Below are positions 1 through 64,000 of a DNA stretch of 64,000 nt, piece by piece. Both the position numbers and the translations under genes were made by a program. Origin of the DNA: Sphingobium yanoikuyae (GTDB lineage: Bacteria; Pseudomonadota; Alphaproteobacteria; Sphingomonadales; Sphingomonadaceae). Each line of letters opens with the position of its first letter. The stretch's first letter is position 1. The stretch covers positions 5,091,001 through 5,155,000 of the forward strand of contig NZ_CP053021.1 in NCBI RefSeq assembly GCF_013001025.1. Direction: 5' to 3'. The notes under the pieces are model-generated. The model searched no databases. It was not told the origin of the DNA and saw only the letters and a program-made list of their open reading frames with translations.

Positions 1-1280
1 GCTTCGCCCAGCCGCCGGTGCGCAGTTTCGCGGCCATCTCCACCCTGCTGGTGGTCAGCTTCTACCTGATCGCCCAGATGGTGGGCGCGGGGCAGCTCAT
101 CAAATTGCTGTTCGGTCTGCCCTATGCGGTGGCGGTGGTGATCGTCGGCGCGCTGATGATGCTCTATGTGCTGTTCGGCGGCATGCGCGCGACCACCTGG
201 GTCCAGATCATCAAGGCGGTGCTGCTGCTGGGCGGCGCCAGCTTCATGGCGCTGATGGTGCTGGCCCAGTTCGGCTTCTCGCTCGAAGCGCTGTTCGCCC
301 GCGCGGTCGAGGTGAAGAGCGCGGCTGCGCAGGCGGCCGGTGCCACCCCGGTCGAAGCGGCAGCGAAGGGCCGCGCGATCATGGCGCCGGGCGGCTTCAT
401 CAAGGATCCGGTCTCGGCCATCTCCTTCGGCCTCGCGCTGATGCTGGGCACGGCCGGCCTGCCGCATATCTTGATGCGCTTCTTCACCGTCCCGGACGCC
501 AAGGAAGCCCGCAAGTCGGTGCTGTGGGCGACGGGCTGGATCGGCTATTTCTATATCCTCACCTTCATCATCGGCTTCGGCGCGATCATTCTGGTCGGCA
601 CCGATGCCGGCTACAAGATGGCGGACGGCACGCTGCGCGGCGGTGGCAATATGGCCGCGATCCATCTCGCCCACGCGGTCGGCGGCAACGCCTTCCTGGG
701 CTTCATCTCGGCCGTCGCCTTCGCGACGATCCTGGCGGTGGTGGCGGGGCTCACCTTGTCGGCCGCCTCGGCGGTCAGCCATGACCTCTATGCCACGGTG
801 CTGAAACAGGGACGGGCCAACTCCGCCGACGAACTGCGCGTCTCGCGGATCACGACCCTGGCGCTGGGCGCGCTGGCGGTGCTGCTGGGGCTGGTGTTCG
901 AGAAGCAGAATGTCGCCTTCATGGTCAGCCTCGCCTTCGCGCTGGCGGCATCGGGCAATTTCCCGGTGCTGATCCTGTCGCTGCTGTGGAGCGGCTGCAC
1001 CACCCGTGGCGCGGCCTGGGGCGGCACGATCGGGCTGCTGACGGCCTTCGTCCTGACGCTGCTGTCGCCGGCGGTGTGGACCACCACCTTCGGCCTTGGC
1101 CTGGCGCCTTTCCCCTATAGCTCGGCGGCGATCTTCTCGGTCCCGGCCGGCTTCATCGCCATCTGGCTGATCTCCCGGCTCGACCGCTCGCCCCGCGCGG
1201 CGGTGGACGAGGCCGGCTATCCGGCCCAGCGGGTGCGGGCGGAAACCGGCATCGGTGCCTTCGCTGCCAGCGACCATTGA
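1..1280 (+). CDS. actP: Cation/acetate symporter ActP, 3' part (5' end outside window)
   Basis: Sodium:solute symporter family permease that takes up acetate and other short carboxylates across the inner membrane. The visible part (about 425 residues, against roughly 550 for the family) closely follows E. coli ActP as I remember it: segments such as [55 protein letters not shown] and [10 protein letters not shown] appear in family order, with about ten hydrophobic helices. A GTG at 18 could be read as a start, but the frame is open to the window edge and family similarity begins immediately, so the gene is truncated by the window and not a short gene. A perfect hairpin follows the stop and precedes the next gene. 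Confidence 0.93.
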
Positions 1281-1284
1281 ACCT

Positions 1285-1318
1285 TCTCCTCCCGCGCCGC
1301 GTTCGGCGCGGGAGGAGA
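1285..1318 (+). promoter_or_regulatory. Perfect 15-bp hairpin enclosing the next gene's ribosome binding site
   Basis: Arms 1285-1299 and 1304-1318 are exact reverse complements around a 4-base loop (CGTT). The right arm ends in GGAGGAGA, which is the only Shine-Dalgarno sequence for the DUF899 gene starting at 1325. It may stop transcription after actP, although no T-run follows, or it may mask the ribosome site of the downstream gene unless opened. Confidence 0.6.
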
Positions 1319-1324
1319 GAGGCC

Positions 1325-2023
1325 ATGGACGAACAATTGACAGCGGCCGCCGACATGGCGGCGCATCGCCAGCCGGCATTTCCGGGCGAAAGCGCGGACT
1401 ATGCCAAGGCGCGGCAGGATCTGCTGGCGGCGGAGATCGAATTTCGCCGCCACATGACCCGCCTGACCGCCCAGCGCCAGGCGCTGCCGCCCGGCCCGCT
1501 GATCACGAAGGATTATCGCTTCAAGGACGAACAGGGCTTCGAGGTCGGCCTGATCGACCTGTTCGGCGACAAGGATGTGCTGGTCAGCTATTATTGGATG
1601 TATGGGCCCGAACGCGAGCGACCCTGCCCGATGTGTACGAACTGGATCGGCGCGGTCGATGGCAATGCCGCCGACATCAAGCAGCGCGTTGCCTACAAGA
1701 TATTGAGCCGCAGCCCGGTCGAACGGCAATTCGCCTTCGCGCAGGAGCGGGGCTGGCGCAACACCGACTTCATCCAGACGATCGGCGACGATTATGCGCG
1801 CGATCTCGACCTGCTCCAGCCTGACGGCGAATATCCTGCGCTGATCGTCTATCGCCGCGACGGCGATCAGGTGCGGCTCTTCTGGATGAGCGAGATGGGT
1901 CGGGAGATGGCCGATCCGGGCCAGGATCCCCGCGACGCGCCCGACATCGCCGCGCTCTGGTCGATCCTCGACCTGACGCCCGAAGGGCGGCCGGCCGACT
2001 GGTATCCGAAGCTGCGCTATTGA
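1325..2023 (+). CDS. DUF899 family thioredoxin-like protein
   Basis: A 232-residue cytosolic protein of the DUF899 family, which has a thioredoxin-like fold and no well-established reaction. The family signature is visible: LFGDKDVLVSYYWMYGPERE, then a CPMC cysteine pair within RPCPMCTNWIGA, and a C-terminal tryptophan/tyrosine-rich tail (ADWYPKLRY). An N-terminal coiled stretch (YAKARQDLLAAEIEFRRHM) precedes the TRL-type segment usual in the family. The start at 1325 is chosen over an in-frame ATG 16 codons upstream, because 1325 has a GGAGGAG ribosome site and the longer form would add an Arg-rich tail encoded by the hairpin. It is followed by an inverted-repeat element, not another gene on this strand. 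Confidence 0.85.
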   Translation: MDEQLTAAADMAAHRQPAFPGESADYAKARQDLLAAEIEFRRHMTRLTAQRQALPPGPLITKDYRFKDEQGFEVGLIDLFGDKDVLVSYYWMYGPERERPCPMCTNWIGAVDGNAADIKQRVAYKILSRSPVERQFAFAQERGWRNTDFIQTIGDDYARDLDLLQPDGEYPALIVYRRDGDQVRLFWMSEMGREMADPGQDPRDAPDIAALWSILDLTPEGRPADWYPKLRY

Positions 2024-2030
2024 CCCTCGC

Positions 2031-2120
2031 CGTCATCCCCGCGGAAGCGGGGATCCATCTCCCGACGATGCAACTATGCGCCAAGTCAGGAGATGGGTTC
2101 CCGCCTTCGCGGGAATGACG
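2031..2120. repeat. Long inverted-repeat (REP-like) intergenic element
   Basis: Two 32-bp arms (2031-2062 and 2089-2120) are near-perfect reverse complements. Each contains a smaller hairpin of the form CCCCGCGGAAGCGGGG or CCCGCCTTCGCGGG, separated by a 26-base centre. The CGTCATtCCCGCG core is the sort of dispersed palindrome seen between genes in sphingomonads. It lies between two convergent genes (DUF899 and the S10 peptidase), where it may act as a bidirectional terminator or mRNA stabiliser. Confidence 0.75.
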
Positions 2121-2133
2121 ACGGGAAATCAGA

Positions 2134-3693
2134 TCAGCGCGCGCCCTCGGCGTAGTAGCGCTCCATATCCAGCCGCATCTGGTGCAGCGCTTCCGGGTTC
2201 AGATAGACCATGTGGCCCGCCGGATAATATTTGAACTGCAGGTTCGGCCGCAGCGCCGGCTCCAGCATCATGTGCTTGAGGTCGCGCTCGGTCGAGAAGA
2301 AGGGCGTCGCCATGTCATAATAGCCGTTCAGTGACAGCACGCGCAGATGCGGGTTGATGCGCATCGCGGTGCTGAGGTCGGCGGTGACGTCGGCGACATT
2401 CTGCTTGCGGCCCGACGGCGGCTCATGGCTCCAGTCCCAGTTGAAGGCGCCGCCTTCCCGCGCGCTCAGCCGATAGCTGAGATCGGTCTGATAGCCGAGC
2501 TTGTTGGTCAGCTGATCCAGGAAGCTGCCGACATAGAGGCCGCTGATCGCGGTGTCGGACGGATCATATTCGGGATCCTCGCCCGCCGCATCCTCGTCGA
2601 TCCCCTTGTAGCGGCTGTCGAACCGGCCCAGCGTCTCGCGCCCGCCGCGCAGCAATTCCTTGCGGAAGCGGCTGAGGCTGACGCGCAGGTTTGCGCGCTT
2701 CAAATAATCGACCGACAGGCCGGTGAAGCGGCTCATCTGCTGGGCGACGGCTTCTTCCTCCTGGGCGCTGATGTCCTGGCCCTTCAGCAGCGCGGCGGCA
2801 TAGGGGCCGTTGGCGAACTGGCGCGCTTCCTCGACAAAGGCTTCCAGGCTGGCCGGGCGGCCGCCGGGGACGCGGTTATGATACCAGGCGGTCGCCGCAT
2901 AGCTGGGCAGATAGCCGATATGGATGGTGTCGAAGCCCGACTGGCGGATGCCATAGTTCATGATCGACGACAGCAGGATGACGCCGTTCAGCGCCATGCC
3001 GCGATCTTCCAGCTGATAGGCGAGCGCGCCCGATCGGGTGGTGCCATAGCTTTCGCCGAAAATATATTTGGGGTCGCCCCAGCGGCCATTCTTGGTGGTG
3101 TAGCGCAGGATCGCCTTGGCAAAGGCATCGACATCCTGGTCGACGCCATAGAAATCTGCGCCCTTGGCGTCGCCCAGCGGCCGCGAATAGCCCGATCCCA
3201 CCGCGTCCAGGAACACCATGTCGGTGCTGCCGATCAGGCTGTCGGGATTGGGGCCGACATCGAAGGGCGCGGGCGCGACCGCTTCGGGATTGCCGGTGCG
3301 GACATGGTCGGGCGCAAAGCTGCCCATGCGCAGCCACAGCGAGGCCGAACCGGGACCGCCATTGTAGAAGAAGGTCAGCGGCCGATGCTTACCCGGCGCG
3401 GTATAGGCGGTGTAGAAGACGCTGGCGGTCGGCTTGCCCTGCGCATCGCGGATGGTCAGCGTGCCGGCGGTCGCGGTGTAGGCGATCGACTTGCCGTCGA
3501 CGCTCGCCGTGCCCTTGCTGGTCTTGGTCACTTCCTCGACCGGGGCGCTGGCCCAGTTCTTGGCGATCTCGTCTGCCGTCTGCTCGGCATGCTGCTTGGC
3601 GGCGTCGGGCGCGCCATCCTTCTGGGCGAGGGCGGGGTGGGACAGGGAAAGGGCGAGGAGGGAAGCAAAGCCAAGGGTGGCGGTCAGCCGCAT
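2134..3693 (-). CDS. Secreted serine carboxypeptidase (peptidase S10 family)
   Basis: An S10-family serine carboxypeptidase of 519 residues that would trim C-terminal residues from peptides in the periplasm or outside. A signal peptide covers residues 1-23 (hydrophobic core, then SHPALA before QKDG). The oxyanion segment NGGPGSAS lies near residues 111-118, the nucleophile Ser near 215 in GESYGT, the likely catalytic Asp in NGYYDMATP and the His in AGHMVYL near the C-terminus. The start at 3693 is preferred to an in-frame ATG at 3792: it places the signal peptide at the N-terminus and follows an AAAGGA ribosome site. Gene is divergent from typA, sharing a 221-bp promoter region. Confidence 0.9.
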   Translation of the reverse strand: MRLTATLGFASLLALSLSHPALAQKDGAPDAAKQHAEQTADEIAKNWASAPVEEVTKTSKGTASVDGKSIAYTATAGTLTIRDAQGKPTASVFYTAYTAPGKHRPLTFFYNGGPGSASLWLRMGSFAPDHVRTGNPEAVAPAPFDVGPNPDSLIGSTDMVFLDAVGSGYSRPLGDAKGADFYGVDQDVDAFAKAILRYTTKNGRWGDPKYIFGESYGTTRSGALAYQLEDRGMALNGVILLSSIMNYGIRQSGFDTIHIGYLPSYAATAWYHNRVPGGRPASLEAFVEEARQFANGPYAAALLKGQDISAQEEEAVAQQMSRFTGLSVDYLKRANLRVSLSRFRKELLRGGRETLGRFDSRYKGIDEDAAGEDPEYDPSDTAISGLYVGSFLDQLTNKLGYQTDLSYRLSAREGGAFNWDWSHEPPSGRKQNVADVTADLSTAMRINPHLRVLSLNGYYDMATPFFSTERDLKHMMLEPALRPNLQFKYYPAGHMVYLNPEALHQMRLDMERYYAEGAR

Positions 3694-3914
3694 GGGGTGT
3701 CCTTTTCTTTTCAGGGTGCGAACCTGACGCGGTGTCATAGGCGGCTGCCACAGCGGGGCAAGGGAAACATCATAACATGACAGGATATTCATCTGCCCTC
3801 CGGTCGATCCTTCCGCTGCCCTTGCCGCATCGCGTCATTTCCTGTAGGGGCGCGCCCGAAGCCTCTGCGCGGCCTTGTGTCGGCCAGGGGAGCCCCATAT
3901 CCCAAAGGCAAGAC

Positions 3915-5732
3915 ATGTCCCTGCGTAATATCGCGATCATCGCGCACGTCGACCATGGCAAGACCACGCTCGTCGACCAGCTTTTCCGCCAGTCCGGCAC
4001 CTTCCGCGACAACCAGCGCGTCGAAGAGCGCGCCATGGACTCGAACGACCTGGAAAAGGAACGCGGCATCACCATTCTGGCGAAGCCCACCTCGGTCGAA
4101 TGGAACGGCACCCGCATCAACATCGTCGATACGCCCGGCCACGCCGACTTCGGCGGCGAAGTGGAGCGCATCCTCTCGATGGTCGACGGCGTGATCCTGC
4201 TGGTCGATTCGTCGGAAGGCGCGATGCCGCAGACCAAGTTCGTGACCGGCAAGGCGCTGGCGCTCGGCCTCAAGCCGATCGTCGTCGTCAACAAGGTCGA
4301 CCGACCCGACGAGCGCATCCAGGAAGTGCTGGACGAAGTGTTCGACCTGTTCGTGACGCTCGACGCCACCGACGAACAGCTCGACTTCCCCGTCCTCTAC
4401 GCATCGGGCCGCAACGGCTATGCCAGCGAGGATTCGCAGCGTCGTGAAGGCACGCTGGAGCCGCTGTTCCAGAAGATCGTCGACCATGTCCCGCCGCCGT
4501 CGCTGGACCAGGATGCGCCGTTCAGCTTCCTCGTGACGCTGCTCGACCGCGACAACTTCCTGGGTCGTATCCTGACCGGCCGCGTCCAGTCGGGCACGGT
4601 CAAGGTCAACCAGCCGATCCACGCGCTGGATGCCGAAGGAAACGTGATCGAAACCGGCCGCGCGTCGAAGATCATGTCGTTCCAGGGCCTGGACCGCGTG
4701 CCGGTCGAGGAAGCCAAGGCAGGCGACATCATCTCGCTCGCCGGCCTGACCGTCGCGACTGTGGCCAACACCATTTCCGACCCGCAGGTCAGCACCCCGA
4801 TCAAGGCGCAGCCGATCGATCCGCCAACCCTGTCGATGCGCTTTGCCGTGAACGACTCGCCGATGGCCGGCCGTGAAGGCAGCAAGGTGACGAGCCGCAT
4901 GATCCGCGATCGTCTGGCCCGCGAAGCCGAATCCAACGTTGCCATCAAGGTGACGGAATCGGACGACAAGGACAGCTTCGAAGTCGCCGGCCGTGGCGAA
5001 CTGCAGCTGGGCGTCCTCATCGAAACCATGCGCCGCGAAGGCTTTGAACTGGGCATCTCGCGTCCCCGCGTGCTGTTCGGCGAAGACGAGAATGGCGGCA
5101 AGACCGAGCCTTACGAAACCGTCGTTATCGACGTGGACGATGAATTCTCGGGCACGGTCGTCGACAAGATGAACATCCGCAAGGCCGAGATGACCGACAT
5201 GCGTCCCTCGGGCGGCGGCAAGACCCGCATCACCTTCTCGGCGCCCTCGCGCGGCCTGATCGGCTATCATGGCGAATTCCTGTCCGACACGCGCGGCACC
5301 GGCATCATGAACCGCCTGTTCGAGAAGTACGGCCCCCACAAGGGCAAGATCGAAGGCCGCAAGAATGGCGTCCTGATCTCGAACGGCGCCGGCGAAGCCA
5401 ATGCCTATGCGCTGGGTCCGCTGGAAGATCGCGGCATCCTGTTCGTCGGCGTGGGCGAAGCCCTCTATGAAGGCATGATCATCGGCGAAAACGCCAAGCC
5501 GGAAGACCTCGAAGTCAACCCGATGAAGTCGAAGGCGCTGACCAACTTCCGCGCCAGCGGCAAGGACGACGCCGTCCGCCTGACCCCGCCGAAGAAGATG
5601 ACGCTGGAACAGGCGATCGCTTACATCGACGACGATGAAATGGTCGAAGTCACGCCCAAGACCATCCGTCTGCGCAAGCGCTACCTCGACCCGAACGAGC
5701 GCAAGCGCATGAGCCGTTCGAAGGCTGCCTGA
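3915..5732 (+). CDS. typA: Translational GTPase TypA/BipA
   Basis: Ribosome-associated GTPase of the EF-G-like family, involved in 50S assembly and stress adaptation. All G motifs are present in the first 140 residues: AHVDHGKTTL (P-loop), RGITI, DTPGHADF and NKVDR. They are followed by the beta-barrel domain II, EF-G-like domains (GRGELQLGVLIETMRREG, RGLIGYHGEFL) and the BipA-specific C-terminal domain ending in RKRYLDPNERKR. Length is 605 residues, normal for the family. The start at 3915 is preferred to an in-frame ATG 46 codons upstream because homologues begin MSLRNIAIIAHVDHGK and AAAGGCA precedes it. A strong terminator follows about 55 bp after the stop. Confidence 0.97.
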   Translation: MSLRNIAIIAHVDHGKTTLVDQLFRQSGTFRDNQRVEERAMDSNDLEKERGITILAKPTSVEWNGTRINIVDTPGHADFGGEVERILSMVDGVILLVDSSEGAMPQTKFVTGKALALGLKPIVVVNKVDRPDERIQEVLDEVFDLFVTLDATDEQLDFPVLYASGRNGYASEDSQRREGTLEPLFQKIVDHVPPPSLDQDAPFSFLVTLLDRDNFLGRILTGRVQSGTVKVNQPIHALDAEGNVIETGRASKIMSFQGLDRVPVEEAKAGDIISLAGLTVATVANTISDPQVSTPIKAQPIDPPTLSMRFAVNDSPMAGREGSKVTSRMIRDRLAREAESNVAIKVTESDDKDSFEVAGRGELQLGVLIETMRREGFELGISRPRVLFGEDENGGKTEPYETVVIDVDDEFSGTVVDKMNIRKAEMTDMRPSGGGKTRITFSAPSRGLIGYHGEFLSDTRGTGIMNRLFEKYGPHKGKIEGRKNGVLISNGAGEANAYALGPLEDRGILFVGVGEALYEGMIIGENAKPEDLEVNPMKSKALTNFRASGKDDAVRLTPPKKMTLEQAIAYIDDDEMVEVTPKTIRLRKRYLDPNERKRMSRSKAA

Positions 5733-5735
5733 TTT

Positions 5736-5819
5736 ATCAGGGTGGCCCTATTAAGGCCGCCTGATTTCCGGCTAGACAAGATATGAAAGGGCCGGTGTCG
5801 CGAGGCGCCGGCCCTTTTC
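5736..5819 (+). terminator. Tandem hairpins and Rho-independent terminator after typA
   Basis: A first imperfect stem (5736-5747 with 5755-5765, one bulge) is followed by a second, 10-bp perfect stem (5786-5795 with 5808-5817, AAAGGGCCGG/CCGGCCCTTT) that runs into TTTT. The second has the classical form of an intrinsic terminator on the plus strand. Confidence 0.85.
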
Positions 5820-5838
5820 CTTTATCCAGGAGGCTGCA

Positions 5839-6009
5839 ATGGCCGATCTCTATCTCAAGGCGTTGGAATCCGAGCGGCGCAAATTATGGGCCGAATGCCG
5901 CCTCAAGGGCCTGCCCAAGGGCACGCCGGAACGCGAGCGGATCGTCGAGATCGACGCGCTGCTCAAGGCGCACAAGGCCAAGAAGGACGGCAAGTCCGCC
6001 AACCCGTGA
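5839..6009 (+). CDS. Small conserved-type hypothetical protein (56 aa)
   Basis: A 56-codon reading frame with a textbook ribosome site: CCAGGAGG lies 5-7 bases before the ATG. The product is highly charged and soluble, begins MADLYLKALESERRKLW and ends KAKKDGKSANP, with a predicted pair of helices (ESERRKLWAECRL and ERERIVEIDALLKAHKAKK). No signal peptide, membrane segment or known domain is recognised. It stands alone between the typA terminator and a membrane-protein gene. I do not recognise the family; the strong ribosome site and low-complexity-free sequence make it a probable real gene. Confidence 0.7.
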   Translation: MADLYLKALESERRKLWAECRLKGLPKGTPERERIVEIDALLKAHKAKKDGKSANP

Positions 6010-6116
6010 CGGCCGCCATTTTCCGGTCGGCTCAGCATAAATCCCGATAGGCGGGAAGGGCATGCTTCCTATCGTCGCGGTTCTCATGGGCCGAGGCGAA
6101 GCGGAAGGGCGTGCAA

Positions 6117-7292
6117 GTGACCAACGAAGCGGACGCCGAAGGGCACGACCTGTTCGAATGGGGGCCGCCGCGCGGGCTGCCTGGCCTTGTCCGTCTGTCG
6201 GTGCCGGCCCTGCCCACGGTGCGCGCCCGCGCCCTGCTTGCGCTGGCGATCGGCTGGTTGGCGCTCCTGCTGCTCATCCTCGTCCTGCCGGGCCATGACC
6301 GGGCTGGCGACCTGCGCCATTTCCTGCGCGACGTCGGGGCGCATGCCCGCTTCGCCTTTGCCGTGCCGCTTCTGCTGGTCGCCCATGTCGAAACCGCGCG
6401 GCGGCTGGGCGCGGTGGTGCGCCATTTCGCCATTTCCGGGCTGATCCCGCCCGATGCCGGGGACGGATTGAAGGCTGAACTGGCCAGAGCGCGCGCGGCG
6501 GTGCGTGCGCCGGTCGCCGAACTGCTGGTGCTGCTCGCCGCCTATGCGATCATCCTGTGGTTGTTCGCGACCGGCATTTCGAACCATGGCCTGCCGGCCT
6601 GGACCATCGCCGGGCCGGGGCGGCTATCGGCGGCCGGCTGGTGGCATATGCTGGTCAGCCTGCCGCTGTTGCTCACACTGCTCATGGGCTGGCTCTGGCG
6701 CATCCTCGTGTGGACGCGGCTGCTGCACAAGGTCGCGGCCATGGACCTGCGGCTGGTCGTCGCCCATCCCGACAATGCCGGCGGCCTGGGCTTTCTGGCC
6801 CAGTCGGTCCGGGCCTTCGGCACCTTTGCGCTGGGGATCGGCTGCATCACCGCGGGCCGTTTCGCCAACGTCCATCTCCAGGGCGCTGCGACGCCGATGA
6901 CCGGCGGCTTCCTGATCGGTGGCACGGTGGCGCTGGTGCTGCTGCTGTGCGTTGCGCCGCTCGGCGTGTTCCGCCCGGTCATGGCGCGGGCCTGGCGGCG
7001 CAACGCGATGCATTATGGCGCGCTGGCGGTGGCGCTGGGCCGGTCGTTCGAGGATCGCTGGTTCGATGGCAGCGCGAAGGAACAGCCCGATCTTCTCTCC
7101 GCGCCGGATTTTTCGGCGGCGGCCGACCTCTATGGCGTGGTCTCCAACGTCTATGCCATGCGCTTCCTGCCGGTCGACCTGCGCAGCCTGCTGATCCTGA
7201 TCGCGGCGACGCTGGCGCCCTTTCTGGTGGCGATGTTCCTGTCGATGCCGACTGCGATGGTGCTGCAGGAACTGAAGGGAATGATGCTTTAG
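6117..7292 (+). CDS. Multi-pass membrane protein of unknown function
   Basis: Integral membrane protein of about 391 residues with some seven hydrophobic helices: ALLALAIGWLALLLLILVL, FAFAVPLLLVAHV, LLVLLAAYAIILWLF, LVSLPLLLTLLMGWLWRIL, TFALGIGCITAG, FLIGGTVALVLLLCVA and LLILIAATLAPFLVAMFL. Loops between helices contain Arg-rich, probably cytosolic, patches. No family could be named. The GTG at 6117 is chosen because GGAAGGG lies 7 bases before it; a GTG two codons earlier is possible but sits too close to that site. The stop overlaps the stop of the convergent sensor kinase by four bases (TTAG). Its position beside a two-component system is suggestive only. Confidence 0.75.
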   Translation: MTNEADAEGHDLFEWGPPRGLPGLVRLSVPALPTVRARALLALAIGWLALLLLILVLPGHDRAGDLRHFLRDVGAHARFAFAVPLLLVAHVETARRLGAVVRHFAISGLIPPDAGDGLKAELARARAAVRAPVAELLVLLAAYAIILWLFATGISNHGLPAWTIAGPGRLSAAGWWHMLVSLPLLLTLLMGWLWRILVWTRLLHKVAAMDLRLVVAHPDNAGGLGFLAQSVRAFGTFALGIGCITAGRFANVHLQGAATPMTGGFLIGGTVALVLLLCVAPLGVFRPVMARAWRRNAMHYGALAVALGRSFEDRWFDGSAKEQPDLLSAPDFSAAADLYGVVSNVYAMRFLPVDLRSLLILIAATLAPFLVAMFLSMPTAMVLQELKGMML

Positions 7293-8653
7293 CGGTCGAG
7301 CGGCAGGATCACCGTGGCGCGCAATCCGCCCTCGGCCCGGTTGGCAAAGCCGATGCTACCCTCATGTCCCTCGGCAATGGTGCGGGCGATCGACAGGCCC
7401 AGGCCCACGCCACCGGTCTCGCGATTGCGCGACGCTTCGCCGCGATAGAAAGGCTCGCACAGCCGGTCGAGAATCTCGGGCGGAACGCCGGGGCCGGAAT
7501 CGACCACATCGACGATCGCCCGGCTACCCTCGACGCGCAGGCTGACCCGCGCCGATCCGCCATAGCGCACCGCATTCTCGACCATGTTGCCGATGCAGCG
7601 GCGCAGCGCGAGCGCGTCGCCCTCTATCACGGCGCGCTGGCTGGCGGTGACGACGACATCATGGCCCATGTCGGCCAGGTCGTCGGCCAGCGTCTCGACT
7701 ATCGCCGACAGGTCGATGCGCGCGCGCTGGCGCCCTTCGGTCCCTTCGCGCATGAAGTCGAGCAGGTCGGTGACCATCGCCCGCATTTCCTGCACGTCGG
7801 CCTGCGCCTTGGCGCGCGGGCCGTCGGGCAATTGTTCCAGGCGGAAGGACAGGCGCGTCATCGGCGTGCGCAGGTCATGGGCGATGGCCACCAGCATGGC
7901 GGTGCGTTCCGACACATAATCGGCGATCCGCGCGCGCATGTGATTATAGGCGATGCCCATGGCGCGCACTTCGGGCGGGCCGCCGATCGGCAGCGGCTCG
8001 GCGCGTTCCGGCCGCTCGCGCGCGGCCCCTTCGGCCAGCAGGCGGATCGGCTGGGTAATGCGCCGCGCCACCCAATAGGCCGGCAGCAGCAGCAGGATGA
8101 AGATGCCCGCCATCAGCGACAGGGTGATCGCATACCAGCGCCAGTTCGGCCCCTGCCGACCCAGCAGCACCGACCAGTTCCTGCCATCCTCGCGCACGGC
8201 CAGGGCAAAGCTGCCGCGCAGCATCATCCGGCCGGGGTCGAACTCCATCCCCATGTCGGGTCGGGGCCCGATCTCCGGTCCGGGGCGCGGCATGCCGATC
8301 GGCGGCCGTTCCTGGATCAGCGCCACCGCATTGGCCGGCACGCCCAGCAGGCCGGCAATGCGCTCGGCCCCCGCACGGTTGCTTTCCTGCCCCGCGTCGG
8401 GCGCGGGGGCGCGATCCGATTGATAGCGGCTGATCTGCCAGCTGCCGGGCGGCTGGGTGCCGCCGCGCAGCAGGCCGGTCGCCTCCACCAGCATCATCGG
8501 CCGGGCATGGGGCGGGGGGCCGCGAAAGGCGACCAGCATCATCGCGCCCAGCGCCAGCAACAGGGTCGCGGCGACCAGAAAGACGATCCGGGTCAGGATC
8601 GAGGGGTTGTAGCGCCCCCGCTCGCCGGCGCCCGGCAGCATCGCCGGGTTCAC
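7289..8653 (-). CDS. Sensor histidine kinase (EnvZ-like)
   Basis: Membrane sensor kinase of 454 residues. A first transmembrane helix near residues 20-42 and a second near 173-195 flank a periplasmic domain of about 130 residues rich in Pro, Arg and Met. A HAMP linker, a HisKA domain with the phosphorylated His in AIAHDLRTPMTRL, and an HATPase domain (NMVENAVRYG, DSGPGVP, GGVGLGLSIAR) follow. The Pro after HDLRT and the RLSFRLEQL helix are typical of the EnvZ/RstB-like group. Start overlaps the stop of the upstream response regulator by four bases, so the pair is translationally coupled. The periplasmic domain shows GPRPDMGMEF and similar Met-rich motifs, but the signal is unknown. Confidence 0.93.
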   Translation of the reverse strand: MNPAMLPGAGERGRYNPSILTRIVFLVAATLLLALGAMMLVAFRGPPPHARPMMLVEATGLLRGGTQPPGSWQISRYQSDRAPAPDAGQESNRAGAERIAGLLGVPANAVALIQERPPIGMPRPGPEIGPRPDMGMEFDPGRMMLRGSFALAVREDGRNWSVLLGRQGPNWRWYAITLSLMAGIFILLLLPAYWVARRITQPIRLLAEGAARERPERAEPLPIGGPPEVRAMGIAYNHMRARIADYVSERTAMLVAIAHDLRTPMTRLSFRLEQLPDGPRAKAQADVQEMRAMVTDLLDFMREGTEGRQRARIDLSAIVETLADDLADMGHDVVVTASQRAVIEGDALALRRCIGNMVENAVRYGGSARVSLRVEGSRAIVDVVDSGPGVPPEILDRLCEPFYRGEASRNRETGGVGLGLSIARTIAEGHEGSIGFANRAEGGLRATVILPLDR

Positions 8654-9417
8654 GCCGGGCGGACCTCGGCGGTGAACATATAGCCTTCGTTGCGGATCGT
8701 GCGGACCAGTTCGTCGCCCATCTCGCCACGCTCCAGCTTGCGGCGCAGGCGGCTGACCTGGACATCGATCGCCCGGTCATAGCTTTCCGCGTCGCTGCCG
8801 GCCGAATAGTCGAGCAACTGGTCGCGGCTCAGCACCCGGCGCGGATGCTCGATGAAGGCGCGCAGCAGGCGGAACTCGCCATCGGTCAAGGTGACGACGA
8901 CATTGTCAGGGTCGGTCAGCAGGCGCACGCCCATGTCGACCTGCCAGCCGGCAAAGCGCAGCCGCTGCCCGGCGGGCACCTGCGGTTCCGATGTCTGGCG
9001 GCGATTGCGGCGCAGCACGGTGCGGACGCGGGCGAGCAGTTCGCGCGGATTGCACGGCTTGGGCAGATAATCCTCCGCCCCCATTTCCAGCCCGACGATC
9101 CGGTCGATATCGCCGCCGATCGCCGACAGCATGATGATCGGCAGGTCGCCGTTCGCGGCCAGCCGGCGCAGAATCGACAGCCCGTCCTCGCCCGGCATCA
9201 TCACGTCCAGCACCGCGATGTCGAATGTCTGCACGGCGAGCGCCTGATCCATCGCCACGCCGTCCGCGACCGCGGTCACGGCAAAGCCATGCTGCTCCAG
9301 AAAATCCGACAACAGGATGCGGATGTCCGCATCATCGTCGACCACCAATATGCGCGATCCGTCCATATTGGCGGTCAGCATATCGATTGAAGGCGATCCC
9401 TGCAAAGTCATCCGCAT
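8650..9417 (-). CDS. OmpR-family response regulator
   Basis: DNA-binding response regulator of 255 residues, partner of the kinase encoded immediately downstream. The receiver domain runs from about residue 20 (ILVVDDDADIRILL) with the acceptor Asp in VLDVMMPGEDG, the Ser/Thr switch in IIMLSAIGG and the conserved Lys in YLPKPCNPREL. The C-terminal winged helix contains TDGEFRLLRAFIEHPRRVLS and the recognition region AIDVQVSRLRRKLE. The first Met follows an AGGA site; Met at residue 4 is an alternative. The gene lies only 8 bases downstream of the dioxygenase-like gene, so all three genes probably share one transcript. Confidence 0.94.
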   Translation of the reverse strand: MRMTLQGSPSIDMLTANMDGSRILVVDDDADIRILLSDFLEQHGFAVTAVADGVAMDQALAVQTFDIAVLDVMMPGEDGLSILRRLAANGDLPIIMLSAIGGDIDRIVGLEMGAEDYLPKPCNPRELLARVRTVLRRNRRQTSEPQVPAGQRLRFAGWQVDMGVRLLTDPDNVVVTLTDGEFRLLRAFIEHPRRVLSRDQLLDYSAGSDAESYDRAIDVQVSRLRRKLERGEMGDELVRTIRNEGYMFTAEVRPA

Positions 9418-9425
9418 AATTCCTG

Positions 9426-10334
9426 TCAGATGGCGATGCCGACCGTCACCGTGCCGGTGAAGCCATTGGTCGTATCGCCGGTCATGGTGGGCGTCATCGC
9501 CGCGACCTGGGCCGACGTGTTGTCGCCGAACACATTGTCGCTGCTGGTGGTGATCTTGGCGAAATTGGTCTTGCTGCTGGAATAGCCGCTGGTCGCATAG
9601 ACCGTGTTGCAGGCATCCGTCGGCATCGCGAACTGCGACGTCAGCACGCGGTTGGCATAGCTGGTCGCCTTGGCGAGGCTGGGATAGACCTCGAAATGGA
9701 TATGCGGGAAGCGCCCGTCATAGCAGCCGGGGAAGATGCTGGTGAAGGTCACCTGGCCATTGGCATCGGTCACCCCCACGCCGCGCAGGTAATTTTCGCC
9801 TGGCACGGTGTAGAGCGAATAGAGGCCGTCGCGGGTGCAATGCCAGATATAGACGGCATAGCCCTCCAGCGGCGCGCAGCTGCCATTGACGTTCACCACC
9901 GTGATGGTCAGCTGCATATAGATGCCCTCGGCGGTGCCGCTCGACGATCCGAAGCTCGACCGTATGTCGGTGCGCACGATGCCGGTATCGTCCAGCACAT
10001 TGACGACGCTGCCATTGCTGCTGTTCGATCCGTCCGCCGGATAGGGGCCGTTGGTTTCCTCCGGATCGGCGATGCAACTGCTCGACGTCGGGGTCGGCGT
10101 GGGTGTTGGCGTCGGGGTAGGGGTGGGCGTCGGCGTGGCGGTCGATGTGTCAGTGTCGCTGTCACTGCCGCCGCCACCGCAGGCGGTGATCAGCGCGGCG
10201 CTGCCGGCCGAAAAGAGCAGGCGCAGCGTGCGGCGGCGGCCGATCGCCTCGCCAGCCAGCTTGCGCATCTGCGCCAGGTCATCGGCCAGGCCATGGCCAT
10301 GGCCATGGTCGTCATGCGCGCCATCCTGCATCAT
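9426..10334 (-). CDS. Intradiol ring-cleavage dioxygenase-like lipoprotein
   Basis: Exported protein of about 302 residues related to intradiol (protocatechuate/catechol) dioxygenases. The N-terminus carries a His-rich tract, an RRR pair and hydrophobic stretch like a Tat signal, and the lipobox LITAC (Cys52). A low-complexity Thr-Pro linker comes next. The catalytic-type domain has GYAVYIWHCTRDGLYSLY and PGCYDGRFPHIHF, in which the Tyr and the HxH match the iron-ligand pattern of the family. It therefore probably sits on the membrane facing the periplasm; whether it cleaves aromatic rings is unproven. It heads an operon with an OmpR-type regulator and its kinase, an unusual pairing for this enzyme type. 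Confidence 0.85.
   Translation of the reverse strand: MMQDGAHDDHGHGHGLADDLAQMRKLAGEAIGRRRTLRLLFSAGSAALITACGGGGSDSDTDTSTATPTPTPTPTPTPTPTPTSSSCIADPEETNGPYPADGSNSSNGSVVNVLDDTGIVRTDIRSSFGSSSGTAEGIYMQLTITVVNVNGSCAPLEGYAVYIWHCTRDGLYSLYTVPGENYLRGVGVTDANGQVTFTSIFPGCYDGRFPHIHFEVYPSLAKATSYANRVLTSQFAMPTDACNTVYATSGYSSSKTNFAKITTSSDNVFGDNTSAQVAAMTPTMTGDTTNGFTGTVTVGIAI
10087..10147. repeat. Six-base microsatellite encoding the Thr-Pro linker
   Basis: About nine degenerate hexamer units of the type GGGGTC/GGCGTG within the dioxygenase-like gene; on the coding strand they read as alternating Thr-Pro codons. Repeats of this kind can change length by slippage in whole codon pairs, so linker length may vary between strains. 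Confidence 0.7.
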
Positions 10335-10449
10335 CTCGCTCTACCCTTCTGTCGTCTGTGGACTGTCAGAAGGGCAGGACTAGGCGCGCCATATATCCTC
10401 GCGATGTCTCGACGTGGCGGCTTTGTAGCGCTTTATGTCAATGGTCCCT

Positions 10450-11697
10450 TCAATGGCCGCGCGGCCGGGCAAAGGCCGGGCGCGGCAGGCTGGCAAGCGC
10501 CAGGCTGCTGCCGACCATCAGGACAAGCGTTATCCACAGGAAGGGCGCATAATTGCCGAATCGGTCGAAAATCGCCGACGCGCCCAATGGCCCGGTGGCG
10601 GTGCCAACCGATAGTGCCATCAGCAGTCCGCCATAAAGGCCGCCAAAGGTCTTGAGGCCGAAATGCTGGGTGGTGAGATAGACGATCACGTCGACCTCCG
10701 CGCCCAGTGTCAGGCCGATCAGCGCGGCCGCCGCGATCAGCAGTGCGACATTGTTTCCGGCGCCCAGCAATAGCAGGCTGGCGGCCGCCGGCAGCAGGAA
10801 GACGCCGGCACCGACCAGCGATCCACGGAATCGGTCGAGCAGCAGGCCGGTCGCCAGCCGGCCGATGATCGAGCAGAGGCCCACGACCGATGCGATGCCG
10901 GCCGCGCGCATCGGGTCCGCGCCGCGATCGGTCAGGATCGGCACGAAATGCACGACCAGCGCGATGATGGTGAAGGTGAAGAGCAGGCTGGCGAGCAGCA
11001 GGCGGTGATAGATGGATGAGCGCACCCCTTCGGCCAGCGTGGCGCCGATAGCGGGTGCCGCAGCGGTGGCCACAACGGCTTCTCCGCGCCGCCGATCACG
11101 CGCGCCACGAAAGAAGAGGAAGATCAGCGGGAAGCTGCACGCCGCCCAGATCGCCGCCTGGATCGGCGCGGCGCGTTGCCAGCCATATTGGCCGATCAGC
11201 CAGCTGCCCATCAGCGGAAAGATGGCGACCGCGATCGATGCGCCGCACAGGGTGATGGCAAAGGCCAGGCCGCGTGACGCCTCGAACCGGGTGGCGACGG
11301 CGCTGGTCCAGATCGTCGCCTGCACCGGCAGGGTGGCGAGCGCCAGCAGCGCCCAGAGCAGATACCATTGGCCGGGGCTGCCGGTCGCCGTGCCCAGCAG
11401 GGCAAAGGCGCCACAGGTCAGCAGCACGCCGACCAGCCCGAAGATGCGTGGCCCCAGCCGGTCGACCATCAGGCCGATCGGCACGGAAAAGACGGCCTGG
11501 ACCAGGGTGGACAGGGTCAGGCCCACCGTCACCTGCGTCCGCGTCCAGCCAAACTGGTCGCTGATCGGCTGGATATAGGGGCCAAGCCCATAGATATGGA
11601 TGACGCTGGTGGCATAGCCGAGCGCGGCCGCGATCGGCAGCATATAATGACGCCGCCATTCCGTAGCGGCACCGGGCTTGTCGGTATCCATCAGCAT
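10450..11697 (-). CDS. MFS transporter
   Basis: Major facilitator superfamily permease of about 415 residues with 12 predicted helices. The early segment IHIYGLGPYIQPISDQFGWT, then TQVTVGLTL and the loop motif GLMVDRLGPR between helices 2 and 3 (the MFS motif A position), fit the monocarboxylate/oxalate-formate-like branch, but substrate cannot be read. The frame is open to 11841, which would add a polar 48-residue tail. The start at 11697 is chosen because GGGGAGAGG precedes it; the ATG two codons later is equally possible. The gene is divergent from the nucleoside transporter and stands alone on this strand. Confidence 0.87.
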   Translation of the reverse strand: MLMDTDKPGAATEWRRHYMLPIAAALGYATSVIHIYGLGPYIQPISDQFGWTRTQVTVGLTLSTLVQAVFSVPIGLMVDRLGPRIFGLVGVLLTCGAFALLGTATGSPGQWYLLWALLALATLPVQATIWTSAVATRFEASRGLAFAITLCGASIAVAIFPLMGSWLIGQYGWQRAAPIQAAIWAACSFPLIFLFFRGARDRRRGEAVVATAAAPAIGATLAEGVRSSIYHRLLLASLLFTFTIIALVVHFVPILTDRGADPMRAAGIASVVGLCSIIGRLATGLLLDRFRGSLVGAGVFLLPAAASLLLLGAGNNVALLIAAAALIGLTLGAEVDVIVYLTTQHFGLKTFGGLYGGLLMALSVGTATGPLGASAIFDRFGNYAPFLWITLVLMVGSSLALASLPRPAFARPRGH

Positions 11698-11858
11698 CGC
11701 CTCTCCCCATCGCATCTTCTGTGTCGCCATGGTTCTGATCGATTTGGGCGAAAAAAGCGAGGCTATCTCATTTATATCGCGGGGCGGGATTCCCTGCTGG
11801 TTTCCGCGCGCTGGCCCTGTATAGTCGCGCGGTTTGCCCATTCCCGCGAAAGCGCTTC

Positions 11859-13172
11859 ATGCATCTTCTTATCGGCCTCGCCGGCATATTGCTGATTCTT
11901 GCCATTGCCTTTGCCCTCTCTTCCAACCGCCGCGCGATCCGGCTGCGCGTGGTCGGCGCGGCCTTCCTGCTGCAGGCGGGGATCGCACTGTTGGTGCTCT
12001 ATGTGCCGGCCGGACGCGCCATCATCGCGGGCATGTCGCACGGCGTCGCCAATCTGCTGGGCTATGCCCAGGCGGGGACCAATTTCATCTTCGGCCCGCT
12101 GGCGAAGCCCGAAATCGGCGGCGCCAGCTTTGCCATCGCCGCACTGCCGGTGATCATCTTCTTCGCCAGCCTGGTGTCGATCCTCTATTATCTGGGCATC
12201 ATGCAGTTCATCGTCCGCTGGGTCGGCGGCGCGATCGAGAAGGTGACGGGCGTGTCGAAGGTGGAAAGCCTGTGCGCCGCGGCCAACATCTTCGTCGGCC
12301 AGAGCGAAAGCCCACTGGTGATCCGTCCCTATCTCGCCGGCCTCAACGGGCCGCAGCTGTTCGCGGTGATGACCAGCGGCATGGCGGGCGTCGCCGGCAC
12401 GATCCTCGCCGCCTATGCCTCGATGGGGATCAAGATCGACTATCTGCTCGCGGCCAGCTTCATGGCGGCGCCCGGCGGCCTGCTGATGGCCAAGATCATG
12501 ATGCCCGACGAACCGGAATGCGAACCGGAACTGCCGCTGGAGGATGATATCCACCTGCCCGAAACGCGCCGCGCGGCTGCGGTCGCGGCGGTGCTGAACG
12601 CGGAAACCACGCCGGGCGAACCCATGCCCGTCGCCACCCATGACGAGGAAAAGCCCGCCAACATCATCATGGCGGCGGCGCAGGGCGCCCAGACCGGCGT
12701 CAAGCTGGCCGTCGCCGTCGGCGCCATGGTGCTGGCCTTCGTCGCGCTGGTGGCACTCGCCAACGGCATCCTCGGCGGTATCGGCGGCATCTTCGGCTAT
12801 CCCGAACTCAGCTTCCAGCAGCTGCTCGGCTATGTCTTCTCGCCGGTCATGTATCTGCTCAACATTCCCTGGAACGAGGCGCAGGTGGCCGGCGGCCTGT
12901 TCGGCACAAAGGTCGTGCTCAACGAATTCGTCGCTTACATCAATCTCGGCCAGGTGCAGGACGGCCTGTCGCCCTCGACCATCGCCATCATCACCTTTGC
13001 CCTATGTGGTTTCGCCAATTTCAGCTCGATCGCGATCCAGATGGCGGTGACCGGCAACCTTGCCCCCAATCAGCGGCCGATGATCGCCAAGCTGGGGCTG
13101 AAGGCGCTGGTCGCCGGCAGCCTGGCCAATCTGATGAGCGCCGCGCTGGCCGGGTTGATGTTAAGCCTTTAA
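11859..13172 (+). CDS. NupC-type concentrative nucleoside transporter
   Basis: CNT-family permease of 437 residues that imports nucleosides with protons or sodium ions. The family pattern is clear: an N-terminal helix pair, a gate-like segment FAIAALPVIIFFASLVSILYY (spanning about residues 89-109), the conserved GQSESPLVIRPYL and VMTSGMAGVAGTILAAY substrate-binding regions, and the second half NEFVAYINL with LCGFANFSSIAIQ. A charged loop of about 55 residues (215-270) separates the halves, as is usual in bacterial members. A DUF1176 gene follows after 66 bases of AT-rich sequence, so linkage is loose. Confidence 0.94.
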   Translation: MHLLIGLAGILLILAIAFALSSNRRAIRLRVVGAAFLLQAGIALLVLYVPAGRAIIAGMSHGVANLLGYAQAGTNFIFGPLAKPEIGGASFAIAALPVIIFFASLVSILYYLGIMQFIVRWVGGAIEKVTGVSKVESLCAAANIFVGQSESPLVIRPYLAGLNGPQLFAVMTSGMAGVAGTILAAYASMGIKIDYLLAASFMAAPGGLLMAKIMMPDEPECEPELPLEDDIHLPETRRAAAVAAVLNAETTPGEPMPVATHDEEKPANIIMAAAQGAQTGVKLAVAVGAMVLAFVALVALANGILGGIGGIFGYPELSFQQLLGYVFSPVMYLLNIPWNEAQVAGGLFGTKVVLNEFVAYINLGQVQDGLSPSTIAIITFALCGFANFSSIAIQMAVTGNLAPNQRPMIAKLGLKALVAGSLANLMSAALAGLMLSL

Positions 13173-13238
13173 CCAAATCATTTCGATTACTTAACAGAGG
13201 CCCTACCCCCGGCTTAACAAATCGGTTATGGTTAACCG

Positions 13239-14294
13239 ATGGGGGAACTTAGATTTTTCGCGGCCGTCTTAACGGCCATCGGCGCCATTGGCATGGCAAC
13301 GGCGCAGACCAACGCGCCCGCGCCCAAGCCTGGCACGCTTGAAACCTACAAGGACTGGACCATCGGTTGCGACAATCGCAACCGGTGCGAGGCGGTGTCG
13401 CTGCTGCCCGGTGGCGACTGGCCCGACAATCCGGTGATGGTCGGCGTCGCCCGTTCGGCTGGTCCCGATGCCGCGGCCGAAGTCTGGGTCAGCCGCGATG
13501 CCAAGGGTTCCTCCGACGTCAGCTTCCTGGTCGACGGCCGCAAGGTCGCGACGGTGACCGCGCGCGATGGCGACGCCACCCTGCGCGGGCCGCAGGCGTC
13601 GGCGCTGGCGATCGCGATGGCGCGCGGCAGCACGATGGAAGTGCGCACCGGCAACCGGTCGCTCGGTCGTCCCTCGCTTGCGGGCGCGGGCGCGGCGATC
13701 CGCTACATGGATGCGCGCCAGGGCCGGGCCGGCACCACCACCGCGCTGGTCGCGACCGGGCCGCTCGGTCCGCTGGCGGTGCGCGTCGCGCCGCCGACGC
13801 CGGCGATCCATCGCGCGGTCATCGCGACCGGCGATGCCCCGGCCGCACTGTGGCGCGAGGAGCGGACCGCGCTCGGCAAGTTCACCGGCTGCACCGACGA
13901 GATGGCCAATGGCCAGTCCGAACTGCATCGCCTGTCGAAGAATGACACGCTGATCCTGGTTCCCTGTGGCTCTGGCGCCTATAATTTCACCACCGTGCCG
14001 GTAATCGCCAGCGGCATTCCGGGCCGTCGCAGCTTCCGCTTCGCGCCGTTCGACTATGCACCCGGCTGGGGCACGGAGGAGATCGGCCATCCCACCCTGG
14101 TCAATGCCGGTTGGGCGCCTGAAAAGTCGCTGCTGCAAAGCTTCGCCAAGGGGCGCGGCATCGGCGATTGCGGCACCAGCCAGACCTATGTCTGGGATGG
14201 CAGCCGCTTCCGCCTGACCGAAGCGACCAGCATGGGCGAATGCCGTGGCGCCTGGCGCTGGATCCCCGTCTGGACCGCGCAGGTCGTCGAATAG
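13239..14294 (+). CDS. DUF1176 family exported protein
   Basis: A 351-residue protein matching the DUF1176 pattern of proteobacterial periplasmic proteins of unknown function. Residues 1-23 form a signal peptide (FFAAVLTAIGAIGMATAQ). The domain opens with TYKDWTIGCDNRNRCEAVSL, contains a paired-Cys layout (GCDNRNRC, GCTDE, PCGSGAYN, DCGTSQ, GECRGAW) that suggests disulphides, and ends FRLTEATSMGECRGAWRWI. No good ribosome site precedes the ATG; the upstream 66 bases are AT-rich with four TTAAC-like words, so a leaderless or weakly translated transcript is possible. Role unknown. Confidence 0.85.
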   Translation: MGELRFFAAVLTAIGAIGMATAQTNAPAPKPGTLETYKDWTIGCDNRNRCEAVSLLPGGDWPDNPVMVGVARSAGPDAAAEVWVSRDAKGSSDVSFLVDGRKVATVTARDGDATLRGPQASALAIAMARGSTMEVRTGNRSLGRPSLAGAGAAIRYMDARQGRAGTTTALVATGPLGPLAVRVAPPTPAIHRAVIATGDAPAALWREERTALGKFTGCTDEMANGQSELHRLSKNDTLILVPCGSGAYNFTTVPVIASGIPGRRSFRFAPFDYAPGWGTEEIGHPTLVNAGWAPEKSLLQSFAKGRGIGDCGTSQTYVWDGSRFRLTEATSMGECRGAWRWIPVWTAQVVE

Positions 14295-14300
14295 GACGCG

Positions 14301-14359
14301 GCTGCAATAGGAAAATTGCAGCCCCGATGGCGCGCTTTGCAATGGAAATATTGCAGCGC
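14301..14359. promoter_or_regulatory. Two tandem TGCAAT-N6-ATTGCA dyads
   Basis: Two copies of the same inverted repeat, TGCAAT-N6-ATTGCA, occupy 14303-14320 and 14338-14355, with centres 35 bp apart. The six-base spacers are both purine-rich (AGGAAA and GGAAAT) and both right arms extend into GC. They look like paired operator sites, or hairpins, at the front of the HAD phosphatase gene. Confidence 0.5.
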
Positions 14360-15088
14360 ACCCACCATATGATGGGCATGGCAAGCACCGCATCCCTTTC
14401 CGACGCGCCGCCGCAAGCCGCCGCTGCGCTGCCCAACCCGATCCGCGCCGTCATCTTCGACATGGACGGTACGCTGCTGGATACGGAGGCCGCGCATCGC
14501 GACGCCTTCGCCCGCACCGGCGCGGCGATGGGCTGGCCGATGTCGGACGAGATGCTGCTGTCGATGGTCGGCATCCATCGCGACGAAAATCTGCGGATGC
14601 TGGCCGACCGCATGGGGCCGGAGTTCCCGGTCGATCAATTCTATGCCGACAGTGACGCGCTGTTCGTCGCCGCGCTGGAGGCGGGCATTCCACTGCGGCC
14701 GGGCGCGGAGATCATATTGGATCATCTTGCCAGGGCCGGCATCCCGATGGCGATCGCGACTTCGACCATGGCGCCCTATGCCCAGCAGCGGCTGGAGAAG
14801 GCCGGGCTGCTTCCTTATTTCCAGACCGTCGTCACCCGCAACGACGTCGACCGGCCCAAACCCGACCCGCAGCCCTATCTGCTGGCGGCTGAGCGGCTGG
14901 GCGTCGATCCGGCCGATTGCGTCGCGGTGGAGGACAGCCATGCCGGCGTCCGCGCCGGCGTGGCAGCGGGCATGGCGACGGTGATGATCCCCGATCTCCT
15001 GCCGCCGACCGAGGAACTGGTCCTGGCGGCCAGCGCGGTCCTGCCCAGCCTGCACGACCTGCGCGACCTGCTGCTCGCGACGGAATAG
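14327..15088 (+). CDS. HAD-superfamily phosphatase/phosphomutase (subfamily IA)
   Basis: Haloacid dehalogenase-type hydrolase of about 253 residues, resembling beta-phosphoglucomutase and phosphoglycolate phosphatase. Motif I is DMDGTLLDT, motif II the Thr/Ser in IAIATSTMAP, motif III the Lys in DRPKPDPQPYLLAAERLG, and motif IV VAVEDSHAGVRAG. A helical cap domain lies between motifs I and II. The substrate is not apparent. Start choice is uncertain: 14327, 14369 and 14378 are all in frame and none has a good ribosome site. If a later ATG is used, the two TGCAAT dyads lie in the leader; if 14327 is used the second lies inside the gene. Confidence 0.85.
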   Translation: MARFAMEILQRTHHMMGMASTASLSDAPPQAAAALPNPIRAVIFDMDGTLLDTEAAHRDAFARTGAAMGWPMSDEMLLSMVGIHRDENLRMLADRMGPEFPVDQFYADSDALFVAALEAGIPLRPGAEIILDHLARAGIPMAIATSTMAPYAQQRLEKAGLLPYFQTVVTRNDVDRPKPDPQPYLLAAERLGVDPADCVAVEDSHAGVRAGVAAGMATVMIPDLLPPTEELVLAASAVLPSLHDLRDLLLATE

Positions 15089-15101
15089 GCTGGGGGCGGC
15101 T

Positions 15102-15407
15102 TCAGGGTGTCTGAAGCATCGGCCCCAGATCGCGGACCGCATGGATGACGCGCTGGACGGTGACCATTTCTCCGTCCACATGATAGGCGATCAATAGCCG
15201 GCGCTCGAAGGTCAACGTCCTCAGGCCCGTGATCAGATCATCGCGTGGAGATCCGCGATCGGGGAAGTCGGACAGTGCGGCAACGCGCTCCTCGATCCGG
15301 GCCAGATAGCGGTCGGCCGTGGCGAGGTCGGCTTCCGCACGCACCCAATGGTGAATCGCAATCAGATCCTCGATCGCCAATGCCGACAATTGGACATGAT
15401 GGCTCAT
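15102..15407 (-). CDS. parE: ParE/RelE-family toxin
   Basis: Toxin of a type II toxin-antitoxin pair, 101 residues. The family pattern is visible: an N-terminal strand (HVQLSALAIEDLIAIHHWV), helix pair with ATADRYLARIEERVAALSDFPDRG, and the C-terminal LITGLRTLTFERRLLIAYHVD...VTVQRVIHAVRD. ParE members poison DNA gyrase while RelE members cut mRNA; the length and partner favour ParE, which is an inference. Start overlaps the antitoxin stop by four bases (ATGA), the usual coupled arrangement. Confidence 0.88.
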   Translation of the reverse strand: MSHHVQLSALAIEDLIAIHHWVRAEADLATADRYLARIEERVAALSDFPDRGSPRDDLITGLRTLTFERRLLIAYHVDGEMVTVQRVIHAVRDLGPMLQTP

Positions 15408-15652
15408 GCCTTGTCGATCGCGGCCCTGACCTGCGCAAATGCCTTGTCGAGTGGCATCGGGGGACGCGGATCGGCCAGCGCTTCTGCCACGCGGACGCGC
15501 ACCAGTTCGTCCAGCACAGCCTCTTCGCGATCCAGCGCGCGCAGACCGGCGCGCATGACTTCACTCATGGATGCATAGCGGCCGGATGCCAGATGGCGCT
15601 CGGCATGGGATGTCATTTCGCCCAGCGTCACGGTGATTGCTTTCGCGGCCAT
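15404..15652 (-). CDS. parD: ParD-family antitoxin
   Basis: Antitoxin of 82 residues with an N-terminal ribbon-helix-helix DNA-binding fold (ITVTLGEMTSHAERHL, YASMSEVMRAGLRALD) and a C-terminal helix (LADPRPPMPLDKAFAQVRA) that would wrap the toxin. The start at 15652 is chosen over an in-frame ATG four codons earlier because GGAGG lies 5 bases before it. A near-perfect palindrome sits 15-35 bases upstream and is the likely autoregulatory site. Confidence 0.88.
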   Translation of the reverse strand: MAAKAITVTLGEMTSHAERHLASGRYASMSEVMRAGLRALDREEAVLDELVRVRVAEALADPRPPMPLDKAFAQVRAAIDKA

Positions 15653-15666
15653 GCTTGCCTCCATTC

Positions 15667-15687
15667 CGATATGATTTTATCATATCG
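15667..15687. promoter_or_regulatory. parDE operator palindrome
   Basis: CGATATGAT-TTT-ATCATATCG: 9-bp perfect arms around a 3-base centre, 15 bases upstream of the parD start. Ribbon-helix-helix antitoxins bind such palindromes to repress their own operon; the AT-rich sequence stands out in this GC-rich surrounding and would also cover the expected -10 region. Confidence 0.7.
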
Positions 15688-15828
15688 CATCTTCGGCCCC
15701 GATGCCAGTTGCCCGGCAGCGGCGACAGCCTCACCCTCGCTTTCCTACTCAGCCTTTCTCTGATCTATCCTGGGCGATGGAAGCCGTGCCCCAGTTCCGC
15801 CCCGCACCATGGCGCTTCAGCCGTCCAG

Positions 15829-15916
15829 TGTCGCTTCACTGTCGCCTCGTTGTGGCGTCCGTGTCGCGTCGAAGGCGCGTCGCCCTGACCCGATTGTCGC
15901 GCGACTGTCGCTTCAC
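15829..15916 (+). repeat. Array of eight 11-bp units, consensus TGTCGCgTCnn
   Basis: Eight consecutive 11-bp units start at 15829, 15840, 15851, 15862, 15873, 15884, 15895 and 15906. Five begin exactly TGTCGC, one is TGTGGC, and two (15873 and 15884) are degenerate. The first and last units are identical (TGTCGCTTCAC). A further TGTCGC at 15985 is out of phase. The array fills most of the 358-bp gap between the end of egtD and the start of parD; no gene is visible in that gap. Confidence 0.75.
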
Positions 15917-16010
15917 CGGCGCGGGGCAGGCGCATGGCCGGCGCATTTGGCCGGAATCAGCCCCACGACACTGTGAACTTCGACTGTCGCGTGAAATTCC
16001 CCGGCAGATT

Positions 16011-16967
16011 CTACCCCGCCTTCGCCAGCACCAGCGCGAACAGGCCGTCCGGGTCCATCCACTCGGCCATGGGTTCCCATCCGCCCGCGCGCAGCAGCAG
16101 CCGTTCGTCGCGCGCGCCATATTTATGGCTGCTCTCGGTATGAATGGTCTCGCCGGCCTTCATGTGGAAACATTGGCCCGCGACATGGAAATGCAGCGGT
16201 TCGGTCGCTTCCAGATGCATCTCGATCCGCGCCTTCTCGTCATTCCAGATGGCGCGATGGGCAAAGGCCTCGACCGGCAAGTCGCCCTCCAGTTCGCGGT
16301 TGATCCGCACCAGCAGGTTGCGGTTGAAGGCGGCGGTGACGCCGGCTTCATCGTCATAGGCGGCGATCAGCCGATCGCGCTCCTTGATCCGGTCCATGCC
16401 GATCAGCAGCATGGCCTCGTCACCCAACAACCTGCGCATCGCGCGCAGCAGGTCGACGGCGGTGTCGGGTTCGCTGTTGCCGATCGTCGAGCCGGGGAAG
16501 AAGCCGAGCCGCGGCAGCCCGTCGATCGCATCGGGCAGGGCCAATGTGCCCGTGAAGTCGCCGACCAGCGGCAGCACCGGCAGTCCGGGAAAGGCGCTCG
16601 CCAGTTCGGCGCTGCTGGTGCGCAGGAAATCGCCGCTGATGTCGATCGGCACATAGGCGGCGGGATTGATCGCGCGCAGCAGGTGCGGTGTCTTGCGCGC
16701 GCTGCCGGCGCCGAATTCCACCACCGCCCGACCGGCGCCGATGGCGGCGGCGAAATCATCGCCATGGCCGGCCAGCAGCGCGGTTTCGGTGCGGGTCGGA
16801 TAATATTCGGGCAGGTCGGTAATATCCTCGAACAATTCCGACCCGCGCCGGTCATAGAACCAGATGGGCGGGGTCGCCTTGGGCGATCGGGCAAGGCCGG
16901 CCAATATGTCGCGACGGAATGCCGGGTCGATGGTGCGGGCGGCGGGCATGTCGTGTGTCAGCAGCAT
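16011..16967 (-). CDS. egtD: L-histidine N-alpha-methyltransferase EgtD
   Basis: S-adenosylmethionine-dependent enzyme that trimethylates histidine to hercynine, the first step of ergothioneine synthesis. It has 318 residues. Family marks are the opening RRDILAGLARSPKATPPIWF with YDRRGSELFEDITDLPEYYP, the cofactor loop VEFGAGSARKT, the PIDIS acidic position, the FFPGSTIGN segment and the C-terminal HTESSHKY. It lies five bases downstream of egtB on the same strand, giving both ergothioneine enzymes in one transcript. An alternative Met at residue 7 exists. No egtA, egtC or egtE is seen nearby, as is normal outside actinobacteria. Confidence 0.94.
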   Translation of the reverse strand: MLLTHDMPAARTIDPAFRRDILAGLARSPKATPPIWFYDRRGSELFEDITDLPEYYPTRTETALLAGHGDDFAAAIGAGRAVVEFGAGSARKTPHLLRAINPAAYVPIDISGDFLRTSSAELASAFPGLPVLPLVGDFTGTLALPDAIDGLPRLGFFPGSTIGNSEPDTAVDLLRAMRRLLGDEAMLLIGMDRIKERDRLIAAYDDEAGVTAAFNRNLLVRINRELEGDLPVEAFAHRAIWNDEKARIEMHLEATEPLHFHVAGQCFHMKAGETIHTESSHKYGARDERLLLRAGGWEPMAEWMDPDGLFALVLAKAG

Positions 16968-16972
16968 GGGGC

Positions 16973-18241
16973 TTACAGATCCTTGGCCAGCCGCAGTCCC
17001 GTGAACTGCCAGCGTTGATGGGGGTGGAAGAAATTGCGGTAACTGGCGCGGACATGGCCGCGCGGGGTGGCGCAGCTGCCGCCCTTCAGCACGAACTGCC
17101 CGGACATGAACTTGCCATTATATTCGCCGACTGCGCCGGGGGCGGTGCGAAAGCCGGGATAGGGGCGATAGGCGCTGCCGGTCCATTCCCATACATCGCC
17201 GAACATCTGGGTCAGGCTGGTGCCGTCTTCGGCGGCGCGGGGGCGGGGGCAGGCGGCGCCGTCCAGTTGTTCGCCACTGGTCGGCGCGATGTTGAGCGCC
17301 GCGCTTTCCCATTCCGCCTCGGTCGGCAGGCGCGCGCCCGCCCAACTGGCATAGGCGTCGGCCTCATACAGGCTGATATGGCAGGCCGGGGCGGCCGGAT
17401 TGACCGGCTGGCGTCCGTCCAGGCCGAAACGGGTCCAGCCCTTCTCGCCGCGCTGCCAGTAGAGCGGCGCCTCTATCCCTTCCGCCTGGACCCAGGCCCA
17501 GCCATCCGAAAGCCACAGCGCCGGGTCACGATAGCCGCCATCCTCGATGAAGCTGATCCATTCGCCATTGGTGATAGGGCGGTGGGCCAAAGCATGGGGG
17601 CGCAGGAAGACCTTGTGGCGCGGCCCCTCGCAATCGAAGGCGAAACCGGCCTTGCCGTCGTCGCCGATCTCGACCAGCCCCTCGCGCCCCTCGATCCAGT
17701 GCAGCGGTCCGGGCACCGGCGCGGGCATCGCCCTGGGTGCATCGAACAGGGCAGGGGCGATGGGATTGAGCGAAAAAAGATGCTGCAAGTCGGTCAGCAG
17801 CAATTCCTGATGCTGCTGCTCATGCTGCAGGCCCAGCGTCACCAGCGTGCAGGCGGCCTCCGGCAGATGCGGCATGGCGGCCAGCAGCGCGGCATCGACA
17901 TGGGCGCGATAGGCGCGCACCTCGTTCAGGCTCGGCCGGGTCAGCATGCCCCGCATCGGCCGGGCATGGCGGGGGCCTTCCGCCTCATAATAGCTGTTGA
18001 ACAGATAGGCGAAGCGGTCGTCGAACGGGCGATAGCCCTCGACATGATCGCGCAGGACGAAGGTTTCGAAGAACCAGCTGACATGGGCCAGATGCCATTT
18101 GGCGGGCGATGCGTCGGGCATCGACTGCACCGTGGCATCCGCGTCGGACAGGGGCGTCGCCAGCGCCTGCGTCAGGGCGCGGACGGCGCGATAGCGTTCC
18201 GCCAGCGCGTCCTGTCCGGGCTGGATCCAGATTTTGGCCAT
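16973..18241 (-). CDS. egtB: Ergothioneine sulfoxide synthase EgtB
   Basis: Non-haem iron enzyme joining hercynine to a thiol donor (cysteine or gamma-glutamylcysteine) to form the sulfoxide precursor of ergothioneine. The 422-residue protein has an N-terminal DinB-like four-helix domain with iron ligands from WHLAHVSWFFE and the HxxxH of LQHEQQHQELL. A C-terminal formylglycine-generating-enzyme-like domain follows: RPITNGEWISFI, LPTEAEWESAA, FGDVWEWTGSAY, GGSCATPRGHVRASYRNF. The first gene of an egtB-egtD pair. Which thiol is used cannot be decided from sequence. Confidence 0.94.
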   Translation of the reverse strand: MAKIWIQPGQDALAERYRAVRALTQALATPLSDADATVQSMPDASPAKWHLAHVSWFFETFVLRDHVEGYRPFDDRFAYLFNSYYEAEGPRHARPMRGMLTRPSLNEVRAYRAHVDAALLAAMPHLPEAACTLVTLGLQHEQQHQELLLTDLQHLFSLNPIAPALFDAPRAMPAPVPGPLHWIEGREGLVEIGDDGKAGFAFDCEGPRHKVFLRPHALAHRPITNGEWISFIEDGGYRDPALWLSDGWAWVQAEGIEAPLYWQRGEKGWTRFGLDGRQPVNPAAPACHISLYEADAYASWAGARLPTEAEWESAALNIAPTSGEQLDGAACPRPRAAEDGTSLTQMFGDVWEWTGSAYRPYPGFRTAPGAVGEYNGKFMSGQFVLKGGSCATPRGHVRASYRNFFHPHQRWQFTGLRLAKDL

Positions 18242-18334
18242 GCACGCCCCTTTCGATACGGTTGCACCGCTCTCGCAAGGGGTAAGCGCATGACCGGGCA
18301 GGTCGGTTCCTTGCCGGCCCGCCGTGGTTCAGAA

Positions 18335-19189
18335 TCAGGCGGCAGTGCGCTCCGGCCGGGCACGGCGCAGCTGGTTGCGACCATTGGCCTTGGCTTCGTA
18401 CAGCGCCTGGTCGGCAAGGCGCAGAACCTCGTCCATCTCCTCGCCCTTCCAGCGACAGATGCCGGCGGAAAAGGTGATCGGCAGGCCATCGACATCACCC
18501 AGCGGATGCTCGCGAATCTGTTCGGCCAGGCGGGCCAGCGACCAGCTCGCCTCATCCTCGATACAATTCTGGAAGAAGACGGCAAATTCCTCGCCGCCCC
18601 AGCGCGCGACCATGTCGATGCGCCGGATCTGGGCCGACAGGCGGGTGGCGAAATCGCGCAGCACCCGGTCGCCCTCGTCATGGCCCAGCCGGTCATTGAC
18701 CTGCTTGAAATGATCGATGTCGATGATCGCGATACAGCCCTGGCGCTTCTCGACCGGCAGCTCTTCGATCTGGGCCAGCAGGCCGCGCCGGTTGGCGATG
18801 CCGGTCAGCGGATCCTCATGCGCCGCCACCTGCAGTTCGTCCATCTGCGCGCGGGTCGATGTCGCGGCGCGGTGGACGCCGGCATAGAGGGTGCGGATCA
18901 CGTCGCCGACTTCGGGCAGGACCGGCGCCTCTTCACTGTCGGGGCGCAGCGTATCGGCCAGCGCATGGATCGGGCTCAGCAGCGCGCCGATCCCCATCAG
19001 CGCCATGATCGTGCCGACCAGCGTGGCGCCAAGCAGCAGCAGGAACTCGGCCAGTGCGATCCGGCCGGTGGCCATGCCCCAGCTGATATAGCCGATCAGC
19101 GGCAGATGGGTCGCGACGAAGCAGAGTGCGAACAGGCGCAGGCGCAGGCTGCGCGGAAAGATGAAGGATGTTGCCAGATAGAATTGCAT
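18335..19189 (-). CDS. Membrane-anchored diguanylate cyclase (GGDEF)
   Basis: A 284-residue protein that would make cyclic di-GMP. Two transmembrane helices (about residues 18-40 and 45-70) are followed by a HAMP-like linker and a GGDEF domain with DPLTGIANRRGLL, IDHFKQVNDRLGHDEGD, and the active-site motif GGEEF. An inhibitory I-site RxxD (RRID) lies exactly five residues before GGEEF, so product feedback is likely. The second half has FSAGICRW and ADQALYEAKANGRNQ, as in active enzymes. Monocistronic, 93 bases upstream of egtB. Confidence 0.93.
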   Translation of the reverse strand: MQFYLATSFIFPRSLRLRLFALCFVATHLPLIGYISWGMATGRIALAEFLLLLGATLVGTIMALMGIGALLSPIHALADTLRPDSEEAPVLPEVGDVIRTLYAGVHRAATSTRAQMDELQVAAHEDPLTGIANRRGLLAQIEELPVEKRQGCIAIIDIDHFKQVNDRLGHDEGDRVLRDFATRLSAQIRRIDMVARWGGEEFAVFFQNCIEDEASWSLARLAEQIREHPLGDVDGLPITFSAGICRWKGEEMDEVLRLADQALYEAKANGRNQLRRARPERTAA

Positions 19190-19315
19190 CTTGGCCCTCT
19201 CACTAATTGCGAATAACCCGCAAATTTGGAGAATTGGCTAAACGCGCTCTGAATGAATAGGGTTAATGTTGCGCTGCAAGGCAAAGCGTGTCCGATGGTA
19301 GTCAGGCCGTTGAAA

Positions 19316-19891
19316 TCAGACCTGTCTTGACGCGCCCGGCACCCATTTAACGTCCCGTGCACCATTGTCGTTCAGCCGGCGGGCAAGCACGAACAGCAGA
19401 TCGGACAGGCGGTTGAGATAGGCCAGCGCCTGCGGATTGAGTGCGACATCGACGGCGGCGGCCGTCGCGCTGCGCTCGGCCCGGCGGGTGGTCGCACGGG
19501 CGAGGTGGACCGCGGCGGCGGCCGGACTGCCGCCCGGCAGGATGAAGCTGTCGAGCGGGGCCAGATCGGCGTTCATGTCGTCGATCTGCTGCTCCAGTCG
19601 CGCGACCTGCCCGGCAATGATGCGCAGCGCCCAGGGCTCGTCCGCGCCATCCGGGATCGGCGTAGCGAGGTCCGCGCCCAGATCGAACAAATCGTTCTGG
19701 ATGGTGGTCAGCCAGGCCGCTTCTGGCCTGTCGCCGATCGCCAGGATGGCCAGCCCGATCGCGCTGTTCGCCTCGTCCACGTCGCCCACCGCCTGCATGC
19801 GCGGCGCATGCTTGGGCAGGCGCGACCCATCGACCAGACCGGTGGTGCCCGCGTCCCCGGTGCGGGTGTAGATCTTGTTGAGCTTGACCAT
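19316..19891 (-). CDS. pduO: PduO-type ATP:cob(I)alamin adenosyltransferase
   Basis: Enzyme that transfers adenosyl from ATP to cob(I)alamin to make coenzyme B12. The 191-residue protein has the PduO-type ATP-binding opening KIYTRTGDAGTTGL, the VGDVDEANSAIGLA helix, LPGGSPAAAAVHLARATTRRAER and the C-terminal YLNRLSDLLFVLARRLND, all of which are in family order. It is six bases downstream of a small membrane protein gene on the same strand, so the two are probably co-transcribed. Confidence 0.93.
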   Translation of the reverse strand: MVKLNKIYTRTGDAGTTGLVDGSRLPKHAPRMQAVGDVDEANSAIGLAILAIGDRPEAAWLTTIQNDLFDLGADLATPIPDGADEPWALRIIAGQVARLEQQIDDMNADLAPLDSFILPGGSPAAAAVHLARATTRRAERSATAAAVDVALNPQALAYLNRLSDLLFVLARRLNDNGARDVKWVPGASRQV

Positions 19892-19897
19892 CAGCCC

Positions 19898-20131
19898 TCA
19901 GCCATTGCCCTTCATCATCAGCAACAGGGCGATGATGATGACGGCGCCGGCCTGGAACAGGATGCGGTTCATCATCATCCGGTTCTGCTTCAGGCTGGAC
20001 GGGCGCGGCGCCCCCTCCGGCAGGTTCAGTTCCTCCTTCGTCGCCTGGAGGAAGGCGATGATGCCGCGGACAAGCGCGAACAGGGTCGCGGCCATGGCAA
20101 GGATCAGGGCGATGACGAGCACGGTGGTCAT
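19898..20131 (-). CDS. Small twin-transmembrane protein (HIG1-like)
   Basis: A 77-residue protein with two membrane helices (VLVIALILAMAATLFALVRGI and FQAGAVIIIALLLMM) joined by a polar loop ending SSLKQNRMMMNRIL. The (Q/K)NRMM(R/M)xR motif before the second helix is typical of HIG1-type or twin-transmembrane proteins of alphaproteobacteria, which in mitochondria support cytochrome oxidase assembly; that role here is inference. Lies between gluQRS and the adenosyltransferase gene with short gaps (9 and 6 bases), suggesting one operon. Confidence 0.82.
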   Translation of the reverse strand: MTTVLVIALILAMAATLFALVRGIIAFLQATKEELNLPEGAPRPSSLKQNRMMMNRILFQAGAVIIIALLLMMKGNG

Positions 20132-20140
20132 GGGGGGATG

Positions 20141-21046
20141 CTAGGCCGCTCCGGCGGTGATGCCAACCGGAAAGCGCCCGGCGCGCAGATCATCGGCCAG
20201 GCGCTGCGGGTCCATGCCGGCGCCGCGCAGTTCGGCGAGCGCAATCGCCCCGTCCCGCTTCGCCAGTCGCTTGCCATCGGCGCCCAGTAGCAGCGGGTGG
20301 TGGATATAGGCGGGACTTGGCAGGTCGAGCAGCGCCTGCAGCAGGCGATGGATATCGGTCGCGGCGCGCAGGTCATTGCCGCGCAGCACATGGGTGACGC
20401 CCATGGCGGCATCGTCCAGCGTGCAGGACAGATGATAGCTGGCCGGTGCATCCTTGCGCGCCAGCACGACGTCGCCCGCCGCCGCCGGATCGGCGGCAAT
20501 CTCGCACGGCGCGGCGTGGGGATCGGGCGGATAGGGCAGGGCGGCCCAGTGGAGCGTCCCCGCCCGTGCGACCGCCGCCTGCATGTCGATCCGCCAGGCA
20601 TGGGGCATGCCCGCCGCGATGCGTTGCGCGCGCTCCGCGTTCGGCAGGGCGCGACAGGTGCCGGGATAGACCGGGCCTTCCGGGCCATGCGGCGCGGTCA
20701 GGCTCGCCTGGATATCGGCGCGCGTGCAGAAGCAGGGGTAGAGCAGGTCCATCGCGCGCAGTCGGTCGAGCGCCGCGTCATAGTCGGCCAGGCGCTGCGA
20801 CTGGAAGATGATCGGACCATCCCATGCCACGCCCAGCCAGCGCAGATCCTCGACAATCCCGTCGACATGTTCGGGCCGGCTGCGGGTGCCGTCGATATCC
20901 TCGATCCGCAGGCGAAAGGTGCCACCCGCAGCCCGTGCCAGGTCCATCGCCATCAGCGCCGACCAGCCATGGCCGACATGCAATCGACCGGTGGGGCTCG
21001 GCGCGAAACGACTCACAAGATGCTGTGGTGCGGTGGATTGAGTCAT
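20141..21046 (-). CDS. gluQRS: Glutamyl-Q tRNA(Asp) synthetase
   Basis: Truncated paralogue of glutamyl-tRNA synthetase that attaches glutamate to the queuosine base of tRNA(Asp). The 301 residues contain the class I signature FAPSPTGRLHVGHGWSAL, the RIEDIDGTRSRPEH segment, a zinc site built from CFC and YPGTC (residues around 107-130), GNDLRAATDIHRLL, and the second class I motif KRLAKRDGA. The anticodon-binding domain is absent, as expected. It heads the gluQRS, twin-membrane, pduO transcript and is divergent from the HNH nuclease gene. Confidence 0.95.
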   Translation of the reverse strand: MTQSTAPQHLVSRFAPSPTGRLHVGHGWSALMAMDLARAAGGTFRLRIEDIDGTRSRPEHVDGIVEDLRWLGVAWDGPIIFQSQRLADYDAALDRLRAMDLLYPCFCTRADIQASLTAPHGPEGPVYPGTCRALPNAERAQRIAAGMPHAWRIDMQAAVARAGTLHWAALPYPPDPHAAPCEIAADPAAAGDVVLARKDAPASYHLSCTLDDAAMGVTHVLRGNDLRAATDIHRLLQALLDLPSPAYIHHPLLLGADGKRLAKRDGAIALAELRGAGMDPQRLADDLRAGRFPVGITAGAA

Positions 21047-21139
21047 ACAGGCTCTTGACGGCGGATATTCGTTAATGCTGTCATGCTCTTGTCACGTTGT
21101 TGGTCGATCAGCGGCGTCGGCAAGGGGGTAGAGGCGACT

Positions 21140-21706
21140 ATGTACCATCCCGACCTGATACGGCATCCGGAAAACTGCCCGGCGCTGGTTTTGAATGCGG
21201 ACTATACACCGCTCAGCTATTATCCCCTGAGCCTGTGGCCCTGGCAGACTGCCATCAAGGCGATTTTTCTGGAGCGGGTGGACATCGTCTCTTCCTATGA
21301 GCGGGAAGTCCACAGCCCCAGCCTGCAGATGCGCATCCCCTCGGTCATCGCGCTCAAGCAATATGTGCGGCCCTCGGAGCATCCGGCCTTCACCCGGTTC
21401 AACCTGTTCCTGCGCGATCGTTTCAGCTGCCAATATTGCGGCACGACGCAGGATCTGACCTTCGACCATGTCGTGCCGCGCCGCGCGGGTGGCCGCACCA
21501 CCTGGGAAAATGTCGCGACCGCCTGTTCGCCCTGCAATCTCAAGAAGGGCGGGCGCACCCCGCGCGAAGCGGGTATGCAACTGCATGTCCAGCCGATCCG
21601 GCCGACCAGCTGGCAGCTGCAGGAACATGGTCGCGCCTTTCCGCCCGGCTATCTCCACGAAAGCTGGCACGACTGGCTCTATTGGGATGTCGAACTGCTG
21701 GCCTGA
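21140..21706 (+). CDS. HNH endonuclease family protein
   Basis: A 188-residue HNH nuclease. The N-terminal part (LVLNADYTPLSYYPLSLWPW) is shared by the housekeeping HNH group widely conserved in bacteria. The HNH/zinc module lies at about residues 100-145: CQYCGTTQDLTFDHVVPRR followed by GGRTTWENVATACSPCN, with paired Cys-x2-Cys sites and the central DH and N residues. The start at 21140 is chosen because a GAGG site is six bases upstream; an in-frame ATG at 21083 would add a nonconserved extension. Cellular role is unknown. Confidence 0.9.
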   Translation: MYHPDLIRHPENCPALVLNADYTPLSYYPLSLWPWQTAIKAIFLERVDIVSSYEREVHSPSLQMRIPSVIALKQYVRPSEHPAFTRFNLFLRDRFSCQYCGTTQDLTFDHVVPRRAGGRTTWENVATACSPCNLKKGGRTPREAGMQLHVQPIRPTSWQLQEHGRAFPPGYLHESWHDWLYWDVELLA

Positions 21707-21717
21707 CGCGCGGCGCG

Positions 21718-22455
21718 TCAGCCCATCGCGGGCAGCCAGTCCAGGTCCATATGCTTGTGCCGATTGGTATAATGGCCGATCTCTTCCAGCCGGGCCATGT
21801 CGACCAGCGTGATCCGGCCATTGGCGCGGCTGATCAGCTTTTCCTGCTCCATCTGCCGGATCATCCGGTTCACATGGACGGATGTCAGGCCGATCGCGTC
21901 GCCAATCTCCTCCTGCGTCAGCTTCAGGTCGAAACTGTCGGTGATGCTGTCGTCGGTCACGCGCAGCCGGTCGAACATGTCGAGCAGGAAGGAGGCGACC
22001 CGCGCCCTGGCGGATGTGCGGCCCAGCGAGGCAAGCCGATCGGTCATCGCCACCCGTTCCGCATTGGACAGCAGGAACAGCAGGGCGGCGACGCGGGGAT
22101 ATTCCTCCAGCAACCGGCGCAGCGCATGCTTGTCGAACGGGCAGACGATAGCGTCCGACAGGGCGACCAGGGATTCCGGGGCCTTGCTGTAGATGGTGCT
22201 GGCCGAACCGATGAAATCGCCGGGGAAGTAGACGCGCAATATCTGGCGGCTGCCATCGGGCAGGATGACATAGCTCATGACCCGACCTTCGCGCAGCACG
22301 AACAACTCAGTGATCGTCTCGTTGACGCGCTGGATCATGGCCCCGCGCTTGATCTTGCGGGGATTTTCTTCCAGCCGAGCCAATGCTGCTTTTTCTGCGT
22401 CGGACAGGGGAACCGTCTTGGCCAGTCTTTCCGCGAAACAGCTCGTCGCCACCAA
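21718..22455 (-). CDS. Crp/Fnr-family transcriptional regulator
   Basis: A 245-residue regulator with an N-terminal cyclic-nucleotide-like beta-roll (ITELFVLREGRVMSYVILPDG, YFPGDFIGSASTIY) and a C-terminal winged helix (LTQEEIGDAIGLTSVHVNRMIRQMEQEKL). Only one cysteine is present near the N-terminus, so it is not an FNR-type iron-sulphur oxygen sensor, and residues that bind cAMP in Crp are not evident. Ligand and targets are unknown. It is divergent from murA across a 208-bp region and converges with the HNH gene. Confidence 0.92.
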   Translation of the reverse strand: MVATSCFAERLAKTVPLSDAEKAALARLEENPRKIKRGAMIQRVNETITELFVLREGRVMSYVILPDGSRQILRVYFPGDFIGSASTIYSKAPESLVALSDAIVCPFDKHALRRLLEEYPRVAALLFLLSNAERVAMTDRLASLGRTSARARVASFLLDMFDRLRVTDDSITDSFDLKLTQEEIGDAIGLTSVHVNRMIRQMEQEKLISRANGRITLVDMARLEEIGHYTNRHKHMDLDWLPAMG

Positions 22456-22663
22456 TACACCTTCTTCTTGAAATTGTTGTTACGATGGCAGAACGCCCCA
22501 ACCTCCTTTTGGCTGCATTTCGGCAAGGCGCACTAAACTCGATCAAGGTTGTGGCGATCCGCGAAAATAGTCTTCCGCTACGCCCGGCTCCGCCCGTTTT
22601 TCACGCCGAACGACCGCGCGCGCGCCTTGCACGGCGCGCAATAGACGCTATGAAACCTAGCCA

Positions 22664-23947
22664 ATGGACCGCATTCACATTCGCGGCGGCAAGCAACTCA
22701 GTGGCCGCCTTCCCATCTCCGGCGCTAAGAACGCTGCCCTGACGCTGCTGCCGTGCGCGTTGCTGACCGACGAGCCCGTCGCGCTGCGCAATCTGCCGCG
22801 CCTGGCCGACGTCGACAGCTTCGGCCATCTGCTCAACCAGCTTGGCGTGTCGACCATGATCGAGGGCGCCCGTCCGGAGGATTTCGGCCGCGTCATGACG
22901 ATGCGCGCCGGTCGCGTGACTTGGACCGAGGCGCCCTATGACATCGTGCGCAAGATGCGCGCGTCGATCCTGGTGCTCGGCCCGCTGCTCGCCCGCGCCG
23001 GCGAGGCACGGGTGTCGCTGCCCGGCGGCTGCGCGATCGGCAACCGGCCGATCGACCTGCACCTCAAGGCACTCGAAGCCTTTGGCGCGATCATCGAGAT
23101 CGCGGCCGGCTATGTCCGCGCCAGCCTGCCCGATGGCGGCCTGCCCGGCGGCATCTATACCTTCCCGGTGGTGTCGGTCGGTGCGACCGAAAATGCGCTG
23201 ATGGCGGCCTCGCTTGCCAAGGGCACCTGCATCCTGGAAAATGCCGCGCGCGAGCCGGAGATTGTTGATCTCTGCAAGCTGCTGATCGCGATGGGCGCCG
23301 ATATCGAGGGCGTGGGCACCGACAAGCTGGTGATCCATGGCCGCGATCGTCTCCACGGCGCGACCTACAGTGTCATGCCCGACCGTATCGAGGCGGGCAG
23401 CTATGCCTGTGCTGCGGCGATCACCGGCGGTTCGCTCGACCTGATCGGCGCCAATGCCGACGACATGCACGCCATCCTGGCCGCGCTGCGCGACGCGGGC
23501 GTGCAGGTCGACGAGCATCGCGACGGCATCCGCGTTTCGTCCGACGGCAAGCTCAAGCCGCTGACCCTGTCGACCGCGCCTTTCCCGGCCTTCCCGACCG
23601 ACATGCAGGCGCAGTTCATGGCGATGCTGACCAAGGCGGAGGGCGCATCGGTCCTGACCGAGACGATCTTTGAAAATCGCTACATGCATGTGCCTGAACT
23701 GGCGCGCATGGGTGCCGACATCAGCGTCAACGGCCGCACTGCGGTCGTACGCGGCGTCGACAAGCTGGTCGGTGCGCCGGTGATGGCGACCGATCTGCGC
23801 GCCTCGATGAGCCTGATCCTGGCCGGCCTTGCCGCCGAAGGCGAGACCATCGTCAGCCGCGTCTATCATCTCGATCGCGGTTATGAGCGGCTGGAGGAAA
23901 AGCTCTCGGCCGTCGGCGCCGACATCGAGCGGGTCAGCGATGGCTGA
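22664..23947 (+). CDS. murA: UDP-N-acetylglucosamine 1-carboxyvinyltransferase MurA
   Basis: First committed enzyme of peptidoglycan synthesis, adding enolpyruvate to UDP-GlcNAc in the cytosol. The 427 residues include SGAKNAAL (Lys22), the flexible loop [11 protein letters not shown] with the reactive Cys, [12 protein letters not shown], and the late motifs [12 protein letters not shown] and [17 protein letters not shown]. All active-site residues expected from the family are visible. The final eight bases (ATGGCTGA) contain the start codon of the next gene, so the downstream sensor kinase is translationally coupled to murA. Confidence 0.97.
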
Positions 23948-25457
23948 CGGACGCGGCCTGGCAACGGATCGGGCGGCGCTGCTGGCGCTTTATGATCTCG
24001 ACGCCGGCGGTTTCCGTACCCTTGACGATATCACCAGCTTCGCCGCGCAACTATGCGGGGCGCCGATCGCGCTCGTCAGCATTGTCGAGGATGTAAGGCA
24101 GCGCTTTCTGGCGCGGGTCGGGCTGGATGCGGAGGAGACGCCGCGTGACGTCTCCTTCTGCGCCCTTGCCATGCTGGGCGACAATATCTTCGTCGTGCCC
24201 GACGCGACCCAGGATGCGCGCTTCATCGACAATGCGCTGGTCACCGGTGCGCCGCATATCCGTTTCTATGCCGGGGCGCCGCTGGTCGGCGGCGATGGCG
24301 AGCCGCTGGGTGCGCTCTGCGTCATCGATACGGTGCCGCGCGATGACCTGACCCCGCTGCAGCGCCAGGGGCTGTCGCTGCTGGCGCGGCAGGTGATGGT
24401 GGAACTGGAAGGACGCCGCCGCGATCGCGACGTGATCGCCCAGCAGCGGCTCGACGCGGCAGCGGTGGCGGACAGCGATCGCATGTTCCGTACCCTGGCC
24501 GACACCATGCCGCAAATGGTCTGGTCGACCCTGCCCGACGGCTATCATGATTATTATAATGCGCGCTGGTATGAATATACCGGCGTGCAGGCCGGATCGA
24601 CCGATGGCGATGCCTGGAACGGCATGTTCCATGTCGATGACCAGCCCAAGGCCTGGGAGAAATGGCGCCATTCGCTGGCGAGCGGCGATCCCTATGAAAT
24701 CGAATATCGGCTGCGGCACCGCGACGGCCTCTATCGCTGGACGCTGGGGCGCGCCCTGCCAATCCGTGACGCGCAGGGGCAGATCATCCGCTGGATCGGC
24801 ACCTGCACCGAGATTCACGAACAGAAGCTGATGCTCGAAGAGCGCGAGATGATCGCGCATGAGTTGTCGCATCGGATCAAGAATATCTTTTCCGTCATTG
24901 CCGGCCTCATTGGCCTGTCAGCGCGCGAGCGTCCGGGCATGCAGGAAGGGGCGGACGACCTGCGCGACCGTATCTTGGCGCTGGGGCGGGCGCATGACTT
25001 CGTCCGCACCCATGGCGGCGGCGTCAGCATGGCGGAGGAGCAGGCGTCGCTTCATGGCGTGCTGGAGGAGATTTTTGCGCCCTATGGTGGCCGGGAACGA
25101 CTGCAATTGTCGGGCGACAATCCGCCGATCGATGATCGCTCGGCGACGCCGCTGGCGCTGCTGTTTCATGAACTGGCGACCAATGCCGCCAAATATGGCG
25201 CGCTATCGACGCCTAATGGCTTTATCGCGCTGCATGTGGTGACGCAGGATGAGGATATCCGGCTCGACTGGCGCGAAGAGGGCGGACCGAGTGTGGCGCC
25301 GATCGCCAGCGAAGGCTTTGGCAGTCGCCTGATCGCGCTTAGCGTCGAGCGTCAGCTGGGTGGTCAACTCGAACGGCAATGGTGCCCCGAAGGGCTTCGG
25401 CTCAGCCTGCGGATACCGCGACGCTCGATGCACCGCGCTGCGGCGGGAAGGGCGTAA
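23940..25457 (+). CDS. GAF-PAS sensor kinase of the HWE family
   Basis: Cytosolic histidine kinase of 505 residues: a GAF domain (about 20-160, with [11 protein letters not shown] and [11 protein letters not shown]), a PAS domain with PAC tail (about 175-300, [17 protein letters not shown] motifs and [13 protein letters not shown]), and an HWE kinase domain. The phospho-acceptor His is residue 311 in [10 protein letters not shown], followed by [11 protein letters not shown] and the diagnostic W-x-E (DWREEGGP). HWE kinases commonly phosphorylate receivers of the general stress or light-response circuits. Start overlaps the murA stop; the last 56 bp overlap the convergent receiver gene. Confidence 0.92.
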
Positions 25458-25839
25458 AGCCGGCAATTTCCGCCGTGGCGAGGTCGGCTGCTTCGGTGGC
25501 CGCCAGGCGCACGGTCTGGGCAATGCTCTGCGCGCGGAAGGGCTTGGTGACGACGCCCAGCGCCGCAACGGACGCCGTGCCGATCTGCGCCGGATTGGCG
25601 GTCACATAGATGACCTTGATGCCGAAGCGGCTGGCCAATTCCATGCCGATGGCAGGACCAGTGGGGCCATCACGCAGATTGAGGTCGACCAGGGCGATGT
25701 CGCAGGATTCGGCGGCGGCCATCGCCGCCTCGCGGTCGGCCGCGATGCCGCCGACATCGAAGCCGGCATCCTGCACAATCTGTTCGATTTCCAACGCGAC
25801 GAAAATCTCGTCCTCGACGATCAGAATCTTCTTGCTCAT
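25402..25839 (-). CDS. Single-domain response regulator
   Basis: A 145-residue receiver without an output domain. Acidic pocket EDE near residue 10 (KILIVEDEIFVALEI), phospho-acceptor Asp in ALVDLNLRDG, switch Thr in VIYVTANPA and Lys in VTKPF are all present. A Pro/Ala-rich tail of about 25 residues follows, which overlaps the convergent kinase gene. It may be a phosphate sink or relay for the HWE kinase encoded tail-to-tail beside it; this pairing is inferred from position only. Confidence 0.92.
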   Translation of the reverse strand: MSKKILIVEDEIFVALEIEQIVQDAGFDVGGIAADREAAMAAAESCDIALVDLNLRDGPTGPAIGMELASRFGIKVIYVTANPAQIGTASVAALGVVTKPFRAQSIAQTVRLAATEAADLATAEIAGFTPFPPQRGASSVAVSAG

Positions 25840-25868
25840 CCCTGCGCCCGCTTATGCTGGTGTCGATA

Positions 25869-25893
25869 AATGCGGAAAGGGACGAAGAGTTCC
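25869..25893 (-). promoter_or_regulatory. Candidate EcfG-type stress promoter for the receiver gene
   Basis: On the minus strand GGAAC is followed after 16 bases by CATT, about 30 bp before the receiver start. The alphaproteobacterial general stress sigma factor EcfG recognises GGAAC-N16/17-CGTT; this site differs at one base of the -10 element. Confidence 0.35.
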
Positions 25894-25908
25894 CGAAATA
25901 TGTAAAAA

Positions 25909-26139
25909 TCAGGTGTCGTCGTTTTCGATGCTGGTCCAGGCCGTGTCGAACGCGGTGCCGTTCATCAGCAGGACCGATGCGGGATAGCCGCCTGCCGCTG
26001 CCTTCTTCGCCGTTTCGGTGGCGCTGTCGATCGCCGCCTGCTGCGTCGCGAAGGGGCCATAATAGCTGTTGTTGAGGTTGATCTTCCACGCTCCGTCATG
26101 CGGGACGATGATGTAGCGGGCGTGGGGCAGGTCGGTCAT
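25909..26139 (-). CDS. DUF2188 family protein
   Basis: A 76-residue protein with the DUF2188-like layout: an N-terminal strand (ARYIIVPHDGAWKINL), the YYGPFATQQAAIDSATETAKK helix and a final VLLMNGTAFDTAW strand. The family is small and cytosolic and of unknown function. The start at 26139 is preferred because similarity begins there; the frame is open further upstream into ruvC. Lies 25 bases downstream of ruvC on the same strand. Confidence 0.8.
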   Translation of the reverse strand: MTDLPHARYIIVPHDGAWKINLNNSYYGPFATQQAAIDSATETAKKAAAGGYPASVLLMNGTAFDTAWTSIENDDT

Positions 26140-26164
26140 GGTCGCGATGGTCTCCGATGGCAGG

Positions 26165-26656
26165 TCAGCGCGCGGGCATCCGCCGGGCGCTTGCCAGATG
26201 ATGGGCATGGGTGATCGCCACCGCAAGGGCGTCGGCCGCGTCCGACCCGACGATCTTGGCGCCGGGCAGCAGCCGCTGGACCATGGCATGGACCTGGTCC
26301 TTCGATGCGTTGCCGACGCCGACGACCGATTTCTTGACGAGGCGGGCGGCATATTCGCCCACTTCCATGCCGGAGCGCGCGGCATTCAGCAGGATGACGC
26401 CGCGCGCCTGGCCCAGCTTCAGCGTCGATTGCGGATTGACGTTGACGAACACCTCCTCGACCGCGGCGCCATCGGGCCGATGTTCGAGGATCAGGTCGGT
26501 CAGCGCCAGATCGAGCGCCATCAGCCGCGTCGCCAGCGACATCGCGCTGTCGGTCTTGATCTGGCCGTTGCCGACATGGGTCAGGCGATTGCCGTCGGCG
26601 GCAATCAGGCCCCAGCCTGTGGTGCCGAGGCCGGGGTCGAGGCCAAGTATGATCAT
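26165..26656 (-). CDS. ruvC: Holliday junction resolvase RuvC
   Basis: Endonuclease that resolves four-way junctions with RuvAB in recombination repair. Catalytic acidic residues are visible: the first Asp in [15 protein letters not shown], Glu in AAVEEVFVN, and the Asp pair in [17 protein letters not shown] at the C-terminus. Length is about 163 residues, normal for alphaproteobacteria. The Met directly before IILGLDPG is chosen as start, as in the family; an in-frame start nine codons earlier (26683) is possible. ruvA and ruvB are not in the window; yebC lies just upstream, a common order. Confidence 0.94.
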
Positions 26657-26740
26657 GGGTGCAGGATCGTCCGCATCGGGCAAGACCGGCGCGCATCGGC
26701 GCTGCGCGATCTCGCCCGAAGCGAACGGGAGCCGGGCATC

Positions 26741-27484
26741 TTAGCCCAGCTTCTCCATCACAGCGTCGGAGACTTCATAATTGCCCCAGACGGTCTGGAC
26801 GTCGTCATCATCTTCCAGCGTGTCGACCAGCTTCAACAGCGTTGCGGCATTGGCTTCGTCGACTTCCAGCGTGGTCTGCGGCTTCCAGGCAAGCTTGGCG
26901 CCCTCTGCCGGACCCAGCTTGGCTTCCAGCGCCTTGGCGACTTCGTGCAGCGCGTCCATCGCGGTCCAGATCTCATGCTCGTCTTCGTTCGACGAGACAT
27001 CGTCCGCCCCCGCTTCCAGCGCGGCTTCGAAGACGGCGTCGGCATCGCCGGCGCTGGCGGGATAGGTGATGAGGCCCAGGCGGTCGAAGCCATGGCTCAC
27101 CGCGCCCGACGCGCCCAGGTTGCCGCCATTCTTGGCAAAGGCGGTGCGGACATTGGTCGCGGTGCGGTTGCGATTGTCGGTCAGTGCCTCGACGATGATG
27201 GCGACGCCGCCGGGGCCATAGCCCTCATAGCGGATTTCCTCGTAATTCTCCATGTCGCCGCCGATCGCCTTGTCGATCGCGCGCTGGATATTGTCCTTGG
27301 GCATCGACTGGGCCTTGGCGGCGTTGACCGCCAGGCGCAGGCGCGGGTTCATGTCCGGATCGGGCATGCCCATCTTGGCCGCGACGGTGATTTCGCGCGA
27401 CAGCTTGGAGAACATCGACGAGCGCTTCTTGTCCTGCGCACCCTTGCGATGCATGATGTTCTTGAATTTGGAATGGCCGGCCAC
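26741..27484 (-). CDS. yebC: YebC/PmpR/TACO1-family protein
   Basis: Cytosolic 247-residue protein of the YebC family, linked to transcriptional control in some bacteria and to relief of ribosome stalling in mitochondria and others. The family opening [40 protein letters not shown] and [19 protein letters not shown] are all seen, with an acidic C-terminal domain. The start is the GTG at 27484: family similarity begins exactly there and AGGAG lies six bases upstream, whereas the open frame continues 20 codons further without similarity. Upstream of ruvC by 84 bases. Confidence 0.95.
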
Positions 27485-27517
27485 GGCCTTCTCCTGACAT
27501 TTTCTGTGAAACCGAAG

Positions 27518-27566
27518 CGCGCTCTCTAGCGAGCGCGTCGCCATCCTGCAACGCTAGAGGATGGCG
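27518..27566. terminator. Two adjacent hairpins between ybjQ and yebC
   Basis: Stems CGCGCTC/GAGCGCG (27518-27537) and CGCCATCCT/AGGATGGCG (27539-27566) sit between the ybjQ stop and the yebC start. No strong T-run follows on the minus strand, so termination after ybjQ is plausible but not certain. Confidence 0.35.
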
Positions 27567-27578
27567 GAGGCGCGGCGA

Positions 27579-27905
27579 TCAGTAGCGGATCGCGGTGCCC
27601 GAGGCGGAGACCATCAGCATCGATCCATTGGCGCCGATCACCTCATAGTCGAGGTCGACGCCGACCACGGCATTGGCGCCCAGCTTGCGGGCATTGCCCT
27701 GCATCTCCTCGATCGCTTCGCTGCGGGCGCGTTGCAGCACATCCTCATAGGCGCCCGATCGGCCGCCGACGATGTCGCGCACACTGGCGAACAGGTCGCG
27801 GAAGAGGTTGGCGCCGACAATCACTTCGCCGGTGACGATGCCCAGATAATCCTGGGCGGGACGGCCTTCCAGGCGGCTGGTGGTGCTGACGATGATGTCG
27901 GTCAT
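27579..27905 (-). CDS. ybjQ: YbjQ family (heavy-metal-binding-type) protein
   Basis: A 108-residue protein of the YbjQ/DUF74 family, which forms pentameric beta-structures and has no firmly established role. The pattern is complete: [36 protein letters not shown] in family order over residues 4-38, [19 protein letters not shown], and [17 protein letters not shown] near the end. The start at 27905 has AGGA nine bases upstream and gives the usual family length. Confidence 0.9.
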
Positions 27906-28028
27906 AAGGGACGTCCTCTCATTTTGGTGGCGCCCCTGGCGCGAGGGGGCTGGACCAGATGTAGGTCGACAGCACCCCTCGGCAAGGTCCGGTGGCATGC
28001 ACCGGTCGGGAATAAAGCGTGGACCGCC

Positions 28029-28271
28029 TTATTCCATGCCCAGCGCGGACAGATAGGTCTGCAGGATCGCTTCCATTTCCTGGCGGTCATGCGGCTGCAT
28101 CTTACGCAGGCGGATGATCTGGCGCATGATCTTGGGGTCGTAACCGGTCGCCTTGGCTTCCAGATAGACGTCCTTGATGTCGTCGCCGATGCCCTTCTTT
28201 TCTTCTTCCAGGCGCTCGATGCGCTCGATCAGAAGGCGCAGCTGGTCGGCTGCGATATTGCCCTCGCTCAT
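28029..28271 (-). CDS. gapR: GapR-type nucleoid-associated protein (DUF2312)
   Basis: An 80-residue alphaproteobacterial DUF2312 protein. The family includes Caulobacter GapR, which clamps overtwisted DNA ahead of polymerases and helps topoisomerases. The sequence is one long coiled region ([20 protein letters not shown]) followed by the conserved [20 protein letters not shown] and a Lys/Arg-rich RQIIRLRKM segment. GGAG lies seven bases before the ATG. Stands alone between ybjQ and the DUF1244 gene. Confidence 0.9.
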
Positions 28272-28314
28272 GGGAATCTCCGTGTCAGTGTGAATCGGTT
28301 GGTGGACGCTCCTA

Positions 28315-28374
28315 GAGCCTGATCGGGCGAGGTGGAAGCGCTTTGCGCGTCCGCCGATACCGTGAATCAGGCTC
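28315..28374. repeat. Inverted repeat GAGCCTGAT...ATCAGGCTC
   Basis: Perfect 9-bp arms at 28315-28323 and 28366-28374 enclose 42 bases rich in CG, in the gap between DUF1244 and gapR. It may be a dispersed intergenic element or a terminator for DUF1244; there is no T-run. Confidence 0.4.
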
Positions 28375-28436
28375 CATTCGGGAAATTCGGACTGCGTTTG
28401 GCGCGCGGCGCCGGTCCGGCAGGATCTGCCGAACGC

Positions 28437-28736
28437 TTAATGGTTGTCCGCGTTCTTCGCCACGCTCTCCTGCATCTTTGCGATCTGCTGCGGCGTCGCC
28501 TCGCCCTGATGGCGGGCCTTCCATTCGGCAAAGGGCATGCCGTGGACGATTGCGCGGGCGTCGTCGCGGGTCAGATCGCCGTCGGCCTCTGCAATCCAGT
28601 CGGCCAGACAGTTGCGGCAGAAGCCGGCCGTGCCCATCAGATCGATATTCTGCACGTCGGTCCGATGCTGCAAATGCGCGATCAGCCGACGGAAGGCGGT
28701 TGCAGCGACGGCGTCACTGAGTATGGTAGCGGACAC
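28437..28736 (-). CDS. DUF1244 family protein
   Basis: A 99-residue protein of the DUF1244 family, of unknown function. Typical segments are AFRRLIAHLQHRTDVQNIDLM, the Cys pair in GFCRNCLADWI and the MPFAEWKARHQGEATPQQ C-terminal region. The start is GTG at 28736 with AAGG nine bases upstream. Divergent from pyk across 104 bases. Confidence 0.9.
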   Translation of the reverse strand: MSATILSDAVAATAFRRLIAHLQHRTDVQNIDLMGTAGFCRNCLADWIAEADGDLTRDDARAIVHGMPFAEWKARHQGEATPQQIAKMQESVAKNADNH

Positions 28737-28840
28737 AGGCGGAACCTTTCGCTTAATCTACATCATCCTGTCGTGCAGCACGGATAATCGATAACGACGC
28801 CCTGGCAAGCCAGAGGCGATCAATACGGCCAGGAGAAGAC

Positions 28841-30313
28841 ATGACACGACTATCGCCCCGCTCGCGCAAGGTTCGCATCCTCGCGACCCTCGGTCCCGCC
28901 AGCGAGAGCGCAGAGATGATCCGCGCATTGTTTGTCGCGGGTGCCGACGCCTTTCGAGTCAATATGAGCCATGGCGCGCATGAGGATCATGCCGCCCGCA
29001 TCGCCACGATCCGCGAGCTGGAAAAGGAATTTTCCCGGCCGACCACGATTCTGGCCGACCTTCAGGGCCCCAAGCTGCGCGTGGGCACGTTCGAGAAGGG
29101 GCTGGTGGTGCTGGAAACCGGAGCGGCCTTCGTCCTCGATCGGGATGACACGCCGGGCACCGTCGAGCGCGTGAACCTGCCGCACCCCGAAATCTACGCC
29201 GCGCTGGTTCCCGAGACCCGGCTGCTGCTGGATGACGGCAAGCTGGTGCTGCGGGTGAAGGCGGTCACGGACACGCGAATCGATACCATCGTGGAAATCG
29301 GCGGGACGCTGTCGAACCGCAAGGGCGTGAATGTGCCCGACGTGGTCGTGCCGGTGCCGGCGCTGACCGACAAGGATCGCCGTGACCTCAGCTTCGCGGT
29401 CGATCAGGGCTGCGACTGGATCGCCCTGAGCTTCGTCCAGCGGCCCGAGGATCTGGCCGAGGCGCGCAAGCTGATGGGTGGCCATGGCGCTCTGATGGCC
29501 AAGATCGAGAAGCCTTCGGCCGTGCAGCGGCTGGAGGAGATTATCGAGATGGCCGACGGCGTGATGGTCGCGCGTGGCGATCTGGGCGTGGAACTGCCGC
29601 CGCAGGCGGTGCCGCCGCTGCAGAAGCAGATCGTCGCGACAGCGCGCCGCATGGGCCGTCCGGTGGTGGTTGCGACCCAGATGCTCGAATCGATGATCAA
29701 GGCGCCGACCCCGACCCGCGCCGAAGTGTCGGACGTGGCGACCGCGGTCTATGACGGCGCCGACGCGATCATGTTGTCGGCCGAAACGGCGGCGGGCGAC
29801 TGGCCGGTCGAGGCAGTGTCGATGATGGACAGCATCGCCCATAGCGTGGAGCGCGATCCGGGCTATTTCGCCCGTCTGCACTTCACCGAAACGCGGCCCG
29901 ACCCGACCACCGCCGACGCCCTGGCGGAGGCTGCCGCCGGCATCGTGCCGGTCGTCGGCGCCAGCGTCATCACCTGCTTCACCTCATCGGGCAGCACCGT
30001 GCGCCGCGTGGCGCGCGAGCGGCCGTCTGCACCGATCCTGGCGCTGACGCCGCGATCCGATACCGCGCGCAAGCTGGGCCTGACCTGGGGCGTCCATGCG
30101 ATCCGCACCAAGGATATCGGCAATTTCGAGGAAATGATCGGCAAGGCGCGCCGCATGGCGTTGCGCCACGACATGAGCGCCAAGGGCGGCAAGATCGTGG
30201 TGCTGGCCGGCGTGCCCTTCGGCACGCCCGGTTCGACCAATGTGCTGCATGTGGCGACCGTGCGCGGCGACGAGCTGAAGGGGCGCGACGAGACACCCAG
30301 CCTGCCGGCCTGA
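28841..30313 (+). CDS. pyk: Pyruvate kinase
   Basis: Last glycolytic enzyme, making pyruvate and ATP from phosphoenolpyruvate and ADP; also used in Entner-Doudoroff growth typical of sphingomonads. The 490-residue protein has KVRILATLGPAS, MSHGAHEDH, LADLQGPKLRVG, the MAKIEKPSAVQRLEEI Lys/Glu metal-binding signature, VARGDLGVELP, ATQMLESMIKAPTPTRAEVSDVA in family order and a C-terminal regulatory-type domain. AGGAGAAG precedes the ATG. A strong terminator follows within 25 bases. Confidence 0.97.
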   Translation: MTRLSPRSRKVRILATLGPASESAEMIRALFVAGADAFRVNMSHGAHEDHAARIATIRELEKEFSRPTTILADLQGPKLRVGTFEKGLVVLETGAAFVLDRDDTPGTVERVNLPHPEIYAALVPETRLLLDDGKLVLRVKAVTDTRIDTIVEIGGTLSNRKGVNVPDVVVPVPALTDKDRRDLSFAVDQGCDWIALSFVQRPEDLAEARKLMGGHGALMAKIEKPSAVQRLEEIIEMADGVMVARGDLGVELPPQAVPPLQKQIVATARRMGRPVVVATQMLESMIKAPTPTRAEVSDVATAVYDGADAIMLSAETAAGDWPVEAVSMMDSIAHSVERDPGYFARLHFTETRPDPTTADALAEAAAGIVPVVGASVITCFTSSGSTVRRVARERPSAPILALTPRSDTARKLGLTWGVHAIRTKDIGNFEEMIGKARRMALRHDMSAKGGKIVVLAGVPFGTPGSTNVLHVATVRGDELKGRDETPSLPA

Positions 30314-30335
30314 CGGCTTTGGCATGATCGATTCG

Positions 30336-30371
30336 GCGCGGCCGCCCCATTCGGGCGGCCGCGCTTTTTTT
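30336..30371 (+). terminator. Rho-independent terminator of pyk
   Basis: A perfect 12-bp GC stem (30336-30347 with 30353-30364), five-base loop, then seven T residues. Classical intrinsic terminator on the plus strand, 23 bases after the pyk stop. Confidence 0.93.
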
Positions 30372-30414
30372 CATGGCCGCGAATCGATTCGCGTGAAAAT
30401 GCCGCGCCAACACG

Positions 30415-30489
30415 TTGAGCGCCCGATCCATGGGATCGGGCGCTCAATAAGACCTTTGGAAGGTCCGGAGGATCGGCGAGCCGATCCGT
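30415..30489. other. Three consecutive hairpins between pyk and rpmJ
   Basis: Stem 1: 15-bp perfect arms, 30415-30429 with 30433-30447, three-base loop. Stem 2: GACCTT/AAGGTC near 30451-30465. Stem 3: GGATCGGC/GCCGATCC, 30470-30487. They lie downstream of rpmJ on the minus strand; only weak T-tracts follow, so they may protect the rpmJ mRNA end as well as stop transcription. Confidence 0.55.
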
Positions 30490-30497
30490 CCGCGCTT

Positions 30498-30623
30498 TTA
30501 GCCCTGGCGGGCCTTGAAGCGACGGTTGGTCTTGTTGATGACGTAGGTCCGGCCACGACGACGGATCACGCGGTTGTCCCGGTGGCGGCCCTTGAGCGAC
30601 TTGAGCGAGTTGCGGATCTTCAT
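30498..30623 (-). CDS. rpmJ: Ribosomal protein bL36 (zinc-free type)
   Basis: A 41-residue basic protein of the large ribosomal subunit. It begins [18 protein letters not shown], continues [21 protein letters not shown] and lacks the Cys/His zinc ribbon of the classical form, as usual in alphaproteobacteria. The start at 30623 has AAGG nine bases upstream; the longer open frame to 30722 is not conserved. It is too short to be found by typical length cut-offs. Confidence 0.95.
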
Positions 30624-30819
30624 TGTCAGCCTTCTGGAATCATGTCTGATTGGAAAAATCGAAGCGCAGCCCCTATGGGGGAGGCGGCCGAAAGTCAAGC
30701 GCAGGCCACCGCCTTTTGCCACCGTTCATCCTGCATGCAGCCAAGTCATGGCTTCACCCGTTGGAAGGGAATGCTATGTCGGCGGCGTGTTGGACATAGT
30801 CCCGTTGGAGTGCAATCGC

Positions 30820-31410
30820 ATGTTGAAACAGATCATCCTCTCCTCCTGTCTTGCCCTGTCGCTCGCCGCCTGCGCGACGGTGCCGTCGGTGGAGGTGACG
30901 CGATTCCACAATGGCAGCCCGGCACAGACTGGATCGATCGCGGTACAGGAAATCCCCGGCAATCCGGACGTTGGCCTCGAATTCCGCACCTATGCCGGGG
31001 CGGTGAGCCAGGAGCTGCAGCGCGTCGGCTTCACCAATGCGGGCGATGCGGGCAGCGACTATGTCGCGCTGGTCGGCTTCCGCCGCAGCTTCCGCCCGAC
31101 CGGAACCGCGCGCAATGACAAGCCGGTCAGCGTAGGCGTCGGCGGGGCGCTGGGCAGCGGCGGCTATTCCGGCCTCGGTCTGGGCGTCGGCATCAATCTG
31201 TCGGGCAAGCCCAAGGATATCGTTTCCACCGAATTGCAGATCCAGATTCGCCGTCGCAGCGATCAGGCCGCCATCTGGGAAGGCCGCGCCTCGACCGAAT
31301 CGCGTGAAGGCACGCCCGAGTCGCAGCCGCGCGCCGTCGCGCAAAAGCTCGCTGCCGCCCTCCTCGGGGGCTATCCGGGCGAATCCGGGCGCACTATAAC
31401 GGTCAAATGA
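30820..31410 (+). CDS. DUF4136-like lipoprotein
   Basis: A 196-residue predicted outer-membrane or periplasmic lipoprotein. The signal peptide MLKQIILSSCLALSLAAC ends in lipobox LAAC (Cys18). The rest resembles DUF4136: PSVEVTRFHNG near the N-terminus, YAGAVSQELQRVGF, and a repeated Gly-rich stretch (GGYSGLGLGVGINL) before STELQIQIRRRSDQAAIWEGRA. Function is unknown. GGAG lies ten bases before the ATG; longer in-frame starts would hide the lipobox. The stop overlaps the start of the carboxypeptidase gene by four bases, so the two are coupled. Confidence 0.85.
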   Translation: MLKQIILSSCLALSLAACATVPSVEVTRFHNGSPAQTGSIAVQEIPGNPDVGLEFRTYAGAVSQELQRVGFTNAGDAGSDYVALVGFRRSFRPTGTARNDKPVSVGVGGALGSGGYSGLGLGVGINLSGKPKDIVSTELQIQIRRRSDQAAIWEGRASTESREGTPESQPRAVAQKLAAALLGGYPGESGRTITVK

Positions 31411-32537
31411 CCATCTCCATTTCGAGCGCCTTCGACAGCGGCAACATCCGCGTTCTTTCCATCACCGACACTCCCGACGGCGTCCGCGCCGAGCTGGAAA
31501 TCGTCAAGGACAAGGACAGCGACTTCTATCAATGGTTCCATTTCCGTCTGGCGGGCGCCGTCGGACGTGAAGTGGAACTGGTGATCGTGAACTGCGCGGG
31601 CTCGGCCTATCCCGACGGCTGGCCGGGCTACAAGGCGCGGATGAGCGAGGATCGCGAGAATTGGCTTCAGGCCGATACCGACTATGCCGACGGCACGCTG
31701 ACGATCCGCCTCTCGCCCGACAGCAATGCCGTCTGGCTCGCCTATTTCGCGCCCTATTCGATGGAGCGCCATCATGATCTGGTCGCCTGGGCCGCCTGCC
31801 AGCCGGGCGTCGAGCATCGCGAACTGGGCCTGACGCTGGATGGCCAGCCGCTCGACATGCTGAGCGTCGGCGAAGGCCCCAAGAATGTCTGGCTTTATGC
31901 CCGCCAGCATCCCGGCGAAAGCATGGCCGAGTGGTGGATGGAAGGCGCGCTGGAGCGCTTGACCGACGACGAGGATGCGGTGGCGCGCTATCTGCGCCAG
32001 AAGGCGACCTTCCACATCGTCCCCAACATGAATCCGGACGGCAGCCGGCGCGGTCATCTCCGCACCAATGCGGCGGGCATCAATCTCAACCGCGAATGGC
32101 ATGAGCCGTCGATGGACAAGAGTCCGGAAGTCTATCTGGTGCGCGCCGCGATGGACGAGACCGGCGTTGATTTCGCCATGGACGTGCATGGCGACGAGGC
32201 GATCCCGGCGGTGTTCCTGGCCGGCTTCGAGGGCATTCCCTCGATCACCGACCGACAGCTCTCGCTCTATCATCGCTATCGCGACACGCTGGCGGCCCGC
32301 ACGCCCGATTTCCAGACGCGCCTCGGTTATCCGGTGGCGAGCGGCGGCAAGGCCAATCTCGCCATGTCGACCAACCAGCTGGCCGAACGCTTCGGCGCGG
32401 TCGCGATGACGCTGGAAATGCCGTTCAAGGATAATGACGATCTGCCCGACGCCGATTTCGGCTGGTCGCCGGCCCGTTCGGCACAACTTGGCAAGGATTG
32501 CCTGGCGGTGCTGGCGGAGATGATCGAGGATATCTGA
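31407..32537 (+). CDS. M14-family zinc carboxypeptidase
   Basis: A 376-residue cytosolic metallocarboxypeptidase of the M14 family (the group related to cytosolic carboxypeptidases that remove C-terminal residues). An N-terminal beta-domain (residues 1-125, with FYQWFHFRLAGA and WLAYFAPYSMERHH) precedes the catalytic domain. Zinc ligands are seen in ARQHPGES and MDVHGDE; NMNPDGSRRGHLRTN and INLNREW provide substrate binding, and the late Glu in MTLEMPFK is the likely base. No signal peptide is present. Coupled by ATGA to the upstream lipoprotein gene. Confidence 0.92.
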   Translation: MTISISSAFDSGNIRVLSITDTPDGVRAELEIVKDKDSDFYQWFHFRLAGAVGREVELVIVNCAGSAYPDGWPGYKARMSEDRENWLQADTDYADGTLTIRLSPDSNAVWLAYFAPYSMERHHDLVAWAACQPGVEHRELGLTLDGQPLDMLSVGEGPKNVWLYARQHPGESMAEWWMEGALERLTDDEDAVARYLRQKATFHIVPNMNPDGSRRGHLRTNAAGINLNREWHEPSMDKSPEVYLVRAAMDETGVDFAMDVHGDEAIPAVFLAGFEGIPSITDRQLSLYHRYRDTLAARTPDFQTRLGYPVASGGKANLAMSTNQLAERFGAVAMTLEMPFKDNDDLPDADFGWSPARSAQLGKDCLAVLAEMIEDI

Positions 32538-32560
32538 CCGGGCTGATCGGGGGGCAATAG

Positions 32561-33940
32561 ATGGAGCATGGCGGCGTGACGCGACGGACGATCCTGCACG
32601 GCGCCGGTGGCGCCATGGCGCTCGGCACTGTCGGCGCGCCGGCCATTGCCAAATCCCGCCCGTCGCGCGAGCGTCTGGAAGCCGCGCTCGCGCGCATCGC
32701 CGACCCGGCGGGGGAGGGCGGGCGCACCTATCTCACCCTCCATGCGGACAGCGCGCGGGCGGCGGCGGACGCGGCCGATGCCCGCGCCGCTTCGCCGCTC
32801 TCGCCGATCGACGGCGCGATCGTCAGCATCAAGGATCTGTTCGATGTCGCGGGTGAACCGACCCGCGCCGGTTCGCTGATCCTGGCCGATGCCCCGCCCG
32901 CTACCATGGATGCGCCGGTCGTTGCCCGGCTGAAGCAGGCCGGCGCGGTGATCGTCGGCAAGACCAACATGGTCGAATTCGCCTTTTCCGGCGTCGGCGT
33001 GAATCCCCATTATGGCACGCCGGGCAATCCGGCCGACCGGGCCCGCGTGCCGGGTGGATCGACCAGCGGCGGCGGCGTCGCGGTGGCCGATCAGATGTGC
33101 GAAATTGCTATCGGCACCGATACCGGTGGCTCCTGCCGCATCCCTGCCGCGCTGTGCGGCGTCGTCGGCTACAAGCCAACCAAGGCACGGGTGCCGACCG
33201 ACGGCGCCTTCCCTTTGTCGCCCACGCTCGATTCGATCGGGCCGATCGCGACCAGTGTCGACGCCTGTTTCCGCACCGATGCGATCTTGGCGGGCGAGGC
33301 GCCCCGCCGGCTCGACCGCGCGCCGCTCAAGGGGCTGCGCGCCGCTATTCCGCAGGGCCTGCCGCTGGCCGATCTTGACGCGACCGTCGCGGCGCGTTTC
33401 GCCGATGCGCTGGCGCGACTGGGCAAGGCGGGCATGACGCTCAGCGACGAAGTCTTCCCGCAATTCGATGCGATGCAGGCGCTCCAGTCGCCGGTGCCGA
33501 TCGCCTCGGTCGAGGCCTATGCCATCCATCGCGAGCGAATCGCGACCCGTGCGCAGGATTTTGATCCGATCGTGCTGGCGCGGATGCAGGCAGGCCGTGA
33601 CGTGACGCCCGAACGCCATAAGCAGATGCTGGCGGAGCGCGCCGCGCTGGTGCGGTCGATGGACGCGCGCCTGACCGGACTGGACATATTGGTGCTGCCG
33701 ACCACGCCGATCGTCGCGCCGACCCAGGCAGAGGTGGAGAATGCCGACGCCTTCGTCGCCCGCAACCGGCTGCTGCTGCGCAATACTGGCCTCGGCAACA
33801 GCTTCGACCTATGCGCCATTTCCCTGCCGCTGCCGCGCGAGGGCGGCCTGCCGGTCGGCCTGATGCTGATGGCGCGGGCCGGGCAGGACCAGCGCCTGTT
33901 CGCGATCGCGGCAGCGGTGGAAAAGCTGCTGGCGGTTTAG
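32561..33940 (+). CDS. Tat-exported amidase
   Basis: Amidase-signature enzyme of 459 residues that hydrolyses carbon-nitrogen amide bonds. The N-terminus has a Tat-type signal (TRRTILHGAGGAMALGTVG) ending near AIAKS. The Lys-Ser-Ser triad is visible: Lys in VSIKDLFDVAG, cis-Ser and gate region in PGGSTSGGGVAVA, and Ser in GTDTGGSCRIPAALCG. The C-terminal part has FDLCAISLPL and GLPVGLMLM as in the family. Substrate unknown; periplasmic location is an inference from the signal. Follows the carboxypeptidase gene by 23 bases and overlaps the convergent hydrolase gene by a shared TTAG. Confidence 0.92.
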   Translation: MEHGGVTRRTILHGAGGAMALGTVGAPAIAKSRPSRERLEAALARIADPAGEGGRTYLTLHADSARAAADAADARAASPLSPIDGAIVSIKDLFDVAGEPTRAGSLILADAPPATMDAPVVARLKQAGAVIVGKTNMVEFAFSGVGVNPHYGTPGNPADRARVPGGSTSGGGVAVADQMCEIAIGTDTGGSCRIPAALCGVVGYKPTKARVPTDGAFPLSPTLDSIGPIATSVDACFRTDAILAGEAPRRLDRAPLKGLRAAIPQGLPLADLDATVAARFADALARLGKAGMTLSDEVFPQFDAMQALQSPVPIASVEAYAIHRERIATRAQDFDPIVLARMQAGRDVTPERHKQMLAERAALVRSMDARLTGLDILVLPTTPIVAPTQAEVENADAFVARNRLLLRNTGLGNSFDLCAISLPLPREGGLPVGLMLMARAGQDQRLFAIAAAVEKLLAV

Positions 33941-34656
33941 CCGAACAGTTCGTCGAGGAAATTCACCATCGCGCGGAAACTGCGCCGGTCGGCGTCGGGA
34001 CTGTAGGCCAGCCCCTTTTCGGGCATATGGACGCTTTCGTCGGTGAAGGCGTGGCCGGTGTGGCCATAGGCATGAATCTGCCAGTCGCAGCCCGCCTCGG
34101 TCAGTTCCTTCGCCAGACCGACGGTCGCCTCGGGCGGCGCGATCGGATCTTCCCAGCCATGGCAGATCAGCAGCTTCGCGGTGATCGTGGCGTTGGGGAA
34201 GGGCGGTGCCTCATAGACACCGTGGAAGCTGACGCCGCCGGCAATGTCTGCGCCCGCGCGGGCCAGGTCGAGCACGCTTTTGCCGCCGAAGCAGAAGCCG
34301 ATCGCGGCCGTGCGGGCGGCGTCGACCGCCGGCATATCCTTGAGCAGCGCGTGGGCGCCCAGCATCCGGTCACGCAGCAGCGCGCGGTCGGCGTTGAGTT
34401 CGTTCATGTAGCGCCCGGCATCGGGATCCTCGCGGGTGGTGCGCTTGCCCTGCCCAAAGACGTCGGCGACCAGCACCGCATAGCCCAGCGCCGCGACCTT
34501 CTCCGCATAGAGGAAGTCGGCTTCCTTGGTGCCCAGGACGTTGGGCACCAGCAGGATGCCCGGCAGCGGGCCAGCGGCGGCATCGTCGACCACGGCGACG
34601 CTTTCAAACGCGCCGCCCGGACCGTCATGGATGATCGTCTGGCGGGTGAGGACCAT
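33937..34656 (-). CDS. Dienelactone hydrolase family protein
   Basis: Alpha/beta hydrolase of 239 residues. The nucleophile elbow is GFCFGG, with Cys in place of Ser as in classical dienelactone hydrolases; the Asp is in ICHGWEDPI and the His in GHTGHAF. In chloroaromatic pathways such enzymes open dienelactone to maleylacetate, but many family members have other esters as substrates and no pathway genes lie beside it. Its mRNA start is 30 bases downstream of the prmA stop on the same strand. Confidence 0.92.
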   Translation of the reverse strand: MVLTRQTIIHDGPGGAFESVAVVDDAAAGPLPGILLVPNVLGTKEADFLYAEKVAALGYAVLVADVFGQGKRTTREDPDAGRYMNELNADRALLRDRMLGAHALLKDMPAVDAARTAAIGFCFGGKSVLDLARAGADIAGGVSFHGVYEAPPFPNATITAKLLICHGWEDPIAPPEATVGLAKELTEAGCDWQIHAYGHTGHAFTDESVHMPEKGLAYSPDADRRSFRAMVNFLDELFG

Positions 34657-34686
34657 GAAAGCGTCTCCTGTGGATAAGTCGAAAAG

Positions 34687-35685
34687 TCAGATGCTGCCGA
34701 AGCCGGGGGCTTCGCCACGCGCGGCGGCATTGATACGGCGGGGGCGTTTCCAGCCGATTTGCGGGCGCTTGCGCAGGCGCAAAGTCGGCCAATGGCCGCG
34801 ATCGCTGCGTTCGGCGAGGCGCATGCCCTGCGCGCGATAGGCGGCGATCACCGCATCGGCCTGTTCGTTGAGCAGGCCGGCGAGCACGATCGTGCCGCCA
34901 TCCTCCACCAAAGCGCAGAGCGAAGGCGCCAGTTCGATCAGCGGCCCGGCCAGGATATTGGCGATCAGCAGGTCATAGGGCGCGCGACCGACCAGCGCGG
35001 GATGATCCACGCCGGCGGCGGTGCAGAGCGCCAGCTGGCCGGCGCCCCCGCCCAGGGCAATGCCGTTCGCCACGGCATTCTCGCGGCTGATGTCGACCGC
35101 CACCGGATCGATGTCGGAAGCAATCGCATGGGCGCGCGGCCACAATGTCATCGCGGCAAAGGCGAGCAGGCCGGTGCCGGTGCCGATATCGGCGACATTG
35201 CGAAAGCGCATGCCGACGCTGCGCATCCGGTCGATCATCGCCAGGCAGCCGGCGGTGGTCTCATGCTGGCCGGTGCCAAAGGCGCGACTCGCCTCGATCA
35301 GGAAATTGACATGGCCGGGCTGTTCGGGATCGCTGGCGACATTGCGCACATGGAAGCGGCCGGCGGTGACGGGTTCCAGCCCCTGCTGGCTCATCGTCAC
35401 CCAATCCTCGTCGGGCAGCGCTTCCACCTGCGGCTTGATGCCCGATGCGCTGGGCACCAGGGTCTTGAGCAGCTTGATCGCCGCCGGGCTCGGCTTGCCC
35501 TCGAAATAAGCGTCGAGCTGCCACTTATTCTCGTCGTCCGGCTCCGCCTCGCTGGTCATCAGCACCGGCGGATGCTCCATCAGGGCGAAGGCGGCGATGT
35601 CCCCGTCCAGCGCCTCCGCTTCGGCGCGGGTGCAGGGCAGGGTGACTTTCCAGCTCTGGGCGGCTGGCGCAGCGACATCATTCAT
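34687..35685 (-). CDS. prmA: Ribosomal protein L11 methyltransferase PrmA
   Basis: SAM-dependent methyltransferase that trimethylates ribosomal protein L11. The 332-residue protein has an N-terminal substrate-recognition domain, then FGTGQHETTAGCL (cofactor-binding lid), the glycine loop VADIGTGTGLLAFAA, ASDIDPVAVDISRENAVANG and the catalytic NILAGPL. The C-terminus is extended by a basic tail (RPQIGWKRPRRIN), a bit longer than in E. coli. Start at 35685 is the first in-frame ATG. Confidence 0.95.
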   Translation of the reverse strand: MNDVAAPAAQSWKVTLPCTRAEAEALDGDIAAFALMEHPPVLMTSEAEPDDENKWQLDAYFEGKPSPAAIKLLKTLVPSASGIKPQVEALPDEDWVTMSQQGLEPVTAGRFHVRNVASDPEQPGHVNFLIEASRAFGTGQHETTAGCLAMIDRMRSVGMRFRNVADIGTGTGLLAFAAMTLWPRAHAIASDIDPVAVDISRENAVANGIALGGGAGQLALCTAAGVDHPALVGRAPYDLLIANILAGPLIELAPSLCALVEDGGTIVLAGLLNEQADAVIAAYRAQGMRLAERSDRGHWPTLRLRKRPQIGWKRPRRINAAARGEAPGFGSI

Positions 35686-35724
35686 GCCGCCGCCTTTAGA
35701 CCAGCGGCAGCGGCAGGAAAAGGG

Positions 35725-37056
35725 TCAGGCGACCTGGCGGCCGAAGTCGCTGGAGGCATGCCGCAGGCTGGACAGCTTGCCCTCGACGCTCATGAAGCCG
35801 CGTTCCAGCTGGTCGATTTCCGATGCGACCACTTCGGTGTCCTGGCGGATCGCCGAAATGGTGGTCGACATCGAGTCGGCCGCCAGCGCGGTCTCGTCGA
35901 CGGCGGCGGTGATCATCGTCACGGTCTGGGCCTGGGCGTCCATGGCGTGGCGGATGCGCTGGGCACTGGCCTGCACTTCGCCGACGGTGTCGCGGATGCG
36001 CTCGTTGGTCTCCACCGACTGGCGGGTCGATGCCTGGATGGCGGCGATCTTGCCGGCAATCTCGTCGGTGGCACGGGCGGTCTGGTTGGCCAGGCTCTTC
36101 ACTTCCTGCGCCACCACGGCAAAGCCGCGCCCGGCGTCACCGGCACGGGCGGCCTCGATCGTGGCATTGAGCGCCAGCAGGTTGGTCTGGCCGGCAATGT
36201 CGCGGATCAGGCCCAGGATCGATTCGATCGACTTGGCATGGTCCGACAGGGTGGCCGACATGGAAACGGCGTCGCCCGATTGCGACGCGGCGCGCTGCGC
36301 CACTTCGGCGGCGCTTTCGACCTCGGTGCGCGCGTCCTCGATCGCGCGGATCAGGCCGGCCGAGGTGCGGGCGGCCTCGCGCATCGCAAGGGCGGATTGT
36401 TCGGCGGCGGCGGCGACTTCCGACGCCTTGCCCAGCATGCCGCGGGTCGCGGCGGAGGCATCCTTGGCCTGTTCGCGCAGCGATTCGCCCAGCTGCGACG
36501 CGCCGTCGATCTCGCCCATGATGCGCTGCTCGAACAGGACGCCGAACTGCTGGCGCGCATTGCGCTGGCTTTCGGCATCGTCGATCGCGATCACATTGGC
36601 CATCAGCCCGGCATCGACCATGCCGACCTGCGCCATGATGTCGACCAGCCGGCGCCGGGTGGCGTCGTCGGCTGCGCGTTCCCAGATGATATCGGTCAGT
36701 TTCTCGTTGGCCGCGGCGACGGGCAGCAGCACGCCGCGCACGGAAATGCCGTGCTTGCGGGCGTGGCGGACGCAGGCGGTGGAGGACAGCGCCCAATCGC
36801 CGGCGCTGTAATGGCGCAGCTTCTGGCGGACATATTCATGCGCGGCGGTCTCGATCTTCGCCAGCGTCGTGGGCTGCAACCGGTTTCGCAGGCCCGAACT
36901 GTCCATATAGGTGGAGAAGAAGGTGCGCGCGGCAATCACCGCATCGTCGGCAACCAGCTGCTCGATTTCGGCCATGCCACGGGCCAGATCACCGCGGGGG
37001 TCCACTTCGGCCAGCATCTGGGCGATGGCGTTCCTGGGCGTGGTGGCGGAAGTCAT
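35725..37056 (-). CDS. Soluble chemoreceptor (methyl-accepting) with a globin-like N-terminus
   Basis: A 443-residue chemoreceptor without transmembrane helices. The signalling hairpin tip is complete: [20 protein letters not shown], with [20 protein letters not shown], flanked by long heptad coiled coils. The first 180 residues are all-helical; [20 protein letters not shown] resembles the proximal-His helix of globin-coupled sensors such as HemAT, suggesting haem-based oxygen sensing. That assignment is tentative. No CheB/CheR pentapeptide tail (NWxxF) is seen at the C-terminus. No che genes lie in the window. Confidence 0.88.
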
Positions 37057-37228
37057 GGATTGCAGAACCCCAAATAGGTGTCAGGACGAACCAGGCGGTG
37101 ATAGCGCCATTTGGTTAATCACTTCTTATTTGGGCGCGCGCATCGACATGGTCCGCGCGGCTTGCCCTTCGGCGTCTTCGCTCCTAAGGGGAGCGGACTC
37201 AAAGGACATAGCAGGGACCTGGGTAGAC

Positions 37229-37624
37229 ATGGCGCGAACCACAAGCCGGCCGCTCTCGCCGCATTTGACGATCTGGAAATGGGGGCCGGCAATGGCCGTC
37301 TCCATCATTCACCGCGTGACGGGCAATGGCCTGGCCACCGCTGGTGCTCTTGGCCTCATCTGGTGGCTGATGGCCGCCGCGACCGGCCCGGAAGCCTATG
37401 CCACCTTCGTCACCTGCGCGACCTCGCCGATCGGCTATCTGGTCATGGCGGGCCTGTCCTGGTTCTTCTTCCAGCACCTCTTCTCGGGTCTGCGTCACTT
37501 CGTGCTCGACATGGGTGCGGGTTATGACCTGAAGACCAGCAAGACCTGGTCGATCCTGACCTTCGTGCTGTCGACGATCGCTACCGCCGCCTTCTGGGCC
37601 GCGATCTGCCTGGGGAAATTCTGA
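37229..37624 (+). CDS. sdhC: Succinate dehydrogenase cytochrome b556 subunit
   Basis: Membrane anchor of complex II, 131 residues, three helices. Family segments are RPLSPHLTIWKWGPAM, SIIHRVTGNGLA (quinone-site Ser/Arg) and the haem-ligand region FFFQHLFSGLRHFVLDMG. The start at 37229 begins MARTTSRPLSPH as in the family; upstream in-frame codons run through the divergent chemoreceptor promoter. Stop and sdhD start share one base (TGATG). Confidence 0.95.
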   Translation: MARTTSRPLSPHLTIWKWGPAMAVSIIHRVTGNGLATAGALGLIWWLMAAATGPEAYATFVTCATSPIGYLVMAGLSWFFFQHLFSGLRHFVLDMGAGYDLKTSKTWSILTFVLSTIATAAFWAAICLGKF

Positions 37625-38013
37625 TGGGTACCGGAACCGGAATCGGCCGCGTCCGCGGTCTTGGCTCGGCCAAGCATGGCGCGCACCACTGGCTGGCACA
37701 GCGCTACACCGCCATCGGCAATCTGCTGCTGGTTCTGTGGCTGCTCTTCAGCCTGATCGCGCTGCCCGGCCTCGATTATGAGAGCGTGGTCAACTGGATC
37801 CACAATCCGCTGGTCGCCGTGCCGCTGATGCTGATGGTCGTCAGCATCTTCATGCATCTGCGTCTGGGCATGCAGGTCATGCTGGAGGACTATGTCCACG
37901 ACAAGGGCCTGGCCTTCTTCTCGATGCTGCTGCTGAACTTCTATGCCTATGCCGGCGCTGCCGCGGGCGTCTTCGCGATCGCCAAGATCGCCTTCATCGG
38001 GGTCGTCAAGTAA
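37624..38013 (+). CDS. sdhD: Succinate dehydrogenase membrane anchor subunit
   Basis: Hydrophobic 129-residue subunit of complex II. The polar N-terminus ([20 protein letters not shown]) is followed by three helices, with the conserved [17 protein letters not shown] that supplies haem and quinone contacts. Starts on the last base of the sdhC stop and ends sharing one base with sdhA (TAATG), so sdhC, sdhD and sdhA are translated as one coupled unit. Confidence 0.95.
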
Positions 38014-39827
38014 TGAGCGAAGCCTACAAGATCATCGACCATACCTACGACACGGTCGTCGTGGGTGCTGGCGGCTCGGGCCTGCGCGCCACCATGGGCA
38101 GCGCCGAAGCGGGTCTCAAGACCGCCTGCATCACCAAGCTGTTCCCGACCCGCAGCCACACCGTGGCGGCGCAGGGCGGCATCGCCGCTTCGCTCGGCAA
38201 CAACAGCCCCGACCACTGGACCTGGCACATGTACGACACCGTCAAGGGGTCGGACTGGCTGGGTGACCAGGACGCGATCGAATATATGGTGCGCGAAGCG
38301 CCGGCGGCGGTGATCGAGCTGGAACATGCCGGCGTGCCGTTCAGCCGCAACCAGGACGGCACCATCTATCAGCGTCCCTTCGGCGGCCACATGCAGAATA
38401 TGGGCGCCGGCCCGCCGGTGCAGCGCACCTGCGCCGCCGCCGACCGTACCGGTCACGCCATGCTGCACGCTCTCTATCAGCAGAGCCTGAAGTATGACGC
38501 CGACTTCTACATCGAATATTTCGCCATCGACCTGATCATGGAAGATGGCCCGAACGGCAAGGAGTGCCGCGGCGTCATCGCCATCTGCATGGAAGATGGC
38601 AGCATCCACCGCTTCCGCAGCCACGCCGTCGTGCTGGCGACCGGTGGCTATGGCCGCGCCTATTTCTCGGCCACCTCGGCCCATAGCTGCACCGGCGACG
38701 GCGGCGGCATGGTGCTGCGCGCCGGCCTGCCGCTGCAGGATCTGGAGTTCGTCCAGTTCCATCCGACCGGCATCTACGGCGCGGGCGTGCTGATCACCGA
38801 AGGCGCGCGCGGCGAAGGCGGCTACCTCACCAATTCCGAAGGCGAGCGTTTCATGGAACGCTATGCCCCGTCGGCGAAGGATCTGGCGTCGCGTGACGTC
38901 GTGTCGCGCTCGATGGCGATGGAAATGCGCGAGGGCCGTGGCGTCGGCGAGCACAAGGATCATATCTTCCTGCACCTCGACCATATCGACCCCAAGGTTC
39001 TAGCTGAGCGCCTGCCGGGCATCACCGAAAGCGGCAAGATCTTTGCCGGTGTCGACCTGACCCGCCAGCCGCTGCCCGTGACCCCGACGGTCCATTACAA
39101 TATGGGCGGCATCCCCTGTAACTATCATGGCCAGGTGGTGACGAAGGTCGGTGACGATCCGGAAGTCGTGGTGCCGGGCCTGTTCGCGGTCGGCGAAGCG
39201 GCCTGCGTGTCGGTCCATGGCGCGAACCGCCTGGGCTCCAACTCGCTGATCGACCTTGTCGTGTTCGGCCGCGCAACCGGCCTGTTCCTCAAGGACAACC
39301 TCAAGCCCAACACCCCGCACAAGCCGCTGCCGGCCAATGCGGCCGATCTGGCGCTGTCGCGCCTCGATCACTACCGCAACGCCAACGGCACCACCTCGAC
39401 GGCGGACATCCGCATGGACATGCAGCGCACGATGCAGAAGCATGCTGCCGTGTTCCGCGACAGCGAATTGCTGGCCGACGGCGTCGTCAAGATGCAGGCG
39501 GTCAACAAGCGCCTGCAGGACGTCAAGATCGCCGACCGTTCGCTGATCTGGAACACCGACCTGATCGAGACGCTGGAACTGGACAATCTCATGAGCCAGG
39601 CCATCTGCACGATGGAAGGCGCCGAGGCCCGCAAGGAATCGCGCGGCGCCCATGCCCATGAGGATTTCCCGAACCGCGACGACGAAAACTGGATGAAGCA
39701 CACCATCAGCTGGTTCGAAGGCTGGGGTGGTTCGGGCGGCAAGGTGACGCTCGATTATCGTCCGGTCCACGACTACACGATGACCGACGAGGCCGAGTAT
39801 ATCAAGCCGAAGGCGCGCGTATACTAA
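38013..39827 (+). CDS. sdhA: Succinate dehydrogenase flavoprotein subunit
   Basis: Catalytic 604-residue subunit that oxidises succinate to fumarate. FAD-binding [20 protein letters not shown], the covalent flavin His in [11 protein letters not shown], substrate Arg/His in [18 protein letters not shown], and [11 protein letters not shown] are all present, as is the usual C-terminal [19 protein letters not shown] region. Length is normal. The iron-sulphur subunit gene sdhB would be expected next; a terminator and an unrelated gene follow instead. Confidence 0.97.
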
Positions 39828-39856
39828 GCCGCTGGCATCATGCCGGAAATCTGAAG

Positions 39857-39886
39857 AGGGCGGGCCATCTGGTCCGCCCTTTTTCT
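39857..39886 (+). terminator. Rho-independent terminator after sdhA
   Basis: Ten-bp stem with one G-U pair (39857-39866 with 39871-39880), four-base loop, then TTTTTCTTT. It lies 29 bases after the sdhA stop. Confidence 0.88.
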
Positions 39887-39951
39887 TTGCCCATTGCCAG
39901 CGCGCGATCAGGCTCTAGCTTGGGTGCCGATCGATCAAGGAGGTGCCGGCG

Positions 39952-40578
39952 ATGCGGAAACCTGTTGGACGTCAGGGGATGATCCTGCTGCCCTTGCTGC
40001 TGACGGCTGCGGCTCCGCCCCAAGATGTGGACGCGGTGCTGGCGCTGACGCGGACAACGAAAGCGACATATGCGGTCTGCACCTGGAATGTGGTGACGCC
40101 CAGCGAGGAAGTGCAGCTCAAGGAATGGGCGGCCGAATATCATCAGGGCGACCGTCACCGGGTCGAAACCCCGCGCGACCGCATCGTCGCCAATTGCGCG
40201 ACCGGGGAGGCGCAGCATCTCGACGTGCGCACTGGTGAAGTGTCAACTTCGCCGTCACTCGCGGCGGCCGCCTGTGGCGTCGATGCCAACCGCAAGCTGG
40301 TCGCCAAGGAGTTTCTGGGGCGGGAGACCGGCGGTCGCTATGGCCCTGTATCCCGCATCGCGGTGGCCGATGACGGCAATCTGCGCACCTATGATGTGCT
40401 CGACGACGGCGCGATCATCGCGGCGACGATCCATGACGCCAATGACGACGCGACGGAGCGGCTGACCAGCGCGGTCCTCACCTACAGCCACAGCCTGCCC
40501 GAAGCCGATATCTTCTCCACCGCCTCGCTCAGCCGCAGCGTCGTCCCCGACGGCTGTCGCAGCTGCCATGGGGGATGA
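39952..40578 (+). CDS. Exported hypothetical protein with a C-terminal CXXCH motif
   Basis: A 208-residue protein, not recognised. Residues 1-22 are a signal peptide (MILLPLLLTAAA core). Two pairs of Cys (YAVCTWN, VANCATG, AAAACGVD) lie in the body. The last eight residues read GCRSCHGG, which is a CXXCH c-type haem attachment sequence, immediately before the stop. The ATG at 39952 is chosen because AAGGAGG lies seven bases upstream. Separated from sdhA by a terminator. The single terminal motif may be coincidental or may mark a small haem protein. Confidence 0.78.
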   Translation: MRKPVGRQGMILLPLLLTAAAPPQDVDAVLALTRTTKATYAVCTWNVVTPSEEVQLKEWAAEYHQGDRHRVETPRDRIVANCATGEAQHLDVRTGEVSTSPSLAAAACGVDANRKLVAKEFLGRETGGRYGPVSRIAVADDGNLRTYDVLDDGAIIAATIHDANDDATERLTSAVLTYSHSLPEADIFSTASLSRSVVPDGCRSCHGG

Positions 40579-40587
40579 GGGAAGCGA

Positions 40588-41052
40588 TCAGGTCACGGCA
40601 AACGGTAACAGCGCCTCATAAACCGCGATCCCCGGCTTGCCTTCCACCCGGCCACCCTGGCGCAGGATGAAGGCATGGCGGACGATCTCGGCCTGCTGCT
40701 CGATGCCATATCGGGCGAACGGCTTGCCCGGCTCGATCGCATAATCATAGCGGCAGAAGGGGTGACGCATCAGCGGCAGCCAATATTTGCCCGACCGCTG
40801 CGCCTGCCAGACATGGGTCATCTCATGGATGAACAGGCCCTGCAGGTTGAGCGGGCTGGCGCAGAAATCGTCGCAGAACAACCCGCCTTCGGGATGAAAC
40901 CACAGATCGCCATCGGGCGCCATGGTCACCGCGCGCGGCTGGAAGGGCCACCATTTCCGGTTGTGGACGCGCACCCGGTCATAGGCGATCGCGTCGCCGA
41001 ACATCGTCCGGGCGAGCGCGGCCTCCTCTACGGTCAGCGGACGGCTGGTCAA
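40588..41052 (-). CDS. Putative zinc metalloprotease-like protein (vgr-related)
   Basis: A 154-residue protein with an HExxH site in LFIHEMTHVWQAQ, preceded by RVRVHNRKWWPFQPRAVTMAPDG and followed by CRYDYAIEPGKP and YGIEQQAEIVRHAF, where the Glu of GIEQQAE is a possible third ligand. Homologous proteins in sphingomonads are sometimes labelled vgr-related. No signal peptide. Start overlaps the PCuAC gene stop by four bases, so they are coupled. Substrate unknown. Confidence 0.8.
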   Translation of the reverse strand: MTSRPLTVEEAALARTMFGDAIAYDRVRVHNRKWWPFQPRAVTMAPDGDLWFHPEGGLFCDDFCASPLNLQGLFIHEMTHVWQAQRSGKYWLPLMRHPFCRYDYAIEPGKPFARYGIEQQAEIVRHAFILRQGGRVEGKPGIAVYEALLPFAVT

Positions 41053-41534
41053 TGCGCCTTATGCTCTTCCGTCGCATTGCCCGCTGCAGGCGCCGTCGGT
41101 GCGCTGCCGTCGGGCTTGCGGATCACCGCATCGACCAGCAACCGGTCGCCGTTCGACATCAGGAAGGTCAGTTGCATCTTGCCCCGGCTGATCGCGGTAT
41201 CGTTGACGCCCCAGATCATCAAATGCTTGCCGCCCGGCGCGAAGGCCACCGTGCCCTTGGCCGGCACATCGACGCTCTCGATCGGCTGCATCGACATCAT
41301 GCCGTCCTTGCCGACGCTCTCATGCATCTCGACCTTGAGCGCATAGTCGGTCATCACTCCGCGCAACTGCACCCCGGCGTCGCCGCCATGGGCCACGAAA
41401 TAGCCCGCCGACGGCGTATCCATGTTGGGTGACAGCCGGACCCAGGCCTGGTCGACATAGCTCGGCGCAGGGTCGCCGCAGCCGGCAAGGGCCAGCGGCG
41501 CGGCGAGGGCGATAAGGGCAAGGGGCGCACGCAT
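41049..41534 (-). CDS. Periplasmic copper chaperone PCuAC (lipoprotein)
   Basis: A 161-residue copper chaperone of the PCu(A)C family that delivers Cu(I) to cytochrome oxidase. Lipobox LALAGC gives a lipidated N-terminal Cys. The binding motif H-M...M-...H-x-M is visible as VEMHESVGKDGMMSM followed by PGGKHLMIWG. A His-containing tail (EEHKAH) closes the protein. Coupled by a four-base overlap to the metalloprotease-like gene downstream. Confidence 0.92.
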   Translation of the reverse strand: MRAPLALIALAAPLALAGCGDPAPSYVDQAWVRLSPNMDTPSAGYFVAHGGDAGVQLRGVMTDYALKVEMHESVGKDGMMSMQPIESVDVPAKGTVAFAPGGKHLMIWGVNDTAISRGKMQLTFLMSNGDRLLVDAVIRKPDGSAPTAPAAGNATEEHKAH

Positions 41535-41593
41535 GGATCAGGGCTCCGTGACTGTCTCGTTTCCGGTCAATGCCTGACTAATCGCGCCTGATC

Positions 41594-41624
41594 CTTGTGC
41601 CAAGCGAAAGCGCGCCTATATCCC
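41594..41624 (+). promoter_or_regulatory. Heat-shock (sigma-32-type) promoter of dnaK
   Basis: CTTG at 41594-41597, a 17-base spacer, then CCTATAT at 41615-41621. This matches the alphaproteobacterial heat-shock pattern CTTG-N17/18-CYTATnT. It lies about 90 bp upstream of the dnaK ATG on the plus strand. Confidence 0.7.
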
Positions 41625-41711
41625 TTGCGCAAACCGGCCTTGCCTTGGCGCTTACGTGAGGTATGGGGCCGTCAACCGCTGAATTTATTTTGGGGTTCAA
41701 AGAGGACACAA

Positions 41712-43610
41712 ATGGCAAAAGTTATCGGTATCGACCTTGGCACCACCAACAGCTGTATCGCTGTGATGGACGGCGGTAAGCCCAAGGTGATCGAGAATGC
41801 GGAAGGTGCGCGCACCACGCCGTCGATCGTCGCCTTCGCCAAGGATGGCGAACGTCTGATCGGCCAGCCGGCCAAGCGTCAGGCTGTCACCAATCCGGAC
41901 AACACGATTTTCGCGGTGAAGCGCCTGATCGGCCGCCGCTTCGACGATCCCATGACCAAGAAGGACATGGAACTCGTCCCCTATGACATCGCGAAGGGCC
42001 CGAATGGCGACGCCTGGGTCAAGGCCGGTGGCGAGGAATATAGCCCGTCGCAGATCAGCGCCTTCATCCTGCAGAAGATGAAGGAAACCGCCGAGAGCTA
42101 TCTGGGCGAAACCGTGACGCAGGCGGTCATCACCGTTCCCGCCTACTTCAACGACGCCCAGCGTCAGGCGACCAAGGACGCCGGCCAGATCGCGGGCCTC
42201 GAAGTGCTGCGCATCATCAATGAGCCGACCGCGGCCGCGCTCGCCTATGGCCTCGACAAGCAGGACGGCAAGACCATCGCCGTCTATGACCTTGGCGGCG
42301 GCACCTTCGACATCTCGATCCTGGAGATCGGCGATGGCGTGTTCGAAGTGAAGTCGACCAACGGCGACACCTTCCTGGGCGGCGAGGATTTCGACGCCAA
42401 GCTGGTCGAATATCTGGCTGCCGACTTCAAGAAGGCGGAAAGCATCGACCTCACCAAGGACAAGCTGGCCCTCCAGCGTCTGAAGGAAGCCGCTGAAAAG
42501 GCGAAGATCGAGCTGTCCTCGGCCCAGTCGACCGAAGTCAACCTGCCCTTCATCACCGCGGATCAGAATGGTCCCAAGCATCTGGTGAAGACGATCACCC
42601 GCGCCGATCTGGAGCGTCTGGTCGCCGACCTCATCAAGCGCACGATGGAGCCCTGCAAGAAGGCTCTGGCCGACGCCGGCGTGACCGCCAGCGAGATCAG
42701 CGAAGTCGTCCTGGTCGGCGGCATGACCCGCATGCCCAAGGTGCGCGAAGCCGTGAAGGAATTCTTCGGCAAGGAACCGCACACCGGCGTGAACCCGGAC
42801 GAAGTCGTCGCCATGGGCGCCGCCATTCAGGCCGGCGTGCTGCAGGGCGACGTCAAGGACGTGCTGCTGCTCGACGTGACCCCGCTGAGCCTCGGCATCG
42901 AGACGCTGGGTGGCGTGTTCACCCGCATGATCGACCGCAACACCACCATCCCTGCCAAGAAGTCGCAGGTCTATTCGACCGCCGACGACAATCAGCAGGC
43001 GGTGACCATCCGCGTGTTCCAGGGCGAGCGTGAAATGGCGGCGGACAACAAGCTGCTCGGCCAGTTCGACCTGGTCGGCATCCCGCCGGCGCCGCGCGGC
43101 GTGCCGCAGATCGAAGTCACCTTCGATATCGACGCCAACGGCCTGGTCAACGTGTCGGCCAAGGACAAGGGCACCGGCAAGGAACAGCAGATCCGCATCC
43201 AGGCCTCGGGCGGCCTAAGCGACTCCGACATCGACCAGATGGTCAAGGATGCCGAGCGCTTCGCCGAAGAGGACAAGAAGCGTCGTGAAGCGGCCGAAGC
43301 CAAGAACAACGCCGAAAGCCTGGTCCACACGACCGAGGCGCAGCTGGCCGAACATGGCGACAAGGTCGACGCTTCGCTGAAGGGCGAGATCGAAGCCGCG
43401 ATTGCCGAAACCAAGTCGGCGATCGAAGGCGGCGACGCCGAAGCCATGAAGGCCAAGGCGCAGGAACTCGCGACCGTCGCGATGAAGCTGGGCCAGGCGA
43501 TCTACGAGAAGGAGCAGGCTGCTGCGGCCTCGCCGGAGGCCGAAGCGCCGAAGGCCGATGACGGCGTCGTCGACGCCGAATTCTCCGAAGTGGATGACAA
43601 CAAGGCGTAA
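41712..43610 (+). CDS. dnaK: Molecular chaperone DnaK (Hsp70)
   Basis: ATP-dependent Hsp70 of 632 residues. Nucleotide-binding domain motifs are [14 protein letters not shown], the hinge [36 protein letters not shown] and [12 protein letters not shown]. The linker is [16 protein letters not shown] and the substrate domain follows with a helical lid and the acidic terminus [14 protein letters not shown]. The start at 41712 gives the family opening [10 protein letters not shown] and follows AAAGAGGAC. Gene order dnaK-dnaJ is standard and a heat-shock promoter is visible upstream. Confidence 0.98.
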
Positions 43611-43713
43611 GCCCCATGAAACGCTCCTCGACTTCGCTTCGGGCGGACAGGCTGGTTTCTGACCAGTGCATCCGTTCGGAGCGAGGCCGGGGACCGTGCG
43701 CGCCGAGGGCGAG

Positions 43714-44853
43714 ATGACGACCGAAATCGACTATTACGAACTGCTCGAAGTAGAACGCACAGCCGACGGGGCCGCGATCAAGAGCGCCTATCGCAAGCTG
43801 GCGATGAAATATCACCCGGACAAGACCGGGGGCTGCACCGACAGCGAGGCCAAGTTCAAGGCCGTTTCCGAAGCCTATGACTGCCTGAAGGATCCGCAGA
43901 AGCGGGCGGCCTATGACCGGTTCGGTCATGCCGCGTTCAAGCAGCAGCAACAGGGCGGCGGTGGTGGCGGATTCCACGGCGGCGCCGGTGGTTTCTCCGA
44001 CCTTGGCGATATTTTCGAGACGATCTTTGGCCAGGCCGGCTTTGGCGGCGGCGGTGGCGGACGCCAGCAGCAGCGCCGTGGCGCGGACCTGCGCTATGAT
44101 CTCGAAATCTCGCTGGACGAAGCCTATCATGGCAAGAAGACCGAGATCCAGATCGAGGTGTCGGCCGCTTGCGACAGCTGCGAAGGTTCGGGCGCCCAGC
44201 CGGGCACCGGGGTCAAGACCTGCGGCACCTGCCATGGCCATGGCCAGGTGCGGGCACAGCAGGGCTTCTTCGTGGTGGAGCGGACCTGCCCCAGCTGTCA
44301 TGGCGCGGGCCAGGTGATCGAAAGCCCCTGCAAATCCTGTCGCGGCGAAGGCCGGGTCGATCGGCCCAAGACGCTGTCGGTCAATATCCCGGCGGGCGTT
44401 GACGAAGGCACCCGCATTCGCCTGTCGGGCGAGGGCGAGGCCGGTGCGCGTGGCGCGCCGGCAGGCGACCTCTACATCTTCCTGCATGTGAAGCGGCACA
44501 GCATCTTCGAACGGGATGGCACCACGCTATTCTGTCGCGTGCCGGTCAGCATCACGACGGCGGCGCTGGGCGGAATGATCGAAGTGCCGGGCCTCGATGG
44601 CCAGCGGCACGAGATCAAGATCCCGAGCGGTATCCAGTCGGGCAAGCAGATCAAGCAGCGTGGCGCCGGCATGCCGGTGCTGAACGGCCGCGGTCAGGGC
44701 GACCTGGTCGTCCAGGTCGATGTCGAAACGCCGACCAAGCTGACGGCCAAGCAGCGCGAGTTGCTCGAAGCCTTCCGCGAGACCGAGACCGGCGAGGAAT
44801 GCCCGCAATCGAGCGGCTTCTTCGGCAAGCTCAAGGAATTGTGGGGGGACTGA
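43714..44853 (+). CDS. dnaJ: Chaperone DnaJ (Hsp40)
   Basis: Co-chaperone of 379 residues that stimulates DnaK. The J domain ([20 protein letters not shown], with the HPD motif in [10 protein letters not shown]) is followed by a Gly/Phe-rich linker, four zinc motifs ([32 protein letters not shown]) and C-terminal substrate domains. The start at 43714 has GAGG five bases upstream. A GC hairpin (44841-44863) overlaps the stop and may help end the transcript. Confidence 0.97.
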
Positions 44854-44871
44854 TCCTCCCCACAGGACTGG

Positions 44872-46173
44872 TCAGGGCGTGGCGCTGGTGCGCCGCGCCC
44901 ACCAGTAGAAGGGCAGGCCGCCCGCCATCAGCAGGAAGCTGGCGCCGCTGGGAATGAGGCCGGCGCCCCATAAAGTCCAGCAGGCATAGGCGAGGCCAAT
45001 CGCCGCCGCCGGCACGGCAATCCGCAGCCGCAGCGCGGCCAGCGCACAACCCACATAGAGCCACAGCGTAGCCGATGTCGCGAGCAGCGCCATGGCGGTG
45101 AACAAGGCCACCAGCCCTTGCAGGCTGTTGGCGACCAGCAGCAGGCTGGCAAGGATGCTCGACAATATCAGTCCGCGCACCGGCGTACCGCGCGCATCCG
45201 TGCCCGCCAGCCAGGCCGGCAGTTCGCCTGCGCGCGCCATCGCCAGCGGCACCTCACCCTGCAACAGGGTCCAGCCATTAAGTGCGCCAAGGCAGCTGAT
45301 GACGACGAAGGTCGCGATCAGGCTGGCGGGACCGGCCGACCAATAATGGGTGACATAGGCGCCGAAGGGCGATCCGGTCTGGCTTTCCGCGCCGGGCAGG
45401 GTGAGTGCGATGCCGGAACAGACGAACAGATAGAGCAGGCCGGTGACGGCCGTGCCGATCATCGTCGCGCGCGGCACGGTGCGGGCGGGATCCTTGACCT
45501 TGTCGGCCGCGACCGAGGCGGATTCGAAACCGAGCAGGGCCCACAGCGTCAGTGCCGCCGCTGCCGTGATGCCGCTGCCGGTAAAGCCCTGGGCCGGGAA
45601 GGGCACGATTTCCGCCGTGCCGCGCCCGATCGTCAGCGCCAGCAGCACCAGCACGACCAGGATCGGCACGACCTTGATGATCGTCGTTACCAGTTGCGCC
45701 GTGCCGGCGGCATGGGCGCCGCGCAGGTTGATCGCGGTGGTCAGCCAGATGAAGCCGATCGAGCAGAGCGCGCCCATGCCCGGCCGGTTCAGCACCGGCA
45801 GCAGGCTGGACAGGTTGGCGGTGGCCGCGACCGCGATCGTCACATTGGTGATGATGATCGACAGCCAGTAGATCCAGCCGATCGCGAAGCCGGCCAACGG
45901 GCCATAGGCGCGCGCGCTCATCTGCGCGGCATTGGCATCGGGCATGGCGACGGTCAGCCGGGCGATCACGAAGGCCAGGATCAAGGAGCCGGCGATGGTG
46001 AACACCCAGGCGGCGACCGCATCCCAGCCGAAGGGGGCGAGCGCAGCGGGCAGCAGGAACACGCCCGATCCGATCATATTGCCCATGACCAGCGCTATGC
46101 AGGCGGCGAGCCCCAGCGTCCGCACCGGGCGGTGGGGGATCACATCCTGTGCCGGCGGCGGGCTGTCCATCAT
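44872..46173 (-). CDS. APC-superfamily amino acid permease
   Basis: Twelve-helix permease of 433 residues, nearest in style to arginine/agmatine-type exchangers. The helix-1 glycine motif VMGNMIGSGVFLLP and the helix-6 region ALTLWALLGFESASV are the substrate-binding segments expected in the superfamily; GWTLLQGEVPLAMARAGELP lies in helix 8-9. Substrate and direction cannot be deduced. Initiation may be at the second Met. Converges with dnaJ (18 bases between stops). Confidence 0.9.
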   Translation of the reverse strand: MMDSPPPAQDVIPHRPVRTLGLAACIALVMGNMIGSGVFLLPAALAPFGWDAVAAWVFTIAGSLILAFVIARLTVAMPDANAAQMSARAYGPLAGFAIGWIYWLSIIITNVTIAVAATANLSSLLPVLNRPGMGALCSIGFIWLTTAINLRGAHAAGTAQLVTTIIKVVPILVVLVLLALTIGRGTAEIVPFPAQGFTGSGITAAAALTLWALLGFESASVAADKVKDPARTVPRATMIGTAVTGLLYLFVCSGIALTLPGAESQTGSPFGAYVTHYWSAGPASLIATFVVISCLGALNGWTLLQGEVPLAMARAGELPAWLAGTDARGTPVRGLILSSILASLLLVANSLQGLVALFTAMALLATSATLWLYVGCALAALRLRIAVPAAAIGLAYACWTLWGAGLIPSGASFLLMAGGLPFYWWARRTSATP

Positions 46174-46292
46174 CCCTGTCTATCGGTGAAAAGGGGGCAG
46201 GGCCAGAGCGGATCGTTGCGCCTTCGTTCGGACTTGCATGGCGGCGCGCTTCGGGTGATCCTTGGCCGAGGACAGGGCAGGAGAGGCGGGAC

Positions 46293-47177
46293 ATGCGACC
46301 GATCGCGATAGGCGTGTTGATGCTTCTGTCCTCGTCGCTCGTCGCAGCCGATGCGGACGATCCGATCGTCGTCACTGCCGCCAAGCTGCGCAAGGTCGGT
46401 ATCGACTATGATGTGCGCGGCCGCGATCTTGTCCGCTGCACGATCACGCGCAGCAGCGGCGAAGATCGGGTCGATCAGGCGATGTGCGAGTTCGTGCGCC
46501 AGTGCGTCGCCGATGGTCATGGCCGACGGCGCGAGGCACAGGCCTGCGTCAGCGACCGGATCGCGGCGCTGGTCGATGCGGATATGGAGGCGGAGGATGT
46601 GGTCCTCGTCCGTCCCGCGGCGCTGGAACAGGCGCGACAACCGGTCGCTTCGGTCGCGCTGCCCGGTCCGCAGATCAGCCTGCCGCCGGCCGAGCGGGAT
46701 GCGGACATCCTCGTGACCGGATCGCGCTACCGGATCAGGCCGGGCCTGTGGGAGATCGAGAAGGGGCGGATGTTCGGCCAGATGGTGGGGTTCAAGTTAC
46801 CGGGTGCTCGTCGGGCCAATGGAACACCGCCCGCGCCACCGGGCTATCGATATCAACTATGCCTCAGCCGTAGTGATGCGGAGACGCTGCAGCAATTTGT
46901 CGATGATCATTTCGAGCGCGAGGGGCTCAAGGGCTGCATGCTGGCACGCATGGAAGTGGAGGAAGGGCGTCTCAGCGTCACCCGATCCTGTCCGTCGCGT
47001 TACGGCACCATGGACATGCGGCTGAGCGCGCGCTTGTCGGCCGACGCGATCGAAGGGGTGATGCTCGCTGCGATCGACATGGATAACGCTCGTGGCGAGG
47101 CGCGATACCTACTCAACGGCCGCCGCATCGGCGAATGCCCGCCCTCCCGGCCCGAAGGCGCGGCAGGGCGGGATTAA
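46293..47177 (+). CDS. Exported DUF3617-like protein
   Basis: A 294-residue protein with a signal peptide (residues 1-21, IAIGVLMLLSSSLVAAD). The C-terminal 120 residues resemble DUF3617: RPGLWEIEKGRMFGQMVG, then YQLCLSRSDAE, GCMLARMEVEEGRLSVTRSC and a closing strand set with SADAIEGVMLAAIDM. The N-terminal region has four Cys in pairs (VRCTITRS, MCEFVRQC, QACVSD) and is not recognised. AGGAGAGG precedes the ATG at 46293. Function unknown. It ends six bases from the convergent acyl-CoA dehydrogenase stop. Confidence 0.8.
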   Translation: MRPIAIGVLMLLSSSLVAADADDPIVVTAAKLRKVGIDYDVRGRDLVRCTITRSSGEDRVDQAMCEFVRQCVADGHGRRREAQACVSDRIAALVDADMEAEDVVLVRPAALEQARQPVASVALPGPQISLPPAERDADILVTGSRYRIRPGLWEIEKGRMFGQMVGFKLPGARRANGTPPAPPGYRYQLCLSRSDAETLQQFVDDHFEREGLKGCMLARMEVEEGRLSVTRSCPSRYGTMDMRLSARLSADAIEGVMLAAIDMDNARGEARYLLNGRRIGECPPSRPEGAAGRD

Positions 47178-47183
47178 GGCTGA

Positions 47184-48986
47184 TTAGGCCGCCAGGAACA
47201 TGTCCGGGTCTAGCGCCATCAGCGTGTCGGCGCCGCCCTCGATCTTGCGGCGGAGCGAACCGGCGTCGGGCATGATGCGCTCGGCAAAGAAGCGCGCGGT
47301 GACCAGCTTGGCTTCCAGGAAGCCGGCATCGCCCTCGCCCGCATCGATCAGGCCGGTGGCGGCCTTCGCCATGCGCAGCCACATCAGGCCGGTGGCGACG
47401 ATGCCCAGGATGTGCATGTAATGATGCGCGCCGGCCCCGGCATTGTCGGGGTTCTTCATCGCGTTCTGCATCAGCCACATGGTCGCCGCTTCAAGCTGGC
47501 CCTTGGCCTTTTCGAGCGCATCGGCGAAGCTCGCCAGCTTCTCGTTGGTCTTGGCCTCGGCGATTTCGGTGGCCAGGATCTTGAGGAAGGCCTGGAGCGC
47601 GCGGCCGCCATTCATCGGCAGCTTGCGGCCGACCAGATCCATCGCCTGCACGCCATTGGTGCCTTCGTAGATCTGGGCGATGCGGGCGTCGCGCACATAC
47701 TGTTCGACGCCATTTTCCCAGATATAGCCATGGCCGCCGAACACCTGCTGGCTGGAGACGGCAACGTCGAAGCCCTTGTCGGTGCCATAGCCCTTGATCA
47801 CCGGGGTCAGCAGCTGCAGCAGATCGTCGGCCGCCTGACGTTCTTCCTCGGTCGCGGCGCTGTGCGACAGGTCATGCTGCAATGCGCCCCACAGGATCAG
47901 CGCGCGCAGGCCCTCGGTCAGCGCCTTGCCTTCCATCAGCATGCGGCGGACATCGGGATGGACGAACAGCGTGTCGGCCTTTTCCTCCGGCTCCTTGGGG
48001 CCGGTGAGCGCGCGGCCCTGGCGACGGTCCTTGGCATAATGGACGGCGTTCTGGAACGCGATCTCGCCCTGGCCCAGACCCTGCAAGCCGACGCCCAGGC
48101 GCGCGGCGTTCATCATGATGAACATGGCGGCCAGCCCCTTATTCTCCTCGCCGACCAGCCAGCCCTTGGCGCCGTCATAGTTCATGACGCAGGTGGCGTT
48201 GCCGTGGATGCCCATCTTGTGTTCGAGCGAGCCGCAGGACACGGCATTGCGATCGCCCAGCGAGCCATCTTCATTGACGATGAACTTGGGCACGACGAAC
48301 AGCGAAATGCCCTTGCTGCTGTCGGGCGCACCCGGCGTCTTGGCGAGGACGAGGTGGATGATATTCTCCGCCAGGTCATGCTCGCCGGCCGAGATGAAGA
48401 TCTTGGTGCCGCTGATCGCGAAGCTGCCATCCCCGTTCGGCACGGCCTTGGTCTTGATGAGGCCGAGGTCAGTGCCGGAATGGGGCTCGGTCAGGTTCAT
48501 CGTGCCGGTCCAGACGCCCGACACCATGTTGGGCAGATAGGTGGCCTTCTGCTCGTCGCTGCCCTTGGCGATCAGCGCGGCGATCGCGCCGGCGGTCAGG
48601 CCATGATACATTTCGAACGCCTGGTTGGCCGACAGCACATATTCGGTGACAGCGGTGGCGACGACATTGGGCAGGCCCTGGCCGCCAAATTCGGTCGGCG
48701 CGTGCAGCGTGGTCCAGCCGCCCTCGACAAACTGGTCATAGGCCGCCTTGAAGCCGGTCGGCGTGGTGACGCTGCCGTCGGCATGACGGGTACAGCCTTC
48801 CTTGTCGCCCACGGCGTTGATCGGGAACAGCACTTCCGACGCGATCTTGCCGCCTTCGGTCAGGATCGCCTCGACCAGGTCGGGGGTCGCATTCTCGAAA
48901 CCGGGCAGATTGGCGTAGCGCTCCAGCCCGACGACATGGTCGAGCACGAAGCGGGTGTCGCGGACAGGGGCGTTGTAGCTGGGCAT
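47184..48986 (-). CDS. Acyl-CoA dehydrogenase (DmdC-like, 600 aa)
   Basis: FAD-dependent acyl-CoA dehydrogenase of the long 600-residue group that includes 3-methylmercaptopropionyl-CoA dehydrogenase (DmdC). Core motifs are [16 protein letters not shown] (flavin contact), [16 protein letters not shown], and the base Glu in [12 protein letters not shown]. The N-terminal [15 protein letters not shown] and the C-terminal helical extension ([20 protein letters not shown]) are typical of this group. The exact acyl substrate is unknown. Downstream of a MerR regulator gene by 57 bases, probably co-transcribed. Confidence 0.92.
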
Positions 48987-49043
48987 GAATCTTCTCCAGG
49001 CGTTTTTGTTCTGCTGCGGGGGAACCGACGATGCGGCTCCGGC

Positions 49044-49451
49044 TTATTTCTCGATCGTTCCGATGAAGCTCGCCAGTTCGGCGATGGCGGCATCGATATC
49101 GTCCTTCTGGCGGGTCAGAAGGTCGATGCGCGCGCGGCACTTGTCGATCGTCACGCGGCGCTGTTCCTCATGCCCCTCGTCGGCGTCGTAGAGGTCGATC
49201 ATCTCGCGAATATCGTTGAGGCTGAAGCCCACGCGCTTGCCGCGCAGGATCCAGGCAAGGCGGGCGCGGTCGCGGCGCGAATAGACGCGGGCCAGGCCCT
49301 GGCGCTCCGGTGCGATCAGCCCTTCATCCTCATAGAAGCGCAGGGCACGGGCGGTGACGCCGAACTCCTCGCTGAGGTCGGTGATGCTGTAGCTCTGCTG
49401 GTCACGGTCATCGGGAAGCTCGATGCCGGCAATGCTGGTGCGCGTGTTCAT
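49044..49451 (-). CDS. MerR-family regulator (LiuR-like)
   Basis: A 135-residue regulator: MerR winged helix (YSITDLSEEFGVTARALRFY, EDEGLIAPERQGLARVYSRRD) and a coiled-coil dimer helix (VTIDKCRARIDLLTRQKDDI). It lacks the C-terminal Cys of metal sensors, so it resembles the LiuR group controlling acyl-CoA and branched-chain catabolism; the dehydrogenase gene downstream supports that. Starts at 49451 or two codons earlier are both possible. An ACGT-based dyad lies 19-36 bases upstream. Confidence 0.9.
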   Translation of the reverse strand: MNTRTSIAGIELPDDRDQQSYSITDLSEEFGVTARALRFYEDEGLIAPERQGLARVYSRRDRARLAWILRGKRVGFSLNDIREMIDLYDADEGHEEQRRVTIDKCRARIDLLTRQKDDIDAAIAELASFIGTIEK

Positions 49452-49469
49452 GAGCAAAGACTATGACGG

Positions 49470-49487
49470 CTTTACGTTTACGTCAAG
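49470..49487. promoter_or_regulatory. MerR-type operator dyad CTTTACGTTTACGTCAAG
   Basis: Eighteen bases with 14 symmetrical positions (CTTnACGTnnACGTnAAG). On the minus strand it overlaps a TTGACG -35 element and the spacer, with TAGTCT a plausible -10 after 17 bases, so it sits in the typical MerR-activated position before the regulator gene. Confidence 0.65.
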
Positions 49488-49569
49488 GTTAGAAGATGCG
49501 CAGGACGATCGGCCGTGCCACGGCCTCGGGGAATAGCATTTCGGGCGATTTGCGACTATGGGCGGCGCC

Positions 49570-51192
49570 ATGATCCGTCTTTCCGGTTTGAAACTGCCCC
49601 TCGACCATTCGGCCGAGGCGATGCCCGTCGCCATCTGCGAACGCCTGGGGCTGGAGCCGCAGCAACTGCTTGGCCACAGCGTCGTGCGGCGCGGCAATGA
49701 TGCGCGCCGCCGCAGCGCGATCCAGCTGGTCTATACGCTCGACATCGACGTGGCCGACGAGGCCGCGGTGCTGGAGCGCTTTGCCAAGGACCATGATGTC
49801 CGGCCGACGCCCGACACCAGCTACAAGTTCGTCGCCCATGTGCCCGACGGCTGGCAGGGCAAGCGCCCGGTGGTGATCGGGGCGGGGCCGTGCGGCCTGT
49901 TCGCCGGCCTGATCCTGGCGCAGATGGGGTTCAAGCCGATCATCCTGGATCGCGGCAAGGTGGTGCGCGAGCGGACCAAGGACACCTGGGGCCTGTGGCG
50001 CCGGGCCGAACTCAACCCCGATTCCAATGTCCAGTTCGGCGAGGGGGGCGCCGGTACCTTCTCCGACGGCAAGCTCTATTGCCGGGTGAAGGATCCCCGC
50101 TTCCTGGGCCGCAAGGTGCTGGAGGAGTTCGTCGCCGCCGGCGCACCCGACGATATCTTGTGGGAAGCGCACCCCCATATCGGCACTTTCCGCCTGGTCT
50201 CGATGGTCGAAGCGATGCGCAAGCAGATCGAGTCGCTCGGCGGCGAATATCGCTGGCAGCACCGCGTCGACGATCTGGTGCTGGAACGGCAGGGCGACGG
50301 CACGCAGAAATTGCGCGGGCTGGTGCTGCATGACGGCAGCGTGATCGAGGCGGATCATGTGGTGATGGCGGTGGGCCACAGCGCCCGCCCGACCTTCGAG
50401 ATGCTGCACGGCAAGGGCGTGCATATCGAACCCAAGCCCTTCTCGATCGGCGTGCGGATCGAGCATCCGCAAAGCTGGGTCGACAAGGCGCGCTATGGCA
50501 ATTGCGCCGGCCATCCCGATTTGGGTGCGGCGGCCTATAGCCTCGCCCATCATTGCGCCAATGGGCGGACCGTCTACAGCTTCTGCATGTGTCCGGGTGG
50601 CCGGGTGGTCGCCGCCACTTCGGAGGAAGGGCGCGTCGTCACCAATGGCATGAGCCAGTATAGCCGCGCCGAATTCAACGCCAATTCGGGGCTGGTCGTC
50701 GGCATCGATCCGGCGCGCGATTTCCCGGAGGGGCCATTGGCCGGGATCGAACTGCAGCGCCATTGGGAAAGCCTGGCCTATGTCGCGGGCGGTTCTTCCT
50801 ATTGGGCGCCGGGGCAGACGGTGGGCGACTTCCTCGCGCATCGGCCTTCGACCCAGCTGGGATCGGTCGTGCCCTCCTACAAGCCGGGGGTCACGCCGAC
50901 CGACCTGTCGCTCTGCCTGCCCGACTATGTGATCGAGGCGTTTCATGAGGCGCTGCCGGCCTTTGGTCGCCAGATCGCCCGCTATGACGATCCCGACGCG
51001 GTGATGACCGGCGTGGAAACCCGCACCTCCTCGCCGATCCGCATCACGCGCGGCAAGGATTTTCAGAGCCTCAACGTTGCCGGCCTCTACCCGGCGGGCG
51101 AGGGCGCGGGCTATGCCGGGGGTATCCTCTCGGCGGCGATCGACGGCATCAAGGTGGCCGAGGCGGTGGCGGTTCAGATGGTCCAGTCCTGA
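49570..51192 (+). CDS. FAD-dependent oxidoreductase (NAD(P)/FAD family)
   Basis: Flavoprotein of about 540 residues. An N-terminal domain (about 1-95, AEAMPVAICERLGL, SAIQLVYTLDIDV) precedes the Rossmann dinucleotide-binding segment VVIGAGPCGLFAGLILAQMG near residue 100. The region VQFGEGGAGTFSDGKLY and the C-terminal GLYPAGEGAGYAGGILSAAI complete the FAD site. This family is widespread and of uncertain substrate. Start at 49570 (MIRLSGLKLPL) matches the expected family N-terminus; 49558 is an alternative and neither has a clear ribosome site. Confidence 0.87.
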   Translation: MIRLSGLKLPLDHSAEAMPVAICERLGLEPQQLLGHSVVRRGNDARRRSAIQLVYTLDIDVADEAAVLERFAKDHDVRPTPDTSYKFVAHVPDGWQGKRPVVIGAGPCGLFAGLILAQMGFKPIILDRGKVVRERTKDTWGLWRRAELNPDSNVQFGEGGAGTFSDGKLYCRVKDPRFLGRKVLEEFVAAGAPDDILWEAHPHIGTFRLVSMVEAMRKQIESLGGEYRWQHRVDDLVLERQGDGTQKLRGLVLHDGSVIEADHVVMAVGHSARPTFEMLHGKGVHIEPKPFSIGVRIEHPQSWVDKARYGNCAGHPDLGAAAYSLAHHCANGRTVYSFCMCPGGRVVAATSEEGRVVTNGMSQYSRAEFNANSGLVVGIDPARDFPEGPLAGIELQRHWESLAYVAGGSSYWAPGQTVGDFLAHRPSTQLGSVVPSYKPGVTPTDLSLCLPDYVIEAFHEALPAFGRQIARYDDPDAVMTGVETRTSSPIRITRGKDFQSLNVAGLYPAGEGAGYAGGILSAAIDGIKVAEAVAVQMVQS

Positions 51193-51310
51193 TCTGCGAC
51201 GGGTTTGACATCGCCCGGTCATGAAGCCGTCACGGCCCTGACCCGTCTTCGTCCCTTCGGCGTCATCGCACCGTCAATCCAGCGTAACGGGCGGGCGCTA
51301 TTGCGGCGCC

Positions 51311-52342
51311 ATGCTGAACCCGATCGACCGTTGCATGCGCATCTCCCCGGCCGACAAGGCCCGGCTGCGCCTCCTGTTCCTGGCCAAACATGCCTGCAAG
51401 GGCGGCGGCGCCGACAGCGTGGATGGCAATCATGCCGTCTATCATCATGAGATGCGATCGACGCTGGAGGCGATCGGCCTCCATGTCGCGGTCGCCGACA
51501 GCTATGATGCGCTGTTCGACAAGCCCGATGTCGACTTCGTCGTCACCCTGCTCAATCGCGGCGGCTTCCAGAATAGCGAGATGCTGGCGCCGCTCCTGCT
51601 GTCCTGGCGCGGCGTGCCCTTCCTGGGCGCTAGTCCGATCCTGCGCGGTGTGTCGGACGACAAATATCTCTCCAAGCTGATCGCCCGCGCCCATGGCGTG
51701 CCGACCATGCCAGCGCGCATCCTGCGCCGCGGCGCGATGCCGGCCGGCCCGGAATTTCAGGCGGAACGGCTGGTGGTGAAGCCCAACGCGTCCTCGGCCT
51801 CCTGGGGCCTCGCAATGGTCGACAGCTGGGCGGAGGCCCATGCCCATGCCGATCATCTCCATGGCCTGGGCCATGACGTGCTGGTCGAGGCCTGGGCGCC
51901 CTTGCTCGACGTGGCCGTGCCGGTCGTCGGCGGCAGCGGTGGCCAGCCCTGGATTCTCCCGCCGATGATGTATGTGCCGGCCGATCCGCATCGCGAACGC
52001 AGCTATGAGGAGAAGCGCGGCTTGATCGATGCGGGCGATGATCCGCTGATCCTGGTCGAGGACCATGACCTGCGGACGCGGCTGGAGGATATGACCCGCC
52101 GCCTGCTGCCCGAACTCTGGCCGTTCGACTATGGCCGGTTCGAGTATCGCTACGATCCGGCGTCGGGCGAGCTGCTGTTCATGGAAGTGAACCTGTCCTG
52201 CAATCTCTGGTCGAAGAAGACGATCTCGCGCTCGGCCGCGTCGATCGGCGTCGATCATCAGAGCCTGGTCGAAACCATCGTCGCGCACAGCCTGGCCCGC
52301 CATGGCCTGCTGACCGAAATGCCGGTGCTGGAGGCTGCCTGA
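51311..52342 (+). CDS. ATP-grasp ligase, D-Ala-D-Ala-ligase-like
   Basis: A 343-residue ATP-grasp protein of the D-alanine ligase/carboxylate-amine ligase type. An N-terminal pre-ATP domain (LFLAKHACKGGG, HHEMRSTLEAIGL, VVTLLNRGG) is followed by an ATP-binding region (VVKPNASSASWGLAM with the phosphate-loop Ser, VLVEAWAP) and the metal-binding FMEVNLSCN near residue 290. It would couple a carboxylate to an amine with ATP hydrolysis, forming a peptide-like bond. First gene of a four-gene operon whose genes overlap or nearly touch. Specific substrates are unknown. Confidence 0.85.
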   Translation: MLNPIDRCMRISPADKARLRLLFLAKHACKGGGADSVDGNHAVYHHEMRSTLEAIGLHVAVADSYDALFDKPDVDFVVTLLNRGGFQNSEMLAPLLLSWRGVPFLGASPILRGVSDDKYLSKLIARAHGVPTMPARILRRGAMPAGPEFQAERLVVKPNASSASWGLAMVDSWAEAHAHADHLHGLGHDVLVEAWAPLLDVAVPVVGGSGGQPWILPPMMYVPADPHRERSYEEKRGLIDAGDDPLILVEDHDLRTRLEDMTRRLLPELWPFDYGRFEYRYDPASGELLFMEVNLSCNLWSKKTISRSAASIGVDHQSLVETIVAHSLARHGLLTEMPVLEAA

Positions 52343-53148
52343 TGCCGGGGACAGCGACGGCACTGGTATTGGCCGGCAAGCGCGATGGAGCGACCGATCC
52401 GCTCGCGCTGGCAGCAGATGTCACGCATAAATGCCTTGTCCCGGTCGCTGGCCAGCCGATGCTGGTTCATGTGATCGAGGCGCTGGCGGCCAGCCCGCGC
52501 ATTGGCGAAATCCGGGTCGCGATTGAGGATGTGGCGGTGCTCGATGCCCTGCCGCAACTGCGCGGCCTGCGGAACACCGGGCGGCTGGTCGCGATTCCGG
52601 CCCGGCCCAATCTGGTCGATTCCGTGCTGGCCGCAGCCGACGGCGCGCGCTTCCCGCTGCTCATCACCACCGCCGACAATGTGCTGCTGACGCCCGATGC
52701 ACTGGCCGAGATGCTGGACGGTTGCGCGGCGCAAGGGGCTAATGCCGGCGTCGCTTTCACCCGCCGCGCGTCGGTGCTGGCGGCCCATCCGCAGGGGCAG
52801 CGCAAATTCTATCGCTTCGCCGACGACGAATTTTCCAACTGCAACACCTATTGGCTGAAGGATGCAAAGGCGCTGGCAGCGGCCGAGACCTTCCGCTCGG
52901 GCGGGCAGTTCGTGAAGCATCCGATGCGGATCATCGGCGCCTTCGGCCTGATCAACCTGATCCGTTTCCGCTTCGGCATCGGCACGCTGGGCCAGGCCTT
53001 TGCGCGCTTTTCCCGCCGCTTCCGCATGGTGATCGCGCCGGTGATCCTGAGCGACGGTGCGGTCGCGATCGACGTCGACAATGCGCGCAGCCATGGCGTG
53101 GCAAGCGAATTGCTGGAGCGGCGGCTGGCGCGGGTCGAGGCGGCCTGA
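52342..53148 (+). CDS. Nucleotidyltransferase (MobA/GlmU-like)
   Basis: A 268-residue NTP-transferase-fold protein. The P-loop-like opening TALVLAGKRDGATDP, then KCLVPVAGQPMLVHVIEAL and the metal Asp in LLITTADNVLL are typical of sugar-nucleotide or cofactor nucleotidyltransferases. A C-terminal region (FGLINLIRFRFGIGTLG, basic RRFRMV) is not assigned. Starts on the last base of the preceding stop (TGATG). May activate a sugar or alcohol phosphate for the glycosyltransferase two genes downstream. Confidence 0.83.
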   Translation: MPGTATALVLAGKRDGATDPLALAADVTHKCLVPVAGQPMLVHVIEALAASPRIGEIRVAIEDVAVLDALPQLRGLRNTGRLVAIPARPNLVDSVLAAADGARFPLLITTADNVLLTPDALAEMLDGCAAQGANAGVAFTRRASVLAAHPQGQRKFYRFADDEFSNCNTYWLKDAKALAAAETFRSGGQFVKHPMRIIGAFGLINLIRFRFGIGTLGQAFARFSRRFRMVIAPVILSDGAVAIDVDNARSHGVASELLERRLARVEAA

Positions 53149-53151
53149 CCC

Positions 53152-54243
53152 TTGTTCACGTTGCGTGCGTTGCCCCCGGCCGACGGCAATGTCCTGCTGG
53201 CGGCCTATCATGACGGATTGCGTCGCCACTGGCCGCTGGGCCGGCGAACGGTTGCGCGGCTGATCGCGGCGAGCGGGCGCAGCGGCTGGGCGGCATCGGA
53301 ACGACGCTTGCTGTGCGAGACGGTGCGGGCGCAGGGGCTCAGCATGCGCGATCGCAAGGGGCTGCATCGGCTGCTCAATCCCGGTGCCTTTCCGGCCGAG
53401 GCCAATCCGCTCAAGAACAAGCAGCTTTTCGCCCGCCATGCCGCTGCCGCCGGCCTGCCGGTGCCCGACAGTTTCGCGCTGGAGACGAGTGATATCGCCA
53501 GCTGGCTGCACGGCCAGAGCGTCATCATCGCCAAGCCCAGCTATTGCTCCAAGGGGCAGGGTGTGGTGCGCTTCGAAAAGAAGGGCGGACGCTGGGAAGG
53601 GGCCGAAGGGCCGATCGCCGACGACGCGCTGCGCGCGCGCCTGCTGGCGCTGTGGGCGGCCGGCGGGGTGATCCAGCGCTGCCTGGCTACCCATGAAGCG
53701 CTGGCGGACATGTCGCCGGGCGCGCTGCCGACCTTGCGCGTGGTCACCTGCCTGGACGAGGTTGGCACGCCCGAGGCCTGCGCGCTGGCGCTGCGCCTGT
53801 CGGCCGGCGGCGGGCGCCCTGTGGATAATTTCAACGCCGGCAATCTGGTGCTGTCGGTCGATGCCGACGGGCATTGCGGGCCGGTGTGGCAGGCGGGACC
53901 GGACGGCGCGCCGATCCGCTGTGACCGGCATCCGCTGACCGGCGCACTTATCAGCGGCCGGCCGGTGCCTGATCTGGATGCCGCCGTGGCGCTGGCGCTG
54001 CGGGCGCATCTCGCTTTCCGATCGGGCTTTACCGTGATCGGCTGGGATGTTGGCCTGACGCCGGACGGCCCGGTGCTGGTCGAAGGCAACTGGAACCCCG
54101 GCACCGACATCATGCAACTGGTGAGCGGCCGGGGGCTGGCCGACAGCCGGCTGGGCGCGCTTTACTGCCATCATCTGCGCCATCTGCCGCCGCAGCGCTG
54201 GCAGGCGGCCGGCGCGATCGAGCGCGACCCGCGCCGGGCGTGA
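53152..54243 (+). CDS. Sugar-transfer-associated ATP-grasp protein
   Basis: A 363-residue ATP-grasp protein matching the sugar-transfer-associated group, which is found beside glycosyltransferases in exopolysaccharide loci. Visible motifs are NPLKNKQLFARHAAAAGLPV, IIAKPSYCSKGQGVVRF (ATP loop), LPTLRVVTCLDE, FNAGNLVLSVDADG and the metal-binding LVEGNWNPGTD. The start is a TTG at 53152, three bases after the preceding stop; no in-frame ATG exists until far inside the conserved region. Overlaps the next gene by four bases (GTGA). Confidence 0.83.
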   Translation: MFTLRALPPADGNVLLAAYHDGLRRHWPLGRRTVARLIAASGRSGWAASERRLLCETVRAQGLSMRDRKGLHRLLNPGAFPAEANPLKNKQLFARHAAAAGLPVPDSFALETSDIASWLHGQSVIIAKPSYCSKGQGVVRFEKKGGRWEGAEGPIADDALRARLLALWAAGGVIQRCLATHEALADMSPGALPTLRVVTCLDEVGTPEACALALRLSAGGGRPVDNFNAGNLVLSVDADGHCGPVWQAGPDGAPIRCDRHPLTGALISGRPVPDLDAAVALALRAHLAFRSGFTVIGWDVGLTPDGPVLVEGNWNPGTDIMQLVSGRGLADSRLGALYCHHLRHLPPQRWQAAGAIERDPRRA

Positions 54244-55337
54244 TCATCCTCTATGTCCATGCGCTGGCCGCGACCGGCGTGGTGCGCAATGTCCGTATCC
54301 TGGCCGCCGAACTGGCGGCGCGCGGTCTGGCGGTCGAACTGGTGACGGCGCTGCCGGGTGGCGAGGGCGTGACCGGCGTGCCGCATCATGCGCTGCTGGC
54401 CGGACCGTACCCGTCGCGCCCGCGCGAAAAGCTGCAGGCGATCGCGGCGCTGCGGCGGCATTTGCGATCGCGGGGACAAGCGACGCTGATTTCGGCGGGC
54501 AATCATGGCCATGGCACGGCCTGGGCGGCGAGCCAGGGACTGCGCGACGTGCGGCGCATCTATCGCATCAGCAACGATCTCATGCGCAACGCGGCGGGCG
54601 CGCCGTCGGGCGGGCTTGGGCGCATCGGCCGCACCGCGATGGCGCGGCTGCTGGCGCGCGACGCCGATCATCTGGTGCTGGTGTCGCCGACCTTGGCGGA
54701 TACGCCTGCTTTTGCCGGCGCGGCGCGGGCGGGCAAGGTGGCGGTGATCCCCAATGGCATCGATGCCGATGCCGCCCGCTTCCTGGCGGACGGGCCGGTG
54801 CCGCATCGCTGGATGGGGCGCACGCCGCCGGTGATCCTGGCGATCGGCCGGCTGGCGCCGCAGAAGAATTTCGCCACCTTGCTCGCGGCCTTCGCGATCC
54901 TGCGGCGGCAAAGGCCGGCGCGCCTCATCATCCTGGGCGAAAGTCGCGACCGCGCCTGTGACAGCCTGCGGGCGCAGGCGGCGGCGTTGGGCGTGGCCGC
55001 GCATATCGACCTGCCCGGCACGGTCGACAATGTCTTCCCCTGGCTGGCCCATGCCGATGCCTTCGTCCTGCCGAGCTGGTGGGAGGGATCGCCCAATGTG
55101 TTGCTGGAGGCGATGGCCGTGGATGTGCCGATCGTCGCGTCGCGCAGCGCCGGCAACGCCGTCGACCTGCTCGATGATGGACGGTGCGGACTGCTGGTCG
55201 ATCCGGCCGATGCGGCGGCGATGGCCGATGCGCTGGCACGGCAACTGGACCTCGCCACCGCGATCCGCCCCGGCGACCGGATCGACCATTTCGGCTTGGA
55301 TGCGCTGTCGGATGCCTGGGTGCGGCTGCTGCGCTAG
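54240..55337 (+). CDS. Glycosyltransferase family 4 protein
   Basis: Retaining glycosyltransferase of the GT4 group, 365 residues. The N-terminal Rossmann domain begins IILYVHALAATGVVRNVRIL; the C-terminal nucleotide-sugar domain has VIPNGIDADAARF, AIGRLAPQKNFATLL, LIILGE and the EX7E motif in PSWWEGSPNVLLEAMA. The GTG start overlaps the previous stop. The last gene of the ATP-grasp operon; its stop overlaps that of the convergent AraC gene (CTAG). Donor and acceptor unknown. Confidence 0.92.
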   Translation: MIILYVHALAATGVVRNVRILAAELAARGLAVELVTALPGGEGVTGVPHHALLAGPYPSRPREKLQAIAALRRHLRSRGQATLISAGNHGHGTAWAASQGLRDVRRIYRISNDLMRNAAGAPSGGLGRIGRTAMARLLARDADHLVLVSPTLADTPAFAGAARAGKVAVIPNGIDADAARFLADGPVPHRWMGRTPPVILAIGRLAPQKNFATLLAAFAILRRQRPARLIILGESRDRACDSLRAQAAALGVAAHIDLPGTVDNVFPWLAHADAFVLPSWWEGSPNVLLEAMAVDVPIVASRSAGNAVDLLDDGRCGLLVDPADAAAMADALARQLDLATAIRPGDRIDHFGLDALSDAWVRLLR

Positions 55338-56383
55338 GCGTTACGGAATTGCCTTGGCGTCTGCCCGGTCCAGCGCTTGAAGGCGCGGCCGAAGCTGGTC
55401 TGTTCGGCATAGCCCAGCCGCTCCGCCACCTCGTCGATCGGCATCGGCGTTTGGCGCAGATAGATGCGGGCGAGTTGCTCGCGCTGTTCCTCGACCAGAT
55501 CGCTGAAATGCAGGCCATGGGCGGCGAGCCGGCTTTGCAGCGTCCGCACCGACAGGCCCATCCGGTCGGCGCAGCGCTCGATCGCGCAGGTGCCTGCCGG
55601 CAGCGCGCCGCGCACATAGGATCGCGCCCGTTCCGCCATGTCGGCATGGTTGAACAGGCGCAGCCGACCCAGATAGCCGCCGACCAGCCGATAGGTCAGC
55701 CGATTGGCCGTTGCGATCGGCAGGTCGAGCAAGGCGGCGGAAAAGCCGATCGCGCTGCCCGGCGCGCGCGGGCGGACGGCCGTGCCCAGCAACGCCTCTA
55801 TCTCGATCAGTTCGCGTGGGCTGGGATCAGCGGAAAATTGCACCCAGGCGGCGCGGAAGCGCTGGCCGCTGACGGTCCGCAACAGCAGCAGGATCAGCAT
55901 CATCGCCTGATAATTGGCCTGGTCGTTGAAGCCGAGATCGGCGCCGACCACCCAGCGCAGTTCGGCCATGCCGCCTTCTTCCACCAGTTCCAGCTGCGCC
56001 TCGGGCGAATGGGCGACCGGCAGGTAGCGGATCAGGCTGGCGATCGCGGCGCGCAGGTCCGGCGCGGCGCGGCAGACGGCGGTGACGCCGCCAAAAATGT
56101 CGGCGTCCTGGGTCGCGGCAAGGTGGAGGCCGAATAGCGGATCGTCGAACAACAGGCTGCAATATTCGAACATCGCCGCCACCTGCTGGCAGGCGATATG
56201 GCTGTCGGGATCGGCCAGCACCATCGGGTCGAGGCCATGCTGGGCGAGAATGCGGCGCGGCGCCCCACCGCGTGCGCGGACATAATCGGAAAAGCCGCGC
56301 AGATTGGCCGCGCGCATCTGGCCGGCGGCCGGCACCGCCTCCAGCGGGCCTTCCAGCCCGAAGAAAAAATCCTGCTCCTCCAT
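55334..56383 (-). CDS. AraC-family regulator with OruR/arabinose-binding-type N-terminus
   Basis: A 349-residue regulator. Residues 1-235 form the long ligand domain found in OruR/ArgR-like AraC proteins (RGFSDYVRARGGAPRRIL, DIFGGVTAVCRAAPDLRAAI), and the C-terminal 100 residues carry two helix-turn-helix units (CAIERCADRMGLSVRTLQSRL and IDEVAERLGYAEQTSFGRAF). It is divergent from the crotonase gene across 125 bases and so is likely to control the catabolic operon at 56.5-62.7 kb. Confidence 0.92.
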   Translation of the reverse strand: MEEQDFFFGLEGPLEAVPAAGQMRAANLRGFSDYVRARGGAPRRILAQHGLDPMVLADPDSHIACQQVAAMFEYCSLLFDDPLFGLHLAATQDADIFGGVTAVCRAAPDLRAAIASLIRYLPVAHSPEAQLELVEEGGMAELRWVVGADLGFNDQANYQAMMLILLLLRTVSGQRFRAAWVQFSADPSPRELIEIEALLGTAVRPRAPGSAIGFSAALLDLPIATANRLTYRLVGGYLGRLRLFNHADMAERARSYVRGALPAGTCAIERCADRMGLSVRTLQSRLAAHGLHFSDLVEEQREQLARIYLRQTPMPIDEVAERLGYAEQTSFGRAFKRWTGQTPRQFRNA

Positions 56384-56508
56384 CGCGCGCCTGTCTGCCT
56401 GCTTGTCGCGTCGCTGCGTATCATATCGATAAAGCTGCGCCTAATGCCAATACGCCATCGCCGCCCCATGCCAGCCTGCCGGGCATAAGAGAGATGGGAG
56501 AGAGCAGC

Positions 56509-57486
56509 ATGGCCAGGGCAAGCGCGGCAGCGCTCAAGCGCGAGGCGGCGCAGTTCGTGCATTATGAGAAGGACCGGGCGCGCAAGATCGCGACCATCAC
56601 CTTCGACCGGCCGGGCAAGGCCAACACGACCACGATCGGCATGCGCCTGCTGTTCGGCGAGATCATCCACAAGGCGAATATCGACGATGATGTGAAGGTG
56701 CTGGTGATCCGCGGCGCCGGCCAGGATCTGGGATCGGGCGGCGACATCAACGAACATGGCGACATGTATCTGCATCCCGGCGCGGAGGATGATTTCCTGC
56801 CCGACCTGGAGATTGACGATCCCGACGTGCGCTATCCGCCGCCCGGCTCCTATCGCTTCCTCCACGGCCTGACCGACCATTATGCCAAGGGCTATGCCGG
56901 CAACCGGCCGCTGCAGGAATTCAAGAAGATCAGCATCGTCGAGGCCAAGGGCTATTGCTATGGCTGGCATTTCTACCAGTGCGCCGACGCCGACCTGATC
57001 GTCTCGTCCGACGACGCGCTCTTTGGCCATCCCTCCTTCCGCTATGCTGGCTGGGGCCCGCGTATGTGGCAATGGCTGGAAATGGTCGGCATTCGCCGCT
57101 TTTCCGAAATGCTGTTCACCGGCCGCCCTTTCACCGCCGCCGAGATGATGGACTGCAACTTCGTCAACGCCGTCGTGCCGCGCGACGCGCTGGAGGCGGA
57201 GACCGACAAATATGCCGATGCCTGCGCCCGCACCCGGCCGCTCGACGTGGTGGTCGCGCAAAAGACCTTCATCGAGGCCTATAAGCAATATCGCGGCGAA
57301 TATATGGGCAGCCTGCTCACCGGCTGGCTGGAAGGCATGCTGCCGCTGATGAAGAGCGACCGGCCGACCGATATCGATCTGGGCGCTGGCGGCTTCGACC
57401 AGGGCATCGCCCACACCGTCAAGAATAATGACCTCAACTATCCCCCGGAATGGCGGCTGAGCCGCGCCGGCCGGGCACAGCGCTGA
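56509..57486 (+). CDS. Enoyl-CoA hydratase/isomerase (crotonase) family protein
   Basis: Crotonase-fold enzyme of 325 residues, longer than the typical 260. The oxyanion-hole segment is VLVIRGAGQDLGSGGDI and the second conserved region ADLIVSSDDALFGHPSFRY leads to WGPRMWQWLEMVG and MLFTGRPFTAAEMMDCNFVN. Two insertions (EHGDMYLHPGAEDD and the YPPPG region) suggest a bulky acyl-CoA substrate. GGGAG lies eight bases before the ATG at 56509. First gene of a five-gene operon; substrate unknown. Confidence 0.87.
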   Translation: MARASAAALKREAAQFVHYEKDRARKIATITFDRPGKANTTTIGMRLLFGEIIHKANIDDDVKVLVIRGAGQDLGSGGDINEHGDMYLHPGAEDDFLPDLEIDDPDVRYPPPGSYRFLHGLTDHYAKGYAGNRPLQEFKKISIVEAKGYCYGWHFYQCADADLIVSSDDALFGHPSFRYAGWGPRMWQWLEMVGIRRFSEMLFTGRPFTAAEMMDCNFVNAVVPRDALEAETDKYADACARTRPLDVVVAQKTFIEAYKQYRGEYMGSLLTGWLEGMLPLMKSDRPTDIDLGAGGFDQGIAHTVKNNDLNYPPEWRLSRAGRAQR

Positions 57487-57500
57487 AAGGAGCGGATGCG

Positions 57501-58487
57501 ATGATCGAGACGCTCTTCAGCCTCGACCGAGGCAATTATCACGAATGCCAGCACCTGTTTCGCGGCGAGCGCGAGCAGGAATATTATCGCGGCGATTACT
57601 GGATGGAGGAAGGCTCCATCATCGACGTGGAGGCACGGCGCAAGTCCGCCGGCCCCAGCGCGGCGATCCTGCTGCGATCGGCCACCCGCCTCTTCTTCCG
57701 CCGCACCCGCCAGCACATCCGCGAGGATGGCACCGACCTCACCGTCCTGTGGTTCGTGAAGCGGGGCCGACTGGTCTTTTCCAACCAGCTTGGCAGTCGG
57801 GCCGCCCAATATGGCGATTTCCTGATGACGCGCTCGACCGCGCCCTTCCTGATCGAATGCCAGCCCGATGCGCAGGGCGTGCATGAGGTGCTGCATGTGA
57901 CGGTGCCGACCCATGTGCTGCGCGGCTTCGTCGATTGCGATGCCGGGGCGGGCATATTGCTGCCGATGCAGCGGGCGGAACTGGGGATCGCCGACGGCAT
58001 CCTGGCCGGCCTGTTCCAGCGCGACGCCGATGTGGCGGAGGAAACCACGCGGACATTGGTGGAGGCGGCGCTGGCGGTGATCGGCCAGGGGCTGCGCCAT
58101 GATGTGCGCGCGGTGCCGCCGCGTCCCTCCGTCGCGGAAAAGCGCTTTGCTGATGTTCGCCGCTTCGTCGAGGTGCATCTGTCCGATCCGGGCCTGTCCG
58201 CCGCGATGACGGCCAAGGGCTGCGGCATTTCACCGCGCTATCTCACCACCCTGCTCAAGCAGAATGGCACCAGCTTTTCCGACCTGATCTGGCAGCGCCG
58301 GCTGGAGCAGGCGCGGGCCTGGATGGCGCGATCCGACGCAGCGAGCATCTCGATCAGCGAGATCGCCTATGCCGTCGGCTTCAAGAGCCCGGCTCATTTC
58401 AGCCGCATGTTCAAGCGCGTCTATGCCCGCAACCCCAGCGACTATCGCGCGGAGGCTGCGCCGCCGCCGCCGGTTGCGTTGCATTGA
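57501..58487 (+). CDS. AraC-family regulator (second of the island)
   Basis: A 328-residue regulator with an N-terminal AraC-binding-like domain (HLFRGEREQEYYRGDYWM, RLFFRRTRQHIREDGTDL) and a C-terminal double helix-turn-helix (LSAAMTAKGCGISPRYLTTL, SISEIAYAVGFKSPAHFSRM). It is read in the same direction as the catabolic genes, only 14 bases after the crotonase gene; AAAGGAG precedes the ATG. It is unrelated in layout to the AraC protein at 55.3 kb, so the island may have two inputs. Confidence 0.9.
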   Translation: MIETLFSLDRGNYHECQHLFRGEREQEYYRGDYWMEEGSIIDVEARRKSAGPSAAILLRSATRLFFRRTRQHIREDGTDLTVLWFVKRGRLVFSNQLGSRAAQYGDFLMTRSTAPFLIECQPDAQGVHEVLHVTVPTHVLRGFVDCDAGAGILLPMQRAELGIADGILAGLFQRDADVAEETTRTLVEAALAVIGQGLRHDVRAVPPRPSVAEKRFADVRRFVEVHLSDPGLSAAMTAKGCGISPRYLTTLLKQNGTSFSDLIWQRRLEQARAWMARSDAASISISEIAYAVGFKSPAHFSRMFKRVYARNPSDYRAEAAPPPPVALH

Positions 58488-58500
58488 GCGGGAGGGGCGC

Positions 58501-59826
58501 ATGACCATGCAAGGGAGCATCACTGAGCCACCGGTGCTGATCGGCAATGACGCCTATGTCTCGCAATCCTATGCCGATGCCGAAGCCACGAAACTATGGC
58601 CCAAAGTCTGGCAGGTCGCCTGCCGGGAAGAGGAAATCCCGGAGGTCGGCGACTATGTCACTTATGACATTGTCGATGACTCGATCATCGTCGTGCGCGC
58701 CGCGCCCGACCGGATTGCCGCCTATTTCAACGTCTGCCGCCATCGCGGCCGGCAACTGACCGAAGGGTGCGGCAATGCGAAGCGGCTGGTCTGCCCCTTC
58801 CATGCCTGGAGCTGGGATCTGGACGGCAATAATGTCGGCGTCGTCCGCAAGGATGCCTAGGGCGACGGCCTGAAGGCCGATGCGCTGCGGCTGCGCGACG
58901 TGCGTGTCGACACATGGGGCGGCTGGGTGTTCGTCTGCATGGACCCGGACGCGCCGCCGCTGCGTGACTATCTGGAGCCGGCGGCATCGATGCTCGACCC
59001 GTTCGAGCTGGAGCAGATGCGCTATCGCTGGCGCCAATGGCTGCATTTTCCGTGCAACTGGAAGGTCGCGATCGAGGCGTTCAACGAGGGCTATCATGTT
59101 GCCGGCACCCATCCGCAACTGACCAGATATTCGCCCAAGCCGACCTGGAGCGATGGGCGCGGCATCCATGGCGTGTTCGGATCGCAGGCGCGCGAGGGCA
59201 CGGGCGGCGCGACCGCCGGCGCGGCCGGCGCGGCGGACATGCGCCAGGGGCTGGCGGATTCACTCAACCAGCTGTGGGAGGAAGTGAACGGCACCACCAC
59301 CGAAACGATGGTGCGGGTCGCCAATTTGTTGGTCGAGGAACTGCCCGAAGGGACGCCGCCCGCCGAGGTGCAGATGCACCTGATGCGCCGCACGGTGGAG
59401 GAGGATGCCAGGCGCGGGGTGAACTGGCCGCGCATCGACCCGGCCCATTTCGCGGCGGCGGGCAATGTCTGGCACATCTTCCCCAACACGGTGATCATCC
59501 ACGGGCCGACCTTCGCGCTCTGCTATCGCGCCCGGCCCGACGGCCATGATCCCAATCGCTGCATCTTCGAGGTCTATACGCTCGAACGTTTCCCCGAAGG
59601 CACCGAGCCGCGCCCCGCCAATCTCCACAGGCCCGACATGGACGAGGCAAGCTGGCGCAAGGTGCTGTGCCAGGATTTCTCCAACATGGGCGCGGTGCAG
59701 CGCGGCCTGCGCTCGCGTGGCTGCGACGGGTTGCGGCCCAGCCCGATCGAGGAACGGGCGATCATCAATTTCCACCGCGTGCTGGCCGACTATCTCGGCA
59801 CCGGCGCGCCGCAACCGATCGAATAG
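58501..59826 (+). pseudogene. Rieske oxygenase alpha subunit interrupted by one in-frame TAG
   Basis: Large subunit of an aromatic-ring-hydroxylating-type oxygenase, 441 codons in total, broken by an amber codon at 58858-58860 (codon 120). The N-terminal half holds the Rieske cluster site, CRHRGR and CPFHAWSWD (about residues 77-103). The other half, in the same frame, starts GDGLKADALRLRD and has the non-haem iron region EAFNEGYHVAGTHPQL (near residue 200) and the full C-terminal domain. No other stop occurs in 322 downstream codons, and codon use is unchanged, so the loss is recent or a sequencing error. The N-terminal fragment starts at 58501 after GGGAGGGG; the rest could only be made from an internal start such as GTG 58900. 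Confidence 0.85.
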
Positions 59827-59835
59827 GGACGTTCA

Positions 59836-61029
59836 ATGGCCGACATGGAACATCATAATGCCAGCGCCGTGCTGGATACCAGCGACGTCGACCAATGGAT
59901 CGGCAAGCCGGTCATCTTCGCCGAGATGTGGGACGCCTGCAACGCGACCGACATTCGCCGTTGGGTGCAGGCGATGGACTATCCCAATCCGATCCACTGG
60001 GATGAGGAATTTGCCCGCGCCTCGCGCTTCGGCGGCATCGTCGCGCCGCAGAGCTTCACCGTGGCGATGGACTATGGCCATGGCTGTCATCCGGCCTGCG
60101 TCGGCAAGGTGCCGGGCACCCACCTGATCTTTGCCGGCGAGGAATGGTGGTTTTACGGCACACCCGTTCGCCCCGGCGACAAGCTGGTGCAGAGCCGCCG
60201 CTTCGACGGCTATTCGATTGCCGAGACCGGCTTTGCCGGCCCGACCATGTTCGCGCGCGGCGACACCATCCACCGCAACCAGCATGGCGCGCTGGTGGCG
60301 AAGGAACAGGCAACCGCGATCCGCTATCTGGTCGAGGAAGCGAACAGGCGCGGCATCTATGCCAAGGAGAAGCGCAGCCCCCGGCGCTGGACCAAGGCGG
60401 AACTGGCGGACGTCCACAAGGCGCGCCACGACTGGATCCTATCCAACCGCGACGGCCATTCGCCCGCCTATGGCGATGTAAAGATCGGCGACCGGCTGCC
60501 GCGCCGGGTGATCGGCCCGCATTCGGTGGTGAGCTTCGCCAATGAATGCCGCGCCCATCGCCAGAATATCTGGGGGACTTGGGCGTGGAACGTGCCGGAT
60601 GGCGTGCATGATCCGGCGACCGAGGATGCCGGCTTCGGCGCCGACATGTCCTACGACCATGAAGCGCGCAAGATCGACCCGCGGATGGGCGACGGCCTGT
60701 ATCACGGCCCGTCATCGGGCCATATCAATGCCGAAAAGGCGGAGAATGTCGGCATGGGCGGCGCCTATGGCTATGGCGCGTCGATGAATGCCTGGCACCT
60801 CGACACGGTCGCCTATTGGGCCGGCCATGGCGGCTATGTCTGGCACAGCAAGACCCAGTTCCGCTCCCCCGCGTTCGAGGGTGACGTCACCTGGGTCGAT
60901 GGCGAGGTGGTGGAAAAGATCGACCGTTCCCCCTTCGGCATGCCGGTGGTCAAGGTCCGCACGGTCATGACCACCCAGGATGGCGAGGAGATATTGAAGG
61001 GCACGGCGCAGGTGGAGTTGCCCTATTGA
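59836..61029 (+). CDS. MaoC/FAS1-type double-hotdog dehydratase
   Basis: A 397-residue protein with two hotdog domains. The N-terminal one has NPIHWDEEFARASRFGG followed by IVAPQSF, the hydratase-type pattern, and DKLVQSRRFDGYSI; the C-terminal half (NAWHLDTVAYWAGHGGYVWH, then FEGDVTWVDGEVV) resembles the matching partner domain. Such proteins hydrate or dehydrate acyl-CoA intermediates. It lies nine bases after the oxygenase gene and overlaps the ligase gene by four bases, so it belongs to the same pathway. Confidence 0.85.
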   Translation: MADMEHHNASAVLDTSDVDQWIGKPVIFAEMWDACNATDIRRWVQAMDYPNPIHWDEEFARASRFGGIVAPQSFTVAMDYGHGCHPACVGKVPGTHLIFAGEEWWFYGTPVRPGDKLVQSRRFDGYSIAETGFAGPTMFARGDTIHRNQHGALVAKEQATAIRYLVEEANRRGIYAKEKRSPRRWTKAELADVHKARHDWILSNRDGHSPAYGDVKIGDRLPRRVIGPHSVVSFANECRAHRQNIWGTWAWNVPDGVHDPATEDAGFGADMSYDHEARKIDPRMGDGLYHGPSSGHINAEKAENVGMGGAYGYGASMNAWHLDTVAYWAGHGGYVWHSKTQFRSPAFEGDVTWVDGEVVEKIDRSPFGMPVVKVRTVMTTQDGEEILKGTAQVELPY

Positions 61030-62672
61030 GCGCGCCGCTTTCGCTGGTTCATGGCCCCCCGCTGGCGCAGGAGCCGGGGCAGGGGGCGCAGACCATCCCG
61101 GCCTATCTGGACGCGGTGCGGGCGTGGCACGGCGCGCGCGATGCGGTCATCATGCGGACGGCGGATCGGCGCATCTGCTGGAGCTATGACGAACTCCACG
61201 CCCGGTCCGTGGCGGTGGCCAGGGCGCTAATCGCGGCCGGTCTCGGCAAGGATGGCCGGGTCGGCGTGCTGATGGCGAACCGGCCCGAATATCTGGCCAG
61301 CGTCTTCGGCATCGCGATGGCGGGGGGCGTCACCGTGGCGCTCAGCAGCTTTTCGAGCGCGGAGGAACTGGAGCATCTGGTCCAGGCCTCGGCGATCGGC
61401 ATCCTCCTTTTCGACACGCGGGTGATGAAGAAGGATTTCGCCGCCATGCTCGCCGGCATCGACAAGGGGCCGTTTCTCCACCGGCTGATCCAGCTCGACA
61501 GCGTGACCGATGCCGATCCGCCAGCGCCGGGCTATGAAGGCTGGGACGATTTCCTGGCCAGCGGCGCGGCGGTGCCCGATGCACAGGTGGCGCAGCGCGC
61601 TGCCGCCGTCACCCCGTCCGACCATGGCGGCATCTTCTTCTCGTCCGGCACCACCAGCCTGCCCAAGGGAATCGTCCACGCCCAGCGCGCCTTCTGCATC
61701 CAGTGGTGGCGCTGGCCGCGGGTCTTCGCAATGCGTGAGCCGGTGGTGAGCTGGACCGGCAATGGCCTCTTCTGGTCAGGCAATATCAGCCTGGTGATCG
61801 GCACCGCGCTGTCGACCGGCGGGACGGCGGTACTGCAACCGGTGTTCGACGCCGCCGCCGCGCTGGACGTGATCGAGCAGGAGCGCGTCACCTTCCTCAC
61901 CGGCCGGCCGCATCAATGGGCGCGGGTGCAGGCGGCGGACAATTGGGCCAGCGCGGACCTCGCCAGCCTCAAATATGTGACCAAGGGCGAGCTGATCGGT
62001 GAACATACGACGGTCGACACCGACTGGACCACGCCCATGGCCTTCGGCACGACCGAGACGATGACGATCTGCACCGCCTTCGACGCGGACACGTCCGACG
62101 CGGACTATGGCGGCAGCGCGGGCGCGCCGCTGCCCGGCAACAGCCTCAAGATCGTCGATCCGCTGACCCGCGCGATCCTGCCGGTCGGCCAGCATGGCGA
62201 AATGTGCATCAAGGGGCCGACGCTGATGACCGCCTATCTGGGCAAGGCGCCGGAGGAGTGTTTCGACGCAGAAGGTTATTACCGCACCGGCGACGGCGGA
62301 CGGGTGGATGAACAGGGGCGCTTCTTCTGGGAAGGTCGCCTGACCGACATGATCAAGACTGGCGGCGCCAATGTCGCGCCCGAGGAAGTAGACGCGGTGA
62401 TCGCCACCTTCCCCGGCGTCAAGCGCAGCCAGACGGTCGGCGTGCCCGATGATCTGCTGGGCGAGATGGTGGTCGCCTGCATCGTCCCGGTCGATGGCGC
62501 GCGGGTGACGGAAAGCGACCTGATCGCCCATCTCAAGGCGCGCATGGCCAGCTTCAAGGTGCCGCGTCGGGTGCTGCTGCTGGACGAGGCGGATTTCGCC
62601 CTGACCGGCAATGAAAAGGCCAAGGCCGCCGACATTCGTGCGGTCGCGGTGGCGCGGCTCAGCCATCCATAG
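61026..62672 (+). CDS. AMP-forming acyl-CoA ligase
   Basis: Adenylate-forming ligase of 548 residues that activates a carboxylic acid to its CoA thioester. The AMP-binding loop is FFSSGTTSLPKGI, the FGTTETM segment binds adenine, GYYRTGDGGRVDEQGRFFWE and GRLTDMIKTGGANVAPEEVD form the hinge, and the catalytic Lys lies in LTGNEKAKAAD. The start is TTG at 61026, overlapping the previous stop (TTGA); the next in-frame ATG would remove conserved sequence. Substrate pocket residues do not identify the acid. Confidence 0.9.
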   Translation: MSAPLSLVHGPPLAQEPGQGAQTIPAYLDAVRAWHGARDAVIMRTADRRICWSYDELHARSVAVARALIAAGLGKDGRVGVLMANRPEYLASVFGIAMAGGVTVALSSFSSAEELEHLVQASAIGILLFDTRVMKKDFAAMLAGIDKGPFLHRLIQLDSVTDADPPAPGYEGWDDFLASGAAVPDAQVAQRAAAVTPSDHGGIFFSSGTTSLPKGIVHAQRAFCIQWWRWPRVFAMREPVVSWTGNGLFWSGNISLVIGTALSTGGTAVLQPVFDAAAALDVIEQERVTFLTGRPHQWARVQAADNWASADLASLKYVTKGELIGEHTTVDTDWTTPMAFGTTETMTICTAFDADTSDADYGGSAGAPLPGNSLKIVDPLTRAILPVGQHGEMCIKGPTLMTAYLGKAPEECFDAEGYYRTGDGGRVDEQGRFFWEGRLTDMIKTGGANVAPEEVDAVIATFPGVKRSQTVGVPDDLLGEMVVACIVPVDGARVTESDLIAHLKARMASFKVPRRVLLLDEADFALTGNEKAKAADIRAVAVARLSHP

Positions 62673-62755
62673 CGCTGGCCTATGGGATACCCGCAAATCG
62701 CTATTTGACCCTTTGATCGCTCCATGCCAGCCCTCGGCCCAGACAGGGGAGAGGC

Positions 62756-63724
62756 ATGCGGACTGTGATCAATCGGCGCGGGTTCATCGCAGCGGGCGCC
62801 AGCCTGATGATCGGCAGCGCCGCCCGATCCGCCCTGCCGGTGATCCGGCAGGCGCCCAAGGCGCGCATCATCATCGACAATGATTTTGCCGGCGATCCCG
62901 ACGGCTTGATCGCGCTCGCGCATCAACTGGCGACGAAGGCGGCCCGGCCGGTGCTGGTCACGACATCGGCGCTCGACGCGAAGCTGGCGGCGCTGGGCGG
63001 ACAACCGGCCGGCGCAACTGCCGCGGCGGGCAAAGAGGCGGCGATCGACCTGATGCAGATCATGGGGCTGACGAATCTCTGCCCGGTGATTGCCGGCAGC
63101 GAGCAGTTCGGCGTTGCCGGGGCACAGGCGTCGGCGGCGGCACGGGCGATCGTGGCGGAGGCGATGCGGGACGATCCGCTGCCGCTCTTCTTCACCTGCG
63201 GCGGGCCGCTCACCAATCTCGCCCAGGCGTTGCAGCTGGAGCCGGCGATCGCCGATCGCATGACCCTGGTCTGGATCGGCGGCGCCGATTATCCGCAGGG
63301 CGGCACCGAATATAATCTGTCCACCGATCTGGAGGCCGCGCGCGCCGTGATCGAACGGAGCCGCATGCCGATCTGGCAAATTCCCGCCGGCGCCTATCGC
63401 CAGTTGCAGATGTCGGTGGCGGAAATGACGGCGACCTTGCGGCCGATGTCGCCCGCGACGAACTGGCTCTATGGCCGCTATGCCGATCTGCCGCCTTTCG
63501 TTCAGCTGGGCGGCGCTATCACCCTGGGCGACAGTCCGATGGTGTTGCTGACGTCCGTGTCTGCGGAGAGCAGTGCCTCGTCGATCATCTCGGGCCGGCG
63601 CCTGCTGGACGATTCCCGCTATGGCGCGGAAATCCCCGGCCGCTCGATCCGCCTCTTCACCCAGCTCGACGCACGACTGGCGCTGGCGGATTTCCTGGCC
63701 CTGATGCAGCCGCGCAGGGACTAG
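62756..63724 (+). CDS. Tat-exported nucleoside-hydrolase-like protein
   Basis: A 322-residue protein of the inosine-uridine nucleoside hydrolase fold. The N-terminus is a twin-arginine signal (NRRGFIAAGASLMIGSAARS). The calcium-site motif reads IIIDNDFAGDPDG, a variant of DTDxxxDD, followed by the CGGPLTNLAQAL region and EYNLSTDLEAARAV. It would act in the periplasm, where a nucleoside-type substrate is not obvious. GGAGAGG precedes the ATG. It follows the ligase gene after 83 bases and overlaps the ferredoxin gene stop by four bases. Confidence 0.87.
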   Translation: MRTVINRRGFIAAGASLMIGSAARSALPVIRQAPKARIIIDNDFAGDPDGLIALAHQLATKAARPVLVTTSALDAKLAALGGQPAGATAAAGKEAAIDLMQIMGLTNLCPVIAGSEQFGVAGAQASAAARAIVAEAMRDDPLPLFFTCGGPLTNLAQALQLEPAIADRMTLVWIGGADYPQGGTEYNLSTDLEAARAVIERSRMPIWQIPAGAYRQLQMSVAEMTATLRPMSPATNWLYGRYADLPPFVQLGGAITLGDSPMVLLTSVSAESSASSIISGRRLLDDSRYGAEIPGRSIRLFTQLDARLALADFLALMQPRRD

Positions 63725-64000
63725 CGCGCGATCTCGATCCAGCCGTCCACAATCCGCAATTCATAGACTCTGATGGGTGCCTTCGCCGGCGGGTTCATGG
63801 CGCGGCCGGTTTCCAGATCGAACCGCGCGCCATGGACCGGGCAGGCGATCCAGCCCGCGCGCACCCGGCCGCAGGCGAGCGGCTCGTCGGCATGGGAGCA
63901 GCGATTGGCGACCGCGAACAGCCGCCCATTGCTGTGGCACAGGAGGATGCTCTCGCCGTCGACATCGACGGCCTTGGTGGTGCCCGGCGGCACATCGTCG
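63721..64000 (-). CDS. Rieske [2Fe-2S] ferredoxin (5' end outside window)
   Basis: Small Rieske ferredoxin of the type that passes electrons to ring-hydroxylating oxygenases. The cluster motifs are CSHADEPLACG and CPVHGARFD, followed by the FDLETG and PIRVYEL strands. At least 90 residues are visible. The gene runs off the right edge; in-frame codons upstream of the GTG at 63993 (reading DDV) continue to base 64000, and family members usually have ten or more residues before this point. Probably an electron donor for the broken oxygenase in this island, or for another. Confidence 0.9.
   Translation of the reverse strand, partial: DDVPPGTTKAVDVDGESILLCHSNGRLFAVANRCSHADEPLACGRVRAGWIACPVHGARFDLETGRAMNPPAKAPIRVYELRIVDGWIEIAR

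Follow-up and report, generated by a model that had tools for sequence, protein, structure and literature searches.

A conserved cluster of two ATP-grasp ligases, a nucleotidyltransferase and a glycosyltransferase with an uncharacterised product in Sphingobium

The window (the whole 64,000-nucleotide stretch of Sphingobium yanoikuyae DNA that was analysed) contains four genes, termed A, N, S and G, whose coordinates are listed in Table 1 with those of neighbouring features. As claimed in a preliminary description of the locus, these genes overlap or nearly touch: base 52342 is common to the stop codon of A and the start codon of N (1-base overlap), N and S are separated by 3 bases, and S and G overlap by 4 bases. 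The TTG and GTG starts proposed there are likewise supported, by the presence of methionine at the aligned place in a Croceicoccus locus (L066; ATG) in the case of S, and in locus L055 in the case of G.

Table 1. Features of the operon region (positions in the window).
Feature	Position	Strand	Start codon	Length (aa)	Predicted product and context
FAD-dependent protein gene	49558-51192	+			118 bases upstream of the operon
A	51311-52342	+	ATG	343	Ddl-fold ATP-grasp ligase, substrate pocket remodelled
N	52342-53148	+	ATG	268	MobA-like nucleotidyltransferase, relative of TTHA0179/2dpw
Antisense ORF	52258-54183	antisense		641	overlies part of the operon
S	53152-54243	+	TTG	363	ATPgrasp_ST ligase
G	54240-55337	+	GTG	365	family 4 glycosyltransferase (GT4)
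AraC-type regulator gene	55334-56383	minus			downstream, convergent, 4-base overlap with G

Comparison with Sphingobium and Croceicoccus loci (NG86; five to seven relatives per gene) gave dN/dS values of 0.18-0.48 in 26/26 gene pairs (A, 0.22-0.27; N, 0.18-0.27; S, 0.28-0.48; G, 0.30-0.39), which indicates that all four frames are constrained at the protein level. Gene A is 97% identical to that of a Sphingobium scionense locus. The set is also present at locus L042 of S. scionense DSM 19371. Since it overlaps conserved operon genes, the antisense ORF is unlikely to be a gene. A promoter and terminator scan yielded no signal exceeding those of shuffled sequences, and no epimerase, dehydratase, polymerase or export genes were found within the operon of the window.

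Pfam-A searches agreed with the family assignments made earlier, i.e. one D-Ala-ligase-like ATP-grasp protein (A; Dala_Dala_lig_C, 29.5 bits, cut-off 24), one of the sugar-transfer-associated group (S; ATPgrasp_ST, PF14397, 120.1 bits, cut-off 31.4), a nucleotidyltransferase (N; NTP_transf_3, 38.7 bits, cut-off 27) and a GT4 enzyme (G; Glyco_trans_1_4, PF13692, 120.8 bits, cut-off 27). G also matches PF13439 (50.7 bits) and PF00534, both its N- and C-terminal GT4 domains scoring over cut-off. The set is an ATP-grasp ligase and glycosyltransferase cluster with an uncharacterised product.

Protein A has an ATP-grasp fold with a Ddl N-terminal domain. Residues K118, K157, E193, E292 and N294 are invariant in 19/19 aligned sequences, and position 278 is occupied by E in 16/19 (E278 in the window protein) and by D in 3/19; by analogy with Ddl, we take these to be ATP- and Mg-binding residues. 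ATP- and metal-binding residues, on which the earlier reading of both ATP-grasp proteins depended, are present in the alignment of S as well (K90, K128, D299, E311 and N313 in 11/11 sequences). A shares about 22% identity with Ddl/DdlB (8evy) and, unlike these enzymes, has its own near-invariant N-terminal motif, DG.H..Y. In Ddl, D-Ala is bound by the Tyr that follows the Lys of Y..KY and by the Ser of a GMTSHS-type loop. In a HMMER alignment with 3r23 this Tyr corresponds to R236 of A, whereas with 8evy the Tyr is placed at G237 and R236 has no counterpart; in A1 the Tyr is absent at both places, and position 236 is R in 18/19 aligned sequences. The D-Ala loop reads EVNTAPGMTDHS in 8evy and its counterpart in A is EVNLSCNLWSKK, with the 8evy loop Ser opposite position 303 (K in 14/19, R in 4/19 and G in 1/19).

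As judged from these alignments, the D-Ala pocket is lost in A. Its identity as a true D-Ala-D-Ala ligase was rejected, since the D-Ala residues are gone and its scores lie under the NCBIfam Ddl cut-offs (53.7 vs. 243 bits and 53.3 vs. 245.65 bits). Since a conserved Lys/Arg replaces the D-Ala-binding Ser of Ddl, A probably takes an anionic partner rather than D-alanine, and K/R303 points to an acceptor that bears a phosphate or carboxylate. A is a case of the Ddl fold being diverted from D-Ala.

In N, residues R14, K30, D112, D244 and D246, which represent the Arg, Lys and metal-site Asp motifs expected of a nucleotidyltransferase, are kept in 21/21 aligned sequences; which of them would be catalytic is assigned by analogy. 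The nearest solved relative is TTHA0179 of Thermus (PDB 2dpw; about 24% identity), an entry described as uncharacterised and with no substrate assigned, followed by CMP-Kdo synthetases and IspD in the sequence profile comparison and by GlmU and IspD when ranked by fold. The operon would give a testable function to the relatives of this structure.

The N-terminal region of S is shorter than in aligned relatives outside Sphingobium and Croceicoccus. S lies over the curated cut-off of ATPgrasp_ST and adjoins a glycosyltransferase gene, and Pfam states no reaction for this family. Its name, "sugar-transfer associated", is itself a prediction based on gene neighbourhood, and probably derives from the work of Iyer et al. 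(2009) on amidoligases. In the open-access literature searched, no paper combined ATPgrasp_ST with A and N, and nothing usable was found on the ATPgrasp_ST name or on TTHA0179/2dpw.

G also gave a GT4-conflict match in Pfam (47.5 bits). An anti-phage defence operon, considered on account of this match, was rejected, as PADLOC recognised 0/4 operon proteins at E<=0.01. The best NCBIfam match of G is stp2 (TIGR03088; 106 bits vs. a cut-off of 409), and asparagine-synthase-like ORFs (named by eye) lie near sdhB/zapE in six loci (L148, L149, L151 and L153-L155). Membership of an XrtA/PEP-CTERM system was rejected, since G is far below the TIGR03088 cut-off and the same asparagine-synthase-like ORF also occurs at L167 of genome G100, in which the order-level search found no A.

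The distribution of the four genes was analysed in 94 genomes of the genus, including that of the window. A matched in 42 of them. An N ortholog is present in 41/42 genomes with A and in 0/52 without it, and S in 37/42 and 0/52, respectively; G (E<=1e-50) was detected in 38/94 genomes, 36/42 with A and 2/52 without. N matches weaker than E 1e-60 were left out; a weaker match (about 30-38% identity), which most of the 84 matching genomes contain, was treated as a paralog. In 34/42 A-bearing genomes A, N, S and G are contiguous in this order (gaps between -60 and 150 bases) on one strand, including G848, whose S is in two pieces that were entered as one stretch. Because of shared ancestry these genus counts are not independent events and p values drawn from them are inflated. 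The expectation of the preliminary description that the genes would be found together elsewhere was borne out, and the four-gene set is real and conserved in Sphingobium. Its product is dispensable, since A occurs in only 42/94 genomes.

Several A-bearing genomes depart from this pattern. G831, G860, G898 and G891 gave no S or G match, G891 being a genome only 60% complete. G847 keeps both A-N and S, on separate contigs, and has no G. In G841, A is cut down to its first 108 residues, with a transposase-like ORF (named by eye) nearby (L189). G occurs without A, N and S in G840 and G850 (L187 and L188); in L188 it directly adjoins an ORF that, by reading, resembles the FAD gene flanking the operon of the window.

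Three diverged genomes carry the four genes in another arrangement, <G S> A> N>: Sphingomonas prati (L096), G846 (L190) and G710 (L144). G710 belongs to the same class but lies outside the order (identities: G 40%, S 40%, A 51%, N 51%). The order is N-S-A in an Erythrobacteraceae locus (L072) and A-N-S-flippase in Croceicoccus (L066), and in G561 (L145), outside the order, A (63% identity) and S (52%) are accompanied by N within 5 kb of A. At the order level, a strong A match (at least 43% identity) was found in 49/196 genomes. The adjacency count used these 49 of the 65 A-matching genomes, each represented by a single match to A and a single match to N; it excluded second copies, fragments, weak Ddl-like matches and the 28-29% matches of G086 and G060. 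N lies within 3 kb of A in 29/49. In the remaining 20 an N-family gene is located elsewhere, the one in G059 being only a 38% match near another flippase. In the class-wide search, 115/289 genomes matched the A profile at 1e-12; among the matches listed, only the window's own genome, G480 and G237 exceeded 200 bits, and the others, at no more than 85 bits, look like ordinary Ddl. Phylum-wide, 14/398 genomes matched at 1e-28; two of these, G710 and G561, belong to other orders and score close to the full value.

In 56 named loci (107 A instances including repeats), the genes found within 5 kb of A were N (34/56), S (31/56), G (22/56), a flippase (5/56) and an ORF family termed f16 (13/56), with none of these in 6/56; our own score thresholds were used, by which diverged copies could be missed. 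Since 25/56 loci are without S and 34/56 without G, and G stands alone in 2/94 genus genomes, the four genes are not an obligate unit, and the counts over the 56 loci indicate that the core is A-N, or A alone. Such loci, in which A-N alone, A-S alone or A-f16 occur, together with the two genomes in which G is on its own, would fit a looser linkage, with A and N as a functional pair and S and G as separate surface-glycan enzymes merely co-transcribed with them. We consider this very unlikely, as S never occurs without A in the 94 genomes, G does so only twice, and the S-A-N-G set recurs in a different gene order in the three diverged genomes.

The preliminary description stated that no transporter is attached to the genes. 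This is correct for the window, but not for some relatives, in which a flippase adjoins N (L099-L104 and L171, by BLAST; flippase-like ORFs in L105, L107 and L108, by eye). No flippase was found beside N in L114-L116, L166-L170, L172, L173, L179 and L181. Several of the N loci without an adjoining flippase hold more distant relatives of N. The flippases tested match PF01943 (MOP, Wzx-type) and adjoin N or A-N in several loci.

These neighbourhoods bear on the possibility that the operon directs a soluble small-molecule pathway (peptide-like or phosphonate-like), in which N would make a nucleotide-activated intermediate, A and S would add amino acids and G would glycosylate a product that is secreted or intracellular. 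Phosphonate-peptide clusters, too, combine ATP-grasp proteins with a MobA-like cytidylyltransferase, and the patchy spread (42/94 genomes) fits an accessory metabolite. Nevertheless, we regard such a pathway as unlikely, since the PEP mutase, resistance and export families of Pfam are absent from the four proteins and Wzx-type flippases, which handle lipid-linked units, lie beside N or A-N in some relatives. The PEP_mutase family does match the window's own genome, but this is uninformative on a phosphonate route, since 11/14 control genomes match too.

The general guild of the preliminary description, with activation, ligation and transfer to a glycan or lipid, is still the best reading available; a sugar as substrate of N, a common compound for the two ATP-grasp proteins and the nature of the product are hypothetical, 2dpw having no assigned substrate. 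We give about an even chance to the operon being a small dedicated pathway that builds an amide-containing, nucleotide-activated unit for a cell-envelope glycoconjugate. The reading as one pathway is based on (i) co-inheritance, (ii) contiguity in 34/42 genomes, (iii) recurrence as <G S> A> N>, (iv) the retention of the split set in G847, (v) conserved catalytic residues and (vi) the PF01943 flippase beside N or A-N.

In the proposed pathway, N would attach a nucleotide to a small phosphorylated compound (CTP being slightly favoured over UTP), and A would use ATP to phosphorylate a carboxylate, which it would then couple with an amine or a comparable nucleophile. S, to judge from its co-inheritance, may create another such bond, again driven by ATP, on the same or the next intermediate, and G, as its family suggests, would transfer a sugar to or from the product. 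Where a MOP flippase is encoded beside N, gene neighbourhood points to a lipid-linked product carried across the inner membrane. The predicted nucleotidylation by N, ATP activation by A and S, and sugar transfer by G rest on family and residues; that all act on one common compound, and that a lipid- or polymer-linked product is flipped across the membrane, is suggested by the company the genes keep. Glycosphingolipids are outer-membrane components of sphingomonads, a group with a poorly mapped envelope chemistry, and the co-inherited set marks a compound that probably belongs to the envelope. In keeping with the earlier statement that no known pathway with this gene set suggested itself, none was found described in the open-access literature searched; PMC12419801 contains one unrelated operon with an ATP-grasp.

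Alternatively, the enzymes might modify an existing glycan or glycosphingolipid, with A and S amidating a uronic acid or amino sugar, G decorating it and N providing CpgD-like support with a CDP-headgroup. Sphingomonads make GlcA-containing glycosphingolipids, and K/R303, conserved in A, could serve to bind a phosphate. Cj1438C of Campylobacter jejuni uses ATP to link serinol-P or ethanolamine-P to the carboxylate of GlcA (PMC11800379). Like the proposed A and S, this ATP-grasp connects a carboxylate, here that of a glycan, with an amine, and it is encoded in a glycan cluster with glycosyltransferases; it is a TupA-like ATP-grasp fused with a GT2 domain, whereas S and A belong to other ATP-grasp families and are unfused. 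CpgD of Caulobacter, a CTP:phosphoglycerate cytidylyltransferase, provides CDP-glycerate for a sphingolipid headgroup (PMC12275187, PMC13228409), and shares with N a nucleotidyltransferase fold and possibly a CDP product in an alphaproteobacterial envelope pathway; it is assigned to COG1213 by its authors, whereas the nearest solved relative of N is 2dpw. Both also serve the envelope-glycoconjugate reading as parallels that work alike, with no homologous pathway implied. The modification alternative seems to us improbable: reading of the flanks turned up no sphingolipid gene, and neither S nor A matched the TupA-like ATP-grasp family (Pfam, E<=1).

A further, speculative extension of the envelope-glycoconjugate reading, to which we give little credence as yet, is that A-N forms the core of an undescribed alphaproteobacterial pathway for nucleotide-activated, amide-linked donors of envelope glycolipids, which would exist in exchangeable forms with S (and G) or with f16 and export its product by the Wzx-type flippase. 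Genes of the f16 family (about 500 aa, e.g. L184:8528-10018) are often divergent from A. S and f16 were found together within 5 kb of A in 0/56 named loci, and S/G and f16 look like alternatives to each other. If the extended reading is true, f16 would be a divergent PLP-dependent enzyme supplying the amine, unrecognised by Pfam. No Pfam family was matched at E<=1 by 5/6 members (the remaining one gave a chance TFIID match), NCBIfam gave weak matches for one member (E 0.05 and 0.12, the latter PhnW-like), and the PDB search gave nothing credible. Encoded next to A, a PLP enzyme that produces an amine would suit an amide ligase, and this assignment of f16 is suggested by one pairwise profile comparison with seven own-genome ORFs matching class V aminotransferases, one of which (L198) is probably wrong (probability 89, E 2.6e-6, 196 columns). 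With a set containing more wrong PLP ORFs, the values were E 0.018 and probability 2.5. In the alignment, VDACQ of f16 falls on the D..Q motif and GSKFMGGP on the K..GP motif, both of them motifs with PLP-binding roles. The control profiles of A, N and S gave E values of 0.18-0.61 in the f16 comparison.

In the genomes G840 and G850 (loci L187 and L188, respectively) the family 4 glycosyltransferase gene G is present without the D-Ala ligase-like ATP-grasp gene A, the nucleotidyltransferase gene N and the ATPgrasp_ST gene S. Since G of G850 adjoins a gene resembling the FAD-dependent protein gene located upstream of the window operon, A-N-S seem to have been lost, or never gained, as one block in these genomes.

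Genes of a family that we labeled f16 (see the table below) adjoin A in some loci lacking S; besides L184, members were identified at L067, L084, L085, L155, L176, L185 and L191. One profile comparison points to f16 being a diverged, class V-like member of the fold type I PLP enzymes, one not recognized by Pfam analysis.

Positions of features in the window and in the fetched loci (L)
Feature	Location	Remarks
Antisense ORF	window: 52258–54183	641 aa, minus strand, overlies operon
f16	L184: 8528–10018	~500-aa family, adjoins A
NTP_transferase	L098: 4288–5058	separate gene, close to N paralog
PF01943 flippase	L098: 5185–6531	close to N paralog
N paralog	L098: 7095–7886	35%
M23 peptidase	L098: 7927–9465	close to N paralog
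A-like ATP-grasp	L146 (G567): 7496–9748	26%, within 750-aa open frame

L098, which holds the N paralog, lies elsewhere in the genome of the window itself (G000:C1:3130000–3146000). An N-like subfamily (35–38%), present in L165, L167, L168, L172 and L179 close to a GT2-like ORF and a YALPDHEV ORF (the latter with a weak Sulfotransfer_3 match in L167), is perhaps part of another N-using glycan pathway. L167 also contains MmgE/PrpD and a UDP-sugar dehydrogenase.

The antisense ORF is probably a GC-rich artefact.

G567, which carries the A-like ATP-grasp frame, lies outside the class. Distant A relatives (27–29%) in L117 (G086) and L161 (G060) adjoin a protein with a GATase_7 match; similar ORFs occur twice more in L117, where a Wzx-type flippase is also present beside the distant A, and once more in L161. 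In L162 (G007:C25:43000–62000), BLAST detected five S-like (ATPgrasp_ST) copies spread over approximately 10 kb, one of which was checked in Pfam.
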